A stretch of DNA of 64,000 bases from Roseibaca sp. Y0-43 (GTDB lineage: Bacteria > Pseudomonadota > Alphaproteobacteria > Rhodobacterales > Rhodobacteraceae): contig NZ_JAFMPR010000006.1 in the NCBI RefSeq assembly GCF_020667835.1, forward strand, positions 62,001 to 126,000, given 5' to 3'. Below the pieces are notes generated by a model. That model was not told where the DNA came from. It did not search any database and saw only the letters and a list, made by a program, of their open reading frames with translations. A program made the translations under genes and the position numbers. Shown here in pieces: positions 1-64,000 of the stretch (its first letter is position 1; each line of letters starts with the position of its first letter).

Positions 1-442
1 GCTGCTGGGCGTGGCCGCCGATGAAGATGGCGTGCGCGAGGTCGCCAAACGCGCGCGCGGCACGCCGCGCATCGCGGGCCGCTTGCTGCGCCGCGTGGTC
101 GATTTCGTGCTGGTCGAGGGCGACGGTCGGCTGACCCGCGCGCTGGCCGACAATGCGCTGACACGGCTGGGCGTGGACAAGATTGGGCTGGACGGGGCGG
201 ACCGGCGCTACCTGTCGTTGCTGGCGGAAAACTATGGCGGCGGGCCGGTGGGCGTGGAAACCATCGCCGCCGCCCTGTCGGAAAGCCGCGACGCGATCGA
301 GGAAGTGATTGAACCCTACCTGCTGCAACAAGGCCTGATCGCGCGCACCCCGCGCGGGCGGATGCTGGCAGCGAAGGCATGGGCGCATCTGGGCCTGCCC
401 GCGCCTGCACCGGACCAGCAAGGCAAGCTGTTCGACGGCTAA
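1..442 (+). CDS. ruvB: Holliday junction branch-migration helicase RuvB, C-terminal part (gene starts before the window)
   Basis: The reading frame is open from base 2 and ends at TAA 440-442, giving about 146 residues, under half of a normal RuvB of roughly 340. RuvB is the AAA+ motor that drives branch migration of Holliday junctions with RuvA. The visible part begins in the small ATPase domain ([16 protein letters not shown], containing the arginine-rich sensor-2 helix) and continues into the C-terminal winged helix ([16 protein letters not shown], then [17 protein letters not shown]). The ATPase core with Walker motifs lies outside the window. Its stop overlaps that of the convergent ispE gene by three bases, so the two messages end tail to tail with no room for a separate terminator. 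Confidence 0.95.
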
Positions 443-1263
443 AGCAGCGCCGTTGCCCGCACCCACCAGCCAGGACGCACGCCTGAAATCGTATCAGCGG
501 CCACTTGGGCCTGGCCCAAATCCGGAAACAGCCCGAAACAGGTCGCCCCCGACCCGGACATACGCGCGAGCGCCGCGCCCGACCCTTCCAGCGCGCCCAA
601 GACCTGCGCGATCTCGGGGACCGCTGCACAGGCGGGCGCTTGCAGGTCGTTGCGCTGCGCGGACAACCATTCGACGAAACGGGCGAAATCGGGCCAAGCG
701 GGCAAAGTGTCGGGCATTGGGGCGTTGTCTTTGCGGGCCAGTGCTCGGAACACCTCCGGGGTGGACACGCCCACGCGCGGGTTGACCAAGACCATCGCCA
801 TTTGCGGCAAGGGCGGGATGGGCGTGACATCTTCGCCGATACCCCGCATCCGGCACGGTTGCGCCGACATGCAGACGGGCACATCCGCCCCCAAGGGCAG
901 CACATCGGGGGGCAAGGCGCGGCCCGTGGCGCGCGCCACCAGCCGCAAGGCCGCCGCCGCGTCGGATGACCCGCCCCCGATGCCAGAGGCCACGGGCAGG
1001 TGCTTTTCCAGCGTCAGCGCCAAGCCATCCGCCTGCATCAGCCGGGCCGCGCGCAAAACCAAATTGTCGCCCTCGCCAGACAGGCCTGCCGCTTCTGGCC
1101 CGGTCACGTCCAGCGACAGGCCCGGCGCGGGCGTCGCGCGCAACACGTCACCTACGTCAGTAAACACAACCAGCGAATCCAGCTGGTGATAGCCATCCGC
1201 GCGCTGCCCGATCACATGCAGCGCCAGATTGACCTTTGCAGGCGCGCGTTCCGGCGCGATCAT
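439..1263 (-). CDS. ispE: 4-diphosphocytidyl-2-C-methyl-D-erythritol kinase
   Basis: Cytoplasmic GHMP-family kinase of the non-mevalonate (MEP) isoprenoid pathway; it phosphorylates CDP-ME with ATP. The 274-residue product is of usual size. It shows the N-terminal substrate motif [19 protein letters not shown] and the glycine-rich GHMP ATP-binding loop [19 protein letters not shown] chose the ATG at 1263 because the family starts just ahead of PAKVNL and because this ATG overlaps the TGA of the upstream TPR gene as ATGA, a typical translational coupling; the frame runs on upstream only inside the TPR gene. The pairing of a secreted TPR protein with ispE is inferred to be one transcript. Confidence 0.95.
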
Positions 1264-2954
1264 TGGCTGTCGGTCATCGCTTCGGGCGGGATCTTGCCCT
1301 CTTCGATCTTGCGGCGAACAAGGTCCACATCCAGATCCGGATGCGGGGCAAAGGACAGCGCCCGCTGCCATTGAAAGCGCGCCTCGCGCTCGCGGCCCAC
1401 AGCCCAATATACATCGCCCAGATGGTCGTTCAGGATGGGGTCCGTCGGCATCAGCTCGACCGCGCGCTCCATGACCGGAACGGCCTCGTCATAGCGGCCA
1501 AGGCGGTAGAACGCCCAGCCAAGGCTATCGACGATATAGCCGCTATCGGGCTCGGCCTCGACCGCGCGCTCGATCATGCCAAGCGCTTCGTCCAGCTTCA
1601 GCCCCTTGTCGATCAGCGAATAGCCAAGGTAGTTCAGCACCTGCGGCTCATCCGGCACGAATTCCAGCGCGCGGCGAAATTCAGGCTCTGCCCGCTCCCA
1701 TTCGCCCATGCGTTCCAAGGCGATGGCGCGGGTATAGATCAGCACCCAATGGCGGTCTTCGACGGTGTCAAGCAGGCCCAGCGCGTTGGAATAGGCTGCT
1801 TCGGCCTCGGCGAATTGCTCTTCGCGGCGCAGCAGGTCGCCCAGCGCGCTGTAGACCAGAACAGAGTCGGGCTTTTCCTGAACAAGCTCGCGCAGGCTGT
1901 CGATGGCGGCCGATACTTCGCCGCTACGGGCCAAGGCATTGGCCTTGCCAAGCTGCGCGCCCAAGTATTGCGGGCTGTCAGGCGACATGGAATCGTAAAC
2001 GGCATCAGCCAGCGCATATTGGCCGGCACGTTCCAGAATCTGCCCCGTCAGCAGGATCGCATCGCCATGATCGGGGCGCAGCGCCAGCGCAAGCTGCGCA
2101 TAGACCAAGGGCAGCCAATCATTCGCCTCTGCCGGCAGCGCAGAGGCGAGCATGAAATAGGTCTCTGCCATGCCATCGCGGGCAGAGGTGATGGTGTCGA
2201 ACGGGATCGCGCGCCCCTCTTCGAGCGCCGCGCGCAGATAAGCCACGTCTTCGTCAGGGTTCGCGCCGAACATCGCGTCGGTCAGCGCCAGCGCATCTTC
2301 CATGCGGCCAAGCTGCGACAGGATGCTGATATGGGCAATCACGCCGCGGCGGGTCAGGCCAATCGGGCCTTCGGCTTCTCCGGTCAAGAGAGCCTCGGCG
2401 CGTTCCAGATCGCCCACATAGGCGAAGGCAAGCGCCTTGAAATACAATGCGAACGGGGCCAATTCCTCGCGCTCCGCGATCACCTCGTCGAAGGCGGCCA
2501 GCGCATCGGACATGCTGCCGCGCCCCAGCTCGGCCCAGGCTTGGGCCATCGGATCGGTGAGCGGCCCGGTCAGCTGCCCATCTTCCAAGGCGCCAAGGGC
2601 CACGTCATAGGCGCCACGCTTGAACGCATCGGCCTGAAGCACCAACGAGGCGGTAGAGCTGCGCCCCTCTTGCGCCACGATCTGCGCCGCACGCTCGGCG
2701 GCGCGGTCGAAATTGCCGGACAGCAAATGCCCCTGCATCGACAATTCCAGAAAACCGGGGTTGTCCGGGTCGGCTTCTAGCAGGCGGTCATGGCTGGCTG
2801 CGATCTGGGCAAAATCATTGTCCGAAACCGCAACCCGCGCCGACAGGAAAGCGCCCGCTGCACCGGACATCACACCGGGCGACGGCATTTCTTGCGCCTG
2901 CCCCGGCGTGGCCGCCAGCAAAAGGCAAAGCGAAACCCGACCAAGGATCGACAT
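1260..2954 (-). CDS. Secreted tetratricopeptide-repeat protein
   Basis: A 564-residue protein with a cleavable signal peptide (hydrophobic core [14 protein letters not shown]), so it is probably periplasmic or anchored to the outer membrane. The rest is helical repeats with the TPR signature spacing; clear units include [40 protein letters not shown], and a unit ending [23 protein letters not shown] proteins act as docking scaffolds, but the partner is not visible here. The start at 2954 gives a standard signal sequence; an in-frame upstream ATG at 3038 would put a charged extension in front and is rejected. It lies upstream of ispE with a 4-base overlap. Confidence 0.85.
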
Positions 2955-3000
2955 GGGGTGTTGCACGCGTTGATTACTCCGCTCGATTACCCCAAGCCTA

Positions 3001-3052
3001 GTGCCATGAGGGGGCACAGGCAATCGCCCAGCGATCAAAAATCGGTTGGGCG
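3001..3052. other. Two tandem hairpins between the ETF-QO and TPR genes
   Basis: GTGCC (3001-3005) pairs with GGCAC (3013-3017). A second hairpin has arms CGCCCA (3025-3030) and TGGGCG (3047-3052), with inner GAT/ATC pairs around a CAAAA loop. Both are seen directly. Neither is followed by a clear U tract on the minus strand, so termination after the ETF-QO gene is only possible. Confidence 0.4.
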
Positions 3053-3059
3053 CTGCGCT

Positions 3060-4709
3060 TTACATATTCGGGTAGTTCGGCCCGTCGCCCCCCTGCGGCG
3101 TCACCCAGTTGATGTTCTGACTGGGATCCTTGATGTCGCAGGTCTTGCAATGCACGCAGTTCTGGAAATTGATGACGAAGCGCGGATCGCTGCCCTCTTC
3201 CTCGACCACCTCGTAGACGCCTGCCGGGCAGTAGCGTTGCGCGGGCTCGGCATATTTCGGCAGGTTCACCTTGATCGGCACGCTCGGGTCCACCAGCGTC
3301 AGATGCGCGGGCTGGCTTTCTTCGTGGTTGGTAAAGGAATAGGCCACGTTGGTCAGCCGGTCGAAGGACAGTTTGCCATCGGGCTTGGGATAGTCGATAG
3401 GCTTGAACTTGGCCGCTTCGCCGGTGGCTTCGGCGTCGGTCTTGCCATGGCCTATGGTGCCGAACAGCGAGAAGCCCAGCGTGTTGGTCCACATATCCAA
3501 GCCACCCAAGGTCAGCGACGGCACCAGCCCCCATTTCGACCACATGGGTTTGACATTGCGCACCTTCTTCAAATCCTTGCCCACGGGGCCGTTGCGCAAT
3601 TCCTTGTCATAATCGGTCAGCTCGTCGCCCGCGCGGCCTGCCTTGATGGCCTCGAAAGCGGCTTCGGCAGCGGCTTTGCCCGACAGCATGGCATTGTGGT
3701 TGCCCTTGATGCGCGGCACGTTCACCAACCCCGCCGAGCAGCCCAGAAGCGCCCCGCCCGGAAACGCGGTTTTCGGAATGGACTGGAAGCCCCCTTCGGA
3801 AATGGCCCGCGCCCCATAGGCCACGCGCTTGCCGCCTTTCAGCAGCTCGGCCACCATCGGGTGATGCTTAAAGCGCTGGAATTCCATATAGGGCGACAGA
3901 TACGGGTTTTCGTAGTTCAGATGCACCACGAAGCCCACGTAAACCTGATTATTGTCAATGTGGTAGATGAAGCTACCACCGCCCGCATTGCTGCCCAAGG
4001 GCCAGCCCATCGTATGCGTGACCGTGCCTTCGCGATGTTTATCCGGGTCGATTTCCCAGATTTCCTTCATCCCGATGCCGTATTTCTGCGGCTCTTTGCC
4101 CTTGGCCAGATCGTAGCGCGCGATCACCTCTTTCGACAGCGACCCGCGCACGCCTTCGGACAGGAAGACATACTTGCCGTGCAGTTCCATCCCCGGCTCG
4201 TAGCCGTCGCCGGGTGTGCCATCGGGGTTCTTGCCGAACTCGCCCGCGACCACGCCCTTCACCTCGCCATTCTCGCCATAGACCAGCTCCGAGCAGGCCA
4301 TGCCGGGGAAGATCTCGACACCCAAACCCTCGGCTTGTTCGGCCATCCAGCGGCAGACATTGGCCATTGAGACGATGTAATTGCCGTGATTGTTCATCAG
4401 TGGCGGCATGGGCCAGTTCGGCACGCGGATGCTGCCAGCCTCGCCCAGCATGTAGAAATTGTCCTCGCGAACGGGCACGGTGATCGGCGCGCCGCGCTCT
4501 TTCCAGTCGGGCATCAGCGCGTCCAGCCCGCACGGGTCCAGCACCGCGCCCGACAGGATATGCGCCCCCACTTCCGAGCCCTTTTCCAGCACGACGACGC
4601 CCAGATCGGGGTCTAGCTGTTTCAGCCGGATCGCGGCAGACAGGCCAGCAGGGCCGGCACCCACGATGACGACATCATATTCCATGGCTTCGCGGTCAGT
4701 GGCGGTCAT
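3060..4709 (-). CDS. Electron transfer flavoprotein-ubiquinone oxidoreductase (ETF-QO)
   Basis: Membrane-associated flavoprotein that passes electrons from reduced ETF (fatty-acid and amino-acid oxidation) to ubiquinone. The 549 residues match the family length. The N-terminal FAD dinucleotide fold is VVIVGAGPAGLSAAIRLKQ. The C-terminus carries the ferredoxin-like 4Fe-4S domain: CPAGVYEV followed by NFQNCVHCKTCDIKDPSQN supplies four cysteines. ATG 4709 follows a good ribosome site (AGGAG, 6 bases away); a longer in-frame start at 4763 would add a basic, non-conserved leader. A perfect inverted repeat, GCGACA-N5-TGTCGC, sits 35 bases upstream and may be an operator. Confidence 0.97.
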   Translation of the reverse strand: MTATDREAMEYDVVIVGAGPAGLSAAIRLKQLDPDLGVVVLEKGSEVGAHILSGAVLDPCGLDALMPDWKERGAPITVPVREDNFYMLGEAGSIRVPNWPMPPLMNNHGNYIVSMANVCRWMAEQAEGLGVEIFPGMACSELVYGENGEVKGVVAGEFGKNPDGTPGDGYEPGMELHGKYVFLSEGVRGSLSKEVIARYDLAKGKEPQKYGIGMKEIWEIDPDKHREGTVTHTMGWPLGSNAGGGSFIYHIDNNQVYVGFVVHLNYENPYLSPYMEFQRFKHHPMVAELLKGGKRVAYGARAISEGGFQSIPKTAFPGGALLGCSAGLVNVPRIKGNHNAMLSGKAAAEAAFEAIKAGRAGDELTDYDKELRNGPVGKDLKKVRNVKPMWSKWGLVPSLTLGGLDMWTNTLGFSLFGTIGHGKTDAEATGEAAKFKPIDYPKPDGKLSFDRLTNVAYSFTNHEESQPAHLTLVDPSVPIKVNLPKYAEPAQRYCPAGVYEVVEEEGSDPRFVINFQNCVHCKTCDIKDPSQNINWVTPQGGDGPNYPNM

Positions 4710-4744
4710 GCTCGCTCCTAATAATTGCGCGTGGCGGCGTCTTC

Positions 4745-4761
4745 GCGACATATTCTGTCGC
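4745..4761. promoter_or_regulatory. Inverted repeat GCGACA-N5-TGTCGC upstream of the ETF-QO gene
   Basis: Perfect 6-base arms with a 5-base spacer, 35 bases before the ETF-QO start. A related half site (GCGACAATATGT) occurs at 4832-4843 in the same intergenic region. The shape is that of a dimeric repressor operator; the protein is unknown and the assignment is an inference. Confidence 0.4.
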
Positions 4762-4914
4762 ACAGCCCTAGCCCAGAACGGGCGGCGTGGTCAATGGTTA
4801 CGCGGCGTTGCAGCACGAACAACCGTCTGATCGCGACAATATGTATCTGAAAGCCGAAATTCGCATTGCGCTTGCAATCCGCTTGGCTCTGCGCTCAGAT
4901 GCAAGGGAAAGACC

Positions 4915-4945
4915 AGATAGCCCCGGCCCTTGCCGCGGGCTGTCT
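4915..4945 (+). promoter_or_regulatory. Strong hairpin in the greA leader
   Basis: Arms AGATAGCCC (4915-4923) and GGGCTGTCT (4937-4945) pair with one G-U, plus an inner CGG/CCG step, and are followed by a pyrimidine-rich TTCTATAT. The hairpin ends 24 bases before the greA ATG. In Escherichia coli the greA leader is attenuated by a terminator-like hairpin; a similar role here is inference from position and shape. Confidence 0.45.
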
Positions 4946-4969
4946 TTCTATATCGAGTAGGGACGACAC

Positions 4970-5440
4970 ATGGAAAAACTGCCTTTGACCCGCGCGGGCC
5001 AGCAAATGCTGGATGCAGAGCTGAAACGGCTGAAATCGGTCGAACGCCCCGCCGTCATCCGCGCAATTTCCGAAGCGCGAGAGCATGGCGACCTGTCCGA
5101 GAATGCCGAATACCATGCCGCGCGCGAGAAGCAGAGCTTCATCGAGGGCCGGATAAAAGAGCTGGAATCGATCCTGTCGCGCGCCGATGTGATCGACACC
5201 AGCAAGATGTCGGGCAGCATAAAGTTCGGCGCGACCGTCAAGCTGGTCGATGAAGACACCGACGAAGAGAGAACCTACCAGATCGTGGGCGAGGCCGAAG
5301 CGGACCTTGAAAAAGGGCTGCTGAACCTGAAATCGCCCTTGGCCCGCGCGCTGATCGGCAAGGACGAGGGCGATACCGTCACCGTGCGCACCCCCGGCGG
5401 CGAGCGCAATTACGAGATACTGGAAATCCAGTATATCTAG
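4970..5440 (+). CDS. greA: Transcription elongation factor GreA
   Basis: Binds the RNA polymerase secondary channel and stimulates cleavage of backtracked RNA. The 156 residues have the usual two parts: an N-terminal antiparallel coiled coil whose tip holds the acidic motif [13 protein letters not shown] (the Asp and Glu that place Mg2+ at the active site), and a C-terminal FKBP-like domain beginning near [15 protein letters not shown] and ending [13 protein letters not shown]. Start ATG 4970 follows GTAGGGACGACAC, a modest ribosome site. The next gene starts three bases after its stop, so the two are likely cotranscribed. A stable hairpin lies in the leader. Confidence 0.97.
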
Positions 5441-5443
5441 GGC

Positions 5444-6418
5444 ATGACACAGACACCGCCCCCCACCGGCAGACGTCAGGCCCGTGCCCCCTCTCGGCTG
5501 ATGGACCGGGGGGCGGTGCGGGTTCTGGCGATTTCCATCTGGCTGGTCGCGGGGTTGCTGTTTTTCCTGCTGACCGATTTCGACAGCATGGATACGATAA
5601 CGCTGGCCATGCTGGCGGTCGGGCTGTTTTTGCCTGCCGTGCTGCTCTCTATGGTGTTGCTGCTGGCCAATACCCTGGCAGAGATGCGGTCGGAAGCGGG
5701 CCAGTTGCAAGGCAGCATAGACGAGTTGCGCCGCGCCATGTTGCAACAAAACGCGCCAGCCTCTGACCTTCCACCCGAAGCGAAACAGAAGATCGAGAAG
5801 CTGAGCGCGCAGGCCGAGCAGACCGAAACCCGGTTGACCATGTTCTTCTCGCAGCGCGCGCGCGAAGGGCGGGCCGCGCAACCCGGCCAGCAAGACCCGC
5901 AAGCGCTGCTGGCCTTGGGCGGAATGGATCCCGCGCCATCCGACGCGCTGGACCCCGCCACGCTGATCCGCGCCCTGCATTTCCCAGAGGACGAGAACGA
6001 CACCGAAGGCTTTGCCGCGCTGCGCCGCGCCTTGGCCGATGCGCGCGTTGCCCCACTGATAAAGGCCGCGCAAGACGTGCTGACCCGGCTGGCGCAGGAA
6101 GGCATCTACATGGATGACCTGCGCCCAGACCGTGCGCGGCCCGAATTCTGGCGTGCCTTCGCCCAAGGAACACGCGGCGCGCTGGTCGCGCCCTTGGGCG
6201 GCATCCGGGACCGGTCCTGCCTTGCGCTCAGTTCCGGGCGGATGCGGTCCGACCCCGAATTCCGCGCCGCCGTGCACTTGTTCCTGCGCGAGTTCGACAA
6301 GGTGCTGTCCGCCTTTGAACCTGCCGCCGACGATGCGCAGATCGCCGCCCTGTCCGACACCCGTTCAGCCCGCGCCTTCATGCTGTTGGGCCGCGTCAGC
6401 GGCGTCTTTTCGCGCTGA
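5444..6418 (+). CDS. Membrane protein with two N-terminal transmembrane helices, unknown function
   Basis: I do not recognise a named family in these 324 residues. After a basic N-terminus there are two hydrophobic segments (VLAISIWLVAGLLFFLLT at about residues 26-43, and AMLAVGLFLPAVLLSMVLLL at about 52-71). A helical, probably coiled-coil stretch follows (TLAEMRSEAGQLQGSIDELR) and then a soluble, mostly alpha-helical C-terminal half rich in Ala, Arg and Asp. The start overlaps nothing but follows the greA stop by three bases, so it is probably made from the greA transcript. The architecture suggests a membrane-anchored cytoplasmic domain; no catalytic motif was found. Confidence 0.8.
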   Translation: MTQTPPPTGRRQARAPSRLMDRGAVRVLAISIWLVAGLLFFLLTDFDSMDTITLAMLAVGLFLPAVLLSMVLLLANTLAEMRSEAGQLQGSIDELRRAMLQQNAPASDLPPEAKQKIEKLSAQAEQTETRLTMFFSQRAREGRAAQPGQQDPQALLALGGMDPAPSDALDPATLIRALHFPEDENDTEGFAALRRALADARVAPLIKAAQDVLTRLAQEGIYMDDLRPDRARPEFWRAFAQGTRGALVAPLGGIRDRSCLALSSGRMRSDPEFRAAVHLFLREFDKVLSAFEPAADDAQIAALSDTRSARAFMLLGRVSGVFSR

Positions 6419-6449
6419 CTTGAACTGTCGCCCTGCCGGCGCTAGACAC

Positions 6450-6469
6450 GGTTCACATGTTCACGAACC
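6450..6469. promoter_or_regulatory. Palindrome GGTTC-N10-GAACC before azlC
   Basis: The arms are perfect, and the left half is also a direct repeat (GTTCAC-AT-GTTCAC, 6451-6464). It lies 14 bases before the chosen azlC start. It resembles an operator, but the regulator is not known and the site is an inference. Confidence 0.3.
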
Positions 6470-6483
6470 GCAGGGGCGGCCCC

Positions 6484-7188
6484 ATGACATTTCCGCGCGA
6501 TTTCTGGCTGGGTTTCCGCGCCGGCCTGCCCTTCTTGCTGGTTATCATCCCTTTCGGCATCGTGTTCGGCGTGGTCGCGACCGAAGCCGGGTTGAACGTG
6601 ACGCAGACCATGGGCTTCTCGATCCTTGTAATCGCCGGAGCCGCGCAATTCGTGGCGGTGCAGCTTCTGGTCGAAAATGCGCCGGTGCTGATTATTCTGG
6701 CCACATCGCTGGCGGTCAATCTGCGCATGGCGATGTATTCCGCCAGCCTTGCCCCGCATCTGGGCCAGATCGCTTGGTGGGAACGCGCCGTTGTGTCCTA
6801 TTTCATGGTGGATCAGGCCTATGCCGCCGCCATCCTGAAATATGAAACCAGCCCGGAACTGACCCCGCGCCAGAAGCTGGCCTATTACATGGGCGTCGTC
6901 ACCCCGGTCTGCCCCATGTGGTATGGGGCCACCTATGGCGGCGCGTCGCTGGGCGACATGATCCCGGCGGGCCTGCCGATTGATTTCGCCGTGCCGATCA
7001 CCTTTCTGGCGCTGATCGTGCCGATGCTCCGCTCGCTTGCGCATGTGGTGGCGGCGCTTGTTTCCATTGTCGGGGTCTTGGTCTTTGCCTTCGTGCCCTT
7101 CAACCTTGGCCTGCTGCTGGCCGCGCTTCTGGCCATGGTCGCGGGCGCCGAAACAGAGCGGCAGATGACCAAGAGGGCCGCGCGATGA
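6484..7188 (+). CDS. azlC: AzlC-family branched-chain amino acid exporter, large subunit
   Basis: Inner-membrane permease that with AzlD exports branched-chain amino acids or analogues. The 234-residue protein begins MTFPRDFWLGFRAGLPFLLV and has several hydrophobic helices with family features, such as IVFGVVATEAGL, the conserved AGAAQFVAVQLL segment, LAVNLRMAMYSASLAPHL and the later PMWYGATYGG. The ATG at 6484 is preferred to the in-frame ATG at 6457 because it has GGGGCGG just upstream and fits family starts. Its last four bases overlap azlD (ATGA), the usual two-subunit arrangement. Confidence 0.92.
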   Translation: MTFPRDFWLGFRAGLPFLLVIIPFGIVFGVVATEAGLNVTQTMGFSILVIAGAAQFVAVQLLVENAPVLIILATSLAVNLRMAMYSASLAPHLGQIAWWERAVVSYFMVDQAYAAAILKYETSPELTPRQKLAYYMGVVTPVCPMWYGATYGGASLGDMIPAGLPIDFAVPITFLALIVPMLRSLAHVVAALVSIVGVLVFAFVPFNLGLLLAALLAMVAGAETERQMTKRAAR

Positions 7189-7517
7189 CCCTGTCCAGCG
7201 CCGAGATCTGGCTAGTGATCGTGGGCCTTGGACTGGGGTCGTTCCTGCTGCGCTTTTCCTTTCTGGGAATTATCGGCAATCGCGACCTGCCCGAGTGGCT
7301 GCTGCGCCACCTGCGCTACACCGCCGTGGCCGTCATGCCCGGCATGATTACCCCCATGATCCTGTTTCCCGCCGCCACGGGCGGGCAGTTCGACCTTGTG
7401 CGCATGGGGGCGGCAATCGCGACCATCGCCATCAGCCTGTGGACGCGCAACGCCACGCTGACCATTTTCGGCGGCGCGGGTGTGCTACTCGCCCTGCATT
7501 TCCTGATCGCGGCCTAG
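7185..7517 (+). CDS. azlD: AzlD-family branched-chain amino acid exporter, small subunit
   Basis: Small inner-membrane partner of AzlC. The 110 residues contain about four hydrophobic helices: LVIVGLGLGSFLLRFSFLG, VAVMPGMITPMILF, IATIAISLWTRNATLTIFGG, and a final VLLALHFLI. The RF(S)F and LRYTAVAVMPG motifs fit the AzlD family. It starts inside the azlC stop (ATGA), implying coupled translation at fixed ratio. Its final 33 bases overlap the 3' end of the convergent flavoprotein gene, so the two transcripts are partly antisense. Confidence 0.9.
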   Translation: MTLSSAEIWLVIVGLGLGSFLLRFSFLGIIGNRDLPEWLLRHLRYTAVAVMPGMITPMILFPAATGGQFDLVRMGAAIATIAISLWTRNATLTIFGGAGVLLALHFLIAA

Positions 7518-8930
7518 CACCGCGCCGGGGTTCATGATGCCCAAAGGGTCCAGCGCGTGTTTGATCGCGCGCATCGCGGCCAGTTTGGCCGGATCGCCAT
7601 AGCGCAGCAGGTCGCCCGTTTTCAGCCGTCCGATGCCATGTTCGGCGCTGACCGAGCCACCCATTTCGTGCACCAGGTCATGCACACAGGTCTTGATCGC
7701 ATCACGCTGGTTTTCATAGGCCTCGCGGCTACGCCCTTCGGCGGGAAACACATTGTAATGCAGGTTCCCGTCGCCCAGATGGCCGAAGCAGTTGATGCGA
7801 AACGCGCCCAGCTTGGCCAGTTCCGGCCCTGCTCTGTCTATGAACCGGGGCAGTTCCGACAGTGGCAGCGAAATGTCGTGGCTGGAAATCGCGCCGATAT
7901 GGCGGTTCGCCTCCGGGATGGACTCGCGAATCTGCCAGAACTCGGCCCGCTGCGTCTGGTTCTGCGCGATCAGACCGTCACTGACCAATCCGCGCTCCAT
8001 CGCCGTGCCCAGCAAGTCATCGACCAAGGCAGGCTGGTCCACGCCTTCGGGCGCGCCGATGTCCAGCAGCACCATCCAGTCGGGCGCTTGTACGAAAGGC
8101 TGGCGCAAGGTGGGACGGGCCTCGGCCAAGAATGCCAGCCCCACGCCGCTTATCAACTCGAACGCCGAAATCATGCCCGACAGCTTCGCCTGCGCCAAGG
8201 CGAACAGCTCCAGCGCCGCAGCGGGGCTGTCCACGACCAACAGCGCCGCGCCCTCGGCCCGGTTGCGCGGGAACAGGCGCAGGCTGGCGGCGGTTATCAC
8301 GCCCAGACTGCCCTCTGACCCCAACAGCAGGTGGCGCAGGTCATAGCCCGTGTTGTCCTTGCGCAGCCGCTTCAGCCCGTGCCAGATCTGGCCATCGGGC
8401 AGCACCGCTTCCAGCCCCAGCACCAGGTCGCGCGCGTTGCCGTAGCGCAGCACATTCACCCCGCCAGCATTGGTGGCAAGCAAACCGCCGATCCGCGCCG
8501 ACCCTTCAGAGGCCAGTGACAACGGAAACAGCCGATCCTCGGCCAAGGCCGCCGCCTGCACATCGGCCAAGATGACGCCCGCTTCTGCCACCAGCACATT
8601 CTCGGACGGGTAGACCGCGCGAATGGTATTCATACGCTCCAGCGACAGCAGAAGCGGCGCTGGGCCATCCGGCGCGATCTGGCCGCCCACAAGCCCGGTG
8701 CCCCCGCCATAGGGCACGATTCCCACGCGCGCATCGTGGCAGGCTCGGACAATGCGCGCTACGTCCTCCACGTTGCGCGGCAGGGCAACAGCCCCCGCCT
8801 GCCCGTGCCACCGCCCGCGCGGCTCTTCCAGGTAACGCGGCTCGGCAGGCCGCAGGCTGTCGGGCGGAAGCTGGGCGGCCAGCCCGGCCAGAAAGTCCGC
8901 ATCGGCTGCATTGAGGGGGATCATGTTCAT
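7485..8930 (-). CDS. FAD-linked oxidoreductase of the GlcD / D-lactate dehydrogenase type
   Basis: VAO/PCMH-type flavoprotein that oxidises a D-2-hydroxy acid (D-lactate, glycolate or D-2-hydroxyglutarate; which one cannot be told here). The N-terminal FAD-binding domain shows IVPYGGGTGLVGGQ and LSLASEGSARIGGLLATNAGG; the C-terminal cap ends in INCFGHLGDGNLHYNV and the signature VSAEHGIGRLK, which carries the active-site His. Length is 481 residues from ATG 8930 or 479 from ATG 8924; neither has a strong ribosome site. A perfect G-quadruplex motif lies 63 bases upstream. The last 33 bases overlap azlD from the other strand. Confidence 0.92.
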   Translation of the reverse strand: MNMIPLNAADADFLAGLAAQLPPDSLRPAEPRYLEEPRGRWHGQAGAVALPRNVEDVARIVRACHDARVGIVPYGGGTGLVGGQIAPDGPAPLLLSLERMNTIRAVYPSENVLVAEAGVILADVQAAALAEDRLFPLSLASEGSARIGGLLATNAGGVNVLRYGNARDLVLGLEAVLPDGQIWHGLKRLRKDNTGYDLRHLLLGSEGSLGVITAASLRLFPRNRAEGAALLVVDSPAAALELFALAQAKLSGMISAFELISGVGLAFLAEARPTLRQPFVQAPDWMVLLDIGAPEGVDQPALVDDLLGTAMERGLVSDGLIAQNQTQRAEFWQIRESIPEANRHIGAISSHDISLPLSELPRFIDRAGPELAKLGAFRINCFGHLGDGNLHYNVFPAEGRSREAYENQRDAIKTCVHDLVHEMGGSVSAEHGIGRLKTGDLLRYGDPAKLAAMRAIKHALDPLGIMNPGAVLGRDQEMQGE

Positions 8931-8992
8931 AAGGTCGACACTAGCCCCGGGCGCGGGTCGCGCAAGGGGGCGCGCCACCGGCGCGTCCCCGT

Positions 8993-9007
8993 GGGTGGGT
9001 GGGTGGG
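8993..9007 (+). other. Perfect G-quadruplex motif (G3T)3G3
   Basis: The bases read GGGTGGGTGGGTGGG on the plus strand, in the 92-base gap between the acetyltransferase stop (9023) and the flavoprotein start (8930), both on the minus strand. The plus strand is the transcription template there, and the complementary C-rich tract would be in the RNA. Sequences of this kind form very stable parallel quadruplexes in vitro; whether it acts in the cell is not shown. Confidence 0.7.
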
Positions 9008-9022
9008 CGCGGCCCGCGCGCG

Positions 9023-9607
9023 TTACCCGGCATCCGTCCGGCCACGCCGGTCGTGGCGCAAATTGGCGTATAGCACATGCGTGCGCCACCGCCCGTTGAT
9101 CTGCAAATAGCTTTGCGCCACGCCCTCATATTTGAAGCCCGCGCGCTCCAGCACCCCGCGCGAGGCCACGTTTTCCGGCAGGCAAGCCGCTTCGATCCGC
9201 GACAGGTCCATCGCCGTGAACGCATGGTGCACCACCGCGCCGATCGCTTCGCGCATATAGCCTTGGCGGGCATAGGGCGCACCCACCCAATAGCCCAGCG
9301 TGCCCGCCTGCGCGGGGCCACGCCGGATATTGTCCAGCGTGATCGCGCCGACCAGTTGCCCGTCCTCGCGCCGGAAGATGAACAGGGGCAGCGCGGTATC
9401 CAGCCGGTGGCAGCGCGCGGCCCAGTTCACTCGGTTCAGGAAGGCGCGACGCGACAGGTGGTCATCGGACCATGTCGGCTCCCACGGGGTCAGGAACCCG
9501 GCAGAGACCCGGCGCAGGTCGGACCATGGGCGGTAATCGACATGTTGCGGCAAGCGCAGCACCAGACGGTCGCTGTCCAGTTGCAGCTTCGCCCGCCGTC
9601 CCAGCAT
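9023..9607 (-). CDS. GNAT-family N-acetyltransferase, RimJ/RimL type
   Basis: A 194-residue acetyl-CoA-dependent acyltransferase of the group that modifies ribosomal protein N-termini, though the substrate cannot be read from sequence. Family features are the N-terminal LQLDSDRLVLRLPQHVDYRP, the central strand VGAITLDNIRRG, the acetyl-CoA loop GYWVGAPYARQGYMREAIGA and the C-terminal LPENVASRGVLERAGFKYEG. Its ATG overlaps the TGA of the M16 peptidase gene by one base (TGATG), so it is the last gene of the run thrC - M16 peptidase - acetyltransferase. Confidence 0.9.
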   Translation of the reverse strand: MLGRRAKLQLDSDRLVLRLPQHVDYRPWSDLRRVSAGFLTPWEPTWSDDHLSRRAFLNRVNWAARCHRLDTALPLFIFRREDGQLVGAITLDNIRRGPAQAGTLGYWVGAPYARQGYMREAIGAVVHHAFTAMDLSRIEAACLPENVASRGVLERAGFKYEGVAQSYLQINGRWRTHVLYANLRHDRRGRTDAG

Positions 9608-10869
9608 CAGGCCGCCAATCGGTCTTGCAGCACGCTCAGATCGGGCGCGTTTGCGACCGGTCCGTATAGCGCCATCGCCCCTTTGCCGCCCATGACAAGG
9701 CTTTCGGCATGAGCGCGCACGCCTGCCACATCGACCGCGTCGATCTTGGCAATCGCTTCCGACAGGTCAGGCACACGGCCCCAGATGGACAAGAGTTTCG
9801 CCAACCGTTCCGCCCGAGCCGAGGGGCTTTCCAGCCCCATCAGCAGCCCTGCCTTCATCTGCGCGCGCGCGCGGGCGACCTCTGCCTCTGTCATGTCTTC
9901 GGCGGCGCGTTTCAGCTCATCCATGGTCAGCAGCGCCAGATCCGCGACCTGATCGCCCCCGGTGCCCGCATAGATCGTGATCATGCCGGTATCGGCATAG
10001 GCACCCGATTGCGCAAAAACCGTGTAGCACAGCCCCCGCTCTTCGCGCAGCCGCTGGAACAGACGCGACGACATGGACCCACCCAGCGCGCCGGAAAACA
10101 CCTGCGATGTGTAGAAATCGGCGTGCCGATAGGCCGGGGCTTCCAGCGCGAAGGTGAAATGCGCTTGTTCCAGCGCGCGGGTTTCCCGCCGCTCGCCCGC
10201 GGCAAAGCGGGCCGGGTCCATCGCCGCGACCGGTTTCGGGGCCAGATGCCCGAACAAGGGTTCGGCCAGACGCACCAGCATGTCATGATCGACCGCACCC
10301 GCCGCCGACAGGATCATCTGCCCCGGCCCGTAATGGCTGGCCACGAACCCGCGCAGATCATCGGCACCAAAGCCCTGCACCGCCGCGCTTGGCCCCAGAA
10401 TGGGGCGCCCGATGGGTTGGCCGGGATAGGCGACCTCTTGCAGCCAGTCGAAAACGATGTCGTCGGGCGTGTCCAGCGCCTGCCCGATCTCTTGCAGGAT
10501 GACGCCGCGCTCGACCTCTATCTCGCGCGCATCGAATGCCGGATTCAGGACAATATCGGCCAAAACGTCCAGCGCCAGCGCCACGTCGGCACGCAGCACG
10601 CGGGCATAAAACGCCGTCATCTCGCGCGAGGTATAGGCGTTGATGTAGCCGCCAACATCCTCGATTTCCTCGGCAATCTGCAAGGCGCTGCGCCGCGCGG
10701 TGCCCTTGAAGGCCATATGTTCTAGGAAATGCGCTATGCCGTTTTGCTCTGCGCGTTCATGGCGCGCGCCGGCTTCCACCCACAGGCCAACGGCGGCGGA
10801 TTCCAGCGTCGGCATGTGTTCGGAAACAATACGGAACCCGTTGGGCAGGGTCGTGGTCTGGATGGTCAT
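9607..10869 (-). CDS. M16-family zinc peptidase (processing-peptidase type)
   Basis: Inverzincin metallopeptidase of 420 residues, similar to the beta subunit of mitochondrial processing peptidase. The inverted zinc motif HFLEH is at residues 47-51 (HFLEHMAFKGT) and the third ligand should be the downstream Glu in the helix EIEVERGVILQEIGQ. The second half has the family's LRLREERGLCYTV-like region (here LREERGLCYTVFAQSGAYAD). Both halves are in one chain, as expected for bacterial members. It overlaps thrC by four bases (ATGA). This thrC-M16-acetyltransferase order next to the oxidase genes is common in Rhodobacterales. Confidence 0.94.
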   Translation of the reverse strand: MTIQTTTLPNGFRIVSEHMPTLESAAVGLWVEAGARHERAEQNGIAHFLEHMAFKGTARRSALQIAEEIEDVGGYINAYTSREMTAFYARVLRADVALALDVLADIVLNPAFDAREIEVERGVILQEIGQALDTPDDIVFDWLQEVAYPGQPIGRPILGPSAAVQGFGADDLRGFVASHYGPGQMILSAAGAVDHDMLVRLAEPLFGHLAPKPVAAMDPARFAAGERRETRALEQAHFTFALEAPAYRHADFYTSQVFSGALGGSMSSRLFQRLREERGLCYTVFAQSGAYADTGMITIYAGTGGDQVADLALLTMDELKRAAEDMTEAEVARARAQMKAGLLMGLESPSARAERLAKLLSIWGRVPDLSEAIAKIDAVDVAGVRAHAESLVMGGKGAMALYGPVANAPDLSVLQDRLAA

Positions 10870-12254
10870 GCAGTGCGGTTCTCGCGGATATGGGCCTCGA
10901 CAGCGGCCAGATCATTGGGCAGCCGCGTGACGCGTTCGGGACGGTCGAACAGGTCGGCCATACGCTCTGGCAGCGCGGGCCGCGTGCCCGTGGCTTGTTC
11001 CACCGCGTCGGGGAACTTGGCCGGATGCGCGGTCGCCAGCGTGACCATGGGCGTGGCCGACAGATGCGCCTCTGCCACATGCACGCCCACGGCGGAATGC
11101 GGGCACAGCAACTCGGCGGTTGCCTTGGCGGTGCGGGTGATGGTCGCCATGGTTTCATCTTCCGACGCGCGGCCAGAGGCGAAGGTCTCGCGCAGGAATT
11201 CCAGCGCGCCTTGGCTGATCTGGAACCCGCCGCCCGATTTCAGCTCGTCCATCAGCTGCGCCACGGCGGTGCCATCACGCCCGTAAGCGTCGAACAGCGC
11301 GCGCTCGAAATTGGAACTGACCTGAATATCCATCGACGGGCTGATCGAGGGTTTGACCCCATCGGTCACATAGCCGCCGCTTTCCAGCGCGCGATGCAGG
11401 ATGTCGTTCTGGTTCGTGGCGATCACCAGCTTTTCAATCGGCAGGCCCATGGCGCGGGCGATGTAGCCCGCGAAGATGTCGCCGAAATTGCCCGTGGGCA
11501 CGGTAAAGCTGACCGGGCGGTGCGGCGCGCCAAGGCTGACGGCGGCAGAGAAATAGTAAACCACCTGAGCCAGAACCCGCGCCCAGTTGATGCTGTTGAC
11601 ACCCGCCAGCCCGACCTCGTCGCGGAAGGCGAAATCGTTGAACATGTCCTTGACCAACGCCTGGCAGGTGTCGAAATCGCCATCGACGGCCAGCGCGTGG
11701 ACATTCGCCTCGGAGGGGGTTGTCATCTGGCGGCGCTGCACATCGGACACCCGGCCATGCGGGTAGAGGATGAACACATCGACATTATCGAGGCCCCGAA
11801 ACGCTTCTATCGCAGCCGACCCAGTGTCGCCCGATGTGGCGCCCACGATGGTCACACGCTGCCCCGACCGCTTCAGCGCGGCTTGGAACAACTGACCGAT
11901 CAGCTGCATCGCGAAATCCTTGAACGCCAGCGTCGGGCCGTGGAACAGTTCCAGCAGGAAATGGTTCGGGGCCAGTTGCTTCAGCGGCGCGCGGGCGGGG
12001 TGGCCAAAGCCTGCATAGGCGCGGGCGATGATCTCGCGGAATTCGTCATCCTCGAACGCGGTGCCGATGAAGGGGCGCATGATGACAAAAGCCTGCTCTT
12101 CATAGCTCAGGCCCGCAAGGCTTGCGATTTCCGACTGCTTCATGGGCGGCACATGGTCGGGCAGATACAGGCCACCGTCACGGGCCAGACCCGTCAGCAT
12201 GGTCGCTTCAAAATCCAGCACCGGAGCGGCACCACGGGTCGAGATATACTGCAT
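10866..12254 (-). CDS. thrC: Threonine synthase
   Basis: PLP enzyme that converts O-phosphohomoserine to threonine. The 462-residue protein belongs to the long proteobacterial class. The N-terminus MQYISTRG with the LARDGGLYLP segment is typical; the PLP lysine is Lys112 in GPTLAFKDFAMQ, and the phosphate-binding region is VGATSGDTGSAAIEAF. I chose ATG 12254, which gives the canonical MQYISTRG start; the longer in-frame start at 12344 lies inside the SURF1 gene. It follows the SURF1 stop by 14 bases and leads the M16 peptidase gene. Confidence 0.96.
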   Translation of the reverse strand: MQYISTRGAAPVLDFEATMLTGLARDGGLYLPDHVPPMKQSEIASLAGLSYEEQAFVIMRPFIGTAFEDDEFREIIARAYAGFGHPARAPLKQLAPNHFLLELFHGPTLAFKDFAMQLIGQLFQAALKRSGQRVTIVGATSGDTGSAAIEAFRGLDNVDVFILYPHGRVSDVQRRQMTTPSEANVHALAVDGDFDTCQALVKDMFNDFAFRDEVGLAGVNSINWARVLAQVVYYFSAAVSLGAPHRPVSFTVPTGNFGDIFAGYIARAMGLPIEKLVIATNQNDILHRALESGGYVTDGVKPSISPSMDIQVSSNFERALFDAYGRDGTAVAQLMDELKSGGGFQISQGALEFLRETFASGRASEDETMATITRTAKATAELLCPHSAVGVHVAEAHLSATPMVTLATAHPAKFPDAVEQATGTRPALPERMADLFDRPERVTRLPNDLAAVEAHIRENRTA

Positions 12255-12268
12255 GTCGGTCTTGATCC

Positions 12269-12952
12269 TCAGTCGCGTTGCGCCCTGATACGCCACAGAA
12301 AGAAGACTGTCATCCCCACCCAAGCAAGCGCCATCAGAAACCACTGGATCGCATAGCCCATATGGTTGTCGGGGATCGACACGCCATCGACCGGCATGGG
12401 GCGGATCAGCGGATGCGCGGGCTGGCTGTCGCGCAGCACCAGCATGACCGGCTCTGCCCCCAGATGCGCGGCCAAGGGCGGCACGTCGCGACCGAAGAAC
12501 AGATCGCGCGTCGGGTCATATTCGGGGGTGAAGCTGTCGGCATCATTGGGCCATTGCAGATTGCCGGTCAGGATATGCGGCGCGACCTCTGGCGCGGGCA
12601 GGTCCGGGCGCTGTGCCTCTGGCAGGAAGCCGCGATCCACCAAGATGCGGCGGCCATCCTCTGTCTGGAACGCGCCGATCACCCGAAAGCCCGGCCCCTG
12701 CCCTTTCAATGCGGACAGAACGAAGGTCTGCTCGGGAGCGAAGCTGCCCTGCACCTGAACGGGGCGATAATTGTCTGCGTCGGGAACAGGTGCCGGCGGC
12801 AGCGGCCCCGGCGCGCCGACAAGCCGCGCTTCCATATCCGCGATCAGCACGTCTTTCTGGCCCGCGCGGTCCAATTGCCACAGCCCCAGCGACAGCAGGA
12901 TCGCGGCCCCGATCAGGCCGAACAAGGCGGGCACAATCATGCGACGGGTCAA
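12269..12952 (-). CDS. SURF1-family cytochrome oxidase assembly protein
   Basis: Inner-membrane protein that helps insert heme a into subunit I of aa3 oxidase. The 227 residues have one helix at each end (VPALFGLIGAAILLSLGLWQ and YAIQWFLMALAWVGMTVFFL) with a periplasmic domain between. The motif GLWQLDRAGQKD and the later NHMGYAIQWF are family marks. I prefer the TTG start at 12952: AGGAG stands six bases ahead of it, whereas the ATG at 12940 is 18 bases from that site. An intrinsic terminator separates it from ctaE, so its dose may be lower than that of the oxidase subunits. Confidence 0.9.
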   Translation of the reverse strand: MTRRMIVPALFGLIGAAILLSLGLWQLDRAGQKDVLIADMEARLVGAPGPLPPAPVPDADNYRPVQVQGSFAPEQTFVLSALKGQGPGFRVIGAFQTEDGRRILVDRGFLPEAQRPDLPAPEVAPHILTGNLQWPNDADSFTPEYDPTRDLFFGRDVPPLAAHLGAEPVMLVLRDSQPAHPLIRPMPVDGVSIPDNHMGYAIQWFLMALAWVGMTVFFLWRIRAQRD

Positions 12953-12975
12953 CAGATGCTCCTGTCTGGCAAAGG

Positions 12976-13003
12976 AAAAGCGCGCGCCCGAAGGCCCGCG
13001 CTT
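12976..13003 (-). terminator. Intrinsic terminator between ctaE and SURF1
   Basis: On the minus strand, AAGCGCG pairs with CGCGCTT, with an inner GCC/GGC step capped by a UUCG tetraloop and followed by TTTTCCTTT. It stands 26 bases after the ctaE stop and 24 before the SURF1 start. All elements are seen in the sequence; the strength of termination is unknown. Confidence 0.7.
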
Positions 13004-13028
13004 GTCCGTAGCTGACGATGGGTCGGGC

Positions 13029-13832
13029 TTACATGCCCCAGATATACACCGCGAAGAACAGGAACAACCAGACCACATCAACGAAGTGCCAATACCAGGC
13101 CGCGGCCTCGAAGCCCACATGGCGCTCTGCGGTGAAGTGGCCGGCGCGCACACGCAGCCAGCAGATCGCCAGGAAGATGGTGCCGATGATAACATGGAAG
13201 CCGTGGAAGCCCGTCGCCATGAAGAAATTGGCGAAGAACACGTCACCCGCGAAGCTGTAATCGCGGTGGTTCACAAGGTAGGCGTATTCATAGGCCTGCA
13301 AGCCGGTAAAGGCGATGCCCAACAGAACCCCGATCAGAAGGCCCAGTTCCACGTTCTTGCGGCTTCCGCCATGCACCAGTTCATGGTGCGCCCAAGTCAC
13401 GGCGCAGCCCGACAGCAGCAGAACCAGCGTGTTGATGAGCGGCAGCTCGAACGCGTTGACCGAGTAAATCTCGGGCTGGATGTATTCCGTGCCGACATAT
13501 TCATACATCGGGTACATGGCGTGCTTGAAGAAGCTCCAGAACCAGGCCGCGAAGAACATGACTTCGGACATGATGAACAGGATGAAGCCGTAGCGCAGGC
13601 CGATGGTCACTACCGGCGTATGATCGCCCGCATGGCTTTCGACGATCACGTCCTTCCACCATTCGAACATGACATACAGAACACCCGCCAGCCCCATCAG
13701 GAACAGCCACGGGCCGTTGTCATGCATCCACATGACTGCGCCGAACAGCATGATGAACCCCGACAACGCCCCCACAAAGGGCCAGATCGACGGGGGCAAA
13801 ACGTGGTAATCGTGGTTTTTCGCGTGGGCCAT
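13029..13832 (-). CDS. ctaE: Cytochrome c oxidase subunit III
   Basis: Seven-helix subunit of the aa3-type terminal oxidase, 267 residues, the normal alphaproteobacterial size. The start [19 protein letters not shown] is characteristic, and helices such as [20 protein letters not shown] and [18 protein letters not shown] contain conserved acidic and histidine residues of the family. The C-terminus [18 protein letters not shown] is the standard ending. It follows ctaG by 45 bases and precedes SURF1, from which it is separated by a terminator. Subunit I (ctaD) is not in this window. Confidence 0.97.
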
Positions 13833-13877
13833 TGTCAGCAGTTCCCTCGGGGTTGGTCTGATCTTTCGTCAGTTTGC

Positions 13878-14450
13878 TCAGTTTGTCACAACCTCTGCCG
13901 GGGGTGTGTAATCCTCCGGTATGTCGGTCGCGTGGAAAGTATAGGACAGCGTGATCGTGTGAACCGATTTGGCATCGCGGTCGTCCACGATCTCGGGGTC
14001 AACGAAATATGTCACGGGCATCAGCACGGTTTCGCCCGGTTGCAGCACCTGCAACTCGAAGCAGAAGCAGTCGATCTTGGTAAAGAAGCTGCCGGCTTCA
14101 TACGGGGTCACGTTATAGCTGGCGGTCCCCGCGATGGGCTGGTCGGTCGGGTTGTGCGCCTCGTAAAAGGCCAGCCCGGTTTCGCCAATGCGCAACTCCA
14201 TCGTGCGCTCAACTGGCTTGAAGCTCCACGGGAAATCCCGCTCGACCGACGCGTCGAAGCGCACGCGGATCGTTTGGTCCAAGATCACATCGCCAGCCGC
14301 AGACGCGGTGTTGGTCGTGCCGCCATAGCCGGTCACGCGACAAAACAGATCGTAAAGCGGCACCGAGGCCCAGCCAAGGCTTGCCATGAAGATCACGACA
14401 GCCAAGGTCTGCACCAGCGTTTTCTGCTTTCCGGTCAGCTGTGCGAACAC
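13878..14450 (-). CDS. ctaG: Cytochrome c oxidase copper-assembly protein CtaG (Cox11 family)
   Basis: Membrane-tethered periplasmic copper protein that delivers Cu to the CuB site of subunit I. The 190 residues start with a short cytoplasmic segment and one helix (TLAVVIFMASLGWASVPLYD), then the periplasmic beta domain with the copper-binding motif DCFCFELQVLQPGE. The start is GTG 14450, with GGAG eight bases upstream; this site lies over the stop of the preceding 66-residue gene, so translation may be coupled. Confidence 0.96.
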   Translation of the reverse strand: MFAQLTGKQKTLVQTLAVVIFMASLGWASVPLYDLFCRVTGYGGTTNTASAAGDVILDQTIRVRFDASVERDFPWSFKPVERTMELRIGETGLAFYEAHNPTDQPIAGTASYNVTPYEAGSFFTKIDCFCFELQVLQPGETVLMPVTYFVDPEIVDDRDAKSVHTITLSYTFHATDIPEDYTPPAEVVTN

Positions 14451-14455
14451 GGGTC

Positions 14456-14656
14456 TTACTCCTGCATCGGGATCGCGGTTGCCGGGTCGAGCGCGGGGCG
14501 ATAGCTGTGATCGAACGCCTCTATCGTGCCGCCGCCAGAGACCTTGGCGATCGTCAGCCCGAACACCAGCGCGATAAAGGCAAGAAGCACCATCGCCAGC
14601 CCGATATTGCGGCCAGAGCGGCGTTTGTGCATTTCATGTTCACGGGCCAAGGCCAT
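14456..14656 (-). CDS. Small single-helix membrane protein of the cytochrome oxidase cluster
   Basis: A 66-residue reading frame between ctaB and ctaG. It begins MALAREHEMHKRRSGRN, has one hydrophobic segment (IGLAMVLLAFIALVFGLTIA, about residues 18-37), and ends in a short polar tail. Its ATG overlaps the ctaB stop (TGATG) and its TAA is five bases before the ctaG start. Proteins of this size and place occur in many alphaproteobacterial cox operons and are sometimes called CoxF or CtaF-like; a role as an assembly or accessory subunit is inferred from position alone. Confidence 0.85.
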   Translation of the reverse strand: MALAREHEMHKRRSGRNIGLAMVLLAFIALVFGLTIAKVSGGGTIEAFDHSYRPALDPATAIPMQE

Positions 14657-15630
14657 CAGAACACCCCCAAAAGGTTGAAGCGGTCGGCGAAGTCGGCATA
14701 GGCGGGCAGGATGCGCAACGCCTTTTCCGCGATCAATGCGCCGAACAAGATGAACAGGTAGTACAGCGAGAAGCGGAACACGCGCTTTTCGGTCGCGTAA
14801 TTGTCGGCTTCTGCCTGCGCCTCGTCGCGCTTCCAGATGTCCCACGCGCCCATCAGGAACCCAAGGCTCATCCACAGCGCGGCAGCCATATAGACAGGCC
14901 CGCCGATGCTGGTCAGCCCGGTTGCCACAGCCACGGGCAAAAGCGCGACGGTGTAGGCCAGAATGTGGGTGCGCGTGGCACGGCGGCCATGCGTGACCGT
15001 CAGCATGGGCACTTTCGCTTCGTGGTAATCCGACTTCATGAACAAGGCCAGCGCCCAGAAATGCGGCGGGGTCCACATGAAGATCAGCAGGAACATCAGG
15101 CACGCTTCCATGCTGACATTGCCCGTCACCGCCGCCCATCCGATCATGGGCGGGAACGCACCCGCGGCACCGCCGATCACGATGTTCTGCGGCGTCGCGC
15201 GCTTCAGCCACATGGAATAGATCACGACATAGAAGAAGATCGTGAAGGCCAGAAGCGCCCCGGCCAAGGCATTCGTGGCAAGCCACAGCATGATGACAGA
15301 GATCGCCGACAGCGTCATGCCGATGGCAAACGCTTCGCCCTCGGTCACTTTGCCTGCCGGGATGGGGCGCTTGACAGTGCGTTTCATCACCGCGTCGATA
15401 TCGGCGTCCCACCACATGTTCAGCGCGCCGGACGCCCCGCCCCCCAAGGCGATGAAGATGATGGCAGCCAGCCCTTCGACCCAGTGCAGCCCACCCGGCG
15501 CGACCAGAAGGCCACTGAGCGCGGTGAACACGACCAGCGTCATCACGCGCGGCTTGAGCAGCGCGACATAGTCGCCGAACTCTGCCTCTGGCTGGCGAGC
15601 CTGCGTGAAATCTGCGCGAATATCGGTCAT
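14656..15630 (-). CDS. ctaB: Protoheme IX farnesyltransferase (heme O synthase)
   Basis: UbiA-superfamily membrane prenyltransferase that adds farnesyl to heme b, the first step to heme a. The 324 residues form about nine helices. The prenyl-diphosphate/Mg motif is NMWWDADIDAVMKRT, followed by RPIPAG; a second conserved region is MWTPPHFWALALF with nearby DYHEAKVPMLTVTHG. These are strongly diagnostic. It lies 33 bases after ctaC and overlaps the small membrane-protein gene by one base. Confidence 0.97.
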   Translation of the reverse strand: MTDIRADFTQARQPEAEFGDYVALLKPRVMTLVVFTALSGLLVAPGGLHWVEGLAAIIFIALGGGASGALNMWWDADIDAVMKRTVKRPIPAGKVTEGEAFAIGMTLSAISVIMLWLATNALAGALLAFTIFFYVVIYSMWLKRATPQNIVIGGAAGAFPPMIGWAAVTGNVSMEACLMFLLIFMWTPPHFWALALFMKSDYHEAKVPMLTVTHGRRATRTHILAYTVALLPVAVATGLTSIGGPVYMAAALWMSLGFLMGAWDIWKRDEAQAEADNYATEKRVFRFSLYYLFILFGALIAEKALRILPAYADFADRFNLLGVF

Positions 15631-15663
15631 GTTGCGGTGTCCGGTCGGGCTTGAGGCGATGGA

Positions 15664-16545
15664 TTATTGCGCGGCGGCAAGCTGGAGGCGGTCGCGCACG
15701 TCGGCTTCCCACGACCCTTCGGCGAATTGCGCGCCCTGGCGTTCCAGCCAAGCGACATATTCTTCTTCGCTGACGGCCTTGACCGTGATGGGCATGTAGG
15801 CGTGGTTGATGCCGCACAGCTCCGAGCACTGGCCGAAATAGATGCCCTCTTCCTCGACATTGAACCAAAGCTGGGCAAGACGACCGGGCACACCGTCCTG
15901 CTTCACACCAAAGGCGGGCATGGCCCAAGAATGGATCACGTCAGCGGCGGTCACTTGCACCACCACGTCCTTGCCAACAGGCACGACAACAGCAGTATCG
16001 GTCGCCAACAGATACAGGTCTTGGGTGTAGCCGTATTCTTCCAGCTCTTCGCGTTGCAGCATGAAGCTGGAGAATTCGACGCCATGGTCGACATATTCAT
16101 AGCCCCAATACCACTGGTAGCCGGTGGTTTTGATCGTCACATCCGCCTCGGGCATGATCTGCTCGTAGCGCAGCGCCGGGAAGGTGAAAAAGGCGATGAC
16201 CAGCAGGATCAGCGCCGGAATGGCCGTCCAGGCCACTTCCAGCGGCGAGTTATGGGTGAACTTCGCCGGGACCGGGTTCGCCTTGCGGTTGTGGAACAGG
16301 ATCACCCAAGCCAGAAGCGCGGTCACGAAGATCGAGATCGGCACGATGATCCACAAAAGCAGGTTGTCCAGAAAGACGACTTCCGAAGCAATCGAAGAGG
16401 CAGGCGTTTGCAATGCCATCCCGCCCGGTGCCGGCGCGCCGCGAACCGGCAGGTCCGGCAGTTGGTCGTCAGCCCAGGCAGCGGTTGCGGTCAGGGCGCA
16501 AGCGGCCGAAAACGCCGCGGATGTCATGGCGGAAAGAAAGCGCAT
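15664..16545 (-). CDS. ctaC: Cytochrome c oxidase subunit II
   Basis: Carries the CuA centre that receives electrons from cytochrome c. The 293-residue product has a signal peptide (MTSAAFSAACALTATAAWA), two transmembrane helices (VFLDNLLLWIIVPISIFVTA; AWTAIPALILLVIAFFTFPA) and a periplasmic cupredoxin domain. The CuA ligands are in GQCSELCGINHAYMPI with an upstream His in ADVIHSWAMPAFGVK; the aromatic patch GYQWYWGYEY is present. The start at 16545 gives a sensible signal peptide; the in-frame ATG at 16602 adds a non-conserved stretch. The upstream region holds an FNR-type box. Confidence 0.97.
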   Translation of the reverse strand: MRFLSAMTSAAFSAACALTATAAWADDQLPDLPVRGAPAPGGMALQTPASSIASEVVFLDNLLLWIIVPISIFVTALLAWVILFHNRKANPVPAKFTHNSPLEVAWTAIPALILLVIAFFTFPALRYEQIMPEADVTIKTTGYQWYWGYEYVDHGVEFSSFMLQREELEEYGYTQDLYLLATDTAVVVPVGKDVVVQVTAADVIHSWAMPAFGVKQDGVPGRLAQLWFNVEEEGIYFGQCSELCGINHAYMPITVKAVSEEEYVAWLERQGAQFAEGSWEADVRDRLQLAAAQ

Positions 16546-16700
16546 GGTCGGTTCCCATTTTATGCGGCTTATCGCCGCGTTCTGTCCGGCATGGTCACAC
16601 ATTCATCCTGTATGCCATGGAATTCCGTTGTGGTTTTCCTTTCTAAAACCATATTACACATTTCAGAACAAGCAAAACTGCGGAAACACATTAGATTTTG

Positions 16701-16714
16701 TTGATCTATGTCAA
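16701..16714. promoter_or_regulatory. FNR/FnrL-type box between ctaC and tldD
   Basis: The bases TTGATCTATGTCAA match TTGAY-N4-RTCAA exactly (TTGAC-ATAG-ATCAA on the other strand). The region around it is AT-rich compared with the rest of the window. A possible minus-strand -10 (TAATAT, 16651-16656) would place the box centre about 54 bases further upstream, near the class I position; this is inference. The box is 66 bases ahead of tldD. Confidence 0.6.
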
Positions 16715-16779
16715 AGACACTGCCGTAAAATCCCATGGGGCTGTTGCGATAGCCCGAACCAACCTTTCCAGAGGCCTTG

Positions 16780-18201
16780 ATGACCCAGACAGACTTCCGC
16801 CCTTTCGAGACATTCCTGGACGAAGCGCAAGCGCTTGGCGAGCTGCGCGCCGCGACCGACGGGGCCGATGATGGCGAGCTGTTTCTGGAGCGCCGCGTAT
16901 CCGAATCGCTCAGCTTCGATGATGGGCGGGTGAAATCGGCCAGCTACAACGCCGCCGAGGGGTTCGGCCTGCGCGCCGTGCGTGGCGAGGTGACAGGCTA
17001 CGCGCACAGCACCCACATGACCATCGAGGCGCTGCGCCGCGCGGCCCAGACCGCGCGTCTGGCCGTGGGTGCGGGCGGCGGCACGCTGGCCGATGCGCCG
17101 CAGGCCACCAACCAGCGGCTTTACCGCGACATCGACCCGGTGTCGGAAGTGGCTTTCGCCGCCAAGATCGACCTGTTGCGCGAGATTGACGATTACCTGC
17201 GCGCTGCCGATCCGCGCGTGGTGCAGGTCTCGGTCGCCTTGGCCGCGACGCGTCAAGACATCGAAATCCTGCGCCCCGAAGGTTTGCGCCTGCGCGATGC
17301 GCGGCCCATGGCGCGTCTGAATATCTCTGTCATCGTGGAACAGGATGGACGGCGCGAATCGGGCGGCATGGGCGGCGGCGGGCGGTCCGAACTGTCCGCT
17401 TTGATCGCGCCCGAGCACTGGAAACCCGTCGCGAATGAAGCGCTGCGCGTGGCGCTTGTAAACCTGCGCGCCGATCCCGCACCGGCGGGCGTTATGGATG
17501 TGGTGCTCGGCCCCGGCTGGCCCGGCATCTTGCTGCACGAAGCTATCGGCCACGGTCTGGAAGGTGACTTCAACCGCAAGGGCAGTTCCGCCTTTGCCGG
17601 GCTTATGGGCCAGCAGATCGCAGCCCCCGGCGTGACGGTTTTGGATGACGGCACCCTGCCCGACCGACGCGGGTCGCTGACCATCGACGACGAAGGCACT
17701 CCCAGCGCCCGCAACGTGCTGATCGAAGACGGCAAGCTGGTCGGTTACATGCAGGACCGCCAGAATGCGCGGCTGATGGGCGTGGCCCCTACCGGCAACG
17801 GGCGGCGCGAAAGCTATGAACACGCCCCCATGCCGCGCATGACCAACACCTATATGCAGGCGGGCGACAGCGACCCGGCCGATATTCTGGCCAGCCTGAA
17901 AGACGGCATCTATGCCGTGGGCTTCGGCGGCGGTCAGGTGGACATCACCAATGGCAAATTCGTCTTCTCCTGCACCGAGGCGTATCGCGTTCAGAACGGT
18001 CAGGTCAGCGCGCCCATCAAGGGCGCCACGCTGATTGGCGACGGCGCGACCGCGCTGACAAAGATCCGCGCCGTGGGCAACGATCTGCAACTGGACCCCG
18101 GTATCGGCACCTGCGGCAAGGCCGGGCAATGGGTGCCCGTGGGCGTGGGTCAGCCGACGCTGATGATCGGCGGGCTGACCGTGGGCGGCAGCGCGGCCTA
18201 A
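16780..18201 (+). CDS. tldD: TldD metalloprotease subunit
   Basis: Partner of TldE/PmbA in the heterodimeric protease that degrades unfolded peptides and matures some ribosomally made peptides. The zinc motif HEAIGH is seen in LLHEAIGHGLEGDFNRKG, the conserved site of TldD. The 473 residues match the family. Later conserved runs include PMPRMTNTYMQAGD and FGGGQVDITNGKFVFSC. I use ATG 16780, with GAGG upstream, in place of the adjacent in-frame TTG 16777. No tldE gene is nearby, as is usual. Its end overlaps the convergent transporter gene by four bases. Confidence 0.96.
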   Translation: MTQTDFRPFETFLDEAQALGELRAATDGADDGELFLERRVSESLSFDDGRVKSASYNAAEGFGLRAVRGEVTGYAHSTHMTIEALRRAAQTARLAVGAGGGTLADAPQATNQRLYRDIDPVSEVAFAAKIDLLREIDDYLRAADPRVVQVSVALAATRQDIEILRPEGLRLRDARPMARLNISVIVEQDGRRESGGMGGGGRSELSALIAPEHWKPVANEALRVALVNLRADPAPAGVMDVVLGPGWPGILLHEAIGHGLEGDFNRKGSSAFAGLMGQQIAAPGVTVLDDGTLPDRRGSLTIDDEGTPSARNVLIEDGKLVGYMQDRQNARLMGVAPTGNGRRESYEHAPMPRMTNTYMQAGDSDPADILASLKDGIYAVGFGGGQVDITNGKFVFSCTEAYRVQNGQVSAPIKGATLIGDGATALTKIRAVGNDLQLDPGIGTCGKAGQWVPVGVGQPTLMIGGLTVGGSAA

Positions 18202-19106
18202 CCGCGCCCGCCCAGTTGCACCAGCACCGCGCCTGCCGCAATCATCACCATCAGCGCCAGCTTGCGGGGGCCGACCCGTTCTTTCAGGATGAACCAGCCG
18301 ATCAGCGCGGCGAACACGGTCGATGTCTCTCGCAACACCGCCGATTCGCCCACACGGCCCACAAGCGTGGCCAGCATGACGCCGCCGAAGCTGACATAGG
18401 CAATCACCCCACCAGCGGCCCCGCGCAACACCAGCGGCCATGGCGCGGGTGGATTGGGCATCCGGCTGTAGCGCCACCAGCCGATCAGCGCGAAGTCGAT
18501 CGAACTGAACAGGAAAAACCACACCAGAAAACGCAACGGGTCGCCTGACAACCGGATCGCCCATGCGTCATAGGTCGTGTAGGCCGCGACCAGCGCGCCG
18601 CCCGCCAAGGCCCAGAGAATGCCCAGCTTGAGCGCACGCAGGTCTATCGTTTCCTCGGACAGGTTGCGCAAAGCTAGCAGTAATATGCCCCCCGAAAGCA
18701 GCCCCACGCCCAGCCATTGCACCGGCCCGTAGCTTTCGCCGAACACCACCATCGCGGCCAGCACCGTCACCAACAGGCCAGAGCCGCGCACAACGGGGTA
18801 GACGACCGTGTAGGCCGCACGCTCATAAGCCAGCGCCATGGTCAGCTTGTAGAAGAAGTGCACAGCGACCACGCCGGCCAGCACCAGCCACATGTCTGGC
18901 GGGGGCATCCCGGCCCAGAAAATTGCGAAGGGCAAGGACAGCGCGACGGTTGCCCCGTCAATCGCGCCACGCGTCAGCCACGGATCATGTGCGCCCTTTT
19001 GCAACGCGCCGAACGTGGCGTGCGACACGGCAGAGACCAGTGCAAGGATCGTCGCCAGTTGCGCGCCCTGTGGCGTGCCGACCAGCGATAGAAGCCAGTC
19101 GGTCAT
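18198..19106 (-). CDS. EamA/DMT-family transporter
   Basis: Inner-membrane drug/metabolite transporter-type permease, 302 residues, with about ten hydrophobic helices arranged as two EamA repeats. Typical helices are VLAGVVAVHFFYKLTMALAY, VVRGSGLLVTVLAAMVVFGE, WLGVGLLSGGILLLALR and, in the second repeat, ETSTVFAALIGWFILKER. The substrate cannot be inferred. It is monocistronic in appearance, convergent with tldD and 66 bases after hisE. Confidence 0.9.
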   Translation of the reverse strand: MTDWLLSLVGTPQGAQLATILALVSAVSHATFGALQKGAHDPWLTRGAIDGATVALSLPFAIFWAGMPPPDMWLVLAGVVAVHFFYKLTMALAYERAAYTVVYPVVRGSGLLVTVLAAMVVFGESYGPVQWLGVGLLSGGILLLALRNLSEETIDLRALKLGILWALAGGALVAAYTTYDAWAIRLSGDPLRFLVWFFLFSSIDFALIGWWRYSRMPNPPAPWPLVLRGAAGGVIAYVSFGGVMLATLVGRVGESAVLRETSTVFAALIGWFILKERVGPRKLALMVMIAAGAVLVQLGGRG

Positions 19107-19172
19107 GCCGCGGCCCGCCCCGTTTAGTTAACATGTGAGCGGTTTAATCCTGCGCGCGGGGCTTGGCAAGCC

Positions 19173-19487
19173 TCAGCCCTTGCGCGCGGCCTTTTCCTCC
19201 AGCCCGGACGTGCCTTCGCGGCGCGCAAGCTCCGCCTCTATCTCGGCCAGCGATACGTCGCGCGCCGCGCACATGACCAACAGATGATAGAGCACATCAG
19301 CGGCTTCAGAGGTCAGCCGCGCACGGTCGCCCTTGACCGCTTCGATCACCGCCTCGATGGCTTCCTCGCCGAATTTCTCGGCGCATTTATCTGGCCCCTT
19401 GGCGAGCAGCTTCGCGGTCCAGGAACTGTCGGGGTCCGCCCCCTTGCGCGCGGCGATGGTTGCGGCCAAGCGGTCAAGCGCGCTCAT
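19173..19487 (-). CDS. hisE: Phosphoribosyl-ATP pyrophosphatase
   Basis: Second enzyme of histidine synthesis: hydrolyses PR-ATP to PR-AMP and pyrophosphate. The 104-residue protein belongs to the all-alpha MazG-like pyrophosphohydrolases; Mg-binding acidic helices are seen in [20 protein letters not shown] and [20 protein letters not shown]. It overlaps hisF by four bases (ATGA). As in many alphaproteobacteria it is separate from hisI. Confidence 0.96.
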
Positions 19488-20245
19488 GTCAGCCTCATCG
19501 GAATGCCGGCGGCGGCCATGTGTTCCTTGGCCTGCCCGATGGTGAATTCGCCGAAATGGAAAATGCTCGCGGCCAGAACGGCGCTCGCACCGCCGATCGT
19601 CACACCCTCGACCAGATGGTCCAGATTGCCCACGCCGCCCGATGCGATCACGGGAATGCCCACTGCGTCGACAATCGCGCGGGTCAGGGGCAGGTTGAAC
19701 CCTGCCCGCGTGCCGTCGCGGTCCATGCTGGTCAGCAGGATTTCCCCTGCTCCTTTCGCGGCCACCGTCCGCGCGAACTCCACCGCGTCAATGCCGGTCG
19801 GCTTGCGCCCGCCATGGGTGAAAATCTCCCACTTGCCGGGGCTGACGGTTTTCGCGTCAATCGCCACGACAATGCACTGGCTGCCAAAACGATCAGCCGC
19901 GCGCGCCACCACATCGGGGTCGGCCACGGCGGCGGAATTGAAGCTGACCTTGTCCGCGCCCGCCAGCAGCAAGGCCCGCACATCCTCAGACGTGCGCACA
20001 CCGCCGCCCACGGTCAGCGGCATAAAGCACTGCTCTGCGGTGCGCGTGACCAGATCGAACATGGTGCCCCGGTTCTCATGCGTGGCGTGAATGTCCAGAA
20101 AGCACAGCTCGTCCGCGCCTGCCGCATCATAGGCGCGTGCGGCTTCCACCGGGTCGCCCGCATCGCGCAGGTCCACGAAATTCACGCCTTTGACGACACG
20201 GCCATCGGCCACGTCCAGACAGGGTATGACACGGGTTTTCAACAT
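19484..20245 (-). CDS. hisF: Imidazole glycerol phosphate synthase, cyclase subunit
   Basis: TIM-barrel subunit that uses ammonia from HisH to form imidazole glycerol phosphate and AICAR. The 253-residue protein starts [20 protein letters not shown], with catalytic Asp11, and has the second catalytic Asp at residue 130 (IVVAIDAK). Phosphate-binding glycine motifs are [10 protein letters not shown] and [10 protein letters not shown]. The open frame continues upstream antisense to prfC, but the HisF start at 20245 is unambiguous from the family. hisH and hisA are not in the window. Confidence 0.97.
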
Positions 20246-20287
20246 GGGCCCGTCATAGCCCGCGCCCGCGCCACGGGAAAGAGGCAT

Positions 20288-20301
20288 TTGATGCGGATCA
20301 A
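20288..20301. promoter_or_regulatory. Perfect FNR/FnrL box ahead of the DksA-like gene
   Basis: The bases TTGATGCGGATCAA are an exact TTGAT-N4-ATCAA palindrome. The centre is 59.5 bases before the ATG at 20354. A weak -10 (CAACAT, 20324-20329) would give a start near 20336 and put the box at about -41.5, the class II activator position. The box is seen; the geometry is inference. It is also 43 bases upstream of divergent hisF. Confidence 0.7.
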
Positions 20302-20353
20302 GGACATGACCCGGCCCGTCAGGCAACATTCCCTGACCTTTGGAGGACATGAC

Positions 20354-20671
20354 ATGCGCGATTTCACCAACCGAACCGCCCAACTGGAGCAGCGCCGCGC
20401 CGAATTGATCGCGCGAATGCAAACGCTGGATGCCGAGCTGGACTCGCATGGCGACCCGGATTGGGAAGAAAACGCCACTGAACATGAACAGGACGAGGCG
20501 ATGGAAGCCCTTGGCCTGTCCGCGCAAGCCGAATTGCGCATGATCGACGGCGCATTGTCGCGCATGGGCGCGGGCGAATACGGCATCTGCGTGCGCTGCG
20601 GGGCCGACATCAGCGACGAACGTCTGGACCTGTTGCCCGCCACGCCCTTCTGCCGCGACTGCGCGCGCTAG
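20354..20671 (+). CDS. DksA/TraR-family C4 zinc-finger protein
   Basis: A 105-residue protein with an N-terminal coiled-coil-like helix ([20 protein letters not shown], then an acidic stretch with [16 protein letters not shown]) and a C-terminal zinc finger whose cysteines are 79, 82, 100 and 103 (C-X2-C-X17-C-X2-C). This is the layout of short DksA/TraR proteins that act on RNA polymerase through its secondary channel. It is shorter than true DksA (about 150). The start follows a strong GGAGG and a perfect FNR box, so expression under low oxygen is likely by inference. Confidence 0.9.
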
Positions 20672-20707
20672 CTTGTCTTGGCGCGCAGGCCGCGCTATGC
20701 GCGTGCC

Positions 20708-22315
20708 ATGCTGGACCAGAACACAAATCGCCCCGAATTGCCGCCCGAAATCGCGCGGCGCCGCACCTTTGCGATCATCTCGCACCCTGATGCGGGCAAG
20801 ACCACGCTGACCGAAAAGTTCCTGCTGTTCGGTGGCGCGATCCAGATGGCGGGCCAAGTGCGCGCCAAGGGCGAGGCGCGGCGCACGCGCTCGGACTTTA
20901 TGCAGATGGAAAAGGACCGGGGCATCTCGGTCTCTGCCTCTGCCATGTCCTTCGATTTCGCGAAATACCGCTACAATCTGGTCGACACGCCCGGCCACTC
21001 GGATTTCTCCGAAGATACCTACCGCACCCTGACCGCCGTGGATGCCGCCATCATGGTGATCGACGGCGCGAAAGGGGTTGAAAGCCAGACCCGCAAACTG
21101 TTCGAGGTCTGCCGCCTGCGCGACCTGCCGATCCTGACCTTCTGCAACAAGATGGACCGCGAAAGCCGCGACACGTTCGACATCATCGACGAGATCCAGC
21201 AGAACCTTGCGATCGACGTGACACCGGCAAGCTGGCCCATCGGCATGGGGTCGGACTTCATCGGCTGTTACGACATGCTCAATGACCGGCTGGAACTGAT
21301 GGACCGCGCCGACCGCAACAAACGCGGCGAAAGCGTGGTGCTGAACGGGCTGGACGATCCGCGCATGGAAAGCCACGTGCCCCCCGCCCTGCTGGACAAG
21401 CTGCGCGAAGAAGTGTCCATGGCGCGCGAATTGCTGCCGCCGCTCGATCCGAAATCGGTGCTCGAGGGGCATCTGTCGCCCATCTGGTTCGGGTCGGCGA
21501 TCAATTCTTTCGGGGTCAAGGAATTGATGGACGGAATCGCCGCCTATGCGCCCGCGCCGCAAATCTTGCGCACAGAAACGCGTGAAGTGGCCCCGGAAGA
21601 ACCGAAAGTCACCGGCTTCGTGTTCAAGGTTCAGGCCAATATGGACCCGAAACACCGCGACCGCGTGGCTTTCGTGCGGCTGGCCTCGGGCCATTTCGAG
21701 AGGGGCATGAAATTGCTGCACGTGCGCTCGAAAAAGCAGATGGCCGTGGCGAACCCCGTGCTGTTCCTTGCCGCCGACCGCGAAGTCACTGAAGAGGCTT
21801 GGGCGGGCGACATTATCGGTATCCCCAACCATGGCCAGCTGCGCATTGGTGACGCGCTGACCGAAGGCGAGGCACTGCGCTTCACGGGCATCCCGTCTTT
21901 CGCGCCGGAACTCTTGCAGGCCTGTCGTGCGGGCGATCCGCTGAAGGCCAAGCATCTGGACAAGGCACTCATGCAATTCGCCGAGGAAGGGGCCGCCAAG
22001 GTGTTCAAACCCGCTTTCGGCTCTGGCTTTATCGTGGGCGTGGTCGGGCAGTTGCAATTCGAGGTTCTCGCCAGCCGGATCGAGCTGGAATATGGCCTGC
22101 CCGTGCGCTTTGAACCGACGCAATTCACCTCTGCCCGCTGGGTCCAAGGTGCGCAGGCGGCGGTCGATGCTTTTGCGGCGGCAAACAAGCAGCACATGGC
22201 CACCGATAGCGACGGCGATCCCGTTTTCATGACGCGCTTGCAATGGGATATCGACCGCGTGGCGCGCGACTATCCCGATGTCAAACTGACGGCAACGAAG
22301 GAAATGCTCGTATAG
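20708..22315 (+). CDS. prfC: Peptide chain release factor 3
   Basis: Translational GTPase that removes RF1/RF2 from the ribosome after termination. The 535 residues fit the family (about 530). G motifs: [13 protein letters not shown] (G1), [13 protein letters not shown] (switch I region), DTPGHSDF (G3) and FCNKMDRE (G4). Domain II follows ([20 protein letters not shown]) and the C-terminal [14 protein letters not shown]. Start ATG 20708 gives [15 protein letters not shown]; an upstream ATG (20678) is in frame but adds a basic stretch. Converges on lexA. Confidence 0.96.
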
Positions 22316-22335
22316 CGGGCGCGGCTATCGCCCGC
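22315..22335 (+). other. Hairpin at the prfC stop codon
   Basis: GCGGGCG (22315-22321) pairs with CGCCCGC (22329-22335) around a seven-base loop, starting at the last base of the prfC stop. No U tract follows, so it is more likely to protect the 3' end or aid Rho-dependent ending than to be an intrinsic terminator. Confidence 0.4.
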
Positions 22336-22420
22336 GCTCACCGCGCGCACCAAACGAACCAGTCGTTTCCAGATGCCTTCCAATTCGGACACGCATCCCT
22401 GTCAAAAGAGACCACGCCTG

Positions 22421-22490
22421 ATTTCATCCTTGCGAAAATATCCTCAGGGGGTGAATTGGGCGTAGCCCAAGAGGGGGCGCGAGCGCCCCT
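22421..22490. repeat. Intergenic element with two tandem hairpins between prfC and lexA
   Basis: After the phrase TTGCGAAAATATCCT come two hairpins: TTGGGC-GTA-GCCCAA (22456-22470) and GGGGCG-CGAG-CGCCCC (22474-22489). They stand at the meeting point of two convergent genes and could act as a two-way transcript end. From memory, very similar phrases recur in intergenic regions of many Rhodobacteraceae genomes; copy number in this genome cannot be checked from the window, which has only this one. Confidence 0.5.
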
Positions 22491-22495
22491 GACTG

Positions 22496-23188
22496 TCAGT
22501 AACTGCGAATAAGCCCGACCAGTCGCCCCTGCACCTTCACCCGCGCGGCGGGCAGCAGCCGGGTTTCATATGCCGGGTTCGCCGCTTCCAGCGCGATCAT
22601 CCCCTCGACCTTGCGAAACCGTTTCAAGGTTGCCTCGTGATCGTCCACAAGTGCCACGACAATATCGCCATTATCGGCAGTCGTCTGTTCGCGGATCACG
22701 ACGATGTCGCCATCGTTAATGCCCAGGTCGATCATCGAATCACCCTGCACTTCCAGGGCGTAATGCTCTGACCGACCGCTCAGCATGGCACCGGGCACGG
22801 CAATGTCGCGCATGGGTTCGCTGATCGCCTCGATCGGGGTGCCCGCCGCGATCCGGCCCATCACCGGCAGCGTCAGCGCCGCTGCCTCTACCGCCATGGC
22901 CTGCGGCGGCGGGGCGGAGCGGGCGGGCGCACCGCCGTCGATGACCTTCGCCTCGAACCCCGATTTGCCCAGCGCGTCCGGCAGTTTCAGCACCTCGATT
23001 GCCCGGGCGCGATGCGGCAGGCGGCGGATGAAGCCGCGTTCTTCCAATGCCGTAATCAGCCGGTGAATGCCCGATTTCGAACGCAGATCAAGCGCATCCT
23101 TCATTTCGTCAAAAGAGGGCGCAACGCCTTCCTTTTCCATCCGGTCATGGATCAGCTTCAGAAGTTCGATCTGCTTGCGTGTCAGCAT
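22496..23188 (-). CDS. lexA: SOS repressor LexA
   Basis: Represses DNA-damage genes and self-cleaves when RecA is activated. The 230-residue protein has an N-terminal winged helix ([37 protein letters not shown]), an alphaproteobacterial linker, the Ala-Gly cleavage site in [11 protein letters not shown], the catalytic Ser in [13 protein letters not shown] and the catalytic Lys in [11 protein letters not shown] 23188 is preferred to an in-frame ATG five codons upstream because MLTRKQ is the family start. A GTTC-N7-GTTC SOS box 36 bases upstream indicates autoregulation. It is last in the trp-moa-moe-lexA series. Confidence 0.97.
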
Positions 23189-23223
23189 TGTGCCGCCTTT
23201 CAAATGGGCCCACCTGACACTAT

Positions 23224-23238
23224 GTTCTAACTCTGTTC
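23224..23238. promoter_or_regulatory. lexA: LexA-binding SOS box of alphaproteobacterial type
   Basis: The bases GTTCTAACTCTGTTC fit GTTC-N7-GTTC exactly (GAAC-N7-GAAC on the lexA coding strand). This is the known LexA operator of Rhodobacter and other alphaproteobacteria. It lies in the 53-base gap between moeA and lexA, so lexA has its own damage-controlled promoter inside a longer gene series. Confidence 0.85.
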
Positions 23239-23241
23239 ACC

Positions 23242-24420
23242 CTATAGGTCAAGCGCGATATACCGCATTTGTTCACCCGCCTTCCGGGCCGGATCATGCG
23301 GGGGGCGCACCAGCAGCGCGTTGGCCTGTGCCAGAAGCGACAGAAGCGCGCTGTCCTGGCTTGCGACCGGGTCGATCGTGCCGCCGGGCTCAAGCGTGGC
23401 GCGCATGTAATGCGCGCGCGGCCCATTGGCAGGCAACTCGCAGGCAAGTGCCGCGCTGGCCGTAGGCAGAGGGTAACGCCCCAAGCCCTGCAAAGCGCGC
23501 AGCGCGGGCCGCATGAACAGATGCCCGCAGACGATGGACGACACCGGGTTGCCCGGCAGGCCCAAGAGCATTGCCTGCCCCAGACGCCCCGCCATCAGCG
23601 GTTTGCCGGGGCGCAACGCGACCTTGTAGAAGGCCCTTTTCGCGCCAAGGCTGTCGGCCACCGGCCCGACAAGGTCATGATCGCCTACTGACGCGCCGCC
23701 GATGGTGACGATCACATCCGCGCCTTGCGCCAGATCGAACACCGTGCGCAGGCTGGCCTCGGTGTCGCGCGCAATGGGCAGGATGCGGGCGGATGCGCCC
23801 TCGGCCTCTGCCATCGCTTTCAGCGCAAAGGCGTTCGAGGCGATGATCTGATCCGCGCGCGGCTGCTCGCCCGGCATGACCAACTCATCCCCCGTGGCGA
23901 TGATCGCCACGTCGGGACGGCGCGAGACCGTCACCTCGGCATGGTTCATCGCGGCAATCAGGCTCAGGTCCACCCCGCGCAACCGCCGCGGCGCGCTGAT
24001 CTGGTCACCTGCGCGAAAGTCTTGACCCCGCGCGCGGATATGCGGCCCTTCTGTCAGGTTGTCTTGCAGGGTAATCGCATCACCATCACGCGCGACGTCT
24101 TCCTGTATGACCACCTGCGTGGCCCCATCGGGCACGGGCGCGCCGGTAAAGATGCGCACGGCCTGCCCCGGCCCGACCGCGCCGGTGAACATATGGCCCG
24201 CCGCCGCTTCACCGATGACCGTGTAGCGATTGCCCGGCAGCACCTCACCCGCGACCGCATAGCCGTCCATGGCAGAAGAGGCGAAGGGCGGCTGGTCCCG
24301 CTCGGCCCGGATCGGCGCGCGCAGCACGCGGCCCGCCGCCCGCGCCAGCGCCACGGTTTCCGTGGGCAGCGGGTGGGTGAGCGCGAAAACCTGCGCCAGC
24401 GCCTCTTCGACAGAGATCAT
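23242..24420 (-). CDS. moeA: Molybdopterin molybdotransferase MoeA
   Basis: Inserts molybdate into adenylated molybdopterin. The 392 residues show the N-terminal [18 protein letters not shown], the SSAMDGYAV motif, the MoCF domain with [17 protein letters not shown], the glycine-rich [17 protein letters not shown], and [19 protein letters not shown]. The GGVS-type loop reads GGAS here. It overlaps moaC by four bases (ATGA). moaC upstream and moaB elsewhere in the window show that molybdenum cofactor synthesis is spread over two sites. Confidence 0.96.
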
Positions 24421-24896
24421 GCGCCCGCCTCGTAGCGCCCGGATTTGCCGCCATCTTTCAGCACGACCTGCGTATCGAGGATGCGCATGGATTTCTCGGC
24501 GGCTTTCAACATGTCATAGACTGTCAGCGCCGCGACAGAGGCGGCTGTCAGCGCCTCCATCTCGACGCCGGTTTTGCCGGTGGTGCGCACCTCTGCGCGG
24601 ATGCGGATACCCGGCAGGGTTTCGTCCACCTCCAGATCCACCGCGACCTTGGTGATGGGCAAGGGGTGGCACAGCGGGATCAGGTCGGCGCAGCGTTTCG
24701 CGCCCATGATGCCCGCCAGCCGCGCCACGCCCAGCACATCGCCCTTCTTGGCGCGCTGCTCGGTTACAAGCGCCAGCGTTTCGGGCAACATCTGCACAGC
24801 GCTGGTGGCCACGGCCACGCGCGCGGTCACGTCCTTGTCGGACACATCGACCATATGGGCATGGCCCTCGGCGTCGAAATGGGTGAGCTGCGCCAT
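24417..24896 (-). CDS. moaC: Cyclic pyranopterin monophosphate synthase MoaC
   Basis: With MoaA it makes cyclic pyranopterin monophosphate, the first molybdenum cofactor intermediate. The 159 residues match the family. Diagnostic parts are [48 protein letters not shown] and [20 protein letters not shown]. Its ribosome site GAGGTG overlaps the end of trpC, one base separates the two genes, and it overlaps moeA by four bases, so it is strongly coupled to both. Confidence 0.97.
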
Positions 24897-24897
24897 C

Positions 24898-25704
24898 TTA
24901 CACCTCTGCCATGACGGGGTTGGCCAAAAGCGCCTTGGTGGCAGCGGTCACATCGTCTTGCCGCATCAGGCTTTCGCCGATCAGGAAGCTGCGCGCGCCG
25001 ATATGCGCCATCGCGGCCAGATCAGCCGGGGTGAAGAGACCGCTTTCACACACCAGCAGACGGTCATCAGGCACCAAAGGTGCCAACGCGCGCGTGGTGT
25101 CGAGCGTGACGTCGAAGGTTTTCAGATTGCGATTGTTGATGCCGACAAGCGGCGATTTCAGGCGCAGCGCGCGCTCCAACTCGTCGGCGTCATGCACTTC
25201 CAGCAGCACATCCATGCCCCAATGAAAGGCCGCGTCCTCCAGTTCCGCCGCCTGCCCGTCGCTGACAGAGGCCATGATAATCAGGATGCAGTCCGCGCCA
25301 AGCGCGCGGGCCTCTGCGACCTGATAGGTGTCATACATGAAATCCTTGCGCAGCGCGGGCAAATCGCAGGCGTCGCGCGCCGCGACAAGGTAGCTGTCCG
25401 CGCCCTGAAAACTGGGCGTGTCCGTCAACACGCTCAGACAGGTCGCGCCGCCCTGCGCATAGGCTTGTGCCAGAGCGGGCGGGTCGAAATCGGGGCGGAT
25501 CAGACCCTTCGAGGGGCTGGCTTTCTTGATCTCGGCAATCAGCCCGTAGCCCGTGGCTTGCGCGCGGCGCAACGCATCGGCGAACCCGCGCGGGGCGCTT
25601 GCGGCTTTCGCGGCAGCTTCGACCTGAGAGGTCGGGCGCACCGCGCGGCGATGGGCCACTTCTTCCAGCTTGTAGGTTTTGATCTTTTCCAGAATGTCGG
25701 CCAC
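24898..25704 (-). CDS. trpC: Indole-3-glycerol phosphate synthase
   Basis: TIM-barrel enzyme that closes the indole ring in tryptophan synthesis. The 268 residues include the catalytic lysine region [40 protein letters not shown], and the later [14 protein letters not shown] and [14 protein letters not shown]. It is a stand-alone enzyme, not fused to TrpF. The start is GTG 25704 with AAGGAG seven bases ahead. Order trpG-trpD-trpC is conserved, with 12 bases between trpD and trpC. Confidence 0.97.
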
Positions 25705-25716
25705 GTTCCGCTCCTT

Positions 25717-26739
25717 CTAGCTTTTGACCGGGCTGACGCGCGCCAGTGCCTGCACCGCGCCCATGGCCGCGCCGCTGTCGATGCTGGTCCGCGCCAGTGC
25801 CACGCCATCGGGCAGGTTGTCGACTTTGCCCGCGACCAGAAGGGCCGCGGCGGCGTTCAGCAGGACCGCGTCGCGATAGGCGGGCCGCCCTTCACCCTCC
25901 AGCAGCGCCGACAGTTCTTGGGCATTTTGCGTGGGCGTGCCGCCGATCAGGTCGTCGAACGGGTGCACGGGAAGCCCCGCTTCTTCGGGATGCAGGGTAA
26001 AGGCGCGCAGGCTGCCATCTTCCAGCGCCACCACGTCGGATGCCGCCGCAATCGACAGCTCGTCCGTGCCATCGCCGCCATGCACCAGCCACGCTCGGTC
26101 AGACCCAAGCGCGCGCAGGGTTTCGGCCATCGGGCGCAAGAGTGCGGGCGAAAACGCGCCCGTCAATTGCCGCTTCACACCCGCCGGGTTGGTCAGCGGC
26201 CCGAGAATGTTGAAGATGGTGCGCGTCCCAAGCTCCATCCGCACGGGGCCGACATGGCGCATGGCGGGGTGGTGCATCGGGGCCATCATAAAGCCGATCC
26301 CGGCCTCTGTCAGCGCCTGCTCGACCACGGGCGCGCCGACCATAACCTCTATGCCCAAGGCACCCAGCGCATCGGCGGCACCCGATTTGGACGACAGGTT
26401 GCGATTGCCGTGCTTGGCCACGGGCACACCTGCGCCTGCCACCACAAAGGCCGTCGCGGTTGAAATGTTCAGCGTGCCCTTGCCGTCGCCCCCGGTGCCG
26501 ACAATGTCCATCGCGCCTTCGGGCGCACGCACGGGCACGCATTTCGCACGCATCACGCTGGCGGCGGCGGCGTATTCATCCACCACCTCGCCCCGCGTGC
26601 GCAGCGCCATCAGGAAGCCGCCCATCTGCGCGGGCGTGGCCTGACCTTCGAACAGGATATTGAACGCGCTTTCCGCCTGCTCGCGGGTCAGCGGCCCCTC
26701 GGCGGCCTGAGCGATCAGCGGTTTCAGATCGCTCATCAT
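25717..26739 (-). CDS. trpD: Anthranilate phosphoribosyltransferase
   Basis: Transfers phosphoribose from PRPP to anthranilate. The 340 residues (339 from the second ATG) show the PRPP-binding loop [37 protein letters not shown] and [19 protein letters not shown] followed by [12 protein letters not shown]. The start codon pair ATGATG overlaps the trpG stop as ATGA. It is separate from trpG, unlike the fused enterobacterial form. Confidence 0.97.
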
Positions 26740-27317
26740 GCCGCCACCTGCGCGCGGTCCAGAAAATTGCGCAGCATTGCATGGCCGTGTTGCGAGCGGA
26801 TGCTTTCGGGGTGGAATTGCACCCCCTCGATCGGCAACTCGCGGTGGCGCAGGCCCATGATAAGCCCGTCCTCCAGCCAGCTTGTGACCTCCAGGCAGTC
26901 GGGCAGCGTCGCGCGCTCGACCACAAGCGAATGGTAGCGCGTGGCCATCAGCGGCGAGGGCAGGCCCGCGAACACGCCTTGGCCCGCATGATGCATTGCG
27001 CCCAGTTTGCCATGCACGATTTCCGGCGCGCGCACCACCTTGCCGCCAAAAGCCTGCCCGATGGTCTGGTGCCCAAGGCAGACGCCCAGCAGCGGAATGC
27101 GCGCGTCCGCCGCGGCCAGCGTCAGCGGCAGACAGATGCCTGCCTGATCCGGGTCGCATGGGCCGGGGGACAGAACGATCGCCGACGGGTTCAATGCCAT
27201 CGCCGCCTGCACATCCAGCGCATCGTTGCGGTGGACGACGACATCGGCCCCCAACTCTCCGAAATAATGGACGAGGTTATAGGTGAAGCTGTCGTAATTA
27301 TCTATCAGCAGCAGCAT
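26736..27317 (-). CDS. trpG: Anthranilate synthase glutamine amidotransferase component
   Basis: Class I glutamine amidotransferase that feeds ammonia to TrpE. The 193 residues contain the oxyanion region [12 protein letters not shown], the nucleophile elbow [15 protein letters not shown] and the catalytic His-Glu in [17 protein letters not shown] 27317 gives the family start [19 protein letters not shown]; the frame is open upstream but without homology. trpE is not in the window. The promoter should lie in the 150-base divergent gap toward the deacetylase-like gene; no clear leader peptide was found. Confidence 0.97.
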
Positions 27318-27467
27318 GGGCGCGCCTTTCCCGGGCGAATGGGCAATTCTTGGCCATACATGCCCATCCCGACCCGCCAAGGTCAAGGCAGAGAGCGCCA
27401 TTCCATTTGCATGGACTGGGCGATTATGGGAAACACATGGGCAAAGAGCAGGAATGGCAGGAGCGGT

Positions 27468-28871
27468 ATGCTAAGGCTGAACGGTCTGACAGGGGGTCTT
27501 GCGGGTGTCGCGATCGTGGTGGCGGGCTTCGTGGCCAGCACAATCATCGCACCGCCAAGCCCGCGTCAGCAGATCGCGACCCCTGCGGTAGCGCCCGCGC
27601 AGATGCCTGCCGAACCGAGCGCAGAGCCACCCGCCCCGAGCGACGCGGTTGAAGATGCCGCAGAGGATGCGGCCCCCTTGGCAGACGACGAGCCCACAGC
27701 AGCAGAGCCCTCGGCCGAGCAACCAATGGACATGGCCGCGCCAGAGCAACCGACGGACGAAGCGCCAAACCCGGCCCCCGCGATGGCGGCAGAAGACAAG
27801 CCCGACCCTGCCGCAGAGGCCCCTCTGGCCGACATGCCCCCCAGCCGGCCGCAGCTGGCCGATCCCGAACGCCCGGATACCCCGGCGGCGATGGCCGACG
27901 CCGCGCCCCCCGCGCTGCCAGAGCCAATGCTGCGCCCGGCCCCTGGTGGCCTGCCGGGTGCGCCTGTGCCCCCGCGCGACGCGCCGCTACCAGCCAGCCC
28001 GGACGCGCCGCAGGGCCAAGAGGATGCGGCAAGCGCGCCGGAAAACGGCACCACCCTGCCCGACCCCGCCGATAGCCCGGCCCCAAGCCCAGAGGATACG
28101 CCCAGCCTGCCCGGCACCCGCGTTGCAGGCCTGCCCGGAACACCCGCCACCCAGCCGGACCCGGCCGATGCGCCAGAGGCAGACACCCCCACCGCGACCG
28201 CGCTGGAACGCAACAGCAGCTTTGACGGCACGCTCAGCGGCGGGCCGCTGATGGCGATCATCCTGAACGATCCGGGCCTACCCACGCCCTTGCGCCGGGC
28301 GCTCGCCGCGCTGGACCTGCCCGTCACCATCGCGCTGAACCCGATGGACCCCAGTGCCAGCCAAGGGGCCGAGATCTATCGCGAGGCCGGCAAAGAGGTG
28401 CTGATCCTTGCCAATGGCCTGCCCGACGGCGCGCGTGCCAGTGATCTGGACGTCACCTTCAGCGCATGGTTCGACAGCCTGCCGCAAGCGGTGGGCGTGC
28501 TGGACCTGCCGCGCGGCGGTTTCGCCCGCAATGCAGCGCTGACAAGCGGTGTCCTGCCGCTGATCGCGCGCGACGGCCATGGGCTGGTCAGTTTCGCGGG
28601 TGGCCTGTCGCGCATCGGCACCGCCGCCGAAGCCGAAGGCGTGCCCCATGCCGAGGTGTTCCGCGTGCTGGATGACGAGGACCAAAGCCCCTTCACCATC
28701 CGCCGCTACCTTGACCGCGCGGTGTTTCAGGCCAGCCAGATTGGCGAGGTTCTGGTCTTTGGCGACGCCGCCAATGACGCCACTATGGAAGCGCTGGAGC
28801 TGTGGCGCAGCGACGGGCGCGCCGATCAGGTCGCGGTCGTGCCGGTCTCTGCCATTTTGCTGACGCGCTAG
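27468..28871 (+). CDS. Divergent polysaccharide deacetylase family protein with long Pro/Ala/acidic linker
   Basis: A 467-residue protein in three parts: an N-terminal membrane helix ([20 protein letters not shown]), about 210 residues of low-complexity Pro, Ala, Glu and Asp, and a C-terminal domain of about 200 residues. That domain, starting near [20 protein letters not shown] and including [17 protein letters not shown] and [14 protein letters not shown], resembles the divergent polysaccharide deacetylase (YibQ-like) fold. It probably stands in the periplasm at the end of a flexible spacer. Whether it is active is not known. AGGAG precedes ATG 27468. The gene diverges from trpG. Confidence 0.8.
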
Positions 28872-28884
28872 GGCAAAGGCACGG

Positions 28885-29253
28885 TCAACCTTTGGCAAAG
28901 GCCCGGCTGGACACCTGTATCGCATTGCCAGACGGATCTTTCGCATTGGCGAAGCAATAGCCATCAGCCCGGTGCAGGGGGCCAAAACGCAAGCCGTCCT
29001 GCGCCGCCCTGTCGCAAAAAGCGGGCACGTCCGGCACATCGAACACCAGCTTGGCCTGCACCTGCCCTTGTTTTTGTCCCTGACTGGCCGGGTGCAGAAG
29101 GATCACCGCGCCGCCCTCGGGCGCAACAAGTTCGACCAAGCGGTCATCGCCCTGCCCCGGTTTGACCGAAAAACCGAAATGACGGGTGTAAAACGCCACC
29201 ATGTCATCCATTTTCGGCGAATATAGGATCACGCGACCCAAGGTAGCTGTCAT
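28885..29253 (-). CDS. VOC-superfamily (glyoxalase-like) protein
   Basis: A 122-residue two-module beta-alpha-beta-beta-beta protein: GRVILYSPKMDDMVAFYTRHFGF starts the first module and GQVQAKLVFDVPDVPAFCDR the second. The end DGYCFANAKDPSGNAIQVSSR is typical of the family's metal-ligand strand. Members include glyoxalases, fosfomycin-resistance enzymes and dioxygenases, so no exact role can be given. It is convergent with the deacetylase-like gene and has no obvious operon partner. Confidence 0.85.
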   Translation of the reverse strand: MTATLGRVILYSPKMDDMVAFYTRHFGFSVKPGQGDDRLVELVAPEGGAVILLHPASQGQKQGQVQAKLVFDVPDVPAFCDRAAQDGLRFGPLHRADGYCFANAKDPSGNAIQVSSRAFAKG

Positions 29254-29366
29254 TGGCCTTTACCCTTGCAACTTGGTGCGACCACAATCCTACCACAGCG
29301 ATAACCGCACCGTTGCGCCGAAAAACGCCTTGCGTTTGTGCCGCCATCCCATAGGAAAGGGCGCGT

Positions 29367-29451
29367 GCGGGCGTGGCGGAATGGTAGACGCAAGCGACTT
29401 AAAATCGCTCGAGCCTTGCTCGTGCGGGTTCAAGTCCCGCCGCCCGCACCA
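29367..29451 (+). tRNA. tRNA-Leu (anticodon UAA)
   Basis: Acceptor GCGGGCG (29367-29373) pairs with CGCCCGC (29441-29447), followed by discriminator A and an encoded CCA ending at 29451. The anticodon loop reads CTTAAAA, giving TAA. The long variable arm expected of tRNA-Leu is seen (GAGCCTTGCTC), and the T loop GTTCAAGTC is normal. Length is 85 bases. Confidence 0.96.
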
Positions 29452-29455
29452 CGCG

Positions 29456-30460
29456 TTACTCTGCCGAGATCTGAATTACGATATTGCCGACAACGCCGCC
29501 GGCTTCCAAAGCCTCATGCGCCTGGGCCGTGTCTGCCATGGCGAAGCGCGCGCCGATGCGCGGTGTCAATTGGCCTGCCGCCAGCATCCGGCCAATATCG
29601 GCAATCGCGGCGGCCTTGGCGCTTGCGCTCATGGAATAGACGACGAAGGGTTGCACCGCGATGTTGCGAAAGGCCAGCGGGTAGAAGGGCACTTCCGGCG
29701 CGAGGTTCGTGGCAGTCGCATAGGCCCCGACGGTCGCGCCCACCTTCAAAAACGCAGGGTAAAGCGCCACATGGGCCGCGAAATCGACATCGGCCACATG
29801 GTCAACCCCTTCTGGTGCAAGGGTTTGCAGACGCGCGACAAGGTCTTCGTCACGGTAGTTCACGGTGGCATCGGCCCCGGCCTGCATGGCGATCTGCGCC
29901 TTTACGTCGCTGCTGACGGTGGCGATGACGCGCGCACACATGGCCTTGGCAATCTGGATCGCGGAATGCCCCACGGCCCCCGCGCCGCCCGTGACCAGCA
30001 CCGTCTTGCCCGCCACATCACCGCCGCAGGTCACGGCCCGATGCGCAGTCATGGCCGGCACGCCAAGGCAAGCCCCTTCGTCAAAGCCGGTGTTCTCGGG
30101 CAAGGGCACCGCAAGGCCATCGGGCACACAAACATATTCCGCCGCCGTGCCAACCGTGCCTTGGCTCAGCCCGCCGCCTGCGCGGTTCACCTCGTATAAC
30201 CAGACGCGCGCGCCGATGCGGGCAGGGTCCACGCCTTTGCCCACGGCGTCGATCACGCCGGCACCGTCGTTATGGATAATGACACGATCGGCCACCATCG
30301 GCCCTTGCGCACCCGCGCGCACCTTCACATCCGACGGGTTCAGGCCAGAGGCCACGACCCGCACACGCACCTCGCCCTCAGTAGGGTCTGGCCGGGCGAT
30401 CTCTGCCAGTGCAAGGGTCTGTGCCGCTGCCCCGCGTGCGGTGTTCACGATCGCTTTCAT
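29456..30460 (-). CDS. Zinc-independent MDR-family oxidoreductase (NADPH:quinone reductase-like)
   Basis: A 334-residue medium-chain dehydrogenase/reductase. The N-terminal GroES-like domain has VRVVASGLNPSDVKVRAG; the Rossmann domain has TVLVTGGAGAVGHSAIQIAK for NADPH. The catalytic-zinc cysteine and structural-zinc cysteine cluster of alcohol dehydrogenases are absent, which points to the quinone-reductase group. The start ATG 30460 has AGGAAGG upstream. Its stop is only five bases from the 3' end of tRNA-Leu on the other strand. Substrate not known. Confidence 0.88.
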   Translation of the reverse strand: MKAIVNTARGAAAQTLALAEIARPDPTEGEVRVRVVASGLNPSDVKVRAGAQGPMVADRVIIHNDGAGVIDAVGKGVDPARIGARVWLYEVNRAGGGLSQGTVGTAAEYVCVPDGLAVPLPENTGFDEGACLGVPAMTAHRAVTCGGDVAGKTVLVTGGAGAVGHSAIQIAKAMCARVIATVSSDVKAQIAMQAGADATVNYRDEDLVARLQTLAPEGVDHVADVDFAAHVALYPAFLKVGATVGAYATATNLAPEVPFYPLAFRNIAVQPFVVYSMSASAKAAAIADIGRMLAAGQLTPRIGARFAMADTAQAHEALEAGGVVGNIVIQISAE

Positions 30461-30700
30461 GTCTGGTGCCTTCCTGTTCGTTCTTCGAGCGCGCCGGTTT
30501 TCACATTGAATAAAAGCTAATCCGACCCCGCAGCCAAACCAGAGCAGACGCGCCCGAAGGCCCGAAATGCCGCCCAATACCCCCATGTTCCCTTGACCGA
30601 AGCCGCGTTCCTGACTATGCGCAGCGTTTAACCTACCGCGACAGCCGCCGCACTTGCGCCGATTCGCTGCGCGATCTCTCCCCAAGGAATACCCCCGACC

Positions 30701-32869
30701 ATGATACCCGCGATTTCCGAAGCGCTTGCCGAGCGTGGCTACGACACGTTGACCCCCGTCCAACAGGCGGTCAATGCACCGGAACTGGCGGATCGCGATT
30801 TGCTGGTTTCGGCCCAGACCGGGTCGGGCAAAACCGTGGGCTTCGGGCTGGCCATCGCGCCCACGCTGTTGGGCGATGCGGGCCAATTCGGCCCGGCCAG
30901 CGCGCCCTTGGCACTGATCGTCGCCCCCACGCGCGAACTGGCCAGCCAGGTCATGCGCGAGCTGACTTGGCTTTATGCCCGCACCGGGGCCGTGGTCACA
31001 TCCTGCGTGGGCGGCATGGACATGCGCACCGAACGCCGCGCGCTGGAGCGGGGCGCGCATATCGTGGTCGGCACACCGGGCCGCCTGCGCGACCATATCG
31101 AGCGCGGCGGTCTGGACCTGAGCGACATTCGCGCCGTGGTGCTGGACGAAGCGGACGAGATGCTCGACATGGGGTTCCGCGAAGATCTGGAATTCATGCT
31201 GGCCGAAGCGCCGGATGACCGCCGCACGCTGCTGTTTTCCGCCACCGTGCCGCCCATGATCGCAACGCTTGCGCAGCAATACCAGCGCGATGCCGAACGC
31301 ATCAGCACGCTGGGCGGGGCCAAGCAACACGCGGACATCGCCTATCAGGCGGTCCGCGTGGCGCAATCGGATGTGGACAATGCCATCTTCAACCTGCTGC
31401 GCTTTCACCATGATGAAAGCGCGCTGGTCTTCGCCAATACCCGCGCCATGGTCGCCCATCTGACCGCGCGGCTGGCCAATCGCGGGCTACAGGTTGTCAG
31501 CCTGTCGGGCGAGCTGAGCCAGACCGAACGCACCCATGCGCTGCAAGCCATGCGCGACGGGCGCGCGCGGGTTTGCGTGGCAACAGATGTGGCCGCGCGC
31601 GGTATTGATCTGCCCAAGTTGAACCTTGTCATTCATGCCGAATTGCCCACCAACACCGAAACGCTGCTGCACCGCTCTGGCCGCACGGGGCGCGCCGGGC
31701 GCAAAGGGATCTCTGCGCTTATCGTGCCGCCGAAAGCGCGCGCGCGGGCCGAACGCCTGCTGAAATGGGCCAAGATCACCGCCGACTGGGTCGAAGCCCC
31801 TTCGGTCGAGGATATTCTGGCCCGCGACGAAGAGCGGCTTTTGTCCGACCCGGTCTGGTCTGACGAAGCAACCGAAACCGAAGCGGCCTTCGCCGAGAAG
31901 CTGCTTGCCCGCCACGCGCCCGCGCAGATCGCGGCGGCCTATCTGCGGCTGTATCAGTCGCGCCACGCGGCCCCCGAAGACCTGCTTCCGCCCGACACCA
32001 AACCCACCCGGCGCGAGAAAGCGCCCTTTGGCCCCAGCCGTTGGGTGGCCCTGTCCGTGGGCCGCGCCGAGCGCGCCGAGGCGCGCTGGCTGTTGCCGCT
32101 GCTGTGCCGCACCGGCGGCCTGGACAAGGCCGCCATCGGCGCGATTCGGGTGCAGGACAGCGAAACCTATGTCGAGATCGCGGCGGCCAGCGTGGACAGT
32201 TTCATCGCCGGTCTGGGCGATGGCGGCACGCTGGAAGACGGTGTCAGCGCGCGGCTGATGGACAGCGCGCCCGACCTGGCGCCCGCCTCGCGCGGGCCAC
32301 GGCCGGATCGCGGCGACCGCGCCGAGCGACCTGCCCGGCCAGAGCGTAAGGACCGTGACTCGCGGCCGCCGCGCGAGGACCGGCCAGAACGGCCCCGTGC
32401 CGCGCCCTCTGACAAGCCCAGCGGCCCAAAGCCGAAATGGGACAAGCCGAAATCCGAGCGCAGCTTTGCCGACAAGCCCAAGCCACGCAGCGACGCGCCC
32501 AAGCCCTATGAAAAGCGCCCTGCTCGCGACGACCGACCCCAAGCCGAGCGGCCCCAATCGGATCGCCCGAAGCGCGCCGATGGTCCTGCGAATTACGACC
32601 GCAGCGCCCCGCGCCCCACGCGCGAGGACGGGCCGAAATCGAAAGGGTTCAAGCCCAAGCCGGACGGTGGTTTTGGCAAACCCGGTGGCAAGCCGGGGGC
32701 CAAGATCGGGGACCGCCCCACTGGCAAACCCGGCGGCAAACCGATGGGCAAGCCAGCGGGCAAACCCAAGCCCGCCGCCGACCCGCGCGACACTTCGAAA
32801 CGGTTCGTCGCGCCCGGCAAAGGTGGCAACGCAGCACCGCGCAAACCGCGCAGCAAGCCGAAATCCTGA
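30701..32869 (+). CDS. DEAD-box RNA helicase with DbpA-like RNA-binding domain and basic low-complexity tail
   Basis: A 722-residue ATP-dependent RNA helicase. The core (about 1-360) shows the Q motif, AQTGSGKT (I), APTRELA (Ia), GTPGRLRDH (Ib), VLDEADEML (II), FSATVP (III), TDVAARGIDL (V) and HRSGRTGRAGRKG (VI). At about 440-512 a small domain (SRWVALSVGRAERAEARWLL ... SETYVEIAAASVDSF) looks like the DbpA-type RNA-binding domain. The final 200 residues are Arg/Asp/Pro then Gly/Lys/Pro repeats. A role in ribosome assembly or cold response is inference. A strong terminator follows. Confidence 0.93.
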   Translation: MIPAISEALAERGYDTLTPVQQAVNAPELADRDLLVSAQTGSGKTVGFGLAIAPTLLGDAGQFGPASAPLALIVAPTRELASQVMRELTWLYARTGAVVTSCVGGMDMRTERRALERGAHIVVGTPGRLRDHIERGGLDLSDIRAVVLDEADEMLDMGFREDLEFMLAEAPDDRRTLLFSATVPPMIATLAQQYQRDAERISTLGGAKQHADIAYQAVRVAQSDVDNAIFNLLRFHHDESALVFANTRAMVAHLTARLANRGLQVVSLSGELSQTERTHALQAMRDGRARVCVATDVAARGIDLPKLNLVIHAELPTNTETLLHRSGRTGRAGRKGISALIVPPKARARAERLLKWAKITADWVEAPSVEDILARDEERLLSDPVWSDEATETEAAFAEKLLARHAPAQIAAAYLRLYQSRHAAPEDLLPPDTKPTRREKAPFGPSRWVALSVGRAERAEARWLLPLLCRTGGLDKAAIGAIRVQDSETYVEIAAASVDSFIAGLGDGGTLEDGVSARLMDSAPDLAPASRGPRPDRGDRAERPARPERKDRDSRPPREDRPERPRAAPSDKPSGPKPKWDKPKSERSFADKPKPRSDAPKPYEKRPARDDRPQAERPQSDRPKRADGPANYDRSAPRPTREDGPKSKGFKPKPDGGFGKPGGKPGAKIGDRPTGKPGGKPMGKPAGKPKPAADPRDTSKRFVAPGKGGNAAPRKPRSKPKS
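32674..32779 (+). repeat. Gly-Lys-Pro coding repeats in the helicase tail
   Basis: The bases encode repeated GKPGGKPGAK and GKPGGKPMGKPAGKPKP units, reflected as a short imperfect DNA repeat of GGCAAACC(C/G). Such tails bind RNA through charge; length variation between strains would be expected. Confidence 0.6.
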
Positions 32870-32879
32870 GCGAAACATG

Positions 32880-32909
32880 AAAATGCCGCCCCGAACGGGC
32901 GGCATTTTT
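32880..32909 (+). terminator. Intrinsic terminator after the helicase gene
   Basis: AATGCCGCCC (32882-32891) pairs perfectly with GGGCGGCATT (32897-32906) around a CGAAC loop, followed by TTT. The stem extends one or two A-T pairs further. It starts about 11 bases after the TGA. Confidence 0.9.
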
Positions 32910-33016
32910 CAAATCCAGCGCAGACCAAACGGCGCGCAACACGATGGTTCTTGGAAATACCGACACGATATTCGTGACCCCAGAGGGGATAGCTGGATCA
33001 CGATCTTTCGGAAAAT

Positions 33017-33091
33017 TGGAGCGGGCGAGGCGATTCGAACGCCCGACCCTAACCTTGGCAAGGTTATGCTCTACCCCTGAGCTACGCCCGC
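33017..33091 (-). tRNA. tRNA-Gly (anticodon GCC)
   Basis: Read on the minus strand: acceptor GCGGGCG, D arm TAGCTCAGGGGTAGAGCA, anticodon stem-loop CCTTGCCAAGG (anticodon GCC), T arm with GTTCGAATC, acceptor CGCCCGC, then T and an encoded CCA. Length 75 bases. It sits between the helicase terminator and a small plus-strand gene. Confidence 0.97.
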
Positions 33092-33245
33092 TCTCTATGT
33101 GGTGCGATTTAGACAATCGCGCCGGGGGCTGCAAGGGCAAAAACCACCCTCTTTGCAGTTTTCATGACATTTTTTCACGCGCCGTTCATCCGATGCAAAC
33201 CTTTCCAAGCCAGCCTGAAATTCGCCGGACGGAAAGGGGCCAAAG

Positions 33246-33473
33246 ATGACCGATTTCGACACGATTCGCCGGATTATTCTGGCCAATGACCGCGACCGCG
33301 CGACATTGCTGCGCGATCTGGGGGCGATACACCGCACGGAACACATCTTGTCCACGCTGGACCGCCATGCCTTGGCGCGCGACCCGTCACGACCTTCGGT
33401 CGATCACGCCCTGATTGCTGGCTTAGTGCGGGCGGGTGGCGTGGTCAGTCGCGGAAATGACGGCTGTCCTTGA
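33246..33473 (+). CDS. Small hypothetical protein (75 residues)
   Basis: Starts MTDFDTIRRIILANDRDRAT after a fair ribosome site (AAAGGGG) and is mostly predicted helix with many Arg and Asp. Codon choice over the first 50 codons is like that of neighbouring genes, which supports coding; the last codons (CGA, CCT, TTA) are less typical. Its final 29 bases overlap the 3' end of the convergent J-domain gene. I recognise no family. Confidence 0.5.
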   Translation: MTDFDTIRRIILANDRDRATLLRDLGAIHRTEHILSTLDRHALARDPSRPSVDHALIAGLVRAGGVVSRGNDGCP

Positions 33474-34080
33474 TCTGGTCCCAGGCCCAGACAACCTCTT
33501 GCAAGCGGTCCTCGTCATTGCGCGCGCCCGAGTTGCGGTCCGGGTGCAGGTCTTTGACAAGGCTTTTGTATTGCTTGCGAATCTCTGCGCGGGTCCAGGT
33601 GTCGCGCGCGTCCAGAATTTCCAGCGCCTTGCGTTCGGGCGCGGGCAGTTTGCGGGTGCCGCCGCTTGGGCTGCCCTTGCCAGGGTTGCGCGTGGCATTG
33701 TCGCCCAGCACCTGGTGCGGGTCTTCGATGCCAAGGCGTTGCCACGCCAGCCGCTCGTCTTTTGACCCAAAGGGCTGGGTTGCCTTGCCCCAGATGCGGT
33801 CACGCTCCATCGCGTCCATCATCTCGGCCTCTGTCTGGCCTTCGAAGTAGTTCCATTTCAGGTTGTATTCTCGGGCGTGATCCTTGCAGAACCAGAAATA
33901 CTCGTTCAGCAGGTCCGGCGATTTCGGACAGCGGTATTTGCCGTCTTCCTTGCAACCAGGCTGCTCGCATTGCCGGACAGAGGTTTCCCACGCGCCCGAC
34001 ATGCCGCGCCGCCCGCGGGCACGCTTCTTCTTGTCGCTGGCTGCGCTGATGTCGAAATCGAAAGGGGCTTTGCGGTCCAT
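33445..34080 (-). CDS. J-domain protein with N-terminal Cys/His cluster
   Basis: A 211-residue DnaJ-like co-chaperone. The J domain is at the C-terminus (about 155-211), with the Hsp70-stimulating HPD tripeptide in SLVKDLHPDRNSGARNDEDR and the aromatic run EVVWAWDQIKD near the end. The N-terminal part has four cysteines and a His (CEQPGC, YRCPKS, FWFCKDHARE), which may bind zinc. It lacks the Gly/Phe and substrate domains of DnaJ, so it is an atypical class III J-protein that probably recruits DnaK to one partner. It diverges from bolA. Confidence 0.88.
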   Translation of the reverse strand: MDRKAPFDFDISAASDKKKRARGRRGMSGAWETSVRQCEQPGCKEDGKYRCPKSPDLLNEYFWFCKDHAREYNLKWNYFEGQTEAEMMDAMERDRIWGKATQPFGSKDERLAWQRLGIEDPHQVLGDNATRNPGKGSPSGGTRKLPAPERKALEILDARDTWTRAEIRKQYKSLVKDLHPDRNSGARNDEDRLQEVVWAWDQIKDSRHFRD

Positions 34081-34216
34081 GTCTTGCTCGGCTGTCTCTG
34101 CGCTTTGGCGTCGGTGTTTTCTGGCTGCTCAAGATAGCACCCGTTCGGGGCTTTTCGACCAGAGGGCGCGATACTAGTTATCTTTCGCGAAGGATTGAAG
34201 AGGAACCCGACAGACA

Positions 34217-34474
34217 ATGCTGATTCGTGATGAAATAGAACAAAAGCTGCAAAACGCCTTCGCCCCGCGCGAGCTGGAGGTGGTCGATGACAGCGAAAGC
34301 CATCGCGGCCATGGCGGCTGGCAAGAAGGCGGGCAGACCCATTTCAACCTGCGCATTCGCGCGGCGCAATTTGCGGATATGGGGCGGCTGGCCCGCCACC
34401 GCGCGGTGCATGATGCCTTGGGCGCGGATCTGGTGGGGCGCATTCATGCGCTTGCGATGGATATTGACGGCTGA
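34217..34474 (+). CDS. bolA: BolA-family protein
   Basis: An 85-residue protein with the BolA fold: MLIRDEIEQKLQNAFAPREL, then VVDDSESHRGHGG and the helix-turn-helix-like FADMGRLARHRAVHDALG, ending in GRIHALAMDIDG. The conserved His of SHRGHGG and RHRAVH are candidate iron-sulfur ligands. BolA proteins usually pair with monothiol glutaredoxins in iron sensing or cluster transfer, or act as regulators; which applies here cannot be seen. It diverges from the J-domain gene. Confidence 0.92.
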   Translation: MLIRDEIEQKLQNAFAPRELEVVDDSESHRGHGGWQEGGQTHFNLRIRAAQFADMGRLARHRAVHDALGADLVGRIHALAMDIDG

Positions 34475-34520
34475 CATAAGCGAACCTGAAGGGCGACTGC
34501 CCGCAGCATAATCCACGCTT

Positions 34521-35468
34521 ATGAAAATCACCCTTCGTCAACTTCACTACTTTCGCGCGCTGGCGCAGACCCGCAGTTTTGGGCGCGCGGCGGGCTTGGT
34601 CAATGTCAGCCAACCCGCACTGTCGATGCAGATCAAGGAGCTGGAAGCGATCCTTGGCACGCCGCTGATAGAGCGCAACCCCCGCGATCTGCGCCTGACG
34701 CGGGCCGGGCGCAGCGTGCTGGAGCGTGCCGACCGTATTCTGGCCGAAGCGATGGAGCTGGAGGCCGATGCCCGCCATGCGCGCGGCTTGGGCGAGCTGA
34801 ATATCGGGATGATCCCGACCGTGGCCCCCTATCTGCTGCCCGGCACGCTGGCCGCCTTGCGCGCCGCAGACATCACCCGCGAGTTGCGCCTACGCGAATC
34901 GCAGACCGCCAACTTGCTGGACGGGCTGCGCGACGGGCGGCTGGATGCGGTCGTGCTGGCCGACCCGGCCCCCGCGCCCGACTTGATCGCGCACCCGCTG
35001 TTCACCGACGGCTTCGTGCTGGCAGGCAGCGCCGCGCGCTTGCAAGCCCTGGGCAACAGCCCCGAAGCCTTGCGCCCGGTGGGACTACCCGCCGACCAGC
35101 TTTTGTTGTTGGACGAAGGGCATTGCTTGGCCGACAAGGCGCTGGAGGTTTGCGCGCTCGACCGTCGCCAGACCCGGCTGGATCTGGGCGCGTCGTCGCT
35201 TTCCACGCTTTGCGGGCTTGTGGCGCAAGGGTTCGGGCTGACCTTGCTGCCAGAAATCGCGCTGGGCACTGAAACACGCGGCACGCCGTCGCTGGCCCTG
35301 CGCCGGTTCGACGCCCCCGAACCTGCCCGCCAAGTGACCCTGCTGCGCCGCGCGGGCAGCACGCAGGCCGACTGGTTCGCGGAACTGGCGCAACATATCC
35401 AGCAAGCTGCGCAGACGCTGCTGGCCGACGCGCGGCGCATCGCGCCGCCGGCAGCACGTCCTGCCTGA
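34521..35468 (+). CDS. oxyR: OxyR-type LysR transcriptional regulator
   Basis: A 315-residue LysR protein. The N-terminal winged helix is MKITLRQLHYFRALAQTRSF and VNVSQPALSMQIKELE. In the sensor domain, Cys202 and Cys211 lie in DEGHCLADKALEVCALDR, the same nine-residue spacing and context as the redox-active pair of E. coli OxyR; I therefore call it a peroxide sensor and not merely a LysR protein. No catalase or peroxiredoxin gene adjoins it, so its targets are elsewhere. It is 46 bases after bolA. Confidence 0.88.
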   Translation: MKITLRQLHYFRALAQTRSFGRAAGLVNVSQPALSMQIKELEAILGTPLIERNPRDLRLTRAGRSVLERADRILAEAMELEADARHARGLGELNIGMIPTVAPYLLPGTLAALRAADITRELRLRESQTANLLDGLRDGRLDAVVLADPAPAPDLIAHPLFTDGFVLAGSAARLQALGNSPEALRPVGLPADQLLLLDEGHCLADKALEVCALDRRQTRLDLGASSLSTLCGLVAQGFGLTLLPEIALGTETRGTPSLALRRFDAPEPARQVTLLRRAGSTQADWFAELAQHIQQAAQTLLADARRIAPPAARPA

Positions 35469-35569
35469 GCTTTCGGCATGTGCGCCTTGCATGGCCGTCA
35501 TGCCGGGCTTGCGTTGTTTTCGGGCGTCAGGCGCGTTATATGAAACGGCAATCCTGAGGAGGACATTGC

Positions 35570-36517
35570 GTGCGCGATCTGAAACTGCCCGACCAACGCC
35601 ACCCGGAAAAAGCCCATCGTCCGGTGCAGGCGCAGCCCAAGAAACCCGACTGGATTCGGGTCAAGGCACCGGGGGGCGCAGGCTATGCCGAAACCCACAA
35701 GATCATGCGCGAGCACAAGCTGACAACGGTCTGCGAAGAAGCAGGCTGCCCGAATGTCGGCGAATGCTGGTCCCAAGGTCACGCCACCATGATGATCATG
35801 GGCGAGATCTGCACCCGCGGCTGCACCTTCTGCAACGTGGCCACCGGCCGCCCCGATACGCTCGATGCGTTCGAACCGGGGCGCGTGGCCCATGCGGTCG
35901 AAAAGCTGGGGCTGAAACATGTGGTCATCACCTCTGTCGACCGCGATGATCTGGACGATGGCGGGGCCGAGCATTTCGCCCAGACCATTCGCGCCGTGCG
36001 CCACCGCAGCCCCGACACGACGATCGAAATCCTGACGCCCGATTTCCTGAAATGCGGGCCGGAAGCGCTGGAAATCGTGGTCGAGGCGAAACCGGACGTG
36101 TTCAACCACAACCTTGAAACCGTGCCGGGCCTCTATCCGACCGTGCGCCCCGGCGCGCGCTACTTCCACAGCCTGCGCCTGTTGCAGCGGGTGAAAGAGC
36201 TGGACCCGACCATGTTCACCAAATCGGGCATCATGGTGGGTTTGGGCGAGGAGCGCCAAGGCGTGTTGCAGGTCATGGATGACATGCGCAGCGCCGATGT
36301 GGATTTCATGACCATCGGCCAATACCTGCAACCCACGCCGCGCCATCACCGCGTTGACCGTTTCGTCACACCGGATGAGTTCAAGAGCTACGAGAAAGCG
36401 GCACTTGGCAAAGGCTTCCTGATGGTGTCGGCCACGCCGCTGACGCGCTCCAGCTACCACGCGGGCGACGATTTCGCGCGCCTGCGTGCCGCGCGTCTGG
36501 CCAAGTTCGCGGTCTAG
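35570..36517 (+). CDS. lipA: Lipoyl synthase
   Basis: Radical-SAM enzyme that inserts two sulfurs into octanoyl groups on E2 and H proteins. The 315 residues carry the N-terminal auxiliary-cluster cysteines ([19 protein letters not shown]) and the radical-SAM motif [10 protein letters not shown]. The C-terminal [14 protein letters not shown] holds the RSSYHA serine that ligates the auxiliary cluster. The start is GTG 35570 behind a strong GAGGAGG. Preceded by oxyR, 101 bases away, and followed by the rpe leader. Confidence 0.97.
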
Positions 36518-36592
36518 GGCTGCCCGGTCAGGCGGGGCAAAGCGGCCTATGCCAAAGGCGGGTGTATTTGTCGCAAGATGACATGGGCTCTG

Positions 36593-36638
36593 GGGGTGCA
36601 TTTACCCGGAGAGCGGCGTAATAGGTCCGTAGCACCCC
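36593..36638 (+). other. Inverted repeat in the rpe leader
   Basis: GGGGTGC (36593-36599) and GCACCCC (36632-36638) are perfect partners 32 bases apart, with a possible inner CGGA/TCCG step. They end 25 bases before the rpe start. A regulatory fold is possible; I match it to no known family. Confidence 0.35.
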
Positions 36639-36663
36639 GACTCAGCCAAAAAAGGCCCAGCCC

Positions 36664-37362
36664 ATGAGCTTTTCCCGCGCCATCAAGATCGCCCCGTCCA
36701 TCCTTGCCGCCGATTTCGCCAATTTCGGGGCCGAGTGCCGCGCGGTCGAGGACCAAGGCGCGGATTGGGTTCATGTCGACGTGATGGATGGCCATTTCGT
36801 CCCGAACCTGACCTTTGGCCCGGCCACCTGCGCCGCCATTCGCCCGCATATTCGCGGCGTGATGGATGTGCACCTGATGATCGCGCCGGTGGACCCTTAT
36901 ATCGACGGGTTTGCCAAGGCGGGTGCCGATGTCATTACCGCGCATATGGAAGCGGGGCCGCATATCCACCGCACGCTTCAGGCCATCCGTGCCAGCGGGG
37001 CCAAGGCCGGGTTGGCGCTGAACCCCGGCACTGGGCTGGACGGGGTGGAAAACCTGTTGGACCTGCTGGATCTGGTCTGCGTCATGACGGTGAACCCCGG
37101 CTTTGGCGGGCAAGCCTTCATCGACATGTCCGACAAGGTGCGCCGCCTGCGCGCGCTGATCGGCGAGCGCCCCATCCATATAGAGATCGACGGCGGCATC
37201 ACGCCCGCAACCGCGCCCATCATGGCGCGCGCAGGCGCGGATGTGCTGGTGGCGGGTTCTGCCGTGTTCAAGGGCGGCTCTGTCACCGACCCAGCCCCGT
37301 ATGGCGCGAATATCCGCGCCATTCGCAACGCCGCCGAAGCGGCCATCGGAACCATCGTCTGA
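36664..37362 (+). CDS. rpe: Ribulose-phosphate 3-epimerase
   Basis: TIM-barrel enzyme interconverting ribulose-5-phosphate and xylulose-5-phosphate in the pentose phosphate or Calvin cycle. The 232 residues contain KIAPSILAADFANFG, the metal ligands in WVHVDVMDGHFVPNLT and HLMIAPVDP, VNPGFGGQAFI, and the phosphate grip EIDGGITP with VAGSAVF. No other Calvin-cycle gene lies near. It leads a run with a redoxin, gph and a TDT transporter. Confidence 0.97.
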   Translation: MSFSRAIKIAPSILAADFANFGAECRAVEDQGADWVHVDVMDGHFVPNLTFGPATCAAIRPHIRGVMDVHLMIAPVDPYIDGFAKAGADVITAHMEAGPHIHRTLQAIRASGAKAGLALNPGTGLDGVENLLDLLDLVCVMTVNPGFGGQAFIDMSDKVRRLRALIGERPIHIEIDGGITPATAPIMARAGADVLVAGSAVFKGGSVTDPAPYGANIRAIRNAAEAAIGTIV

Positions 37363-37372
37363 GGAGGGTGCC

Positions 37373-37930
37373 ATGCCATCGCTGAACCCGCCCGTCTGCG
37401 ATTTCGGCTGGAAAGCGCCCGGCTTCAGCCTGCCCGCAACCGACGGCGCCACCTACAGCCTGTCGGACGTGGCCAGCCCCAAGGGCACCTTGGTGATGTT
37501 CATCTGCAACCACTGCCCCTATGTGCTGGTGGCGCTGGACCGCATTTTGCGCGACGCCCGAGAGTTGCAAGGCTTGGGCATTGGCGTGGCTGCGATATGC
37601 TCCAATGACGCGACCGCCTATCCCGACGATTCTTTCGAGAATATGGGCCGCATGGCGCGCGAGCGTGGCTTTCCCTTTCCCTACCTGCATGACGCCAGCC
37701 AAGACGTGGCCCGCGCATGGGGGGCGGTTTGCACACCGGATTTCTTTGGCCTGAATGCCGAAGGACGCCTGCAATACCGGGGCCGGCTGGATGCGGCGGG
37801 CCGCAACCCCGACATAACCGACGCGCCGCGAGAGCTGTTCGAGGCCATGCGCCAGATTGCCGAAACCGGCGCAGGCCCGCTCGAGCAGGTGGCATCCATC
37901 GGCTGTTCCATCAAGTGGAGAGAGGCATGA
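37373..37930 (+). CDS. Thioredoxin-fold redoxin protein
   Basis: A 185-residue AhpC/TSA-like thioredoxin-fold protein without a signal peptide, so likely cytoplasmic. The active-site region is MFICNHCPYVLVALDR, a CNHC motif at the start of the first helix where thioredoxins have CxxC. The cis-Pro loop is CTPDFFGL. It has GAGGAGG before ATG 37373, 11 bases after rpe, and overlaps gph by four bases. The substrate (peroxide or disulfide) is unknown. Confidence 0.88.
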   Translation: MPSLNPPVCDFGWKAPGFSLPATDGATYSLSDVASPKGTLVMFICNHCPYVLVALDRILRDARELQGLGIGVAAICSNDATAYPDDSFENMGRMARERGFPFPYLHDASQDVARAWGAVCTPDFFGLNAEGRLQYRGRLDAAGRNPDITDAPRELFEAMRQIAETGAGPLEQVASIGCSIKWREA

Positions 37931-38585
37931 CGCGCGCGGTTATCTTCGATCTGGACGGCACGCTCATCGACAGCGCACCCGACATTCACGCCGCCGCCAA
38001 TAACGTGCTGGCGGGCGAAGGTCTGCCGCTGGTCACGTTCGAGCAGTCGCGCGGCTTCATCGGGCGTGGTGCGCGCGTCTTTGTCGAACGGATGGAGCGC
38101 GCGGTCACGGGCGGGAACGACCCTGCACGCACCGATCATCTGCACAAGCGGTTCCTGCATTTCTACGAGCGCGCGCATGAGAACACGCGCATTTACCCGC
38201 ATGTCGAGGACACGCTGGCCGCCCTTGCCGGGGCCGGATACGCGCTTGGCCTGTGCACCAACAAGCCCAATGGCCCGACACGCGCGGTGCTGGCCCATCT
38301 GGGCTGGGACAAGCTGTTTTCGGTGGTGGTGGGCGGCGATAGCCTACCCGTGGCCAAGCCCGACCCCGCGCCGCTGATGGCCGTGGTCGAGGGGTTGGGG
38401 CTGAGATTGCCGCAGATCGTCTATATCGGCGATAGCGAGACCGATGCCGAAACTGCCCGCCGCGCAGGTGCGCGCTTTGGCCTTTATACCGAAGGCTATC
38501 GCCACGCCGCGCCCGAAGACATGTTCCATCATTTCCGTTTCAGCGATTACCGGCACCTGCCCGACCATCTGAAAGACCACGCCGC

Positions 38586-38589
<4 letters not shown>
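37927..38589 (+). CDS. gph: Phosphoglycolate phosphatase (HAD family)
   Basis: Removes phosphate from 2-phosphoglycolate, made by DNA repair or Rubisco oxygenation. The 220 residues show the HAD nucleophile motif VIFDLDGTLIDSAPD, motif II GLCTNKPN and the motif III/IV region VAKPDPAPL and IYIGDSETDAETA. Starts in the redoxin stop (ATGA) and ends in the next gene's start, so it is translationally coupled both ways. Substrate choice within HAD enzymes is an inference, supported by the rpe context. Confidence 0.9.
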
Positions 38590-41093
<2,504 letters not shown>

Positions 41094-41094
<1 letters not shown>

Positions 41095-41885
41095 TGATGC
41101 AAGCCTTGGCCGGGCTGACGCTGTTCGATGGCCCTGCCAGCCTGATCGCGGCCTGCGTCGCGGTGTTTCTGGTGGGCCTGTCCAAAGGCGGGCTTGGCGG
41201 GGCCTTCGCCCTGCTGGGCGTGCCCATCCTGTCGCTGACCATGTCGCCGGTGCAAGCTGCGGCGCTGTTGCTGCCGGTGCTGCTGACGATGGATGCGGTG
41301 GGCCTGTGGACATGGCGTGGCTGGTTCGACCGGGCGACGCTACAGCATTTGTTGCCGGGCGCGGCCTTGGGCATCGGCATCGGCTGGCTGACCGCCGCTT
41401 ATACGCCCGAATCCGTCGTGCGCCTGTTGGTCGGCGTGGTGGCCCTTGGCTTTATCGCGCGCCTTGTGCTGACACGCGGGGCGGGACCGGCGGCCACCAA
41501 GGGGCAAAGCCCGGCGCGTGGCACCTTCTGGGGCGGCATCGCGGGCTTCACCAGTTTCGTGGCCCATGCGGGTGGCCCGCCCTTTCAGGTCTACACCCTG
41601 CCGCTAAAGCTGGACCCGCGCCTTTACACCGGCACCAGCGTTGTCTTTTTCGCCGTCGTGAATGTGGTCAAACTGGTGCCCTATGCGGCGCTTGGCCAAT
41701 TCACCGCCGCAACGCTGACCAGCGCGCTGGTCATGCTGCCGCTGGCCGTCATCTCGACCCTGATGGGGGCCGCCGTGGTCAAGCGGATGCGGGCAGAGGT
41801 GTTCTATCCGGTGATGTATGTCATGGTGGCCATCGTGGGCATCAAACTGGTCTATGACGGGCTGAACGCCCTGATGACTGGATAA
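41094..41885 (+). CDS. TauE/SafE-family sulfite exporter-like permease
   Basis: A 263-residue inner-membrane protein with two homologous halves. The first half contains ACVAVFLVGLSKGGLGGAFA and GVPILSLTMSPVQAAALLLP; the second has GFTSFVAHAGGPPFQVYTLP, the typical AHAGGPP motif. Members move sulfite, sulfoacetate or related anions; substrate unknown. It starts in the guaB stop and is followed by the cupin gene after 12 bases. Confidence 0.9.
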
Positions 41886-41897
41886 AAGGACAGGGAC

Positions 41898-42329
41898 ATG
41901 ACCACCGCCACCGACCTGATTGCCCGCTTCGGGCTGACGCCGCACCCCGAAGGCGGCTGGTATCGCCAGACATGGATCGCAGAGGCCGCACCGGGCGCGC
42001 GCCCGGCGGGCACGGCCATCCTGTTCTTGCTGCAAGCAGGCGAAAGCAGCCATTGGCACAAGGTCGACGCGGCCGAGATCTGGCATTTCCACGCAGGCGC
42101 GCCCTTGGCGCTGGACATGGCCGCGACCGATGCGGGGCCGGCCACCCGCACGGTCTTGGGCAATGCGGCCGAGGGCCATGCGCCCCAGGCCATCGTGCCG
42201 CCCGATCACTGGCAAGCGGCGCGTAGCCTGGGGGATTGGTCGCTGGTGGGGTGCACCGTCTCGCCCGCGTTCCGCTTCGACGGCTTCACCCTTGCGCCCA
42301 AGGGGTTCGACATCCCGCGCAGCATGTGA
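41898..42329 (+). CDS. DUF985 cupin-fold protein
   Basis: A 143-residue single-domain cupin. Family features are [34 protein letters not shown] and the later [20 protein letters not shown]. The ESSHWHKVD and EIWHFHAG segments supply His residues that could bind a metal. The function of the family is not established; some members act on nucleotide-sugar-like compounds. It has AAAAGGACAGGG before the start. The rplS promoter begins eight bases after its stop. Confidence 0.85.
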
Positions 42330-42337
42330 CGCCGCGC

Positions 42338-42366
42338 TTGACGGCGCGCAAGACAGCGCCTATACG
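42338..42366 (+). promoter_or_regulatory. Sigma-70-type promoter for rplS-rpmE
   Basis: A -35 TTGACG (42338-42343) and -10 TATACG (42361-42366) are separated by exactly 17 bases, a near-consensus housekeeping promoter. The expected start near 42373 leaves a leader of almost 200 bases before rplS. Confidence 0.65.
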
Positions 42367-42509
42367 CCGCGCTGTCATACCCGGATTCGGGTCATGGCCT
42401 GTTGGCGCGTGACACCCCACAGCTTCGGTTGGGGACAGGCGGGCCAGCGGCACGGACCAATACGTTTGGGCATTCTCTGGCGGGCGCGACATGCGGACCC
42501 GGTCGAAGA

Positions 42510-42521
42510 CCAGAGCTCTGG
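42510..42521. other. Perfect palindrome in the rplS leader
   Basis: CCAGAGCTCTGG is a perfect 12-base palindrome 49 bases before the rplS start; with flanking pairs it can form a stem. Other short inverted repeats (ACCCGGATTCGGGT; CCCCA...TGGGG) are in the same leader. A role in L19 autoregulation is speculation. Confidence 0.35.
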
Positions 42522-42570
42522 CCAGCCTCATCAAGACGTGGGCAAACCACGAGACATGAAAGGACATGCG

Positions 42571-42951
42571 ATGAACCTGATCGCACAGCTGGAAGCCGAG
42601 CAGATCGCTGCTCTGGGCAAGACCATCCCCGATTTCAAGGCCGGCGACACCATCCGCGTTGGCTACAAAGTGACCGAAGGCACCCGCTCGCGCGTGCAGG
42701 CCTTTGAAGGCGTCTGCATCAGCCGCCGTCATGGCACTGGCATTGCTGCCTCGTTCACCGTGCGCAAAATCTCTTTCGGTGAAGGCGTGGAACGTATCTT
42801 CCCGCTCTATTCCACCAATATCGACAGCATCGAAGTGGTCCGCCGTGGCCGCGTGCGCCGCGCGAAACTGTACTTCCTGCGCGATCGTCGCGGCAAGTCG
42901 GCGCGTATCGTCGAGAAGACCAACTATCGTCCGTTGACCGACAAAGCCTGA
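42571..42951 (+). CDS. rplS: Large-subunit ribosomal protein L19
   Basis: Located at the 30S-50S interface. The 126-residue protein begins [17 protein letters not shown] and contains [60 protein letters not shown] and [20 protein letters not shown], all diagnostic. The usual rpsP-rimM-trmD neighbours are missing; here it has its own promoter and is followed by rpmE after 11 bases, which fits Rhodobacterales. Confidence 0.98.
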
Positions 42952-42962
42952 GGAGCGCGACC

Positions 42963-43184
42963 ATGAAAGCTGATACGCATCCCGATTACCACCTGATCAA
43001 CGTCAAGATGACCGATGGCACGGTCGTCCAGATGAAATCGACCTGGGGCGCAGAGGGTGACACCCTTGCGCTGGACATCGACCCGACCGTGCACCCGGCC
43101 TGGACCGGCGGCAGCACCCGCCTGATGGATGCCGGCGGCCGCGTGTCGAAGTTCAAGAACAAATACGCAGGTCTGGGCTTCTAA
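42963..43184 (+). CDS. rpmE: Large-subunit ribosomal protein L31, zinc-free form
   Basis: A 73-residue L31 starting [20 protein letters not shown], with [10 protein letters not shown] at the end. It contains no cysteine at all, so it is the type without the zinc ribbon. It is cotranscribed with rplS and followed by a strong intrinsic terminator. Confidence 0.95.
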
Positions 43185-43204
43185 GCCTTGTCCATCCCGT
43201 ATCG

Positions 43205-43239
43205 AAGGGCGCAAGGGCATCTGCCTTTGCGCCCTTTTT
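43205..43239 (+). terminator. Intrinsic terminator after rpmE
   Basis: AAGGGCGCAA (43205-43214) pairs with TTGCGCCCTT (43227-43236), the stem continues through a G-T and GGC/GCC with an ATCT loop, and a run of T follows. A textbook strong terminator, 20 bases after the rpmE stop. Confidence 0.95.
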
Positions 43240-43320
43240 CTTTGGCATCAACGGCTTGGTGCCCGCTTGCACCCGCGCGCGCCCCGTCATAGATGTGCAG
43301 CGAACAGGCGGGGAACAAAC

Positions 43321-44130
43321 GTGACGCATATCATCACCATCGGCAATGAAAAGGGCGGCTCTGGCAAATCGACCATGTCGATGCATGTGTCGGTGGCGCT
43401 GGCCCGGATGGGGTGGCGCGTGGCGGCGATGGATCTGGACCTGCGCCAGCTCAGCTTTGGCCGCTATATCGAGAACCGGCGCAATTTCATCGCCAAGACC
43501 GGGGCCGACCTGCCCAGCCCGCATTTCATGGCCCTGCCCGATCTGGACCCTGCCAGCGTGCCAGACGGCGCGCAACTGGCCGATCTGCGGATGAGCGCGG
43601 TGCTGGAGCAGGTGCAGGGCTGGGCCGATTTCCTGCTGATCGACTGCCCCGGCTCGCATACCCGCTACAGCCAGTTCGCGCATTCGGTGGCCGATACGCT
43701 GATTACGCCCATCAACGACAGCTTCATCGACTTCGACCTCTTGGCGCGCACCGACCCCGACACGGGCCGCGTTCTGTCGCCCTCGATCTATTCCGAGATG
43801 GTCTGGAAAGCCCGTCAGACCCGCGCCGAGGCAGGGCTGCGGCCCATGGACTGGATCGTGCTGCGCAACCGTCTGGGCACCACCGCGATGCACAACAAGC
43901 GCCGCGTGGGCCGCGCCTTGGAACAGTTGTCCAAGCGCATCGGGTTTCGCATAGCGCCGGGGTTCAGCGAGCGGGTCGTCTTTCGAGAGCTGTTTCCCAA
44001 AGGCCTGACGCTGCTGGACCTGAAGGATGTCGGCGGCGAGACGATGAACATGTCCCATATCGCCGCCCGCCAAGAGCTGCGCGATCTGCTAAGCGCGCTG
44101 GCCCTGCCACAGGTCGAGGTCAGTGTCTGA
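43321..44130 (+). CDS. mipZ: Division-plane positioning ATPase MipZ
   Basis: ParA/MinD-like ATPase that forms a gradient from ParB-bound origins and keeps FtsZ off the poles. The 269 residues include the deviant Walker A IGNEKGGSGKST (residues 7-18), AMDLDLRQLSFGRYIENRR, LLIDCPGSHTRYSQF, ITPINDSFIDFDLLA and MDWIVLRNRLGTT; these MipZ-specific phrases separate it from plasmid ParA. The start is GTG 43321 with GGGGA upstream; ATG starts further up lie in the rpmE gene. No parB is nearby, as usual. Confidence 0.95.
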   Translation: MTHIITIGNEKGGSGKSTMSMHVSVALARMGWRVAAMDLDLRQLSFGRYIENRRNFIAKTGADLPSPHFMALPDLDPASVPDGAQLADLRMSAVLEQVQGWADFLLIDCPGSHTRYSQFAHSVADTLITPINDSFIDFDLLARTDPDTGRVLSPSIYSEMVWKARQTRAEAGLRPMDWIVLRNRLGTTAMHNKRRVGRALEQLSKRIGFRIAPGFSERVVFRELFPKGLTLLDLKDVGGETMNMSHIAARQELRDLLSALALPQVEVSV

Positions 44131-44272
44131 TATGCCCGCGCGGCGGGAGCGCCTCGTCGCGGGCCGATTCGAGCGCGTCAAAGCGCTCGCTCAGGCGGCG
44201 GGGCAGCCCGGTAATGGACAGGAACGTATCCAGTGCCAGCGAATTCCGGGCGATCTGCAAGGTCGATTTCAT
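44120..44272 (-). CDS. Small hypothetical protein (50 residues) opposite the end of mipZ
   Basis: Reads MKSTLQIARNSLALDTFLSI then a charged helix (RLSERFDALESARDEALPPR) and ends HIRH. It has GAGG eight bases upstream, strongly GC-biased third positions, and an upstream perfect palindrome (GCGTTA-N8-TAACGC). Its last 11 bases overlap mipZ. It is probably a real small gene, but I know no family and homologues were not searched. Confidence 0.5.
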   Translation of the reverse strand: MKSTLQIARNSLALDTFLSITGLPRRLSERFDALESARDEALPPRGHIRH

Positions 44273-44295
44273 GGTCTCTGCCTCGTTGCGTTTAT

Positions 44296-44315
44296 GCGTT
44301 AACCTTCGCTAACGC
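44296..44315. promoter_or_regulatory. Inverted repeat GCGTTA-N8-TAACGC
   Basis: Perfect 6-base arms, 24 bases upstream of the 50-residue gene's start. It includes TTAA and TAA motifs that recall CtrA half-sites, but the TTAA spacing is six and not seven bases, so a CtrA call is not supported. Confidence 0.35.
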
Positions 44316-44402
44316 AGCGGGCCAGAATGGGGCGAGGGCAAGGTAATTCCGGTCGCGTCCGGGGTGTTTTCAGGGCCGCATCACAGACCTGCCCGATTTG
44401 CG

Positions 44403-44425
44403 GCGCGGTTGCGCCCAAACCGCGC
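44403..44425. other. Hairpin after the NYN nuclease gene
   Basis: GCGCGGTT (44403-44410) and AACCGCGC (44418-44425) pair around a seven-base loop, 28 bases past the stop of the minus-strand NYN gene. No U tract is present on that strand, so it is a weak terminator candidate. Confidence 0.35.
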
Positions 44426-44452
44426 AAGCGGCGGGGCCGGGCGCGGTGCCGG

Positions 44453-44992
44453 TCAGGCCGCGCGCTTGTCCTTGGGCAGATCCAGCCACAGTTTGCCGCC
44501 GTCATAGCCGCCCCGCACCCGGAAATCGGGCTGTTGCAACTCGGGAAACTCGGCTTCCCAGTCGCGAAACCGGTCCTGCGACACGACCCGCCCCCCGAAT
44601 TCGCGCGCGGCGCGCAGGATCATCGGGTCGGCGGGTTCGCCCTTGGGCACGACCATCACCTGCTCATGCGGCAAGCCAAGGCGTTTGGCCAGCTTGTAAT
44701 GGTTGCGGTAGCGCCCTTCCAGCTTGTAGCCGGCATTGGCGTCGAAGATGACACCGGGCGTGTAGCCCTGTGCCTGCAAACGAGTGATCACGGCGCGCAC
44801 GGGGTCTATGCTGGGCGTATTGTCGCGCCAGTGCATGACGTTAGAGCCATCGACCAGGATGAACCGCTCTCCCACTCTGCCGCGCGGGCGCTTTCGCCGC
44901 ACAAGCCATAGGCCGACAAGGCAAAGAAGCCCTAGGAATGCCAGCTCTGGCCAATAGGGGGTCAGATTCGAAACAAGCTGGGTAATGGTCAT
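44453..44992 (-). CDS. Membrane-anchored NYN (Zc3h12a/PIN-like) ribonuclease-domain protein
   Basis: A 179-residue protein with one N-terminal transmembrane helix (WPELAFLGLLCLVGLWLV, about 14-31), a basic stretch (RRKRPRGR) and a NYN domain. Acidic residues of the nuclease centre are visible: ILVDGSNVMHW (Asp48), VIFDANAGY, PADPMILRAAREF and VSQDRFRDWE. NYN/PIN domains cut RNA; this one is presumably tethered to the inner face of the membrane. Targets are unknown. It is 60 bases after the YqgE gene on the same strand. Confidence 0.82.
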   Translation of the reverse strand: MTITQLVSNLTPYWPELAFLGLLCLVGLWLVRRKRPRGRVGERFILVDGSNVMHWRDNTPSIDPVRAVITRLQAQGYTPGVIFDANAGYKLEGRYRNHYKLAKRLGLPHEQVMVVPKGEPADPMILRAAREFGGRVVSQDRFRDWEAEFPELQQPDFRVRGGYDGGKLWLDLPKDKRAA

Positions 44993-45052
44993 TGGAAATC
45001 GGTCCGTCGCAATCCTGAGTTGCGCCTTTGCTAAGACGGAAATGCGGCGGAA

Positions 45053-45646
45053 TTAGGCCCGGCCGGGCGTGGAGGACAACAAACGCGGATCGACCCCGAT
45101 ACGGTCCAGCGCCGCGGCCCAGATACGGTCGGGCGGGGTGTGGTAAAGCAGGGTCGGGCAGGCCGGGCAGGTCAGCCAACCGCCCGCGCGCAACTCGTCT
45201 TCCAACTGCCCCGGTCCCCAGCCGGAATAGCCCAGTGCCAACCGCACCTCTGCCGGACCTTGGCCGCGCGCGATCTGCGCCAGAATATCCATCGACGTGC
45301 TCAGCGCGGCGAAGTCCGTGACGCTCAGGATGGTATCGGTGACGAACACATCGGGCGTGTGCAAGACGAACCCGCGCGAGGTCTCGACCGGACCGCCGAA
45401 AAACACCGGGTCATCCGCCTGCACCGGCGCATCGCCCAAGCCGCTATGCGCCCCGTGCAGCGGCACGTCCAGCGATTGCAGCAGCGCCCCGAAGGCCAGA
45501 TCGGGCAAGGGTTTGTTCACGATCAAGCCCATCGCCCCTTCATCGGAATGCGCACATAGGAACACCACGGAATGCGAAAACCGGGGGTCCGGCATTCCGG
45601 GCATGGCGATCAGGAAGGTTCCGCTCAGGCTGGTGGCGTCGGTCAT
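45053..45646 (-). CDS. YqgE/AlgH-family protein
   Basis: A 197-residue protein with the family marks SLSGTFLIAMPGMPDPRFSH, FLCAHSDEGAMGLIVNKPL, DPVFFGGPVETSRGFVLHT and LALGYSGWGPGQLEDELRAG. The name AlgH comes from alginate regulation in Pseudomonas, but the biochemical role is unsettled; no alginate genes are here. It is divergent from the DsbD-N-like gene and upstream of the NYN gene. Confidence 0.93.
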   Translation of the reverse strand: MTDATSLSGTFLIAMPGMPDPRFSHSVVFLCAHSDEGAMGLIVNKPLPDLAFGALLQSLDVPLHGAHSGLGDAPVQADDPVFFGGPVETSRGFVLHTPDVFVTDTILSVTDFAALSTSMDILAQIARGQGPAEVRLALGYSGWGPGQLEDELRAGGWLTCPACPTLLYHTPPDRIWAAALDRIGVDPRLLSSTPGRA

Positions 45647-45750
45647 GGCATCAGAATGCCCCAGCGCCGGGGGGCTTGCCTAGCCCCTGTCGCGGCGTCT
45701 GGTGCTGCCTTTGCGCCACGACACGGGTCTCTCGCCGGAATGTGACTTTC

Positions 45751-45766
45751 ATTCTGCAATCAGAAT
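45751..45766. promoter_or_regulatory. Inverted repeat ATTCTG-CAAT-CAGAAT
   Basis: Perfect 6-base arms right at the possible starts of the DsbD-N-like gene (ATG 45765, 45771 or 45783) and 105 bases upstream of the divergent yqgE start. It could be an operator or a hairpin that hides the upstream ATGs. Confidence 0.3.
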
Positions 45767-45782
45767 GGGGATGACAGATGTC

Positions 45783-46604
45783 ATGTCAGTCAGGAAATCC
45801 ATAGTCAGCGCGATATTGGGGGCGGCCCTCTGGGCGACCTCGCCCGCCCACGCGCAAGCCCCGCGCCCCGCCGATATTGTCGCCGCCGAAATCCGCCCCG
45901 GCTGGCGCACGGATCAGGGCACCATCATGGCCGCCGTCCATCTGCGCTTGGCGCGCGATTGGATCACCTATTGGCGCCATCCGGGCGAGAGCGGCATCGC
46001 GCCCCGGCTGGACCTGTCAGGGTCCGGCAATCTGGCAGGCGCGCGACTGCATTGGCCCGCGCCGCGCCTGTTTACCAAGGCGGGCTTTCTGAGCATCGGC
46101 TATGCAGATGAGCTGGTCCTGCCGCTGGAGTTGACACCAGCGCGGGCAGGCCAGCCGATTGACCTGCGCGCGGCGCTGAGCATTGGCGTATGCGACGACG
46201 TGTGCATCCCGGTGGACATGACTTTCGACATGGCGCTGGACGGGCGCGGCGGTTTCGACCGCACCATTGCCCGCGCGCTGGACAGTCGCCCGCAAACCGC
46301 GCGCGCGGCTGGGCTGTCGGATGTGTCTTGCGATGTGGCCCCCGCCCGCAAGGGAATGCAGCTCTCGGCGCATTGGACCATGCCGCAACGCTCTGGTCAG
46401 GAATTCATGCTGCTGGAAATGCCGGGCAATGTCTGGCGGGTGCAAACGCTGCCGTCAACGCGCGCGGGCGGGCAAGTCACGGGCCAAGCGCTTTTGCGCG
46501 CCCGCAAAGGGCAGACCGCCGCCATCGACCGCAGCGCGATCCGCATGACGCTGATTACCGCCAACGGCACCTATGAGCATCAGGGCTGTTCGCTGACCCG
46601 CTGA
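45783..46604 (+). CDS. Periplasmic protein with DsbD N-terminal-like domain
   Basis: A 273-residue secreted protein: signal peptide KSIVSAILGAALWATSPAHA, then a beta-rich domain like the N-terminal (thiol-exchange) domain of DsbD. Two cysteines in IGVCDDVCIPVDM correspond to the region of the DsbD redox pair; another Cys is near SDVSCDVAP and one at the end (QGCSLTR). The membrane and thioredoxin domains of DsbD are absent, so it needs a partner elsewhere. Start is uncertain: in-frame ATGs occur at 45765, 45771 and 45783, none with a good ribosome site; 45783 gives the cleanest signal peptide. Its end overlaps the convergent RND gene by 25 bases. Confidence 0.8.
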   Translation: MSVRKSIVSAILGAALWATSPAHAQAPRPADIVAAEIRPGWRTDQGTIMAAVHLRLARDWITYWRHPGESGIAPRLDLSGSGNLAGARLHWPAPRLFTKAGFLSIGYADELVLPLELTPARAGQPIDLRAALSIGVCDDVCIPVDMTFDMALDGRGGFDRTIARALDSRPQTARAAGLSDVSCDVAPARKGMQLSAHWTMPQRSGQEFMLLEMPGNVWRVQTLPSTRAGGQVTGQALLRARKGQTAAIDRSAIRMTLITANGTYEHQGCSLTR

Positions 46605-49600
46605 GCGGCGCGGCGCTGGCCCAGCCAGACCGTGACCGCCCCTGCCAGCCACAACAGCGCCAGCAACACGGCCGTGCCCCCAACTGCCAGGATCAGCCCC
46701 GCGCGCAGCGGGTCGGCCCCAAACCCGGCGGCCATGCCGGCAAGGGCTGCGGGCAGCGTGCCCTGCCAAACCGTCCAGCCCAAGGTCAGGGCCAGCCAGC
46801 CCGCCACCAGAACAAGCGCCGCGCGCGGCAATTGGCCGATGCCGCTTTGCGGCTGCACAACGGCGCGGGACAACGAGGTGAACAACCGCCGCAGGTCATG
46901 CCCGATACCCAAGAGCGCGGGTACCAGCAGCAGCACGATCACCATGCCGAAGCCCAGACCATAGACCAGCGTGATGACGGTGGGTTTCAGAAAGGCGGCT
47001 TGGGTCGATTTCTCGAACAACAAGGGCATCAGACCCAGAACCGTGGTCAGCGTGGTAAGCACCACCGGGCGCAAACGGTCACAGGCGGCATCGACAATCG
47101 ACGGGATAAGCCCGCGATCGCGGGCGTATTGGTCCACGGTCGTCACCAGCACGATGGAATCGTTGATGATGATCCCGGCCATCCCCATGATCCCCACGAT
47201 AGAGAACATCGACATCGCCATGTCCCATGACATGTGCCCATAGATCACGCCGATCAGGCCGAAGGGGATGACCGCCATCACCACCAAGGGCCGCATCCAG
47301 CTGGAAAAGACCCAAGCCAGCGTCAGGTAGATCAGGATCAGGCACAGCCCCAGCCCGATACCCGCATCGGTCAGGAATTCGCGTTCCTGTTCGGCTTGGC
47401 CCGACAGGCGCGTGGTGATCCCGAAATCGGCCTCCAACGCGGGCAGGATCTGGTTTTGCAGCGCCAGCGTCACCTCGCGCGCGCGGGCGGGATCGTCTTC
47501 GGACAGATCGCCCGATACGGTGACGACGCGCGCGCCATTCTCGCGCAGCACGCGGCTGAAACCCTGACGCTCTGTGACCGATACGATGTCACCCAGCAGC
47601 ACATAGGCACCGGTGGGCGAGCGCATTTGCATACTGTCCAGAAAATCTGCGGCGCGTTCGCTTTCCGGCAGTTCCACCCGCACGCGGCCCGTGCGCAGCC
47701 CATCGGGGAAGGTCGCGGCCTCTATCCCTGTCAGGCGATTGCGCAGATCGCGCGCAAGGCTGTCGATGGTAAAGCCCAACGCCTGGCCCTGCGGCGTCAG
47801 CTCCAGCACCAGCTCGGGCTTGTCATAGGGCAGGTTGTCGTCCAGCCCGGTAATTTCCGGATAGGGGGCAAGGGCCGCGCGCAGGGCTTCTGACGCCGCT
47901 TTCAGCGTGGCCGCATCCCCACCGGTCAGGTCCACCGACACTCCGTCGCCGCCGGGGCCGGACCCCCAAGAGCGGAAGCTGAACTCTTCCAGTTGCGGAT
48001 GGCGCGTGACCATGTCTTGCAGCTGCGAGGCAAAGGCAAAGCTGGAAATCGGGCGCAGATCGGCATCGACCAGATCAATAGAGATACCGCCCAACAGGTC
48101 GGGATCCTTGTTCTCGGCACTGGCCAGCGGGCGGCCCGCGTTGCCGCCCACTTCGACCATGGCGAAGGTGATCGGGTTCACCCCGCTTTCCGCCTCGATC
48201 TGCGATGACAGCTCATCCGCCGCGCGCTGCAATTCGCGCAGCATCTCGATCGTGTCGGCGCGGGTTGCGCCGTCATTCATCACGATATTGCCGGTGATCG
48301 ACCCCTGTTCCGGCGGGTTGAAGAAGCGAAACGGCAGATCGCCCCGCACCAGATTGGCCGATTGCACCGCCAGAAGCGCCACAAGTCCGGCCAGCACCGG
48401 GTAGCGTGCGGCGACCACAAGCTGGATCATGGGGCGGAACGCCTTTTCCCGCACCCAACGAAAACCCTTGTTGACCTGCCGCGACGGCCAGTCATACCAG
48501 CTTTCCTTCAGGCCCGCGGCAATGGAATGCGCCATGTGGTTGGGCAGGATCAGGAAACATTCAACCAGCGAGGCCAGCAGCACCGCGATCACGGTCAGCG
48601 GAATATCGGCAATCAGCGTGCCGAAGCGACCGCCAATCAGGATCAATGCGCCGAACGCCAGAACGGTCGTGACGGTCGCGGCAAAGACCGGCTGCGCCAT
48701 GCGGGTGGCGGCATTCTCTGCCGCCTGCGCGGGACTTTCGCCCAGTTCGCGCGCGCGGTAATCGGCATGTTCGCCCACGACGATGGCGTCATCCACCACG
48801 ATGCCCAGCGTGATAATCAGCGCGAAGAGCGAGATCATGTTGAAGCTGAGCCCCATGACATACATGCCCGCAATCGCAGCCATCATCGCCGCCGGAATGC
48901 CCGCCGCGACCCAGAACGCGGTGCGCGCGTTCAGGAACAGGAACAGAAGCACCACCACCAGCGCCAGCCCCATAAGTGCGTTGCTGACCAGCAGGTTGAC
49001 GCGCCCGGAAATGAACTCTGCGCGGGTCGAGACCAGCTCGATGCTGGTGCCCTCTGGCAGGGTGCGGTTCATCTCGGCGGCGATCTCGGCCACCTGCGCC
49101 TGAATGGCGATGGCGTCGCCCTGCTGCGAGCGGTCCACGCGCAGCGTGATCGCCGGGTCCGGCCCCACGAAAAAGGCGCGGTCACGGCTGATGTCGCTTT
49201 TCTCGACAAGCGCAATATCACCCACGGTCAGGACGGTGCCGTCCGCATCGGTGCGCAGCGCGACCTGCGCGATCTCTGCGGCAGAACGGCGTTCGACCCC
49301 GGTGCGGACCCGCGCCGCGCCAGAGGCCACATCGCCCGTCGGGTCAGTGCTGACGGTCTGGGCGATGGCCTGCGCGATCTGGGCCATGGTGATGTCATGC
49401 TCGATCAGGTTGCGGCTGGGCACCTCGACCATGACCTCGGCGCTGGCCACGCCGCGCACGATGGTGCGGGTGATCCCGGCGTCATAGAGGCGGGCGGCGA
49501 ATTCGTCGGCGAAGCGGGCAAGCTGTTCGGTCGCGACGGGGCCGCTGACCACGACATTGGTCACGCGGTCGGACCAGTTGGAGCGTTGGGTGACGGGGTC

Positions 49601-50017
49601 TTCCACGTCCTCGGGCAGGTTCGACACCGCGTCGATCGCGTCTTGCACGTCGTTATTGGCGCGGGCCATGTCCCAGCCGGTTTCGAACTCCAGCGTGAAA
49701 CTGGCGCGGCCCTCGCGCGATTCCGCGCTGACCTCTGTCACCCCCTCGATGGCCTGCAAGGCCGGGCTGACAACCTCGACCACCGCGCGGTCGATGTCTT
49801 CGGCCCCGGCACCGGGCCATGGCACATCGACGCGGATGTTATCGACCACCACGTCGGGAAAGAACTGCGCCCGCATCTGCGGCATGGCCGCCAGCCCCAT
49901 GACCACCATGATGACCAAAAGCAGGTTGGCCGCGGTCTTGTGGCGGGTGAAGTAGCGGAAAATGCCAACGGCCTGAACGGCAAGCCGCGCGCGTTGACTG
50001 GTTTGAGGATCGCTCAT
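46580..50017 (-). CDS. RND-family efflux transporter (AcrB-like inner-membrane pump)
   Basis: A proton-driven pump of 1145 residues. The first helix is YFTRHKTAANLLLVIMVVMG; the periplasmic porter follows (PWPGAGAEDIDRAVVEVVSP). Proton-relay aspartates lie in the TM4 motif LGIVVDDAIVVGEHADYRA. The second half has IMGMAGIIINDSIVLVTTVD and a C-terminal extension of two more hydrophobic segments beyond the usual end, ending RAAQRVSEQP. The substrate is unknown. Starts three bases after the adaptor stop; the pair needs an outer-membrane channel from elsewhere. Confidence 0.94.
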   Translation of the reverse strand: MSDPQTSQRARLAVQAVGIFRYFTRHKTAANLLLVIMVVMGLAAMPQMRAQFFPDVVVDNIRVDVPWPGAGAEDIDRAVVEVVSPALQAIEGVTEVSAESREGRASFTLEFETGWDMARANNDVQDAIDAVSNLPEDVEDPVTQRSNWSDRVTNVVVSGPVATEQLARFADEFAARLYDAGITRTIVRGVASAEVMVEVPSRNLIEHDITMAQIAQAIAQTVSTDPTGDVASGAARVRTGVERRSAAEIAQVALRTDADGTVLTVGDIALVEKSDISRDRAFFVGPDPAITLRVDRSQQGDAIAIQAQVAEIAAEMNRTLPEGTSIELVSTRAEFISGRVNLLVSNALMGLALVVVLLFLFLNARTAFWVAAGIPAAMMAAIAGMYVMGLSFNMISLFALIITLGIVVDDAIVVGEHADYRARELGESPAQAAENAATRMAQPVFAATVTTVLAFGALILIGGRFGTLIADIPLTVIAVLLASLVECFLILPNHMAHSIAAGLKESWYDWPSRQVNKGFRWVREKAFRPMIQLVVAARYPVLAGLVALLAVQSANLVRGDLPFRFFNPPEQGSITGNIVMNDGATRADTIEMLRELQRAADELSSQIEAESGVNPITFAMVEVGGNAGRPLASAENKDPDLLGGISIDLVDADLRPISSFAFASQLQDMVTRHPQLEEFSFRSWGSGPGGDGVSVDLTGGDAATLKAASEALRAALAPYPEITGLDDNLPYDKPELVLELTPQGQALGFTIDSLARDLRNRLTGIEAATFPDGLRTGRVRVELPESERAADFLDSMQMRSPTGAYVLLGDIVSVTERQGFSRVLRENGARVVTVSGDLSEDDPARAREVTLALQNQILPALEADFGITTRLSGQAEQEREFLTDAGIGLGLCLILIYLTLAWVFSSWMRPLVVMAVIPFGLIGVIYGHMSWDMAMSMFSIVGIMGMAGIIINDSIVLVTTVDQYARDRGLIPSIVDAACDRLRPVVLTTLTTVLGLMPLLFEKSTQAAFLKPTVITLVYGLGFGMVIVLLLVPALLGIGHDLRRLFTSLSRAVVQPQSGIGQLPRAALVLVAGWLALTLGWTVWQGTLPAALAGMAAGFGADPLRAGLILAVGGTAVLLALLWLAGAVTVWLGQRRAAQRVSEQP

Positions 50018-50020
50018 CGC

Positions 50021-51499
50021 CTAGCCCCCCTGCCGCGCGCCGCCGCCGCTTTCCAAACGCTCGACCGTCTGGGCGGGCACGCTGTCTTGCGACAATTGGG
50101 TAATCAGCCGGGCGCGGACCTGTTCGGGCATCCGCGTGTTGCCTTCGACCTGCGCGATCAGCCGCGCGCGGCGTTCTGGGTCAAGCGCGACCATCTCTTC
50201 CGCCTCTGCCTCCAGTTGGCCTTGGGCATTCTGGCGCAAGGGGCGCACAAGAATACCTGCGCCCAGCATCGGCCCGGTTTCGCGCACGATCTCCAGCCCG
50301 GCCAGATCGCCGGCTTCGATAATCACGTCATCGCCCTGCCGGCGCAGCACAGTGGCGGGGCGCGCGCTCAGGCGGTTGTCCTCGCCGATGACCAAGACCT
50401 CGCCGCCCGTGGTGATCGCACTGGCGGGCAGAAGCGCAACGGCATCCAGCGCGGGTTCCGACAAGCGCACGGTCACGAAATCGCCGGGGCGAAAGCCGCG
50501 CGGATTGGCAAGTTCGACAAATACCTCGCGCCCGCTCTGGCCACTGGCCACCGTGGCAGAGGCGCGCACAAGCTGGCCGGGCGACGAAATTTCATAGCCT
50601 GCCACTTCCAGCGCGACCTGCGCGCCAGCATCGCGCAGCTGCCCATCATCATCCAGCAAGCGCAGATATTGCGCGGTCGAGACGCGCACCGACACTTCCA
50701 AAGCATCAGGGTCGATGATGCGGGCCAATTGCTCGCTGGTATTGACCAAGCGCCCCTCGACCAAGGCCACATCGGCCAGCGTGCCAGAGATACCCGCGCG
50801 CACCGTGGTGTCAGCCAAGCGCCGCTCGGCTTCGGACACGGTGATCTTCTGGCGGTCAAGCGCGGTGCGGGCCTGATCGGCGCGGGCCTCTGCGCTGGCT
50901 TGCGCCTGTTTGCGGCCCACAACGGCCTGCCGGGCAGAGGCCAGCGCCAGTTCCGCCTCTTCTAACGCCGCTTCCGTCGCGACCCCGCGCTCTGCCAGCC
51001 CCTCGCGCCGCTCCAGCGCACGGTTGCGCAGGTCGAACTGGGCCTCTGCCGCGGCCACATCTTCGGCAGCCAGCGCAAGAGCACGTTCGGCATCGCGCAG
51101 CTCTGCCTCGGCGCGGGCCAGATCGCTTTGGGCAATCGCAAGCGCGGCCTCGGCATCGGCAGGGTCCACGCGGAACAGCATTTGCCCCTCAGCAACCTCT
51201 GCCCCGTCCTCGACCCCCTCGCCAAGCTCTATGATGCGACCACCGACCGGCGCGCGCAGCTCGAGCGTGCGCTGGCTGCGCACCTCGCCAAAGGCGGCAA
51301 GCGTGGGCTGTACCTGGCCGGGTGTGACCGTCACGGCGCGCACGGTGAAAACCCGCTCACGGGCGTCGCCCCGCGCGCCCGCTGCATTCTCGGCCCGGCT
51401 TTGGATTGCCCCGACAAGCGTCGCCCCCGCATAGACCAGTGCCGAGACGGACAGGGCGGCCAAGAACAAACCCAAAAGGCTGCGGGTCAGAAAACGCAT
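50021..51499 (-). CDS. RND efflux periplasmic adaptor (membrane fusion protein)
   Basis: A 492-residue HlyD-type adaptor. One N-terminal helix (SLLGLFLAALSVSALVYAGA) anchors it; a lipoyl-like half motif is GRIIELGEGVEDGAEVAEGQ, then a long coiled-coil hairpin (about 110-230; AEAELRDAERALALAAEDVA), the second lipoyl half (TVRAGISGTLADVALVEGRL) and beta-barrel domains. It lies before the pump gene. ATG 51499 has GGAG five bases ahead; the GTG two codons earlier overlaps that site and is rejected. Confidence 0.93.
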   Translation of the reverse strand: MRFLTRSLLGLFLAALSVSALVYAGATLVGAIQSRAENAAGARGDARERVFTVRAVTVTPGQVQPTLAAFGEVRSQRTLELRAPVGGRIIELGEGVEDGAEVAEGQMLFRVDPADAEAALAIAQSDLARAEAELRDAERALALAAEDVAAAEAQFDLRNRALERREGLAERGVATEAALEEAELALASARQAVVGRKQAQASAEARADQARTALDRQKITVSEAERRLADTTVRAGISGTLADVALVEGRLVNTSEQLARIIDPDALEVSVRVSTAQYLRLLDDDGQLRDAGAQVALEVAGYEISSPGQLVRASATVASGQSGREVFVELANPRGFRPGDFVTVRLSEPALDAVALLPASAITTGGEVLVIGEDNRLSARPATVLRRQGDDVIIEAGDLAGLEIVRETGPMLGAGILVRPLRQNAQGQLEAEAEEMVALDPERRARLIAQVEGNTRMPEQVRARLITQLSQDSVPAQTVERLESGGGARQGG

Positions 51500-51575
51500 G
51501 GTCACTCCAAATCTGTTTGCCCTCTATACGGGCCGGGAAGAGGGTCGGTTCAACCCGCTATAACGCCGCAGGGCG

Positions 51576-52118
51576 TCACTTCCGTCGCAAATGTTCGTCC
51601 AGGCGGGGAAAAATCTCGACAAAGTTACAAGGGCGGTGCCGGAAATCGAATTGCAGCGACAGGATTTCGTCCCACGCATCCTTGCACGCCCCCGGAGAGC
51701 CGGGCAGCGCGAACAGATAGGTGCCATTCGCTACGCCCGCGCAGGCGCGCGACTGGATGGCAGAGGTACCGATCTTCTGCATCGACACGATGGTGAACAC
51801 GGTCCCGAAAGCCTCGATCTCTTTCTCATACACGTCGCGATGCGCCTCTACGGTCACATCGCGGCCCGTCAGCCCGGTGCCGCCGGTGGTCAGGATGGCG
51901 TCGATGCCATCGTCGGCGCACCAGTCGCGCAGCTTGGCGGCGATCAGGTCCCGCTCATCGCGGACAATGTCGCGCGCGGCCAGCACATGGCCCGCGCCCT
52001 CGATCCGCCCCGCCAGCACATCGCCCGACTTGTCATCGGCCAGCGCACGGGTGTCGGACACGGTCAGCACCGCGAAACGCACGGGCATGAAGGGTTTGTC
52101 GGGGTCGATACGGCTCAT
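51576..52118 (-). CDS. moaB: Molybdenum cofactor biosynthesis protein MoaB
   Basis: Member of the MogA/MoaB molybdopterin adenylyltransferase family; 180 residues. Typical stretches are FAVLTVSDTRALADDKSGD, AILTTGGTGLTGRDVTVEAH and LFALPGSPGACKDAWDEIL, with the TGGTG and PGSP motifs of the MoCF fold. Some MoaB proteins lack adenylylation activity, so the step is not certain. Its ATG overlaps the stop of the uracil-DNA glycosylase gene. Confidence 0.94.
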   Translation of the reverse strand: MSRIDPDKPFMPVRFAVLTVSDTRALADDKSGDVLAGRIEGAGHVLAARDIVRDERDLIAAKLRDWCADDGIDAILTTGGTGLTGRDVTVEAHRDVYEKEIEAFGTVFTIVSMQKIGTSAIQSRACAGVANGTYLFALPGSPGACKDAWDEILSLQFDFRHRPCNFVEIFPRLDEHLRRK

Positions 52119-52912
52119 GTCGCCTCTCTTAGCTTGGCTTGCAGGGATAGCAGGTCGGCCCAAGCCTCTCGCTTGGCGGCCGGGTTGCGCAGCAGGTAGG
52201 CGGGGTGCAGCATGGGCATGGCGGGGCGACCCAAGACGGTTTGCCACGCCCCGCGTTCCTTGGTGATCCGCACATCGCGGTCCAGAAGCGTGCTGGCCGA
52301 AATGCGGCCCATCAGGATCAGGATGTCCGGGGCGGCCAGTTCGATATGGCGCAGCACGAAAGGCCGCATCATCGCGCGTTCCTCGGTCGAGGGGTCGCGG
52401 TTTTGCGGCGGGCGCCATGGCAGCACGTTGGTGATGTACAGCGCGCGGGCCGGGTCGGGTGCGGCGCGGTCCATGCCGATGGCGGCGAACATACGGTCCA
52501 GCATTTGGCCGGCTTCGCCCACGAAGGGCTTGCCCACGCGGTCCTCGTCGCGGCCCGGTGCCTCGCCCACGATCATGACGCGCGCGGACGCCACCCCGTC
52601 GCAGAACACAAGGTTGCGCGCGCCGCGTTTCAACTCGCAGTGTTCATAGGCGGCCATGGCAGCGTGAAGCGCGTCCAGATCGGGGGCCGCTTGCGCCATG
52701 GCCTGCGCCTCTGCGACCGGGTCCACCTGTGGCTGCTCGGGCATGGGCACGGGGGCTGCCGCCACAGGCTTGGCAGCCGGTTTTGCCAACTTGTCGGGCA
52801 GATCGTAACGATTGACCGGCGCGTCGCAAATCGCTTCCGTCGCGCCAAGCTCTGCCTGCCACGCCAGATAGGCGCGCGCCAGATGCCAGTCCTGTTGCCA
52901 AGCCGATTCCAT
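52115..52912 (-). CDS. Family-4-type uracil-DNA glycosylase lacking most iron-sulfur ligands
   Basis: A 265-residue uracil-DNA glycosylase. The catalytic-site motifs are present: MIVGEAPGRDEDRVGKPFVG (motif A), TNVLPWRPPQNRDPSTEE and MLHPAYLLRN (motif B). Family 4 enzymes normally bind a 4Fe-4S cluster through four cysteines. Here only Cys92 of that set is seen (Tyr89 replaces its partner; Trp166 stands at the WRPP position where Cys is usual, and Met181/182 at the fourth); Cys104 is elsewhere. An N-terminal extension of about 85 residues, Pro/Ala-rich at 45-75, precedes the domain. Overlaps moaB. Confidence 0.88.
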   Translation of the reverse strand: MESAWQQDWHLARAYLAWQAELGATEAICDAPVNRYDLPDKLAKPAAKPVAAAPVPMPEQPQVDPVAEAQAMAQAAPDLDALHAAMAAYEHCELKRGARNLVFCDGVASARVMIVGEAPGRDEDRVGKPFVGEAGQMLDRMFAAIGMDRAAPDPARALYITNVLPWRPPQNRDPSTEERAMMRPFVLRHIELAAPDILILMGRISASTLLDRDVRITKERGAWQTVLGRPAMPMLHPAYLLRNPAAKREAWADLLSLQAKLREAT

Positions 52913-53021
52913 GACCCACAGGTAGCGCGCCCACGCGCCAAGGGAAAGCGCGCGCTTTGCCCTTGCCGCATGGACCCTTGGTTTCTATACCCGGTGCGCT
53001 GACCCATCGCGCGAGTGGCCC

Positions 53022-53990
53022 ATGACGTTTACCCAAGATCACCTTCTGGGCATCGAACATCTGCACCCGGTCGAGATTACCACCATCCTCGACCTGGCAG
53101 AGCAGTATGTCGCGCTGAACCGCAGCGCCGAAAAGCACGCCCGCGCGCTGGAAGGCATGACGCAGATCAACATGTTCTTCGAGAACTCCACCCGCACGCA
53201 AGCCAGTTTCGAGCTGGCAGGCAAGCGGCTGGGCGCGGATGTGATGAACATGTCCGTCGCGCAGTCCAGCGTGAAGAAGGGCGAGACGCTGATCGACACG
53301 GCGCTGACGCTGAACGCCATGCATCCCGACCTGCTGGTGGTGCGTCATGGCAGTTCCGGCGCGGTGGACCTGCTGGCGCAAAAGGTGACTTGCGCGGTTC
53401 TGAACGCGGGCGATGGCAAGCATGAACACCCCACGCAGGCGCTTTTGGATGCGCTGACCATCCGCCGCACCAAGGGGCGGCTGCACCGCCTGACCGTGGC
53501 CATTTGCGGCGATATTGCCCATAGCCGGGTCGCACGCTCGAACCTGATCCTGCTGGGCAAGATGGAAAACCGCGTCCGCCTTGTCGGCCCCGGAACCCTT
53601 ATGCCCAAAGGGGTCGAGGAGTTCGGCGTCGAGGTGTTCGACGACATGAAAGCCGGGCTGGAAGGCGCCGATGTGGTGATGATGCTGCGGCTTCAGCGCG
53701 AGCGGATGGATGGCGGGTTCGTTCCGTCCGAGCGCGAGTATTTTCACCGTTACGGGCTCGATGCCGAGAAGCTGGCCTATGCCAAGGATGACGCCATCGT
53801 CATGCACCCCGGCCCGATGAACCGGGGCGTGGAAATCGACGGCGCGATTGCCGATGACATCAACCGCTCTGTCATTCAGGAACAGGTGGAAATGGGCGTC
53901 GCGGTGCGCATGGCAGCGATGGACCTTCTGGCGCAAAACCTGCGCCGCCGCCGTGAACGCGACCGTTTGCGGAGGATTGCCGATGAATGA
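53022..53990 (+). CDS. pyrB: Aspartate carbamoyltransferase catalytic chain
   Basis: First committed step of pyrimidine synthesis: carbamoyl phosphate plus aspartate. The 322 residues contain the carbamoyl phosphate loop [31 protein letters not shown], the [10 protein letters not shown] motif, [15 protein letters not shown] and the later MLRLQRERM. No regulatory chain (pyrI) is present; instead two membrane-protein genes and a dihydroorotase-like gene follow, matching the class of ATCase that assembles with a pseudo-dihydroorotase. ATG 53022 heads the operon. Confidence 0.97.
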
Positions 53991-54450
53991 ACAGATCGAA
54001 ACCCGCCCCGATACCGACGACATCCCGCTGGAACCGGGCGAGAAGATGCTGCGCGAAATCCGCTCTGACAAGGGCCGCTACTGGCGCGACCATGGGGTTC
54101 TGGGCGTGCTGGGCATGGTCGGCGCGGGCGTGGTGCTTTGGGCAATCGGGTCGCCCTATGCCGCGATTGGCGCCTTGGGTGCGGTGCTGGCCTTGGCCGT
54201 TCGCGGCGCGTGGCTTTACACCGAGCAGATGAAGTTCCGCTGGCGGCTGACCAACACTCGGTTGATCGGGCCGGGCGGGCGCAGCGTGTATTTGTTGGAA
54301 CTGGAAACCGTGCGCCGCCTGATGGGCGATATTCAGATCATCACCAAGGCGGGCGACAAATACCTGATAAAGCATATCGACCGCGCCGAAGAGGTTGTCG
54401 CCGACATAGAGGCCGCCCGCCAGAAACGCGCGAAACGCAAGGGGGCGTGA
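53983..54450 (+). CDS. Membrane protein with bPH-like domain, first of a pair
   Basis: A 155-residue protein: an acidic N-terminus ([20 protein letters not shown]), two close helices (about residues 38-72; [20 protein letters not shown] and [14 protein letters not shown]), then a bacterial PH-like domain ([39 protein letters not shown]) ending in a basic tail. The PxxE...LTN.R pattern is of bPH2 type. The function is unknown. It overlaps pyrB by eight bases with GGAGG inside the pyrB end. Confidence 0.78.
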
Positions 54451-54453
54451 CAG

Positions 54454-54897
54454 GTGGCCCAGATCAGCTTGCAGCCCGGCGAAACGCTTGTGGCCCTCGT
54501 GCCTCAGGATCGCGAGATCGCGATCCTGTTCGAGGCGCTGTTGGGCACGCTGGGGCTGCTGGTCTTCTCGGCGGTGTTCTTCCTCTATGACAGCGCACGC
54601 GGCGCGGCGGGGGCCGGGTCGTCACTGGGCACGCTGATTACACTGGGCTTCCTGTTCGGCCCGATTGCCGCGCAGCGCCTGATGCGGCCCATGCCCACCT
54701 ATTGGTTGACCGACCGCCGCCTTGTGTTGGACGCACAAACCTCGGTTCCCCTGTCCGACATTCGCCGCATCCGCGTTTGGCTGACGCAGCTGACCCTGCG
54801 CACCGACAAGGCCAGCCATACGCTTAGCCTGCTGGTGAACCCCTCTGCCGTCGCCACGCTGTTGCGCGACACGATTGCCCAAAAGGAAGGCGTCTGA
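54454..54897 (+). CDS. Membrane protein with bPH-like domain, second of a pair
   Basis: A 147-residue protein that begins with GTG (VAQISLQPGETLVALVPQDR) behind AAGGGGG. Two helices (LFEALLGTLGLLVFSAVFFL and LGTLITLGFLFGPIAAQ) are followed by a short PH-like region (TYWLTDRRLVLDAQTSVPLS). It looks like a diverged paralogue of the preceding gene. Its stop overlaps the next gene's start (TGATG). The pair sits between pyrB and the dihydroorotase-like gene, which is why I suspect a membrane-linked role. Confidence 0.75.
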   Translation: MAQISLQPGETLVALVPQDREIAILFEALLGTLGLLVFSAVFFLYDSARGAAGAGSSLGTLITLGFLFGPIAAQRLMRPMPTYWLTDRRLVLDAQTSVPLSDIRRIRVWLTQLTLRTDKASHTLSLLVNPSAVATLLRDTIAQKEGV

Positions 54898-56177
54898 TGC
54901 TTTGGTTCCACAACGCGCGGCTGATTGATCCCGAGACCGGCACCGATGATATCGGCACGCTTTTGGTCAAGGACGGGCAGATCGTGGAACGGGATGCCCC
55001 CTGCCCCGATGGCGCGCAGGCGGTCGATTGCGGCGGCAAATGCCTGGCCCCCGGCATTGTCGACATGGGCGTGCAGGTAGGCGAGCCGGGCGCGCAGCAC
55101 AAGGAATCCTTGCGCACAGCGGGCTTGGCGGCGGCACGCGGGGGCGTGACCACCATCGTGATGCGCCCTGACACCGACCCGGCCATCGACACGCCCGAAG
55201 TGCTGGAATACGTCACCCGCCGCGCCACCGCGCGCACGCCTGTGAACATCCGCGCCATGGCCGCGCTGACCCGCGGGCGCGAGGGGCGCGAGATGGCGGA
55301 AATCGGCTTTCTGCTGGATGCGGGCGCGGTAGCCTTTACCGATGGCGACCGCGTCAGCACCGACACCAAGGTTCTGTCGCGCTGCATGGCCTATGCGCGC
55401 GGGCTTGGCGCGCTGGTCATCGGCCACCCGCAAGACCCCGGCCTGTCGCGCGGCGCTTGCGCCACATCGGGCAAATTCGCGTCGCTGCGCGGCCTGCCCG
55501 CCGTGTCACCCATGGCAGAACGGATGGGGTTCGACCGCGACATGGGCTTGGTGGAAATGACCGGCGTGCGCTACCACGCCGATCAAGTCACCTGCGCGCG
55601 CACCCTGCCCGCACTGGAGCGCGCCAAGGCCAATGGGCTGGATGTGACGGCAGGCATTTCCATCCACCACCTGACGCTGAATGAACTGGACGTGGGCAGC
55701 TACCGCAGCTTCTTCAAATTCACCCCGCCCCTGCGGTCCGAGGATGACCGCCGCGCCATGGTGCAGGCTGTGGCGGATGGGCTGATCGACGTCATCTGTT
55801 CCATGCACACCCCGCAGGACGAGGAATCGAAGCGCCTGCCGTTCGAGGAAGCGGCCTCGGGCGCGGTTGGGCTGGAAACCCTGTTGCCGGCGGCAATGCG
55901 GCTTTACCATTCCGAAGGGCTGCCCCTGCCCCTGATCTGGCGCGCGCTGTCGCTGAACCCGGCCAAGCGCCTCGGGCTGGCGGGCGGACGTCTGGCCAAA
56001 GGCGCACCGGGCGATCTGGTCCTGTTCGACCCCGACGCGCCTTTCGTGCTGGACCGGTTCAAACTGGCGTCCAAATCCAAGAACACCCCTTATGACGGTG
56101 CCCGGATGGAAGGCCGCGTGCTGGCCACCTATGTCGCCGGTCAATGCGTATTCAGCGCGCAAGAGGTGCCCGCATGA
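54897..56177 (+). CDS. pyrC: Dihydroorotase-like protein lacking the metal-binding site (pseudo-dihydroorotase)
   Basis: A 426-residue amidohydrolase-fold protein of the class I dihydroorotase family. In active enzymes the first zinc motif is HxHxREPG; here residues 58-65 read GVQVGEPG in IVDMGVQVGEPGAQHKE. The late Asp motif (usually ATDHAPH) reads CSMHTPQ. It keeps GHPQD and ISIHHLTLNE, but metal binding should be lost. Such proteins are known to bind ATCase (PyrB) as a non-catalytic partner, for example PyrC' in Pseudomonas. A true dihydroorotase must then exist elsewhere. Overlaps plsY. Confidence 0.88.
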   Translation: MLWFHNARLIDPETGTDDIGTLLVKDGQIVERDAPCPDGAQAVDCGGKCLAPGIVDMGVQVGEPGAQHKESLRTAGLAAARGGVTTIVMRPDTDPAIDTPEVLEYVTRRATARTPVNIRAMAALTRGREGREMAEIGFLLDAGAVAFTDGDRVSTDTKVLSRCMAYARGLGALVIGHPQDPGLSRGACATSGKFASLRGLPAVSPMAERMGFDRDMGLVEMTGVRYHADQVTCARTLPALERAKANGLDVTAGISIHHLTLNELDVGSYRSFFKFTPPLRSEDDRRAMVQAVADGLIDVICSMHTPQDEESKRLPFEEAASGAVGLETLLPAAMRLYHSEGLPLPLIWRALSLNPAKRLGLAGGRLAKGAPGDLVLFDPDAPFVLDRFKLASKSKNTPYDGARMEGRVLATYVAGQCVFSAQEVPA

Positions 56178-56785
56178 TCCCGGAACTTGTGACCCCCCTT
56201 TGGCTACTCGGCATTGTGGGGCTGGTGTCCTACCTCGTCGGCTCTATCCCCTTCGGCGTGGTCATTGCCCGCGTCATGGGGTTGGGCGATCTGCGCGCTA
56301 TCGGCTCTGGCAATATCGGGGCCACCAATGTCATGCGCACGGGCAACAAGGCCGCGGGCATCGCCACCTTCGCGCTGGATGCGCTGAAAGGCGCGATCGC
56401 GGCGCTTCTGGCGGGCTGGCTGATCGGGCCGGACGCGGCGCAGATGGCGGCGCTTGCCGCATTCATCGGCCATCTTTACCCGGTTTATATCGGGTTCAAG
56501 GGCGGCAAGGGCGTTGCCACCTTCATCGGCATCACGCTGGCGCTGGCCTGGCCCGTGGGGCTGGCCACCTGCGCGACATGGATCGTGACCTTCAAGGCCA
56601 GCCGCTACTCGTCGCTTGCGGGGCTGACGGCCTGCGGCATGTCCTCGATCTATGCGGGGTTCCTGGGCTATTTGCCCGTGGTGGGGGTGCTGGTCGTGGC
56701 CAAGCTGCTGGTCTTTTACAAGCACCGCGACAATATCAAACGGCTGTGGAACCGGACCGAGCCGCGCTTCAAGAAGAAGACGTGA
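56174..56785 (+). CDS. plsY: Glycerol-3-phosphate acyltransferase PlsY
   Basis: Inner-membrane enzyme that uses acyl-phosphate to make lysophosphatidic acid, the first step of phospholipid synthesis. The 203 residues show its three motifs: AIGSGNIGATNVMRTGNKAA, LYPVYIGFKGGKGVAT and a later KHRDNIKRLWNRTEPRF. ATG 56174 overlaps the dihydroorotase-like stop (ATGA) with AGAGG upstream. It is the last gene of the pyrB operon. Confidence 0.97.
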   Translation: MIPELVTPLWLLGIVGLVSYLVGSIPFGVVIARVMGLGDLRAIGSGNIGATNVMRTGNKAAGIATFALDALKGAIAALLAGWLIGPDAAQMAALAAFIGHLYPVYIGFKGGKGVATFIGITLALAWPVGLATCATWIVTFKASRYSSLAGLTACGMSSIYAGFLGYLPVVGVLVVAKLLVFYKHRDNIKRLWNRTEPRFKKKT

Positions 56786-56787
56786 CG

Positions 56788-57402
56788 CTACCGGCGCCCA
56801 CGTAAAAGCAACTGGGCGCGGCGGTTATAAAGCAGCCACGCGGTAGCCAGACCGACCAGCGCGGCCAGCATGTATTTCGTGACTGTGCCCATGGTGCCGA
56901 TAATCAGCAGAGCGTGCAGGATCGTGCCCGCCACGATCAGCACCGCCAACAGGATATGCAGCATCCGCCACAGGCTGGGGCGGACGTGCAACTTGCGGCG
57001 CAGCGCGGCAATGGCCGCGGCTGCGAAAATCGCCCACATGGCCAACACGCCCCAAACCGAAAACGGCGTGGGCGAGCGCAGCAGCAACGCATCGACCACA
57101 TCAGGCGGGCTTGTCAGCCACAGGCCGCCAATATGCACCAGCACGGCAAGCAGCACTCCAAGGCCCACATACCCATGCACCCGGCGCGCACGGGGCACGC
57201 TCAGCCCCGGTAGCCGTCCGTCCGCCAGAAGCGGCTGCAAAAGCAACAGGCCGAAGCCAAGGATGCCTGCGAAGCCCGACGCGATGTAGACCGGATCGCG
57301 CCATGCCAAATAGGGGCTGCGCGCAGCAACCAGCAGGGGCAGGGCAATCGCCGCCAGCACCCCGGCCCAGATCAGGACCGCGCGAAGCCTTTGGTTCACC
57401 AT
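56788..57402 (-). CDS. Ferric-reductase-like (heme b) transmembrane protein
   Basis: A 204-residue protein of about six helices. Paired histidines are in RRVHGYVGLGVLLAVLVHIG and in WRMLHILLAVLIVAGTILHA, spaced as in b-type heme membrane domains of the ferric reductase-like (YedZ/MsrQ) group. The cytoplasmic flavin/NAD module of true ferric reductases is missing. It starts eight bases after the Tat-exported dioxygenase-like gene. It may pass electrons from the quinone pool to that protein; this is inference from pairing. Confidence 0.8.
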   Translation of the reverse strand: MVNQRLRAVLIWAGVLAAIALPLLVAARSPYLAWRDPVYIASGFAGILGFGLLLLQPLLADGRLPGLSVPRARRVHGYVGLGVLLAVLVHIGGLWLTSPPDVVDALLLRSPTPFSVWGVLAMWAIFAAAAIAALRRKLHVRPSLWRMLHILLAVLIVAGTILHALLIIGTMGTVTKYMLAALVGLATAWLLYNRRAQLLLRGRR

Positions 57403-57409
57403 GTCGCGG

Positions 57410-57898
57410 TCAGGCCGGTTCCAGCACGAAATGCGCTTCCAGCGTGGTCAGGTCGGCACTGGCCATGACCGGGCGCAGGAACACGGTTTTGAACGCGCCG
57501 CTGTCATAGGCAAGATGCCCATGCGGCTGGCCAAAGGCGGGCACGATCTGCGGCATTTCCAGTCGGAACTCACCGTTCTCGTCCGTCAGTGTCGCCCCGT
57601 GGCTATGAGGGTCGCGTTCATGCCCCTCGGTCGTGTGCGCCCAAATCTGAATGCGTTGGCCTGCCAAGGGCGCGCCATCGCCCGCTCGGCGCACCGTGCC
57701 GGTCATCCAGAAACCACCGCCACCAATACGGTCCACGATCGGGGCACCGGGCAGGTAGTTATTCGCGCCGCCGCGCATGGTCCGGGTGGGGGCAAGCGAT
57801 TGCGCCTGTGCCGGCAAACTCAGCCCGGTCAGCGCGCTCGCGGCAATCAGGCCTGTGCCCGCAAGCACGTGACGGCGCTGGAACAGGTATTGGCTCAT
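57410..57898 (-). CDS. Tat-exported intradiol ring-cleavage dioxygenase-like protein
   Basis: A 162-residue protein with a twin-arginine-type signal (FQRRHVLAGTGLIAASALTG) and a small beta-sandwich domain like intradiol dioxygenases: FWMTGTVRRAGDGAPLAGQR, IQIWAHTTEGHERDPHSHGA, LTDENGEFRLEMPQIVPAFG, QPHGHLAYDSG. The two HxH pairs could bind iron or copper. Ligand tyrosines of catechol dioxygenases are not clearly placed, so the substrate is open. ATG 57898 has AGAGGAG upstream; a longer in-frame start (57976) would bury the Tat signal. Followed by the heme membrane protein. Confidence 0.82.
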   Translation of the reverse strand: MSQYLFQRRHVLAGTGLIAASALTGLSLPAQAQSLAPTRTMRGGANNYLPGAPIVDRIGGGGFWMTGTVRRAGDGAPLAGQRIQIWAHTTEGHERDPHSHGATLTDENGEFRLEMPQIVPAFGQPHGHLAYDSGAFKTVFLRPVMASADLTTLEAHFVLEPA

Positions 57899-57966
57899 CT
57901 GTCGTCTCCTCTGCTGACGGGCGGGCGTCTTGGCGACCCATACGTCAGAACGTAGCAACACAGCGA

Positions 57967-58039
57967 GCTTTGCCAAATCATAGATATGTCATCCCAAGAC
58001 GTGGGAATCCAAGGGCGCTTCCTGCCCTTATGGCAAAGC
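57967..58039 (-). ncRNA. Candidate structured RNA: three-way junction between the PCu(A)C and dioxygenase-like genes
   Basis: An outer stem of nine perfect pairs (GCTTTGCCA 57967-57975 with TGGCAAAGC 58031-58039) encloses two hairpins: TCCCA-AGACG-TGGGA (57993-58007) and AAGGGC-GCTTCCT-GCCCTT (58011-58029). The complement folds equally, so the strand is inferred from the flanking genes: on the minus strand it would end about 68 bases before the dioxygenase-like gene. It could be a leader element, a processed 3' end or a small RNA. Confidence 0.45.
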
Positions 58040-58066
58040 GCGCGCAGGGCCTAGCCGCGCGCGCGC
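58038..58066 (-). terminator. GC-rich hairpin after the PCu(A)C gene
   Basis: GCGCGCGC (58057-58064) pairs with GCGCGCGC (58038-58045) around an 11-base loop, followed on the minus strand by TTTGCC. The stem is strong but the U tract is short. It overlaps the first arm of the three-way-junction element by two bases, so the two folds might compete. Confidence 0.5.
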
Positions 58067-58076
58067 CCCATGTCCG

Positions 58077-58595
58077 TTACTGCTGCTGGCCGTGGTTCAT
58101 CTGCATGGCGCCATGGCCACCCATATTGCCGTGGTCCATCTTCATGCCGCCCATCGCGCCGGTCACGTCATTGCGTTCCAGATCGACGGGGATGATGACC
58201 TCCATCTCGCCCGCCTTCTCGAACACCAGCGTGACGGCAACCTCGTCGCCATGGGCCAGCTTGCGGTTCAGGCCCATGAACATCACATGATGGCCACCGC
58301 GTTCCAGCATATGCGTGTCGCCTGCGGGAATTTCGAAGCCTTCCTCGACCTCGACCATGCGCATGATGTCGCCATCGGCGATATGGGTGTGCAACTCGAC
58401 CCGCTGCGCCACGTCAGAGCGCGCGGCGACAAGGCGGTCATCCTCCGCGCCGGTGTTCTGAATGCCCATGAAGGCCGCGCCGGATTGCGCCATGGGCGAG
58501 GCCACGCGCGCATAGGCGTCATTGATGATGATATCCGCCGAAACCGGCAGGGCGAAGAAAGCGGCGGTTGCCGCCACGACTGCAAAGCGTTTCAT
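58077..58595 (-). CDS. PCu(A)C-family periplasmic copper chaperone
   Basis: Exported copper carrier that supplies Cu(I) to cytochrome oxidase assembly; 172 residues with a signal peptide (FAVVAATAAFFALPVSA). The copper motif H(M)X10MX21HXM is represented by ELHTHIADGDIMRMVEVEEG and THMLERGGHHVMFMGL. A Met/His-rich tail (GGMKMDHGNMGGHGAMQMNH) adds further copper sites. The ribosome site AAAGGA lies in a stem-loop with the end of the upstream gene. It matches the cutG position of the Rhodobacter cutFOG operon. Confidence 0.93.
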   Translation of the reverse strand: MKRFAVVAATAAFFALPVSADIIINDAYARVASPMAQSGAAFMGIQNTGAEDDRLVAARSDVAQRVELHTHIADGDIMRMVEVEEGFEIPAGDTHMLERGGHHVMFMGLNRKLAHGDEVAVTLVFEKAGEMEVIIPVDLERNDVTGAMGGMKMDHGNMGGHGAMQMNHGQQQ

Positions 58596-58649
58596 GTCAT
58601 GTCCTTTGTCTTTGCGTTGATATGTCAGGATCAGGCAAGGACTGGGACA
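58595..58649 (-). promoter_or_regulatory. Stem-loop that covers the ribosome site of the PCu(A)C gene
   Basis: On the minus strand, GTCCTT (complement of 58637-58642, in the last codons of the CutF-like gene) pairs with AAGGAC (complement of 58601-58606, the Shine-Dalgarno region); after a small internal loop TGTC (58646-58649) pairs with GACA (58595-58598), reaching the A of the start codon. The pairing is seen directly; control by translation of the upstream gene is inference. Confidence 0.6.
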
Positions 58650-58990
58650 GGGGGCGCACGGGCCGCGTGCGCGGAATTGGTGGTTTGCGGGTGGTGCACC
58701 GCCGCCGAGCGGACAAGGGTGACGGCCGACCTTGTCAGCCGCTGGACCGCCAGCGCCGGGGCAAGGTCGGGCAAGGCCGCAGAAAGCGCAATGCTGTCGG
58801 GGCATGGCACGCCATCGGCCACGCGATTGCCGTTTTCGTCCACCGAGATGGTGACAAGCCCGTAGCCGGTGCAGATGACATATTGGTCAACGCCCGCCCC
58901 TGCATTGTGCGAGCGCGCAAATCCCACGGACCCAAGCGCCAGCACAAGGGCCAGCGCAAACGGGGTCAGAAGGGCGATCAAACGTTGCAT
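58631..58990 (-). CDS. CutF-like small exported protein (DUF2946-like), upstream of the copper chaperone
   Basis: A 119-residue protein with a signal peptide (LIALLTPFALALVLALGSVG), two cysteines about 23 residues apart (YVICTGYG and DGVPCPDSIAL), and a Pro-rich end (AARAPPVPVLA). This layout, and its place 35 bases before a PCu(A)C gene, recall CutF of Rhodobacter capsulatus, a copper-sensing protein whose translation controls the downstream copper genes; from memory, its Pro-rich end and a stem-loop at the next ribosome site are needed. The multicopper oxidase gene (cutO) of that operon is missing here. Confidence 0.7.
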   Translation of the reverse strand: MQRLIALLTPFALALVLALGSVGFARSHNAGAGVDQYVICTGYGLVTISVDENGNRVADGVPCPDSIALSAALPDLAPALAVQRLTRSAVTLVRSAAVHHPQTTNSAHAARAPPVPVLA

Positions 58991-59028
58991 GAAAGTGGTT
59001 CTAGCCGGAAGAATGGACCTAGCCTAGC

Positions 59029-59643
59029 CTAGTCCGGCACGACAAGCTGCTTGATGGCAGCAATATGCGCGGGCGTGGCCGCACAAGCATCGGCGGCCAA
59101 GGCGCGGGCATCGCCCAGCAACGCCTCTGGCGCGGCGATGCGGTCTATCAGGCCCCATGAGAGCGCCTCGTCCGCGCCGATCTTGGCCCCTGCCATCAGG
59201 ATCATCTTGGCCCGTGCCGGACCGATCAGTGATGCCATGCGCGCCGGGTCCGAGGGTTGCGGCAGAAAGCCCAGCTTCATCACCGGGTAGAAGAATTTCG
59301 CCCCCGGCACCGCCAGCCGCAGGTCGCAGGCCAGCGCCATGCCGAACGCGCCGCCCGCCAGCGTGCCGTTCAGGGCCGCGATGGTCAGGCAAGGCAAGCC
59401 AGCGATCTGGCCCGACAAGCGTTCCCACAAGGGCGACGTCGCAAGCCCCGCGCGCGCCGCGTCCAGATCGGCCCCGGCGCTGAACACACGCCCCGCGCCG
59501 GTCAGGATCAGCGCTTTGGGCAGGTCCGTGCGCGCGGTAATCTCGCTCAGGGTTTCCAGCATCTCGGGCGTCAGGGAATTCGCCTTGTCGGGGCGGTTGA
59601 GGGTGATCGTCCACAGATCGCCCGTCGCATCGAACCCGATCAT
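59029..59643 (-). CDS. Short enoyl-CoA hydratase/isomerase (crotonase) family protein
   Basis: A 204-residue crotonase-fold protein, shorter than the usual 250-260. It has LNRPDKANSLTPEMLETL, the oxyanion region AGRVFSAGADLDAARAG and NGTLAGGAFGMALACDLRLA. The two catalytic glutamates of enoyl-CoA hydratase appear replaced: GGAFGMALACD aligns with GGGCELAMMCD (Glu to Gly), and the PE of the next motif is PV (FYPVMKLGFLPQ). It may act on another acyl-CoA reaction or have lost hydratase activity. Overlaps the SDR gene (ATGA). Confidence 0.85.
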   Translation of the reverse strand: MIGFDATGDLWTITLNRPDKANSLTPEMLETLSEITARTDLPKALILTGAGRVFSAGADLDAARAGLATSPLWERLSGQIAGLPCLTIAALNGTLAGGAFGMALACDLRLAVPGAKFFYPVMKLGFLPQPSDPARMASLIGPARAKMILMAGAKIGADEALSWGLIDRIAAPEALLGDARALAADACAATPAHIAAIKQLVVPD

Positions 59644-60389
59644 GCACCCAGCCCCAAGCGTTTGCGCATCCCTTCGTCGCGCAGGGATATTTCCTGCCCG
59701 ACCCAGTCATCGGCATCGGGCGTGCACATCCATGCCAGCGCAAGCGCGGGCCACTCGGGCGGGATATGCACGTCCCAATCCAACTGGCTGACCGGGTTGA
59801 TGCCGCTTGCGCGGATGGTGCGCTGCATGTCGGTGGCGACCGTGCCGGGCGACAGGCTCATGATGCGCAAATGCGGCGCTTCCTTTGCGGCCACGCGCGT
59901 CAGCATCCATGCGCCCGCCTTGGAGCTGCAATAAGCGCCCCACCCGTCCAGCGGGTTGTGCGCGGCCCCCGACCCTATGGTGATGATCGTGCCGCCCGGC
60001 CCCATCGCGGGCATGGCCGCGCGAAGCCCGTGAAACACGCCTTTCAGGTTGATGTCGATCAGCCGCCCGAATTCGGCGGGGTCAGCCTGCGACAAGGGGG
60101 CAATCGGGTCGATGACGCCCGCGTTATTGACCAGCACATCCAGCTTGCCGAAACGGTCCTGCATCTGCGCGACCGCATCCGCGACGGCGGCAAAATCGGT
60201 CATGTCGCAGACAAGGGGCAACGCGCCCGTGTCCTTGGCCACCCCCTCTAACGCGGCGCTATCGCGCGCGATCATGCCGACCTGTGCCCCGGCCTGCACG
60301 AAAGCGTGCACGGCCGCCGCGCCAATACCCCGGCTGGCCCCGGTAATCAGCACCGCCTTGCCCCGCAGCGATGACAGGTCAACAGACAT
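59640..60389 (-). CDS. Short-chain dehydrogenase/reductase
   Basis: A 249-residue classical SDR. The cofactor motif is LITGASRGIGAAAVHAF, with NNAGVIDPIAPL, the catalytic Ser in TIGSGAAHN and the Tyr-Lys pair in AYCSSKAGAWMLTRV. The substrate is unknown. The start has AAGGGGGG upstream, 10 bases after the tamB stop, so it may be read from the tam transcript. It is followed directly by the crotonase gene; the pair may act in one acyl pathway. Confidence 0.92.
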   Translation of the reverse strand: MSVDLSSLRGKAVLITGASRGIGAAAVHAFVQAGAQVGMIARDSAALEGVAKDTGALPLVCDMTDFAAVADAVAQMQDRFGKLDVLVNNAGVIDPIAPLSQADPAEFGRLIDINLKGVFHGLRAAMPAMGPGGTIITIGSGAAHNPLDGWGAYCSSKAGAWMLTRVAAKEAPHLRIMSLSPGTVATDMQRTIRASGINPVSQLDWDVHIPPEWPALALAWMCTPDADDWVGQEISLRDEGMRKRLGLGA

Positions 60390-60399
60390 GGCGCCCCCC

Positions 60400-63300
60400 T
60401 TAATAGTCCCGCTCGAAAAACAGCCCGACGCTGGAGCGCCCGTCGTTGTCCACCCGTCCGCGCGCGGTCAGCGAGGGCGAGAGGTCGATATTGATCGACA
60501 CTTCGCTGTCGCCCTGCGGGTTCACTTCCAGATCGGTATAGACATTCTCTGTCAGGTAACGGCCAAGACGCAGAGTGGCCTCGCCATCCTCATCGGCGCG
60601 CACATCCAGATCGTCCAGCCCCACGTTGCGGCGCAGGCGCTCCAAGATCCCCTCGGACCGCCCCGACAGCGTGGCCAGCGAAGAGGCCAGCTGCGCGGCC
60701 TGAAACAGGCTGAGCGTCTCGAACCCGCGCCCGAACAGCAGCAGCGAGACGATCTCTTCCTGCGGCAATTCCGGGCTGGATTCGAACAGGATTTCCGGCT
60801 CGTTCGCGCGGCCCTGCAACACGATGCGCGCGCTCACGCCCTCGCGCTCGGTAGAGGCGATGAGCCGCACGAAAGGCATGAAATCGCCCTGCAAACTGGC
60901 AAAGCCTTCATTCAGGGCAAAGCGGTTGCCCAGCAGGTCCAGACGCCCCCGGATCAGGTTGAACTGCCCGATGGGAATGACATCGGCGGTGGTGCCAGTC
61001 AGGCGCAGGTTGCCGCCAAGCTCGGCATCCAGCCCGCGACCCCGGATGAAGATCCGGTTGGGCGCGTCGATTTCAAGGTCCAGGCTGGCCGGGTAGCGCA
61101 CGCGGCCATGGGTTTCGCCCGCGAAAATACCGGCACGGGCGCGAGTGGTTTCGGCGCCAGCGGTTTCGCCCACATGGCGTATGTTGGGCGGTATGTAGGC
61201 CGGCCCTGTCAGCCCCACGCGGGGAATGCGCAATTCCATGCTGTCCAGTTGCAACCGCCCGGCCACGGTCGGGCCGCGCGTCAGCGCACCGGAAATGCCC
61301 AGATCGCCAGTGACGGACACTTCGAACAATTGCGGATCGACCACGCGCAACGCATCAAGCCGCGCGCGCAACGCCCCATCGAAAGGCGGCACAAGCGAGA
61401 TGCCGCCGTCAAGTGCGATCGTGCCGCCCTGCGCTGATTGCCCGCTGAGCGTGATCTGCGCCCGCCCACCGGCCAGATCGGCGCGCGCGTTGACGCCCGA
61501 CAAGCGCAAGGCGCGGCGAGGCGCGACCACTGTGATGCCGCTCAAACTTGCCGTGCCACTGAGAGATTCCAGACGTAGCGGACCCCGCAACGCCATGTCG
61601 AACTGCGCCGGACCTTGCACCGAACGTGGTTCAATGCGCGGGTTGACAAGGGCAATGTCGGTCGTTCCGGCAATGCGCAGGTCGGATTGCAGGGTTTTCG
61701 ACAAGGTGCCATCCACCGACACTTTCAGCCCCGCCGGTCCATTGGCGGTCATATTCAGCGCATAGGCATCGCCCGTGTCGCGCGCTTGGCCCGACAGCGA
61801 CAGCGCCCCGGCAATACCCGGCGCGACCAGTGCCAGATCGGCCAGACGCGCCTGCAAGGCCAGGTCGGGCCGCCCGTCGCGCAATTGTCCTGACACAGTC
61901 GCCGCCAGCGCGGGGCCGTCGATGACCAACCGTTCCAGCAGCACCGTCTCGGGGCCAGCGATCGCATCGAGCTGCACGGTATGGCGCCCGGCCAGAACGC
62001 GGTCGGCGGCGGCCGCGCCGAAGGCCAGATCGCGGGTTTCCGCGCTGAGCGACACGCGGCGATCCTGCCCGTCCTCGCGCAGGCCCAGCGTGCCGCTGAT
62101 CCCGCCGCGAAACGCCGGGCGCACCGCCCCTAGGTCGGGCAAGGCGAAAGCGCCATCCAGCACGGAAGCGCCGGGATCAATCCGGCCCGCGACCTGCGCG
62201 TTCAGCGTCGGGTTGGTCAGGTCCAGCCGCGTCAGGTCGAACGCCATCCCGTCGCGCTGGCCCGACAGGTCAAGCCGGGTTTCGCCGCGCAAGGCGCGGT
62301 CCAGATCGGGCTGGCCAAGCGCCAGATCGCGGGCGCGCGCGGTCAGCGCAACTTCTGCGGTGTCGGGTTGACCGCTCAAGGACAGATCAGCCTCTATCCG
62401 ACCTCCATATTGGGGGCCAAGGACGGCCAGATCGGTCATGTCCACACGGCCTGACAGGTCCACAAGCTCTGCCGAGAGCTGCCCCGACGCATCGACGCTC
62501 AGCGTCTGCGCCTCGGCCCGGAACTCGCGCAGGGTGATCTGCCCATCCGCGCCAACGGCGGATAGGGTAATCACGCTGTCATCGGCCAAAAGCGCATCCA
62601 GTTGCGGCTGGTCCAGCGCCAGATCCCGGCCCGTCAGGGTAGCGGTAAGGTCGAAACGGTCGCGCTCTGGCCCAAACAGGCCGCTAAGTTCGGCGTCGAC
62701 CGCGCCGCTCAAGGGGCGCCCTGCCAAACCGGACAGGCGCGAAATATCGGTATAGGCCGCGCGGATATCGGCCTCGACCCGGCCCTCGTTCAGACGTGCA
62801 CGACCCTGAAGCGCGTAGTCGCGCCCCTCCAGCAGGAAGCCGGGCATAAGGAAGGGCTGCCCTTCGCGCCAGATGAAGGCGATCGAGCCGTTCACGTTGC
62901 GCCCGATTGCCGCGCCAAGGTTTTCGTCGCGGGCCGACAAGCCGAGGGTCGAGAAATCGACCAGCGCGTCAATGGTGTCGCGGTCTTCGCCAAAGGCCTG
63001 CGAGGTGATGCGCCCCAAACCATTCACGAACAGGGATTCGACCGCGAAATCGCCGTTGTCGAAGCCGATCAGGTCCAGCAACAGCTCCCAGTCCTCGCTG
63101 CGCGCGGCGTCGAAGGTCAGTTGCAGATCGGCGCTTTCCACACTGGTATCGGCCCCGGCCAAGGGCAAAAGCACGCGGTCGCCTTCGGGGTCCACCAAGG
63201 TGCCGCGCAGATCGATCAACTCGGGCAGGCCTTCGGCCCCCACGCGGGCGCGACCATCGACCGACAGGGTCTGGGTGCGCACGCTCAGCGCATCAAGCGA

Positions 63301-64000
63301 CAATTGCCCATCGTCGAAACGACGGGCGCGGGTGGTGAAGGTGCTCTGATCGCCGAAAAACGGATGATAGGCTTCGGCCAGCAAGGGCCGCAGATCGCCC
63401 GTCAGGTTCAGCGCGACCGCCTGCTTCACACCGGGCTGTGCCGTCTGCAATTCGAACCGCCCTTCCACACGGGGCTGGCCATCGGTTGCAAGGCGAATAT
63501 CGGCGGCGAAATCCTCGATCGGGCCATCGCCCTCGACCCGCAACTCGGCCGAAGGCAGGCCCGGCACGTTCAACCGCGATACGGCAATGCCGCCGGGCGC
63601 TTCCACGGCTTCCAGCGACAGGGACAGGTTGCGCGTCTCGTTCGAGAAGGCGGCGTCGAGCGTGAAGCGGCCTTCCACCGCGTCCAGCCGCTCTAACACC
63701 AGCGTGGCCGCACCCGCACCCCCTTCAAGATCGGCGCGCCCACTGACCCCGGCGCGCACGGCCTGACCCAGCAATTCGGGCGCAAGCGACACTTCGGCCA
63801 GCGCCAGTTGCCCCAGTTCGACCGACACAGGCAGATCGGGCAATTCGAACCGCTGGAACGGCACCAGCTCGTCCGAAGGCGGGGCGACGGGCGTGCGCAA
63901 CACCTCGACCTTCGCCGCCGAAATCTCAGAGATTTCGATCCGGCGCTGGAACAGCGCCGCGCGGTTCCACTGAAGCGCCGCATCGCTTATGCGCAGCCAG
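60400..64000 (-). CDS. tamB: Translocation and assembly module protein TamB (5' end outside the window)
   Basis: The frame is open from 64000 to the TAA at 60400-60402, giving 1200 residues of a protein that begins beyond the window. TamB is a very long beta-taco that spans the periplasm and works with TamA in outer-membrane assembly or lipid transfer. The visible start WLRISDAALQWNRAALFQRR is near the family's N-terminal region; repeated beta strands of the AsmA/DUF490 type fill the middle; the C-terminal DUF490 domain includes LNLIRGRLDLLGNRFALNEG, ILQGRANEPEILFESSPELP and QEEIVSLLLFGR. Its stop is 10 bases before the SDR start. Confidence 0.94.
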   Translation of the reverse strand, partial: WLRISDAALQWNRAALFQRRIEISEISAAKVEVLRTPVAPPSDELVPFQRFELPDLPVSVELGQLALAEVSLAPELLGQAVRAGVSGRADLEGGAGAATLVLERLDAVEGRFTLDAAFSNETRNLSLSLEAVEAPGGIAVSRLNVPGLPSAELRVEGDGPIEDFAADIRLATDGQPRVEGRFELQTAQPGVKQAVALNLTGDLRPLLAEAYHPFFGDQSTFTTRARRFDDGQLSLDALSVRTQTLSVDGRARVGAEGLPELIDLRGTLVDPEGDRVLLPLAGADTSVESADLQLTFDAARSEDWELLLDLIGFDNGDFAVESLFVNGLGRITSQAFGEDRDTIDALVDFSTLGLSARDENLGAAIGRNVNGSIAFIWREGQPFLMPGFLLEGRDYALQGRARLNEGRVEADIRAAYTDISRLSGLAGRPLSGAVDAELSGLFGPERDRFDLTATLTGRDLALDQPQLDALLADDSVITLSAVGADGQITLREFRAEAQTLSVDASGQLSAELVDLSGRVDMTDLAVLGPQYGGRIEADLSLSGQPDTAEVALTARARDLALGQPDLDRALRGETRLDLSGQRDGMAFDLTRLDLTNPTLNAQVAGRIDPGASVLDGAFALPDLGAVRPAFRGGISGTLGLREDGQDRRVSLSAETRDLAFGAAAADRVLAGRHTVQLDAIAGPETVLLERLVIDGPALAATVSGQLRDGRPDLALQARLADLALVAPGIAGALSLSGQARDTGDAYALNMTANGPAGLKVSVDGTLSKTLQSDLRIAGTTDIALVNPRIEPRSVQGPAQFDMALRGPLRLESLSGTASLSGITVVAPRRALRLSGVNARADLAGGRAQITLSGQSAQGGTIALDGGISLVPPFDGALRARLDALRVVDPQLFEVSVTGDLGISGALTRGPTVAGRLQLDSMELRIPRVGLTGPAYIPPNIRHVGETAGAETTRARAGIFAGETHGRVRYPASLDLEIDAPNRIFIRGRGLDAELGGNLRLTGTTADVIPIGQFNLIRGRLDLLGNRFALNEGFASLQGDFMPFVRLIASTEREGVSARIVLQGRANEPEILFESSPELPQEEIVSLLLFGRGFETLSLFQAAQLASSLATLSGRSEGILERLRRNVGLDDLDVRADEDGEATLRLGRYLTENVYTDLEVNPQGDSEVSINIDLSPSLTARGRVDNDGRSSVGLFFERDY

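Follow-up and report, generated by a model that had tools for sequence, protein, structure and literature searches.

The window, a 64,000-nucleotide stretch of the Roseibaca sp. Y0-43 genome, encodes a PCu(A)C periplasmic copper chaperone and, 35 nt upstream on the same strand, a small leader protein (Table 1). The chaperone scores 130 bits against PF04314 (cut-off 29.4) and thus carries the domain that defines PCu(A)C chaperones; a genome-wide match found no second gene of this kind in the 3.03-Mb genome. An earlier note, made from the letters of the sequence alone, had described these two genes in this order, with a Cys pair and a Pro-rich end in the first product and a PCu(A)C chaperone as the second, and all of this holds. 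The same note read the pair as a shortened cutF-cutG. That name does not fit, since CutG of Rhodobacter capsulatus is a CopG-like thiol oxidoreductase and not a PCu(A)C protein (PMC8456105). Across the whole genome there are no matches to Cu-oxidase_3; therefore there is no CutO-type multicopper oxidase, and a full cutFOG copy elsewhere in the genome was ruled out.

The nearest named relatives of the source genome are Roseibaca ekhonensis and R. domitiana. Within the six-member clade that includes the window, identity is 57-75% for the leader, 82-85% for the flanking hydratase and 89-94% for the chaperone. Low identity of the leader would be expected of a peptide in which selection acts on a few motifs and not on the body. 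Also on the minus strand, a large open reading frame at 60400-63903 resembles by sequence a TamB-type translocation protein.

Table 1. Genes, leader codons and RNA segments at the leader-chaperone locus (window positions).
Feature	Position	Strand	Basis or remark
Ferric-reductase-like membrane protein	56788-57402	-	Downstream of the chaperone and the Tat-type protein
Tat-type exported protein	57410-57976	-	Weak dioxygenase-like and carboxypeptidase-regulatory matches; downstream of the chaperone
PCu(A)C periplasmic copper chaperone, His/Met-rich tail	58077-58595	-	PF04314, E 3.7e-38
Leader, 119 aa	58631-58990	-	Open reading frame; probable divergent member of the DUF2946/CruR lineage
Enoyl-CoA hydratase	59029-59643	-	38 nt upstream of the leader
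Cys40 codon (VICTGYG motif)	58871-58873	-	Invariant in 31 aligned relatives
Cys63 codon (PCPDS; Ser at the CXXC partner place)	58802-58804	-	Invariant in 31 relatives
RAPP arrest-motif codons, R111-P114, 47 residues after Cys63	58649-58660	-	Arrest site as given in the main text of PMC12992588
Basal 5' arm UGUCC, beginning in the last RAPP codon	58645-58649	-	Fold
5' arm GUCCUUGC, anti-SD, in the last leader codons	58635-58642	-	Pair probabilities and clade alignment
Apical 5' arm UGAU (leader stop codon and one base)	58630-58633	-	Pairs with AUCA, probability about 0.8-0.86
3' arms AUCA (58618-58621) and GCAAAGAC (58608-58615)	58608-58621	-	Pair probabilities
Chaperone SD (AAAGGA) and basal 3' arm GGACA (58600-58604)	58600-58607	-	Sequence, fold

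The leader protein and its lineage

The leader, which at 119 residues is shorter than 150, has a hydrophobic N terminus (judged by eye) taken as a putative signal peptide, followed by Cys40 and Cys63 (C-x22-C), a variable middle and a C-terminal RAPP-VPVLA. The Pro-rich end thus contains RAPP (residues 111-114), a proven ribosome-arrest motif that the earlier note missed, and its two prolines (residues 113-114) fall within the last 15 residues. Among 31 aligned leaders C40, G42, G54, C63, P113 and P114 are invariant, and R111, P64 and D65 are nearly so.

Of the 37 genomes of the genus, 35 encode a relative of the leader, as do 220 of 397 in a family-wide sample. We sampled 110 leader loci at about one per genus. 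A PCu(A)C match lies within 1.5 kb downstream in 109 of the 110, nearly always as the next gene, and the gap between the two is mostly 29-63 nt. The spacing of the two cysteines is 22 residues in 103/108 loci, and RAPP, RGPP or RDPP is present in 108/109. This R[A/G/D]PP motif stands 45-47 residues past the second Cys in 104/109 loci (window, 47), and it is followed by exactly three residues in 80/109 (window, five). Longer gaps before the chaperone gene occur in L004 (253 nt), L032 (117 nt), and L036 and L061 (both about 90 nt); these relatives may use another output, e.g., Rho termination, or have a misassigned start codon.

The window leader matches no Pfam or NCBIfam model. Its relatives provide the link to known families: 14 of 31 match PF11162 (DUF2946; best E 9.6e-6), a model to which the window leader itself shows no match. 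Comparison of the leader profile with alphaproteobacterial DUF2946 proteins (hhalign) gave a full-length alignment at 98.6% probability, a value favoured at the motif places by the choice of those proteins for their CXXC and RAPP motifs. Like CruR, the leader has a C-terminal RAPP about 45 residues after a Cys motif, and it resembles the RAPP arrest peptides in being a small, predicted secretory protein with such a motif (RAPP/RGPP) close to its C-terminal end. Throughout the window's clade of six, CPDS stands where CruR has CXXC, and a Cys occupies the second CXXC place in 52 of 109 relatives. CxxxC, the hallmark of CutF, is absent; C40 and C63 lie 22 apart, and the latter is followed by PDS. 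The leader is thus best placed with the DUF2946/CruR lineage and not with CutF proper, to which the earlier note had assigned it.

A weak DUF2946 match at another locus (L141) was set aside, as it has no leader-like open reading frame. CruR-type leaders (ICT...C-x2-C...R[AD]PP) are also found in Emcibacter (L190, L193, L194 and L196; near position 2501, 491 in L196), about 82 nt before putative TonB-dependent receptors named from the look of their sequences. Celeribacter halophilus (L195, 2501-2737) has a CruR-type leader with CPLC and RAPP 89 nt before a putative PepSY-type membrane protein. Such TonB-dependent receptor and PepSY-like neighbors are those described for CruR (PMC9426467).

Pairing of the leader tail with the chaperone ribosome-binding site

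The earlier note proposed that GTCCTT in the last leader codons (58642..58637, minus strand) pairs with AAGGAC at the SD site of the chaperone gene (58606..58601), and that TGTC (58649..58646, minus strand) and GACA extend the stem to the start codon. These segments do face each other, and the SD is involved in a stem. However, the register GUCCUU:AAGGAC has a pair probability of only about 0.2 in the window fold. The likeliest register combines UGUCC:GGACA, GUCCUUGC:GCAAAGAC and UGAU:AUCA, with pair probabilities of about 0.7-0.86 except at one mismatch. The two registers are mutually exclusive and the SD takes part in both. In the six-member clade alignment GUCCUU:AAGGAC is paired in 100% of cells, and it is the lowest-energy fold of the nearest relative (L111); the GUCCUUGC:GCAAAGAC register shows one double-sided change among the six sequences. 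Pair counts from these six do not choose between the two.

Folding of the window segment, a check suggested by the earlier note, gives an energy (-35.4 kcal/mol, against -29.8 +/- 3.4 for shuffled sequences; z -1.64) that is equalled or bettered by 10 of 200 shuffles. Judged from the window alone, the stem exceeds chance by a narrow margin. No Rfam family matches 58000-59700 up to E 1. Within the genus no covariation is detectable, both arms being too conserved (0.742 vs 0.723 permuted); when the arms are anchored on the stop codon and the SD, one register stands out there, at 75% paired versus at most 50%.

The wider family is more informative. The comparison covered 102 leader-PCu(A)C loci whose gaps fall within 25-95 nt, almost every one of them representing a separate genus. 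As the leader tail we took the stretch from the fourth RxPP codon to four bases past the stop, and as its partner the 26 nt before the chaperone start. Tails pair with their own partners at a mean of -12.40 kcal/mol, versus -9.85 +/- 0.25 kcal/mol when partners are permuted (z -10.3; none of 20000 permutations was as good), and z stays between -7.6 and -10.9 when permutation is confined to loci matched in GC or in gap length. For the last codons and stop, pairing with the part of the gap that precedes the SD has z -8.2; for the tail with the SD, z is -3.8 to -5.5. The RAP codons themselves give z -2.2; among the controls, the 15 nt before RAPP give z -1.4 and the chaperone's own coding start z +0.6.

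Uninterrupted helices of at least 8 bp occur in 34 of the 102 loci, compared with 11% in permutations. Among the 53 helices of at least 7 bp there are 50 distinct 5' arms; examples are GTTCTGTCGTGA:TCACGACAGAAC (L082), CTTTTGTTTGA:TCAAACGAAAG (L018), TCCTTCGTTG:CAACGAAGGA (L060) and TATTCTCTGT:ACAGAGAATA (L037). Because the pairing is locus-specific across 102 loci and the arms are so diverse, we take the stem to be real and to be maintained by compensatory change. A lack of covariation among relatives had been named beforehand as a reason to abandon the stem, and the family-wide value (z -10.3) answers that concern.

In RAPP arrest the third codon of the motif occupies the P site and the fourth the A site (PMC12992588, main text). 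Counted from that P-site codon, the 5' arm falls between about +9 and +17 nt (medians), where a stalled ribosome has its leading edge. Between the P-site codon and the chaperone start there are 50-115 nt, by our estimate enough for another ribosome to initiate beside the stalled one. A folding model in which the stalled ribosome blocks the mRNA to +16 raises the unpaired probability of the window SD from 0.39, with the ribosome further upstream, to 0.74 on RAPP; the stalled-state value is 0.55-0.74 depending on the stretch folded. The model frees the SD in each of the six clade members, from values of 0.14-0.46 to values of 0.55-0.84. Over the 102 loci the mean SD-free probability rises in the model from 0.28 to 0.38 (Wilcoxon 1.5e-8), with a gain above 0.2 in 25 loci and a loss above 0.2 in four. 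The modest family-wide release reflects the position of the stem, which in many relatives is just upstream of the SD and not over it.

A model for control of the chaperone

The anatomy of the locus, the conserved motifs and spacings, the covarying stem and the modelled freeing of the SD by a stalled ribosome are direct results, and from them we propose, at a probability of about 0.68, that a sensor leader stalled at RAPP opens the SD hairpin so that PCu(A)C is made, and that copper shortage likely prolongs the arrest. The leader, a sensor of the DUF2946/CruR lineage, would probably be exported during translation, and the ribosome would arrest at its C-terminal RAPP codons. While arrested, it would hold open the hairpin between the last codons and stop codon and the SD, allowing translation of the chaperone; upon release the hairpin would close and the chaperone would fall silent. 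The probable ligand is copper, which the nascent chain would sense by binding it at the invariant C40/C63 pair, and shortage of copper would most likely extend the arrest and keep the chaperone on. In vitro arrest at RAPP has been shown for CruR, and an enrichment of RAPP leaders upstream of PCu(A)C genes has been reported (PMC12992588, main text). The suggestion of the earlier note that stalled leader translation opens a stem over the chaperone SD gains support from the covarying stem. Points against the mechanism are the weak window stem (z -1.64) with its two registers and only one double-sided change in the clade, the arms too conserved within the genus, the modest modelled SD release across the family, and the CPDS in place of the CXXC on which copper control by CruR depends. 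Moreover, a ribosome merely terminating at the leader stop would likewise open the stem.

As to the direction of the response, and given the rest of the model, we lean towards a chaperone that is on at low copper, because of the CruR lineage and the role of PCu(A)C in supplying oxidases. CutF is stalled by copper (PMC9973294, main text), and the unlikely but strongest alternative is that here, too, the ribosome stays stalled for longer once copper has bound the exported leader, so that the chaperone would be made at high copper. The layout resembles R. capsulatus cutF-cutO in its gap (35 nt here, 40 nt there), SD-masking stem, Sec leader and Pro-rich end, features which are set against the missing CxxxC and a profile that matches DUF2946/CruR. 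In addition, for CruR-type RAPP leaders arrest takes place in the absence of copper and copper relieves it (PMC9426467), oxidases receive their supply from PCu(A)C, and a copper-starvation-induced oxidase-biogenesis operon of Bradyrhizobium is headed by a cruR homologue. That copper switches the chaperone on, as the earlier note supposed, is doubtful, because CruR, the nearest tested relative, responds in the opposite direction (PMC9426467) and the role of PCu(A)C is to supply copper.

It is rather improbable that the locus shows plain translational coupling, in which any ribosome at the leader stop opens the stem and neither the Cys pair nor RAPP is regulatory. The stop codon lies within the 5' arm in many relatives, and therefore termination alone would disrupt the stem; yet conservation is confined to very few residues, C40, C63 and RxPP among them, the C-x22-C spacing is fixed in 103/108 loci, the distance from the second Cys to the R is 45-47 residues in 104/109, and proteomes show strong avoidance of RAPP-like motifs except where these serve arrest (PMC12992588, main text). 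We give a similarly low chance to a leader that senses thiol oxidation, via a C40-C63 disulfide, or its export state rather than copper itself. A copper chaperone gene follows the leader at almost every locus, and those relatives that have been studied have copper as their ligand, which outweighs the fixed 22-residue Cys spacing, the loss of the CXXC partner in the window's clade and a similar Cys pair in a RAPP leader before a thioredoxin gene. Least probable is Rho-dependent attenuation, in which a stalled ribosome would shield nascent mRNA from Rho instead of unmasking the SD: despite the homology to CruR, the intergenic region is short (35 nt, versus 162 nt in CruR) and the SD-adjacent stem is kept by compensatory change.

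Returning to the RAPP-stalled leader, we tentatively suggest a broader reading, which we hold to be somewhat short of probable: across Rhodobacteraceae, a CruR-lineage leader has been combined with a CutF-type SD-masking hairpin in which the last codons, by the arrest motif, double as the anti-SD arm. The chaperone would be on at low copper, and copper or disulfide state would be sensed via a fixed C-x22-C in place of CXXC or CxxxC, making this a modular hybrid so far undescribed. What appears new here is the covarying stem across Rhodobacteraceae, the joining of a CruR-type leader to a CutF-type mRNA switch, and the invariant C-x22-C pair with a degenerate CXXC in the window leader. A leader-PCu(A)C pair of this kind could show how control of a copper chaperone might work without a copper-sensing transcription factor.

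Comparison with known systems

RAPP/RGPP arrest peptides such as ApdA, ApdP and the Streptomyces lividans set are likewise small secretory proteins encoded upstream of a regulated gene, with the motif a few residues from the C terminus (PMC12992588, main text). They differ in carrying features that monitor Sec/YidC, in whose place the window leader has a Cys pair, and the arrest is predicted here. CutF-like leaders before PCuAC genes are among the most frequent arrangements reported (list D of PMC9973294) and have the same gene order as the window; stem covariation and RAPP position are undescribed for them in the main text. Neither that main text nor that of PMC12992588 gives, for the leader-PCu(A)C group, a covarying SD stem or arrest codons that coincide with the anti-SD arm.

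The closest likeness in the leader is to CruR (BP2923, DUF2946) upstream of bfrG in Bordetella pertussis, a small exported protein with a Cys motif and about 45 residues to a RAPP near the C terminus, encoded as the first gene before a copper gene (PMC9426467; PMC12992588, main text). The window differs from CruR-bfrG in its CPDS for CXXC, its gap (35 vs 162 nt), its covarying SD-masking stem and its PCu(A)C target. In its mRNA design, the pair instead resembles CutF-CutO-CutG of R. capsulatus, with a short gap, a stem over the next SD, a Sec leader (predicted here) and a Pro-rich end; the output of the stem has been tested in that system (PMC9973294, main text). Unlike the window leader, CutF has a CxxxC, and its operon targets a multicopper oxidase, includes a CopG-like CutG and is switched on by copper. 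CutF and CruR are related leaders with opposite reported responses to copper, and the more than 100 leader-PCu(A)C pairs are mixed in kind, the leader being like CruR and the mRNA output like CutF. One such pair could show whether the sign of the response follows the leader or the mRNA design.
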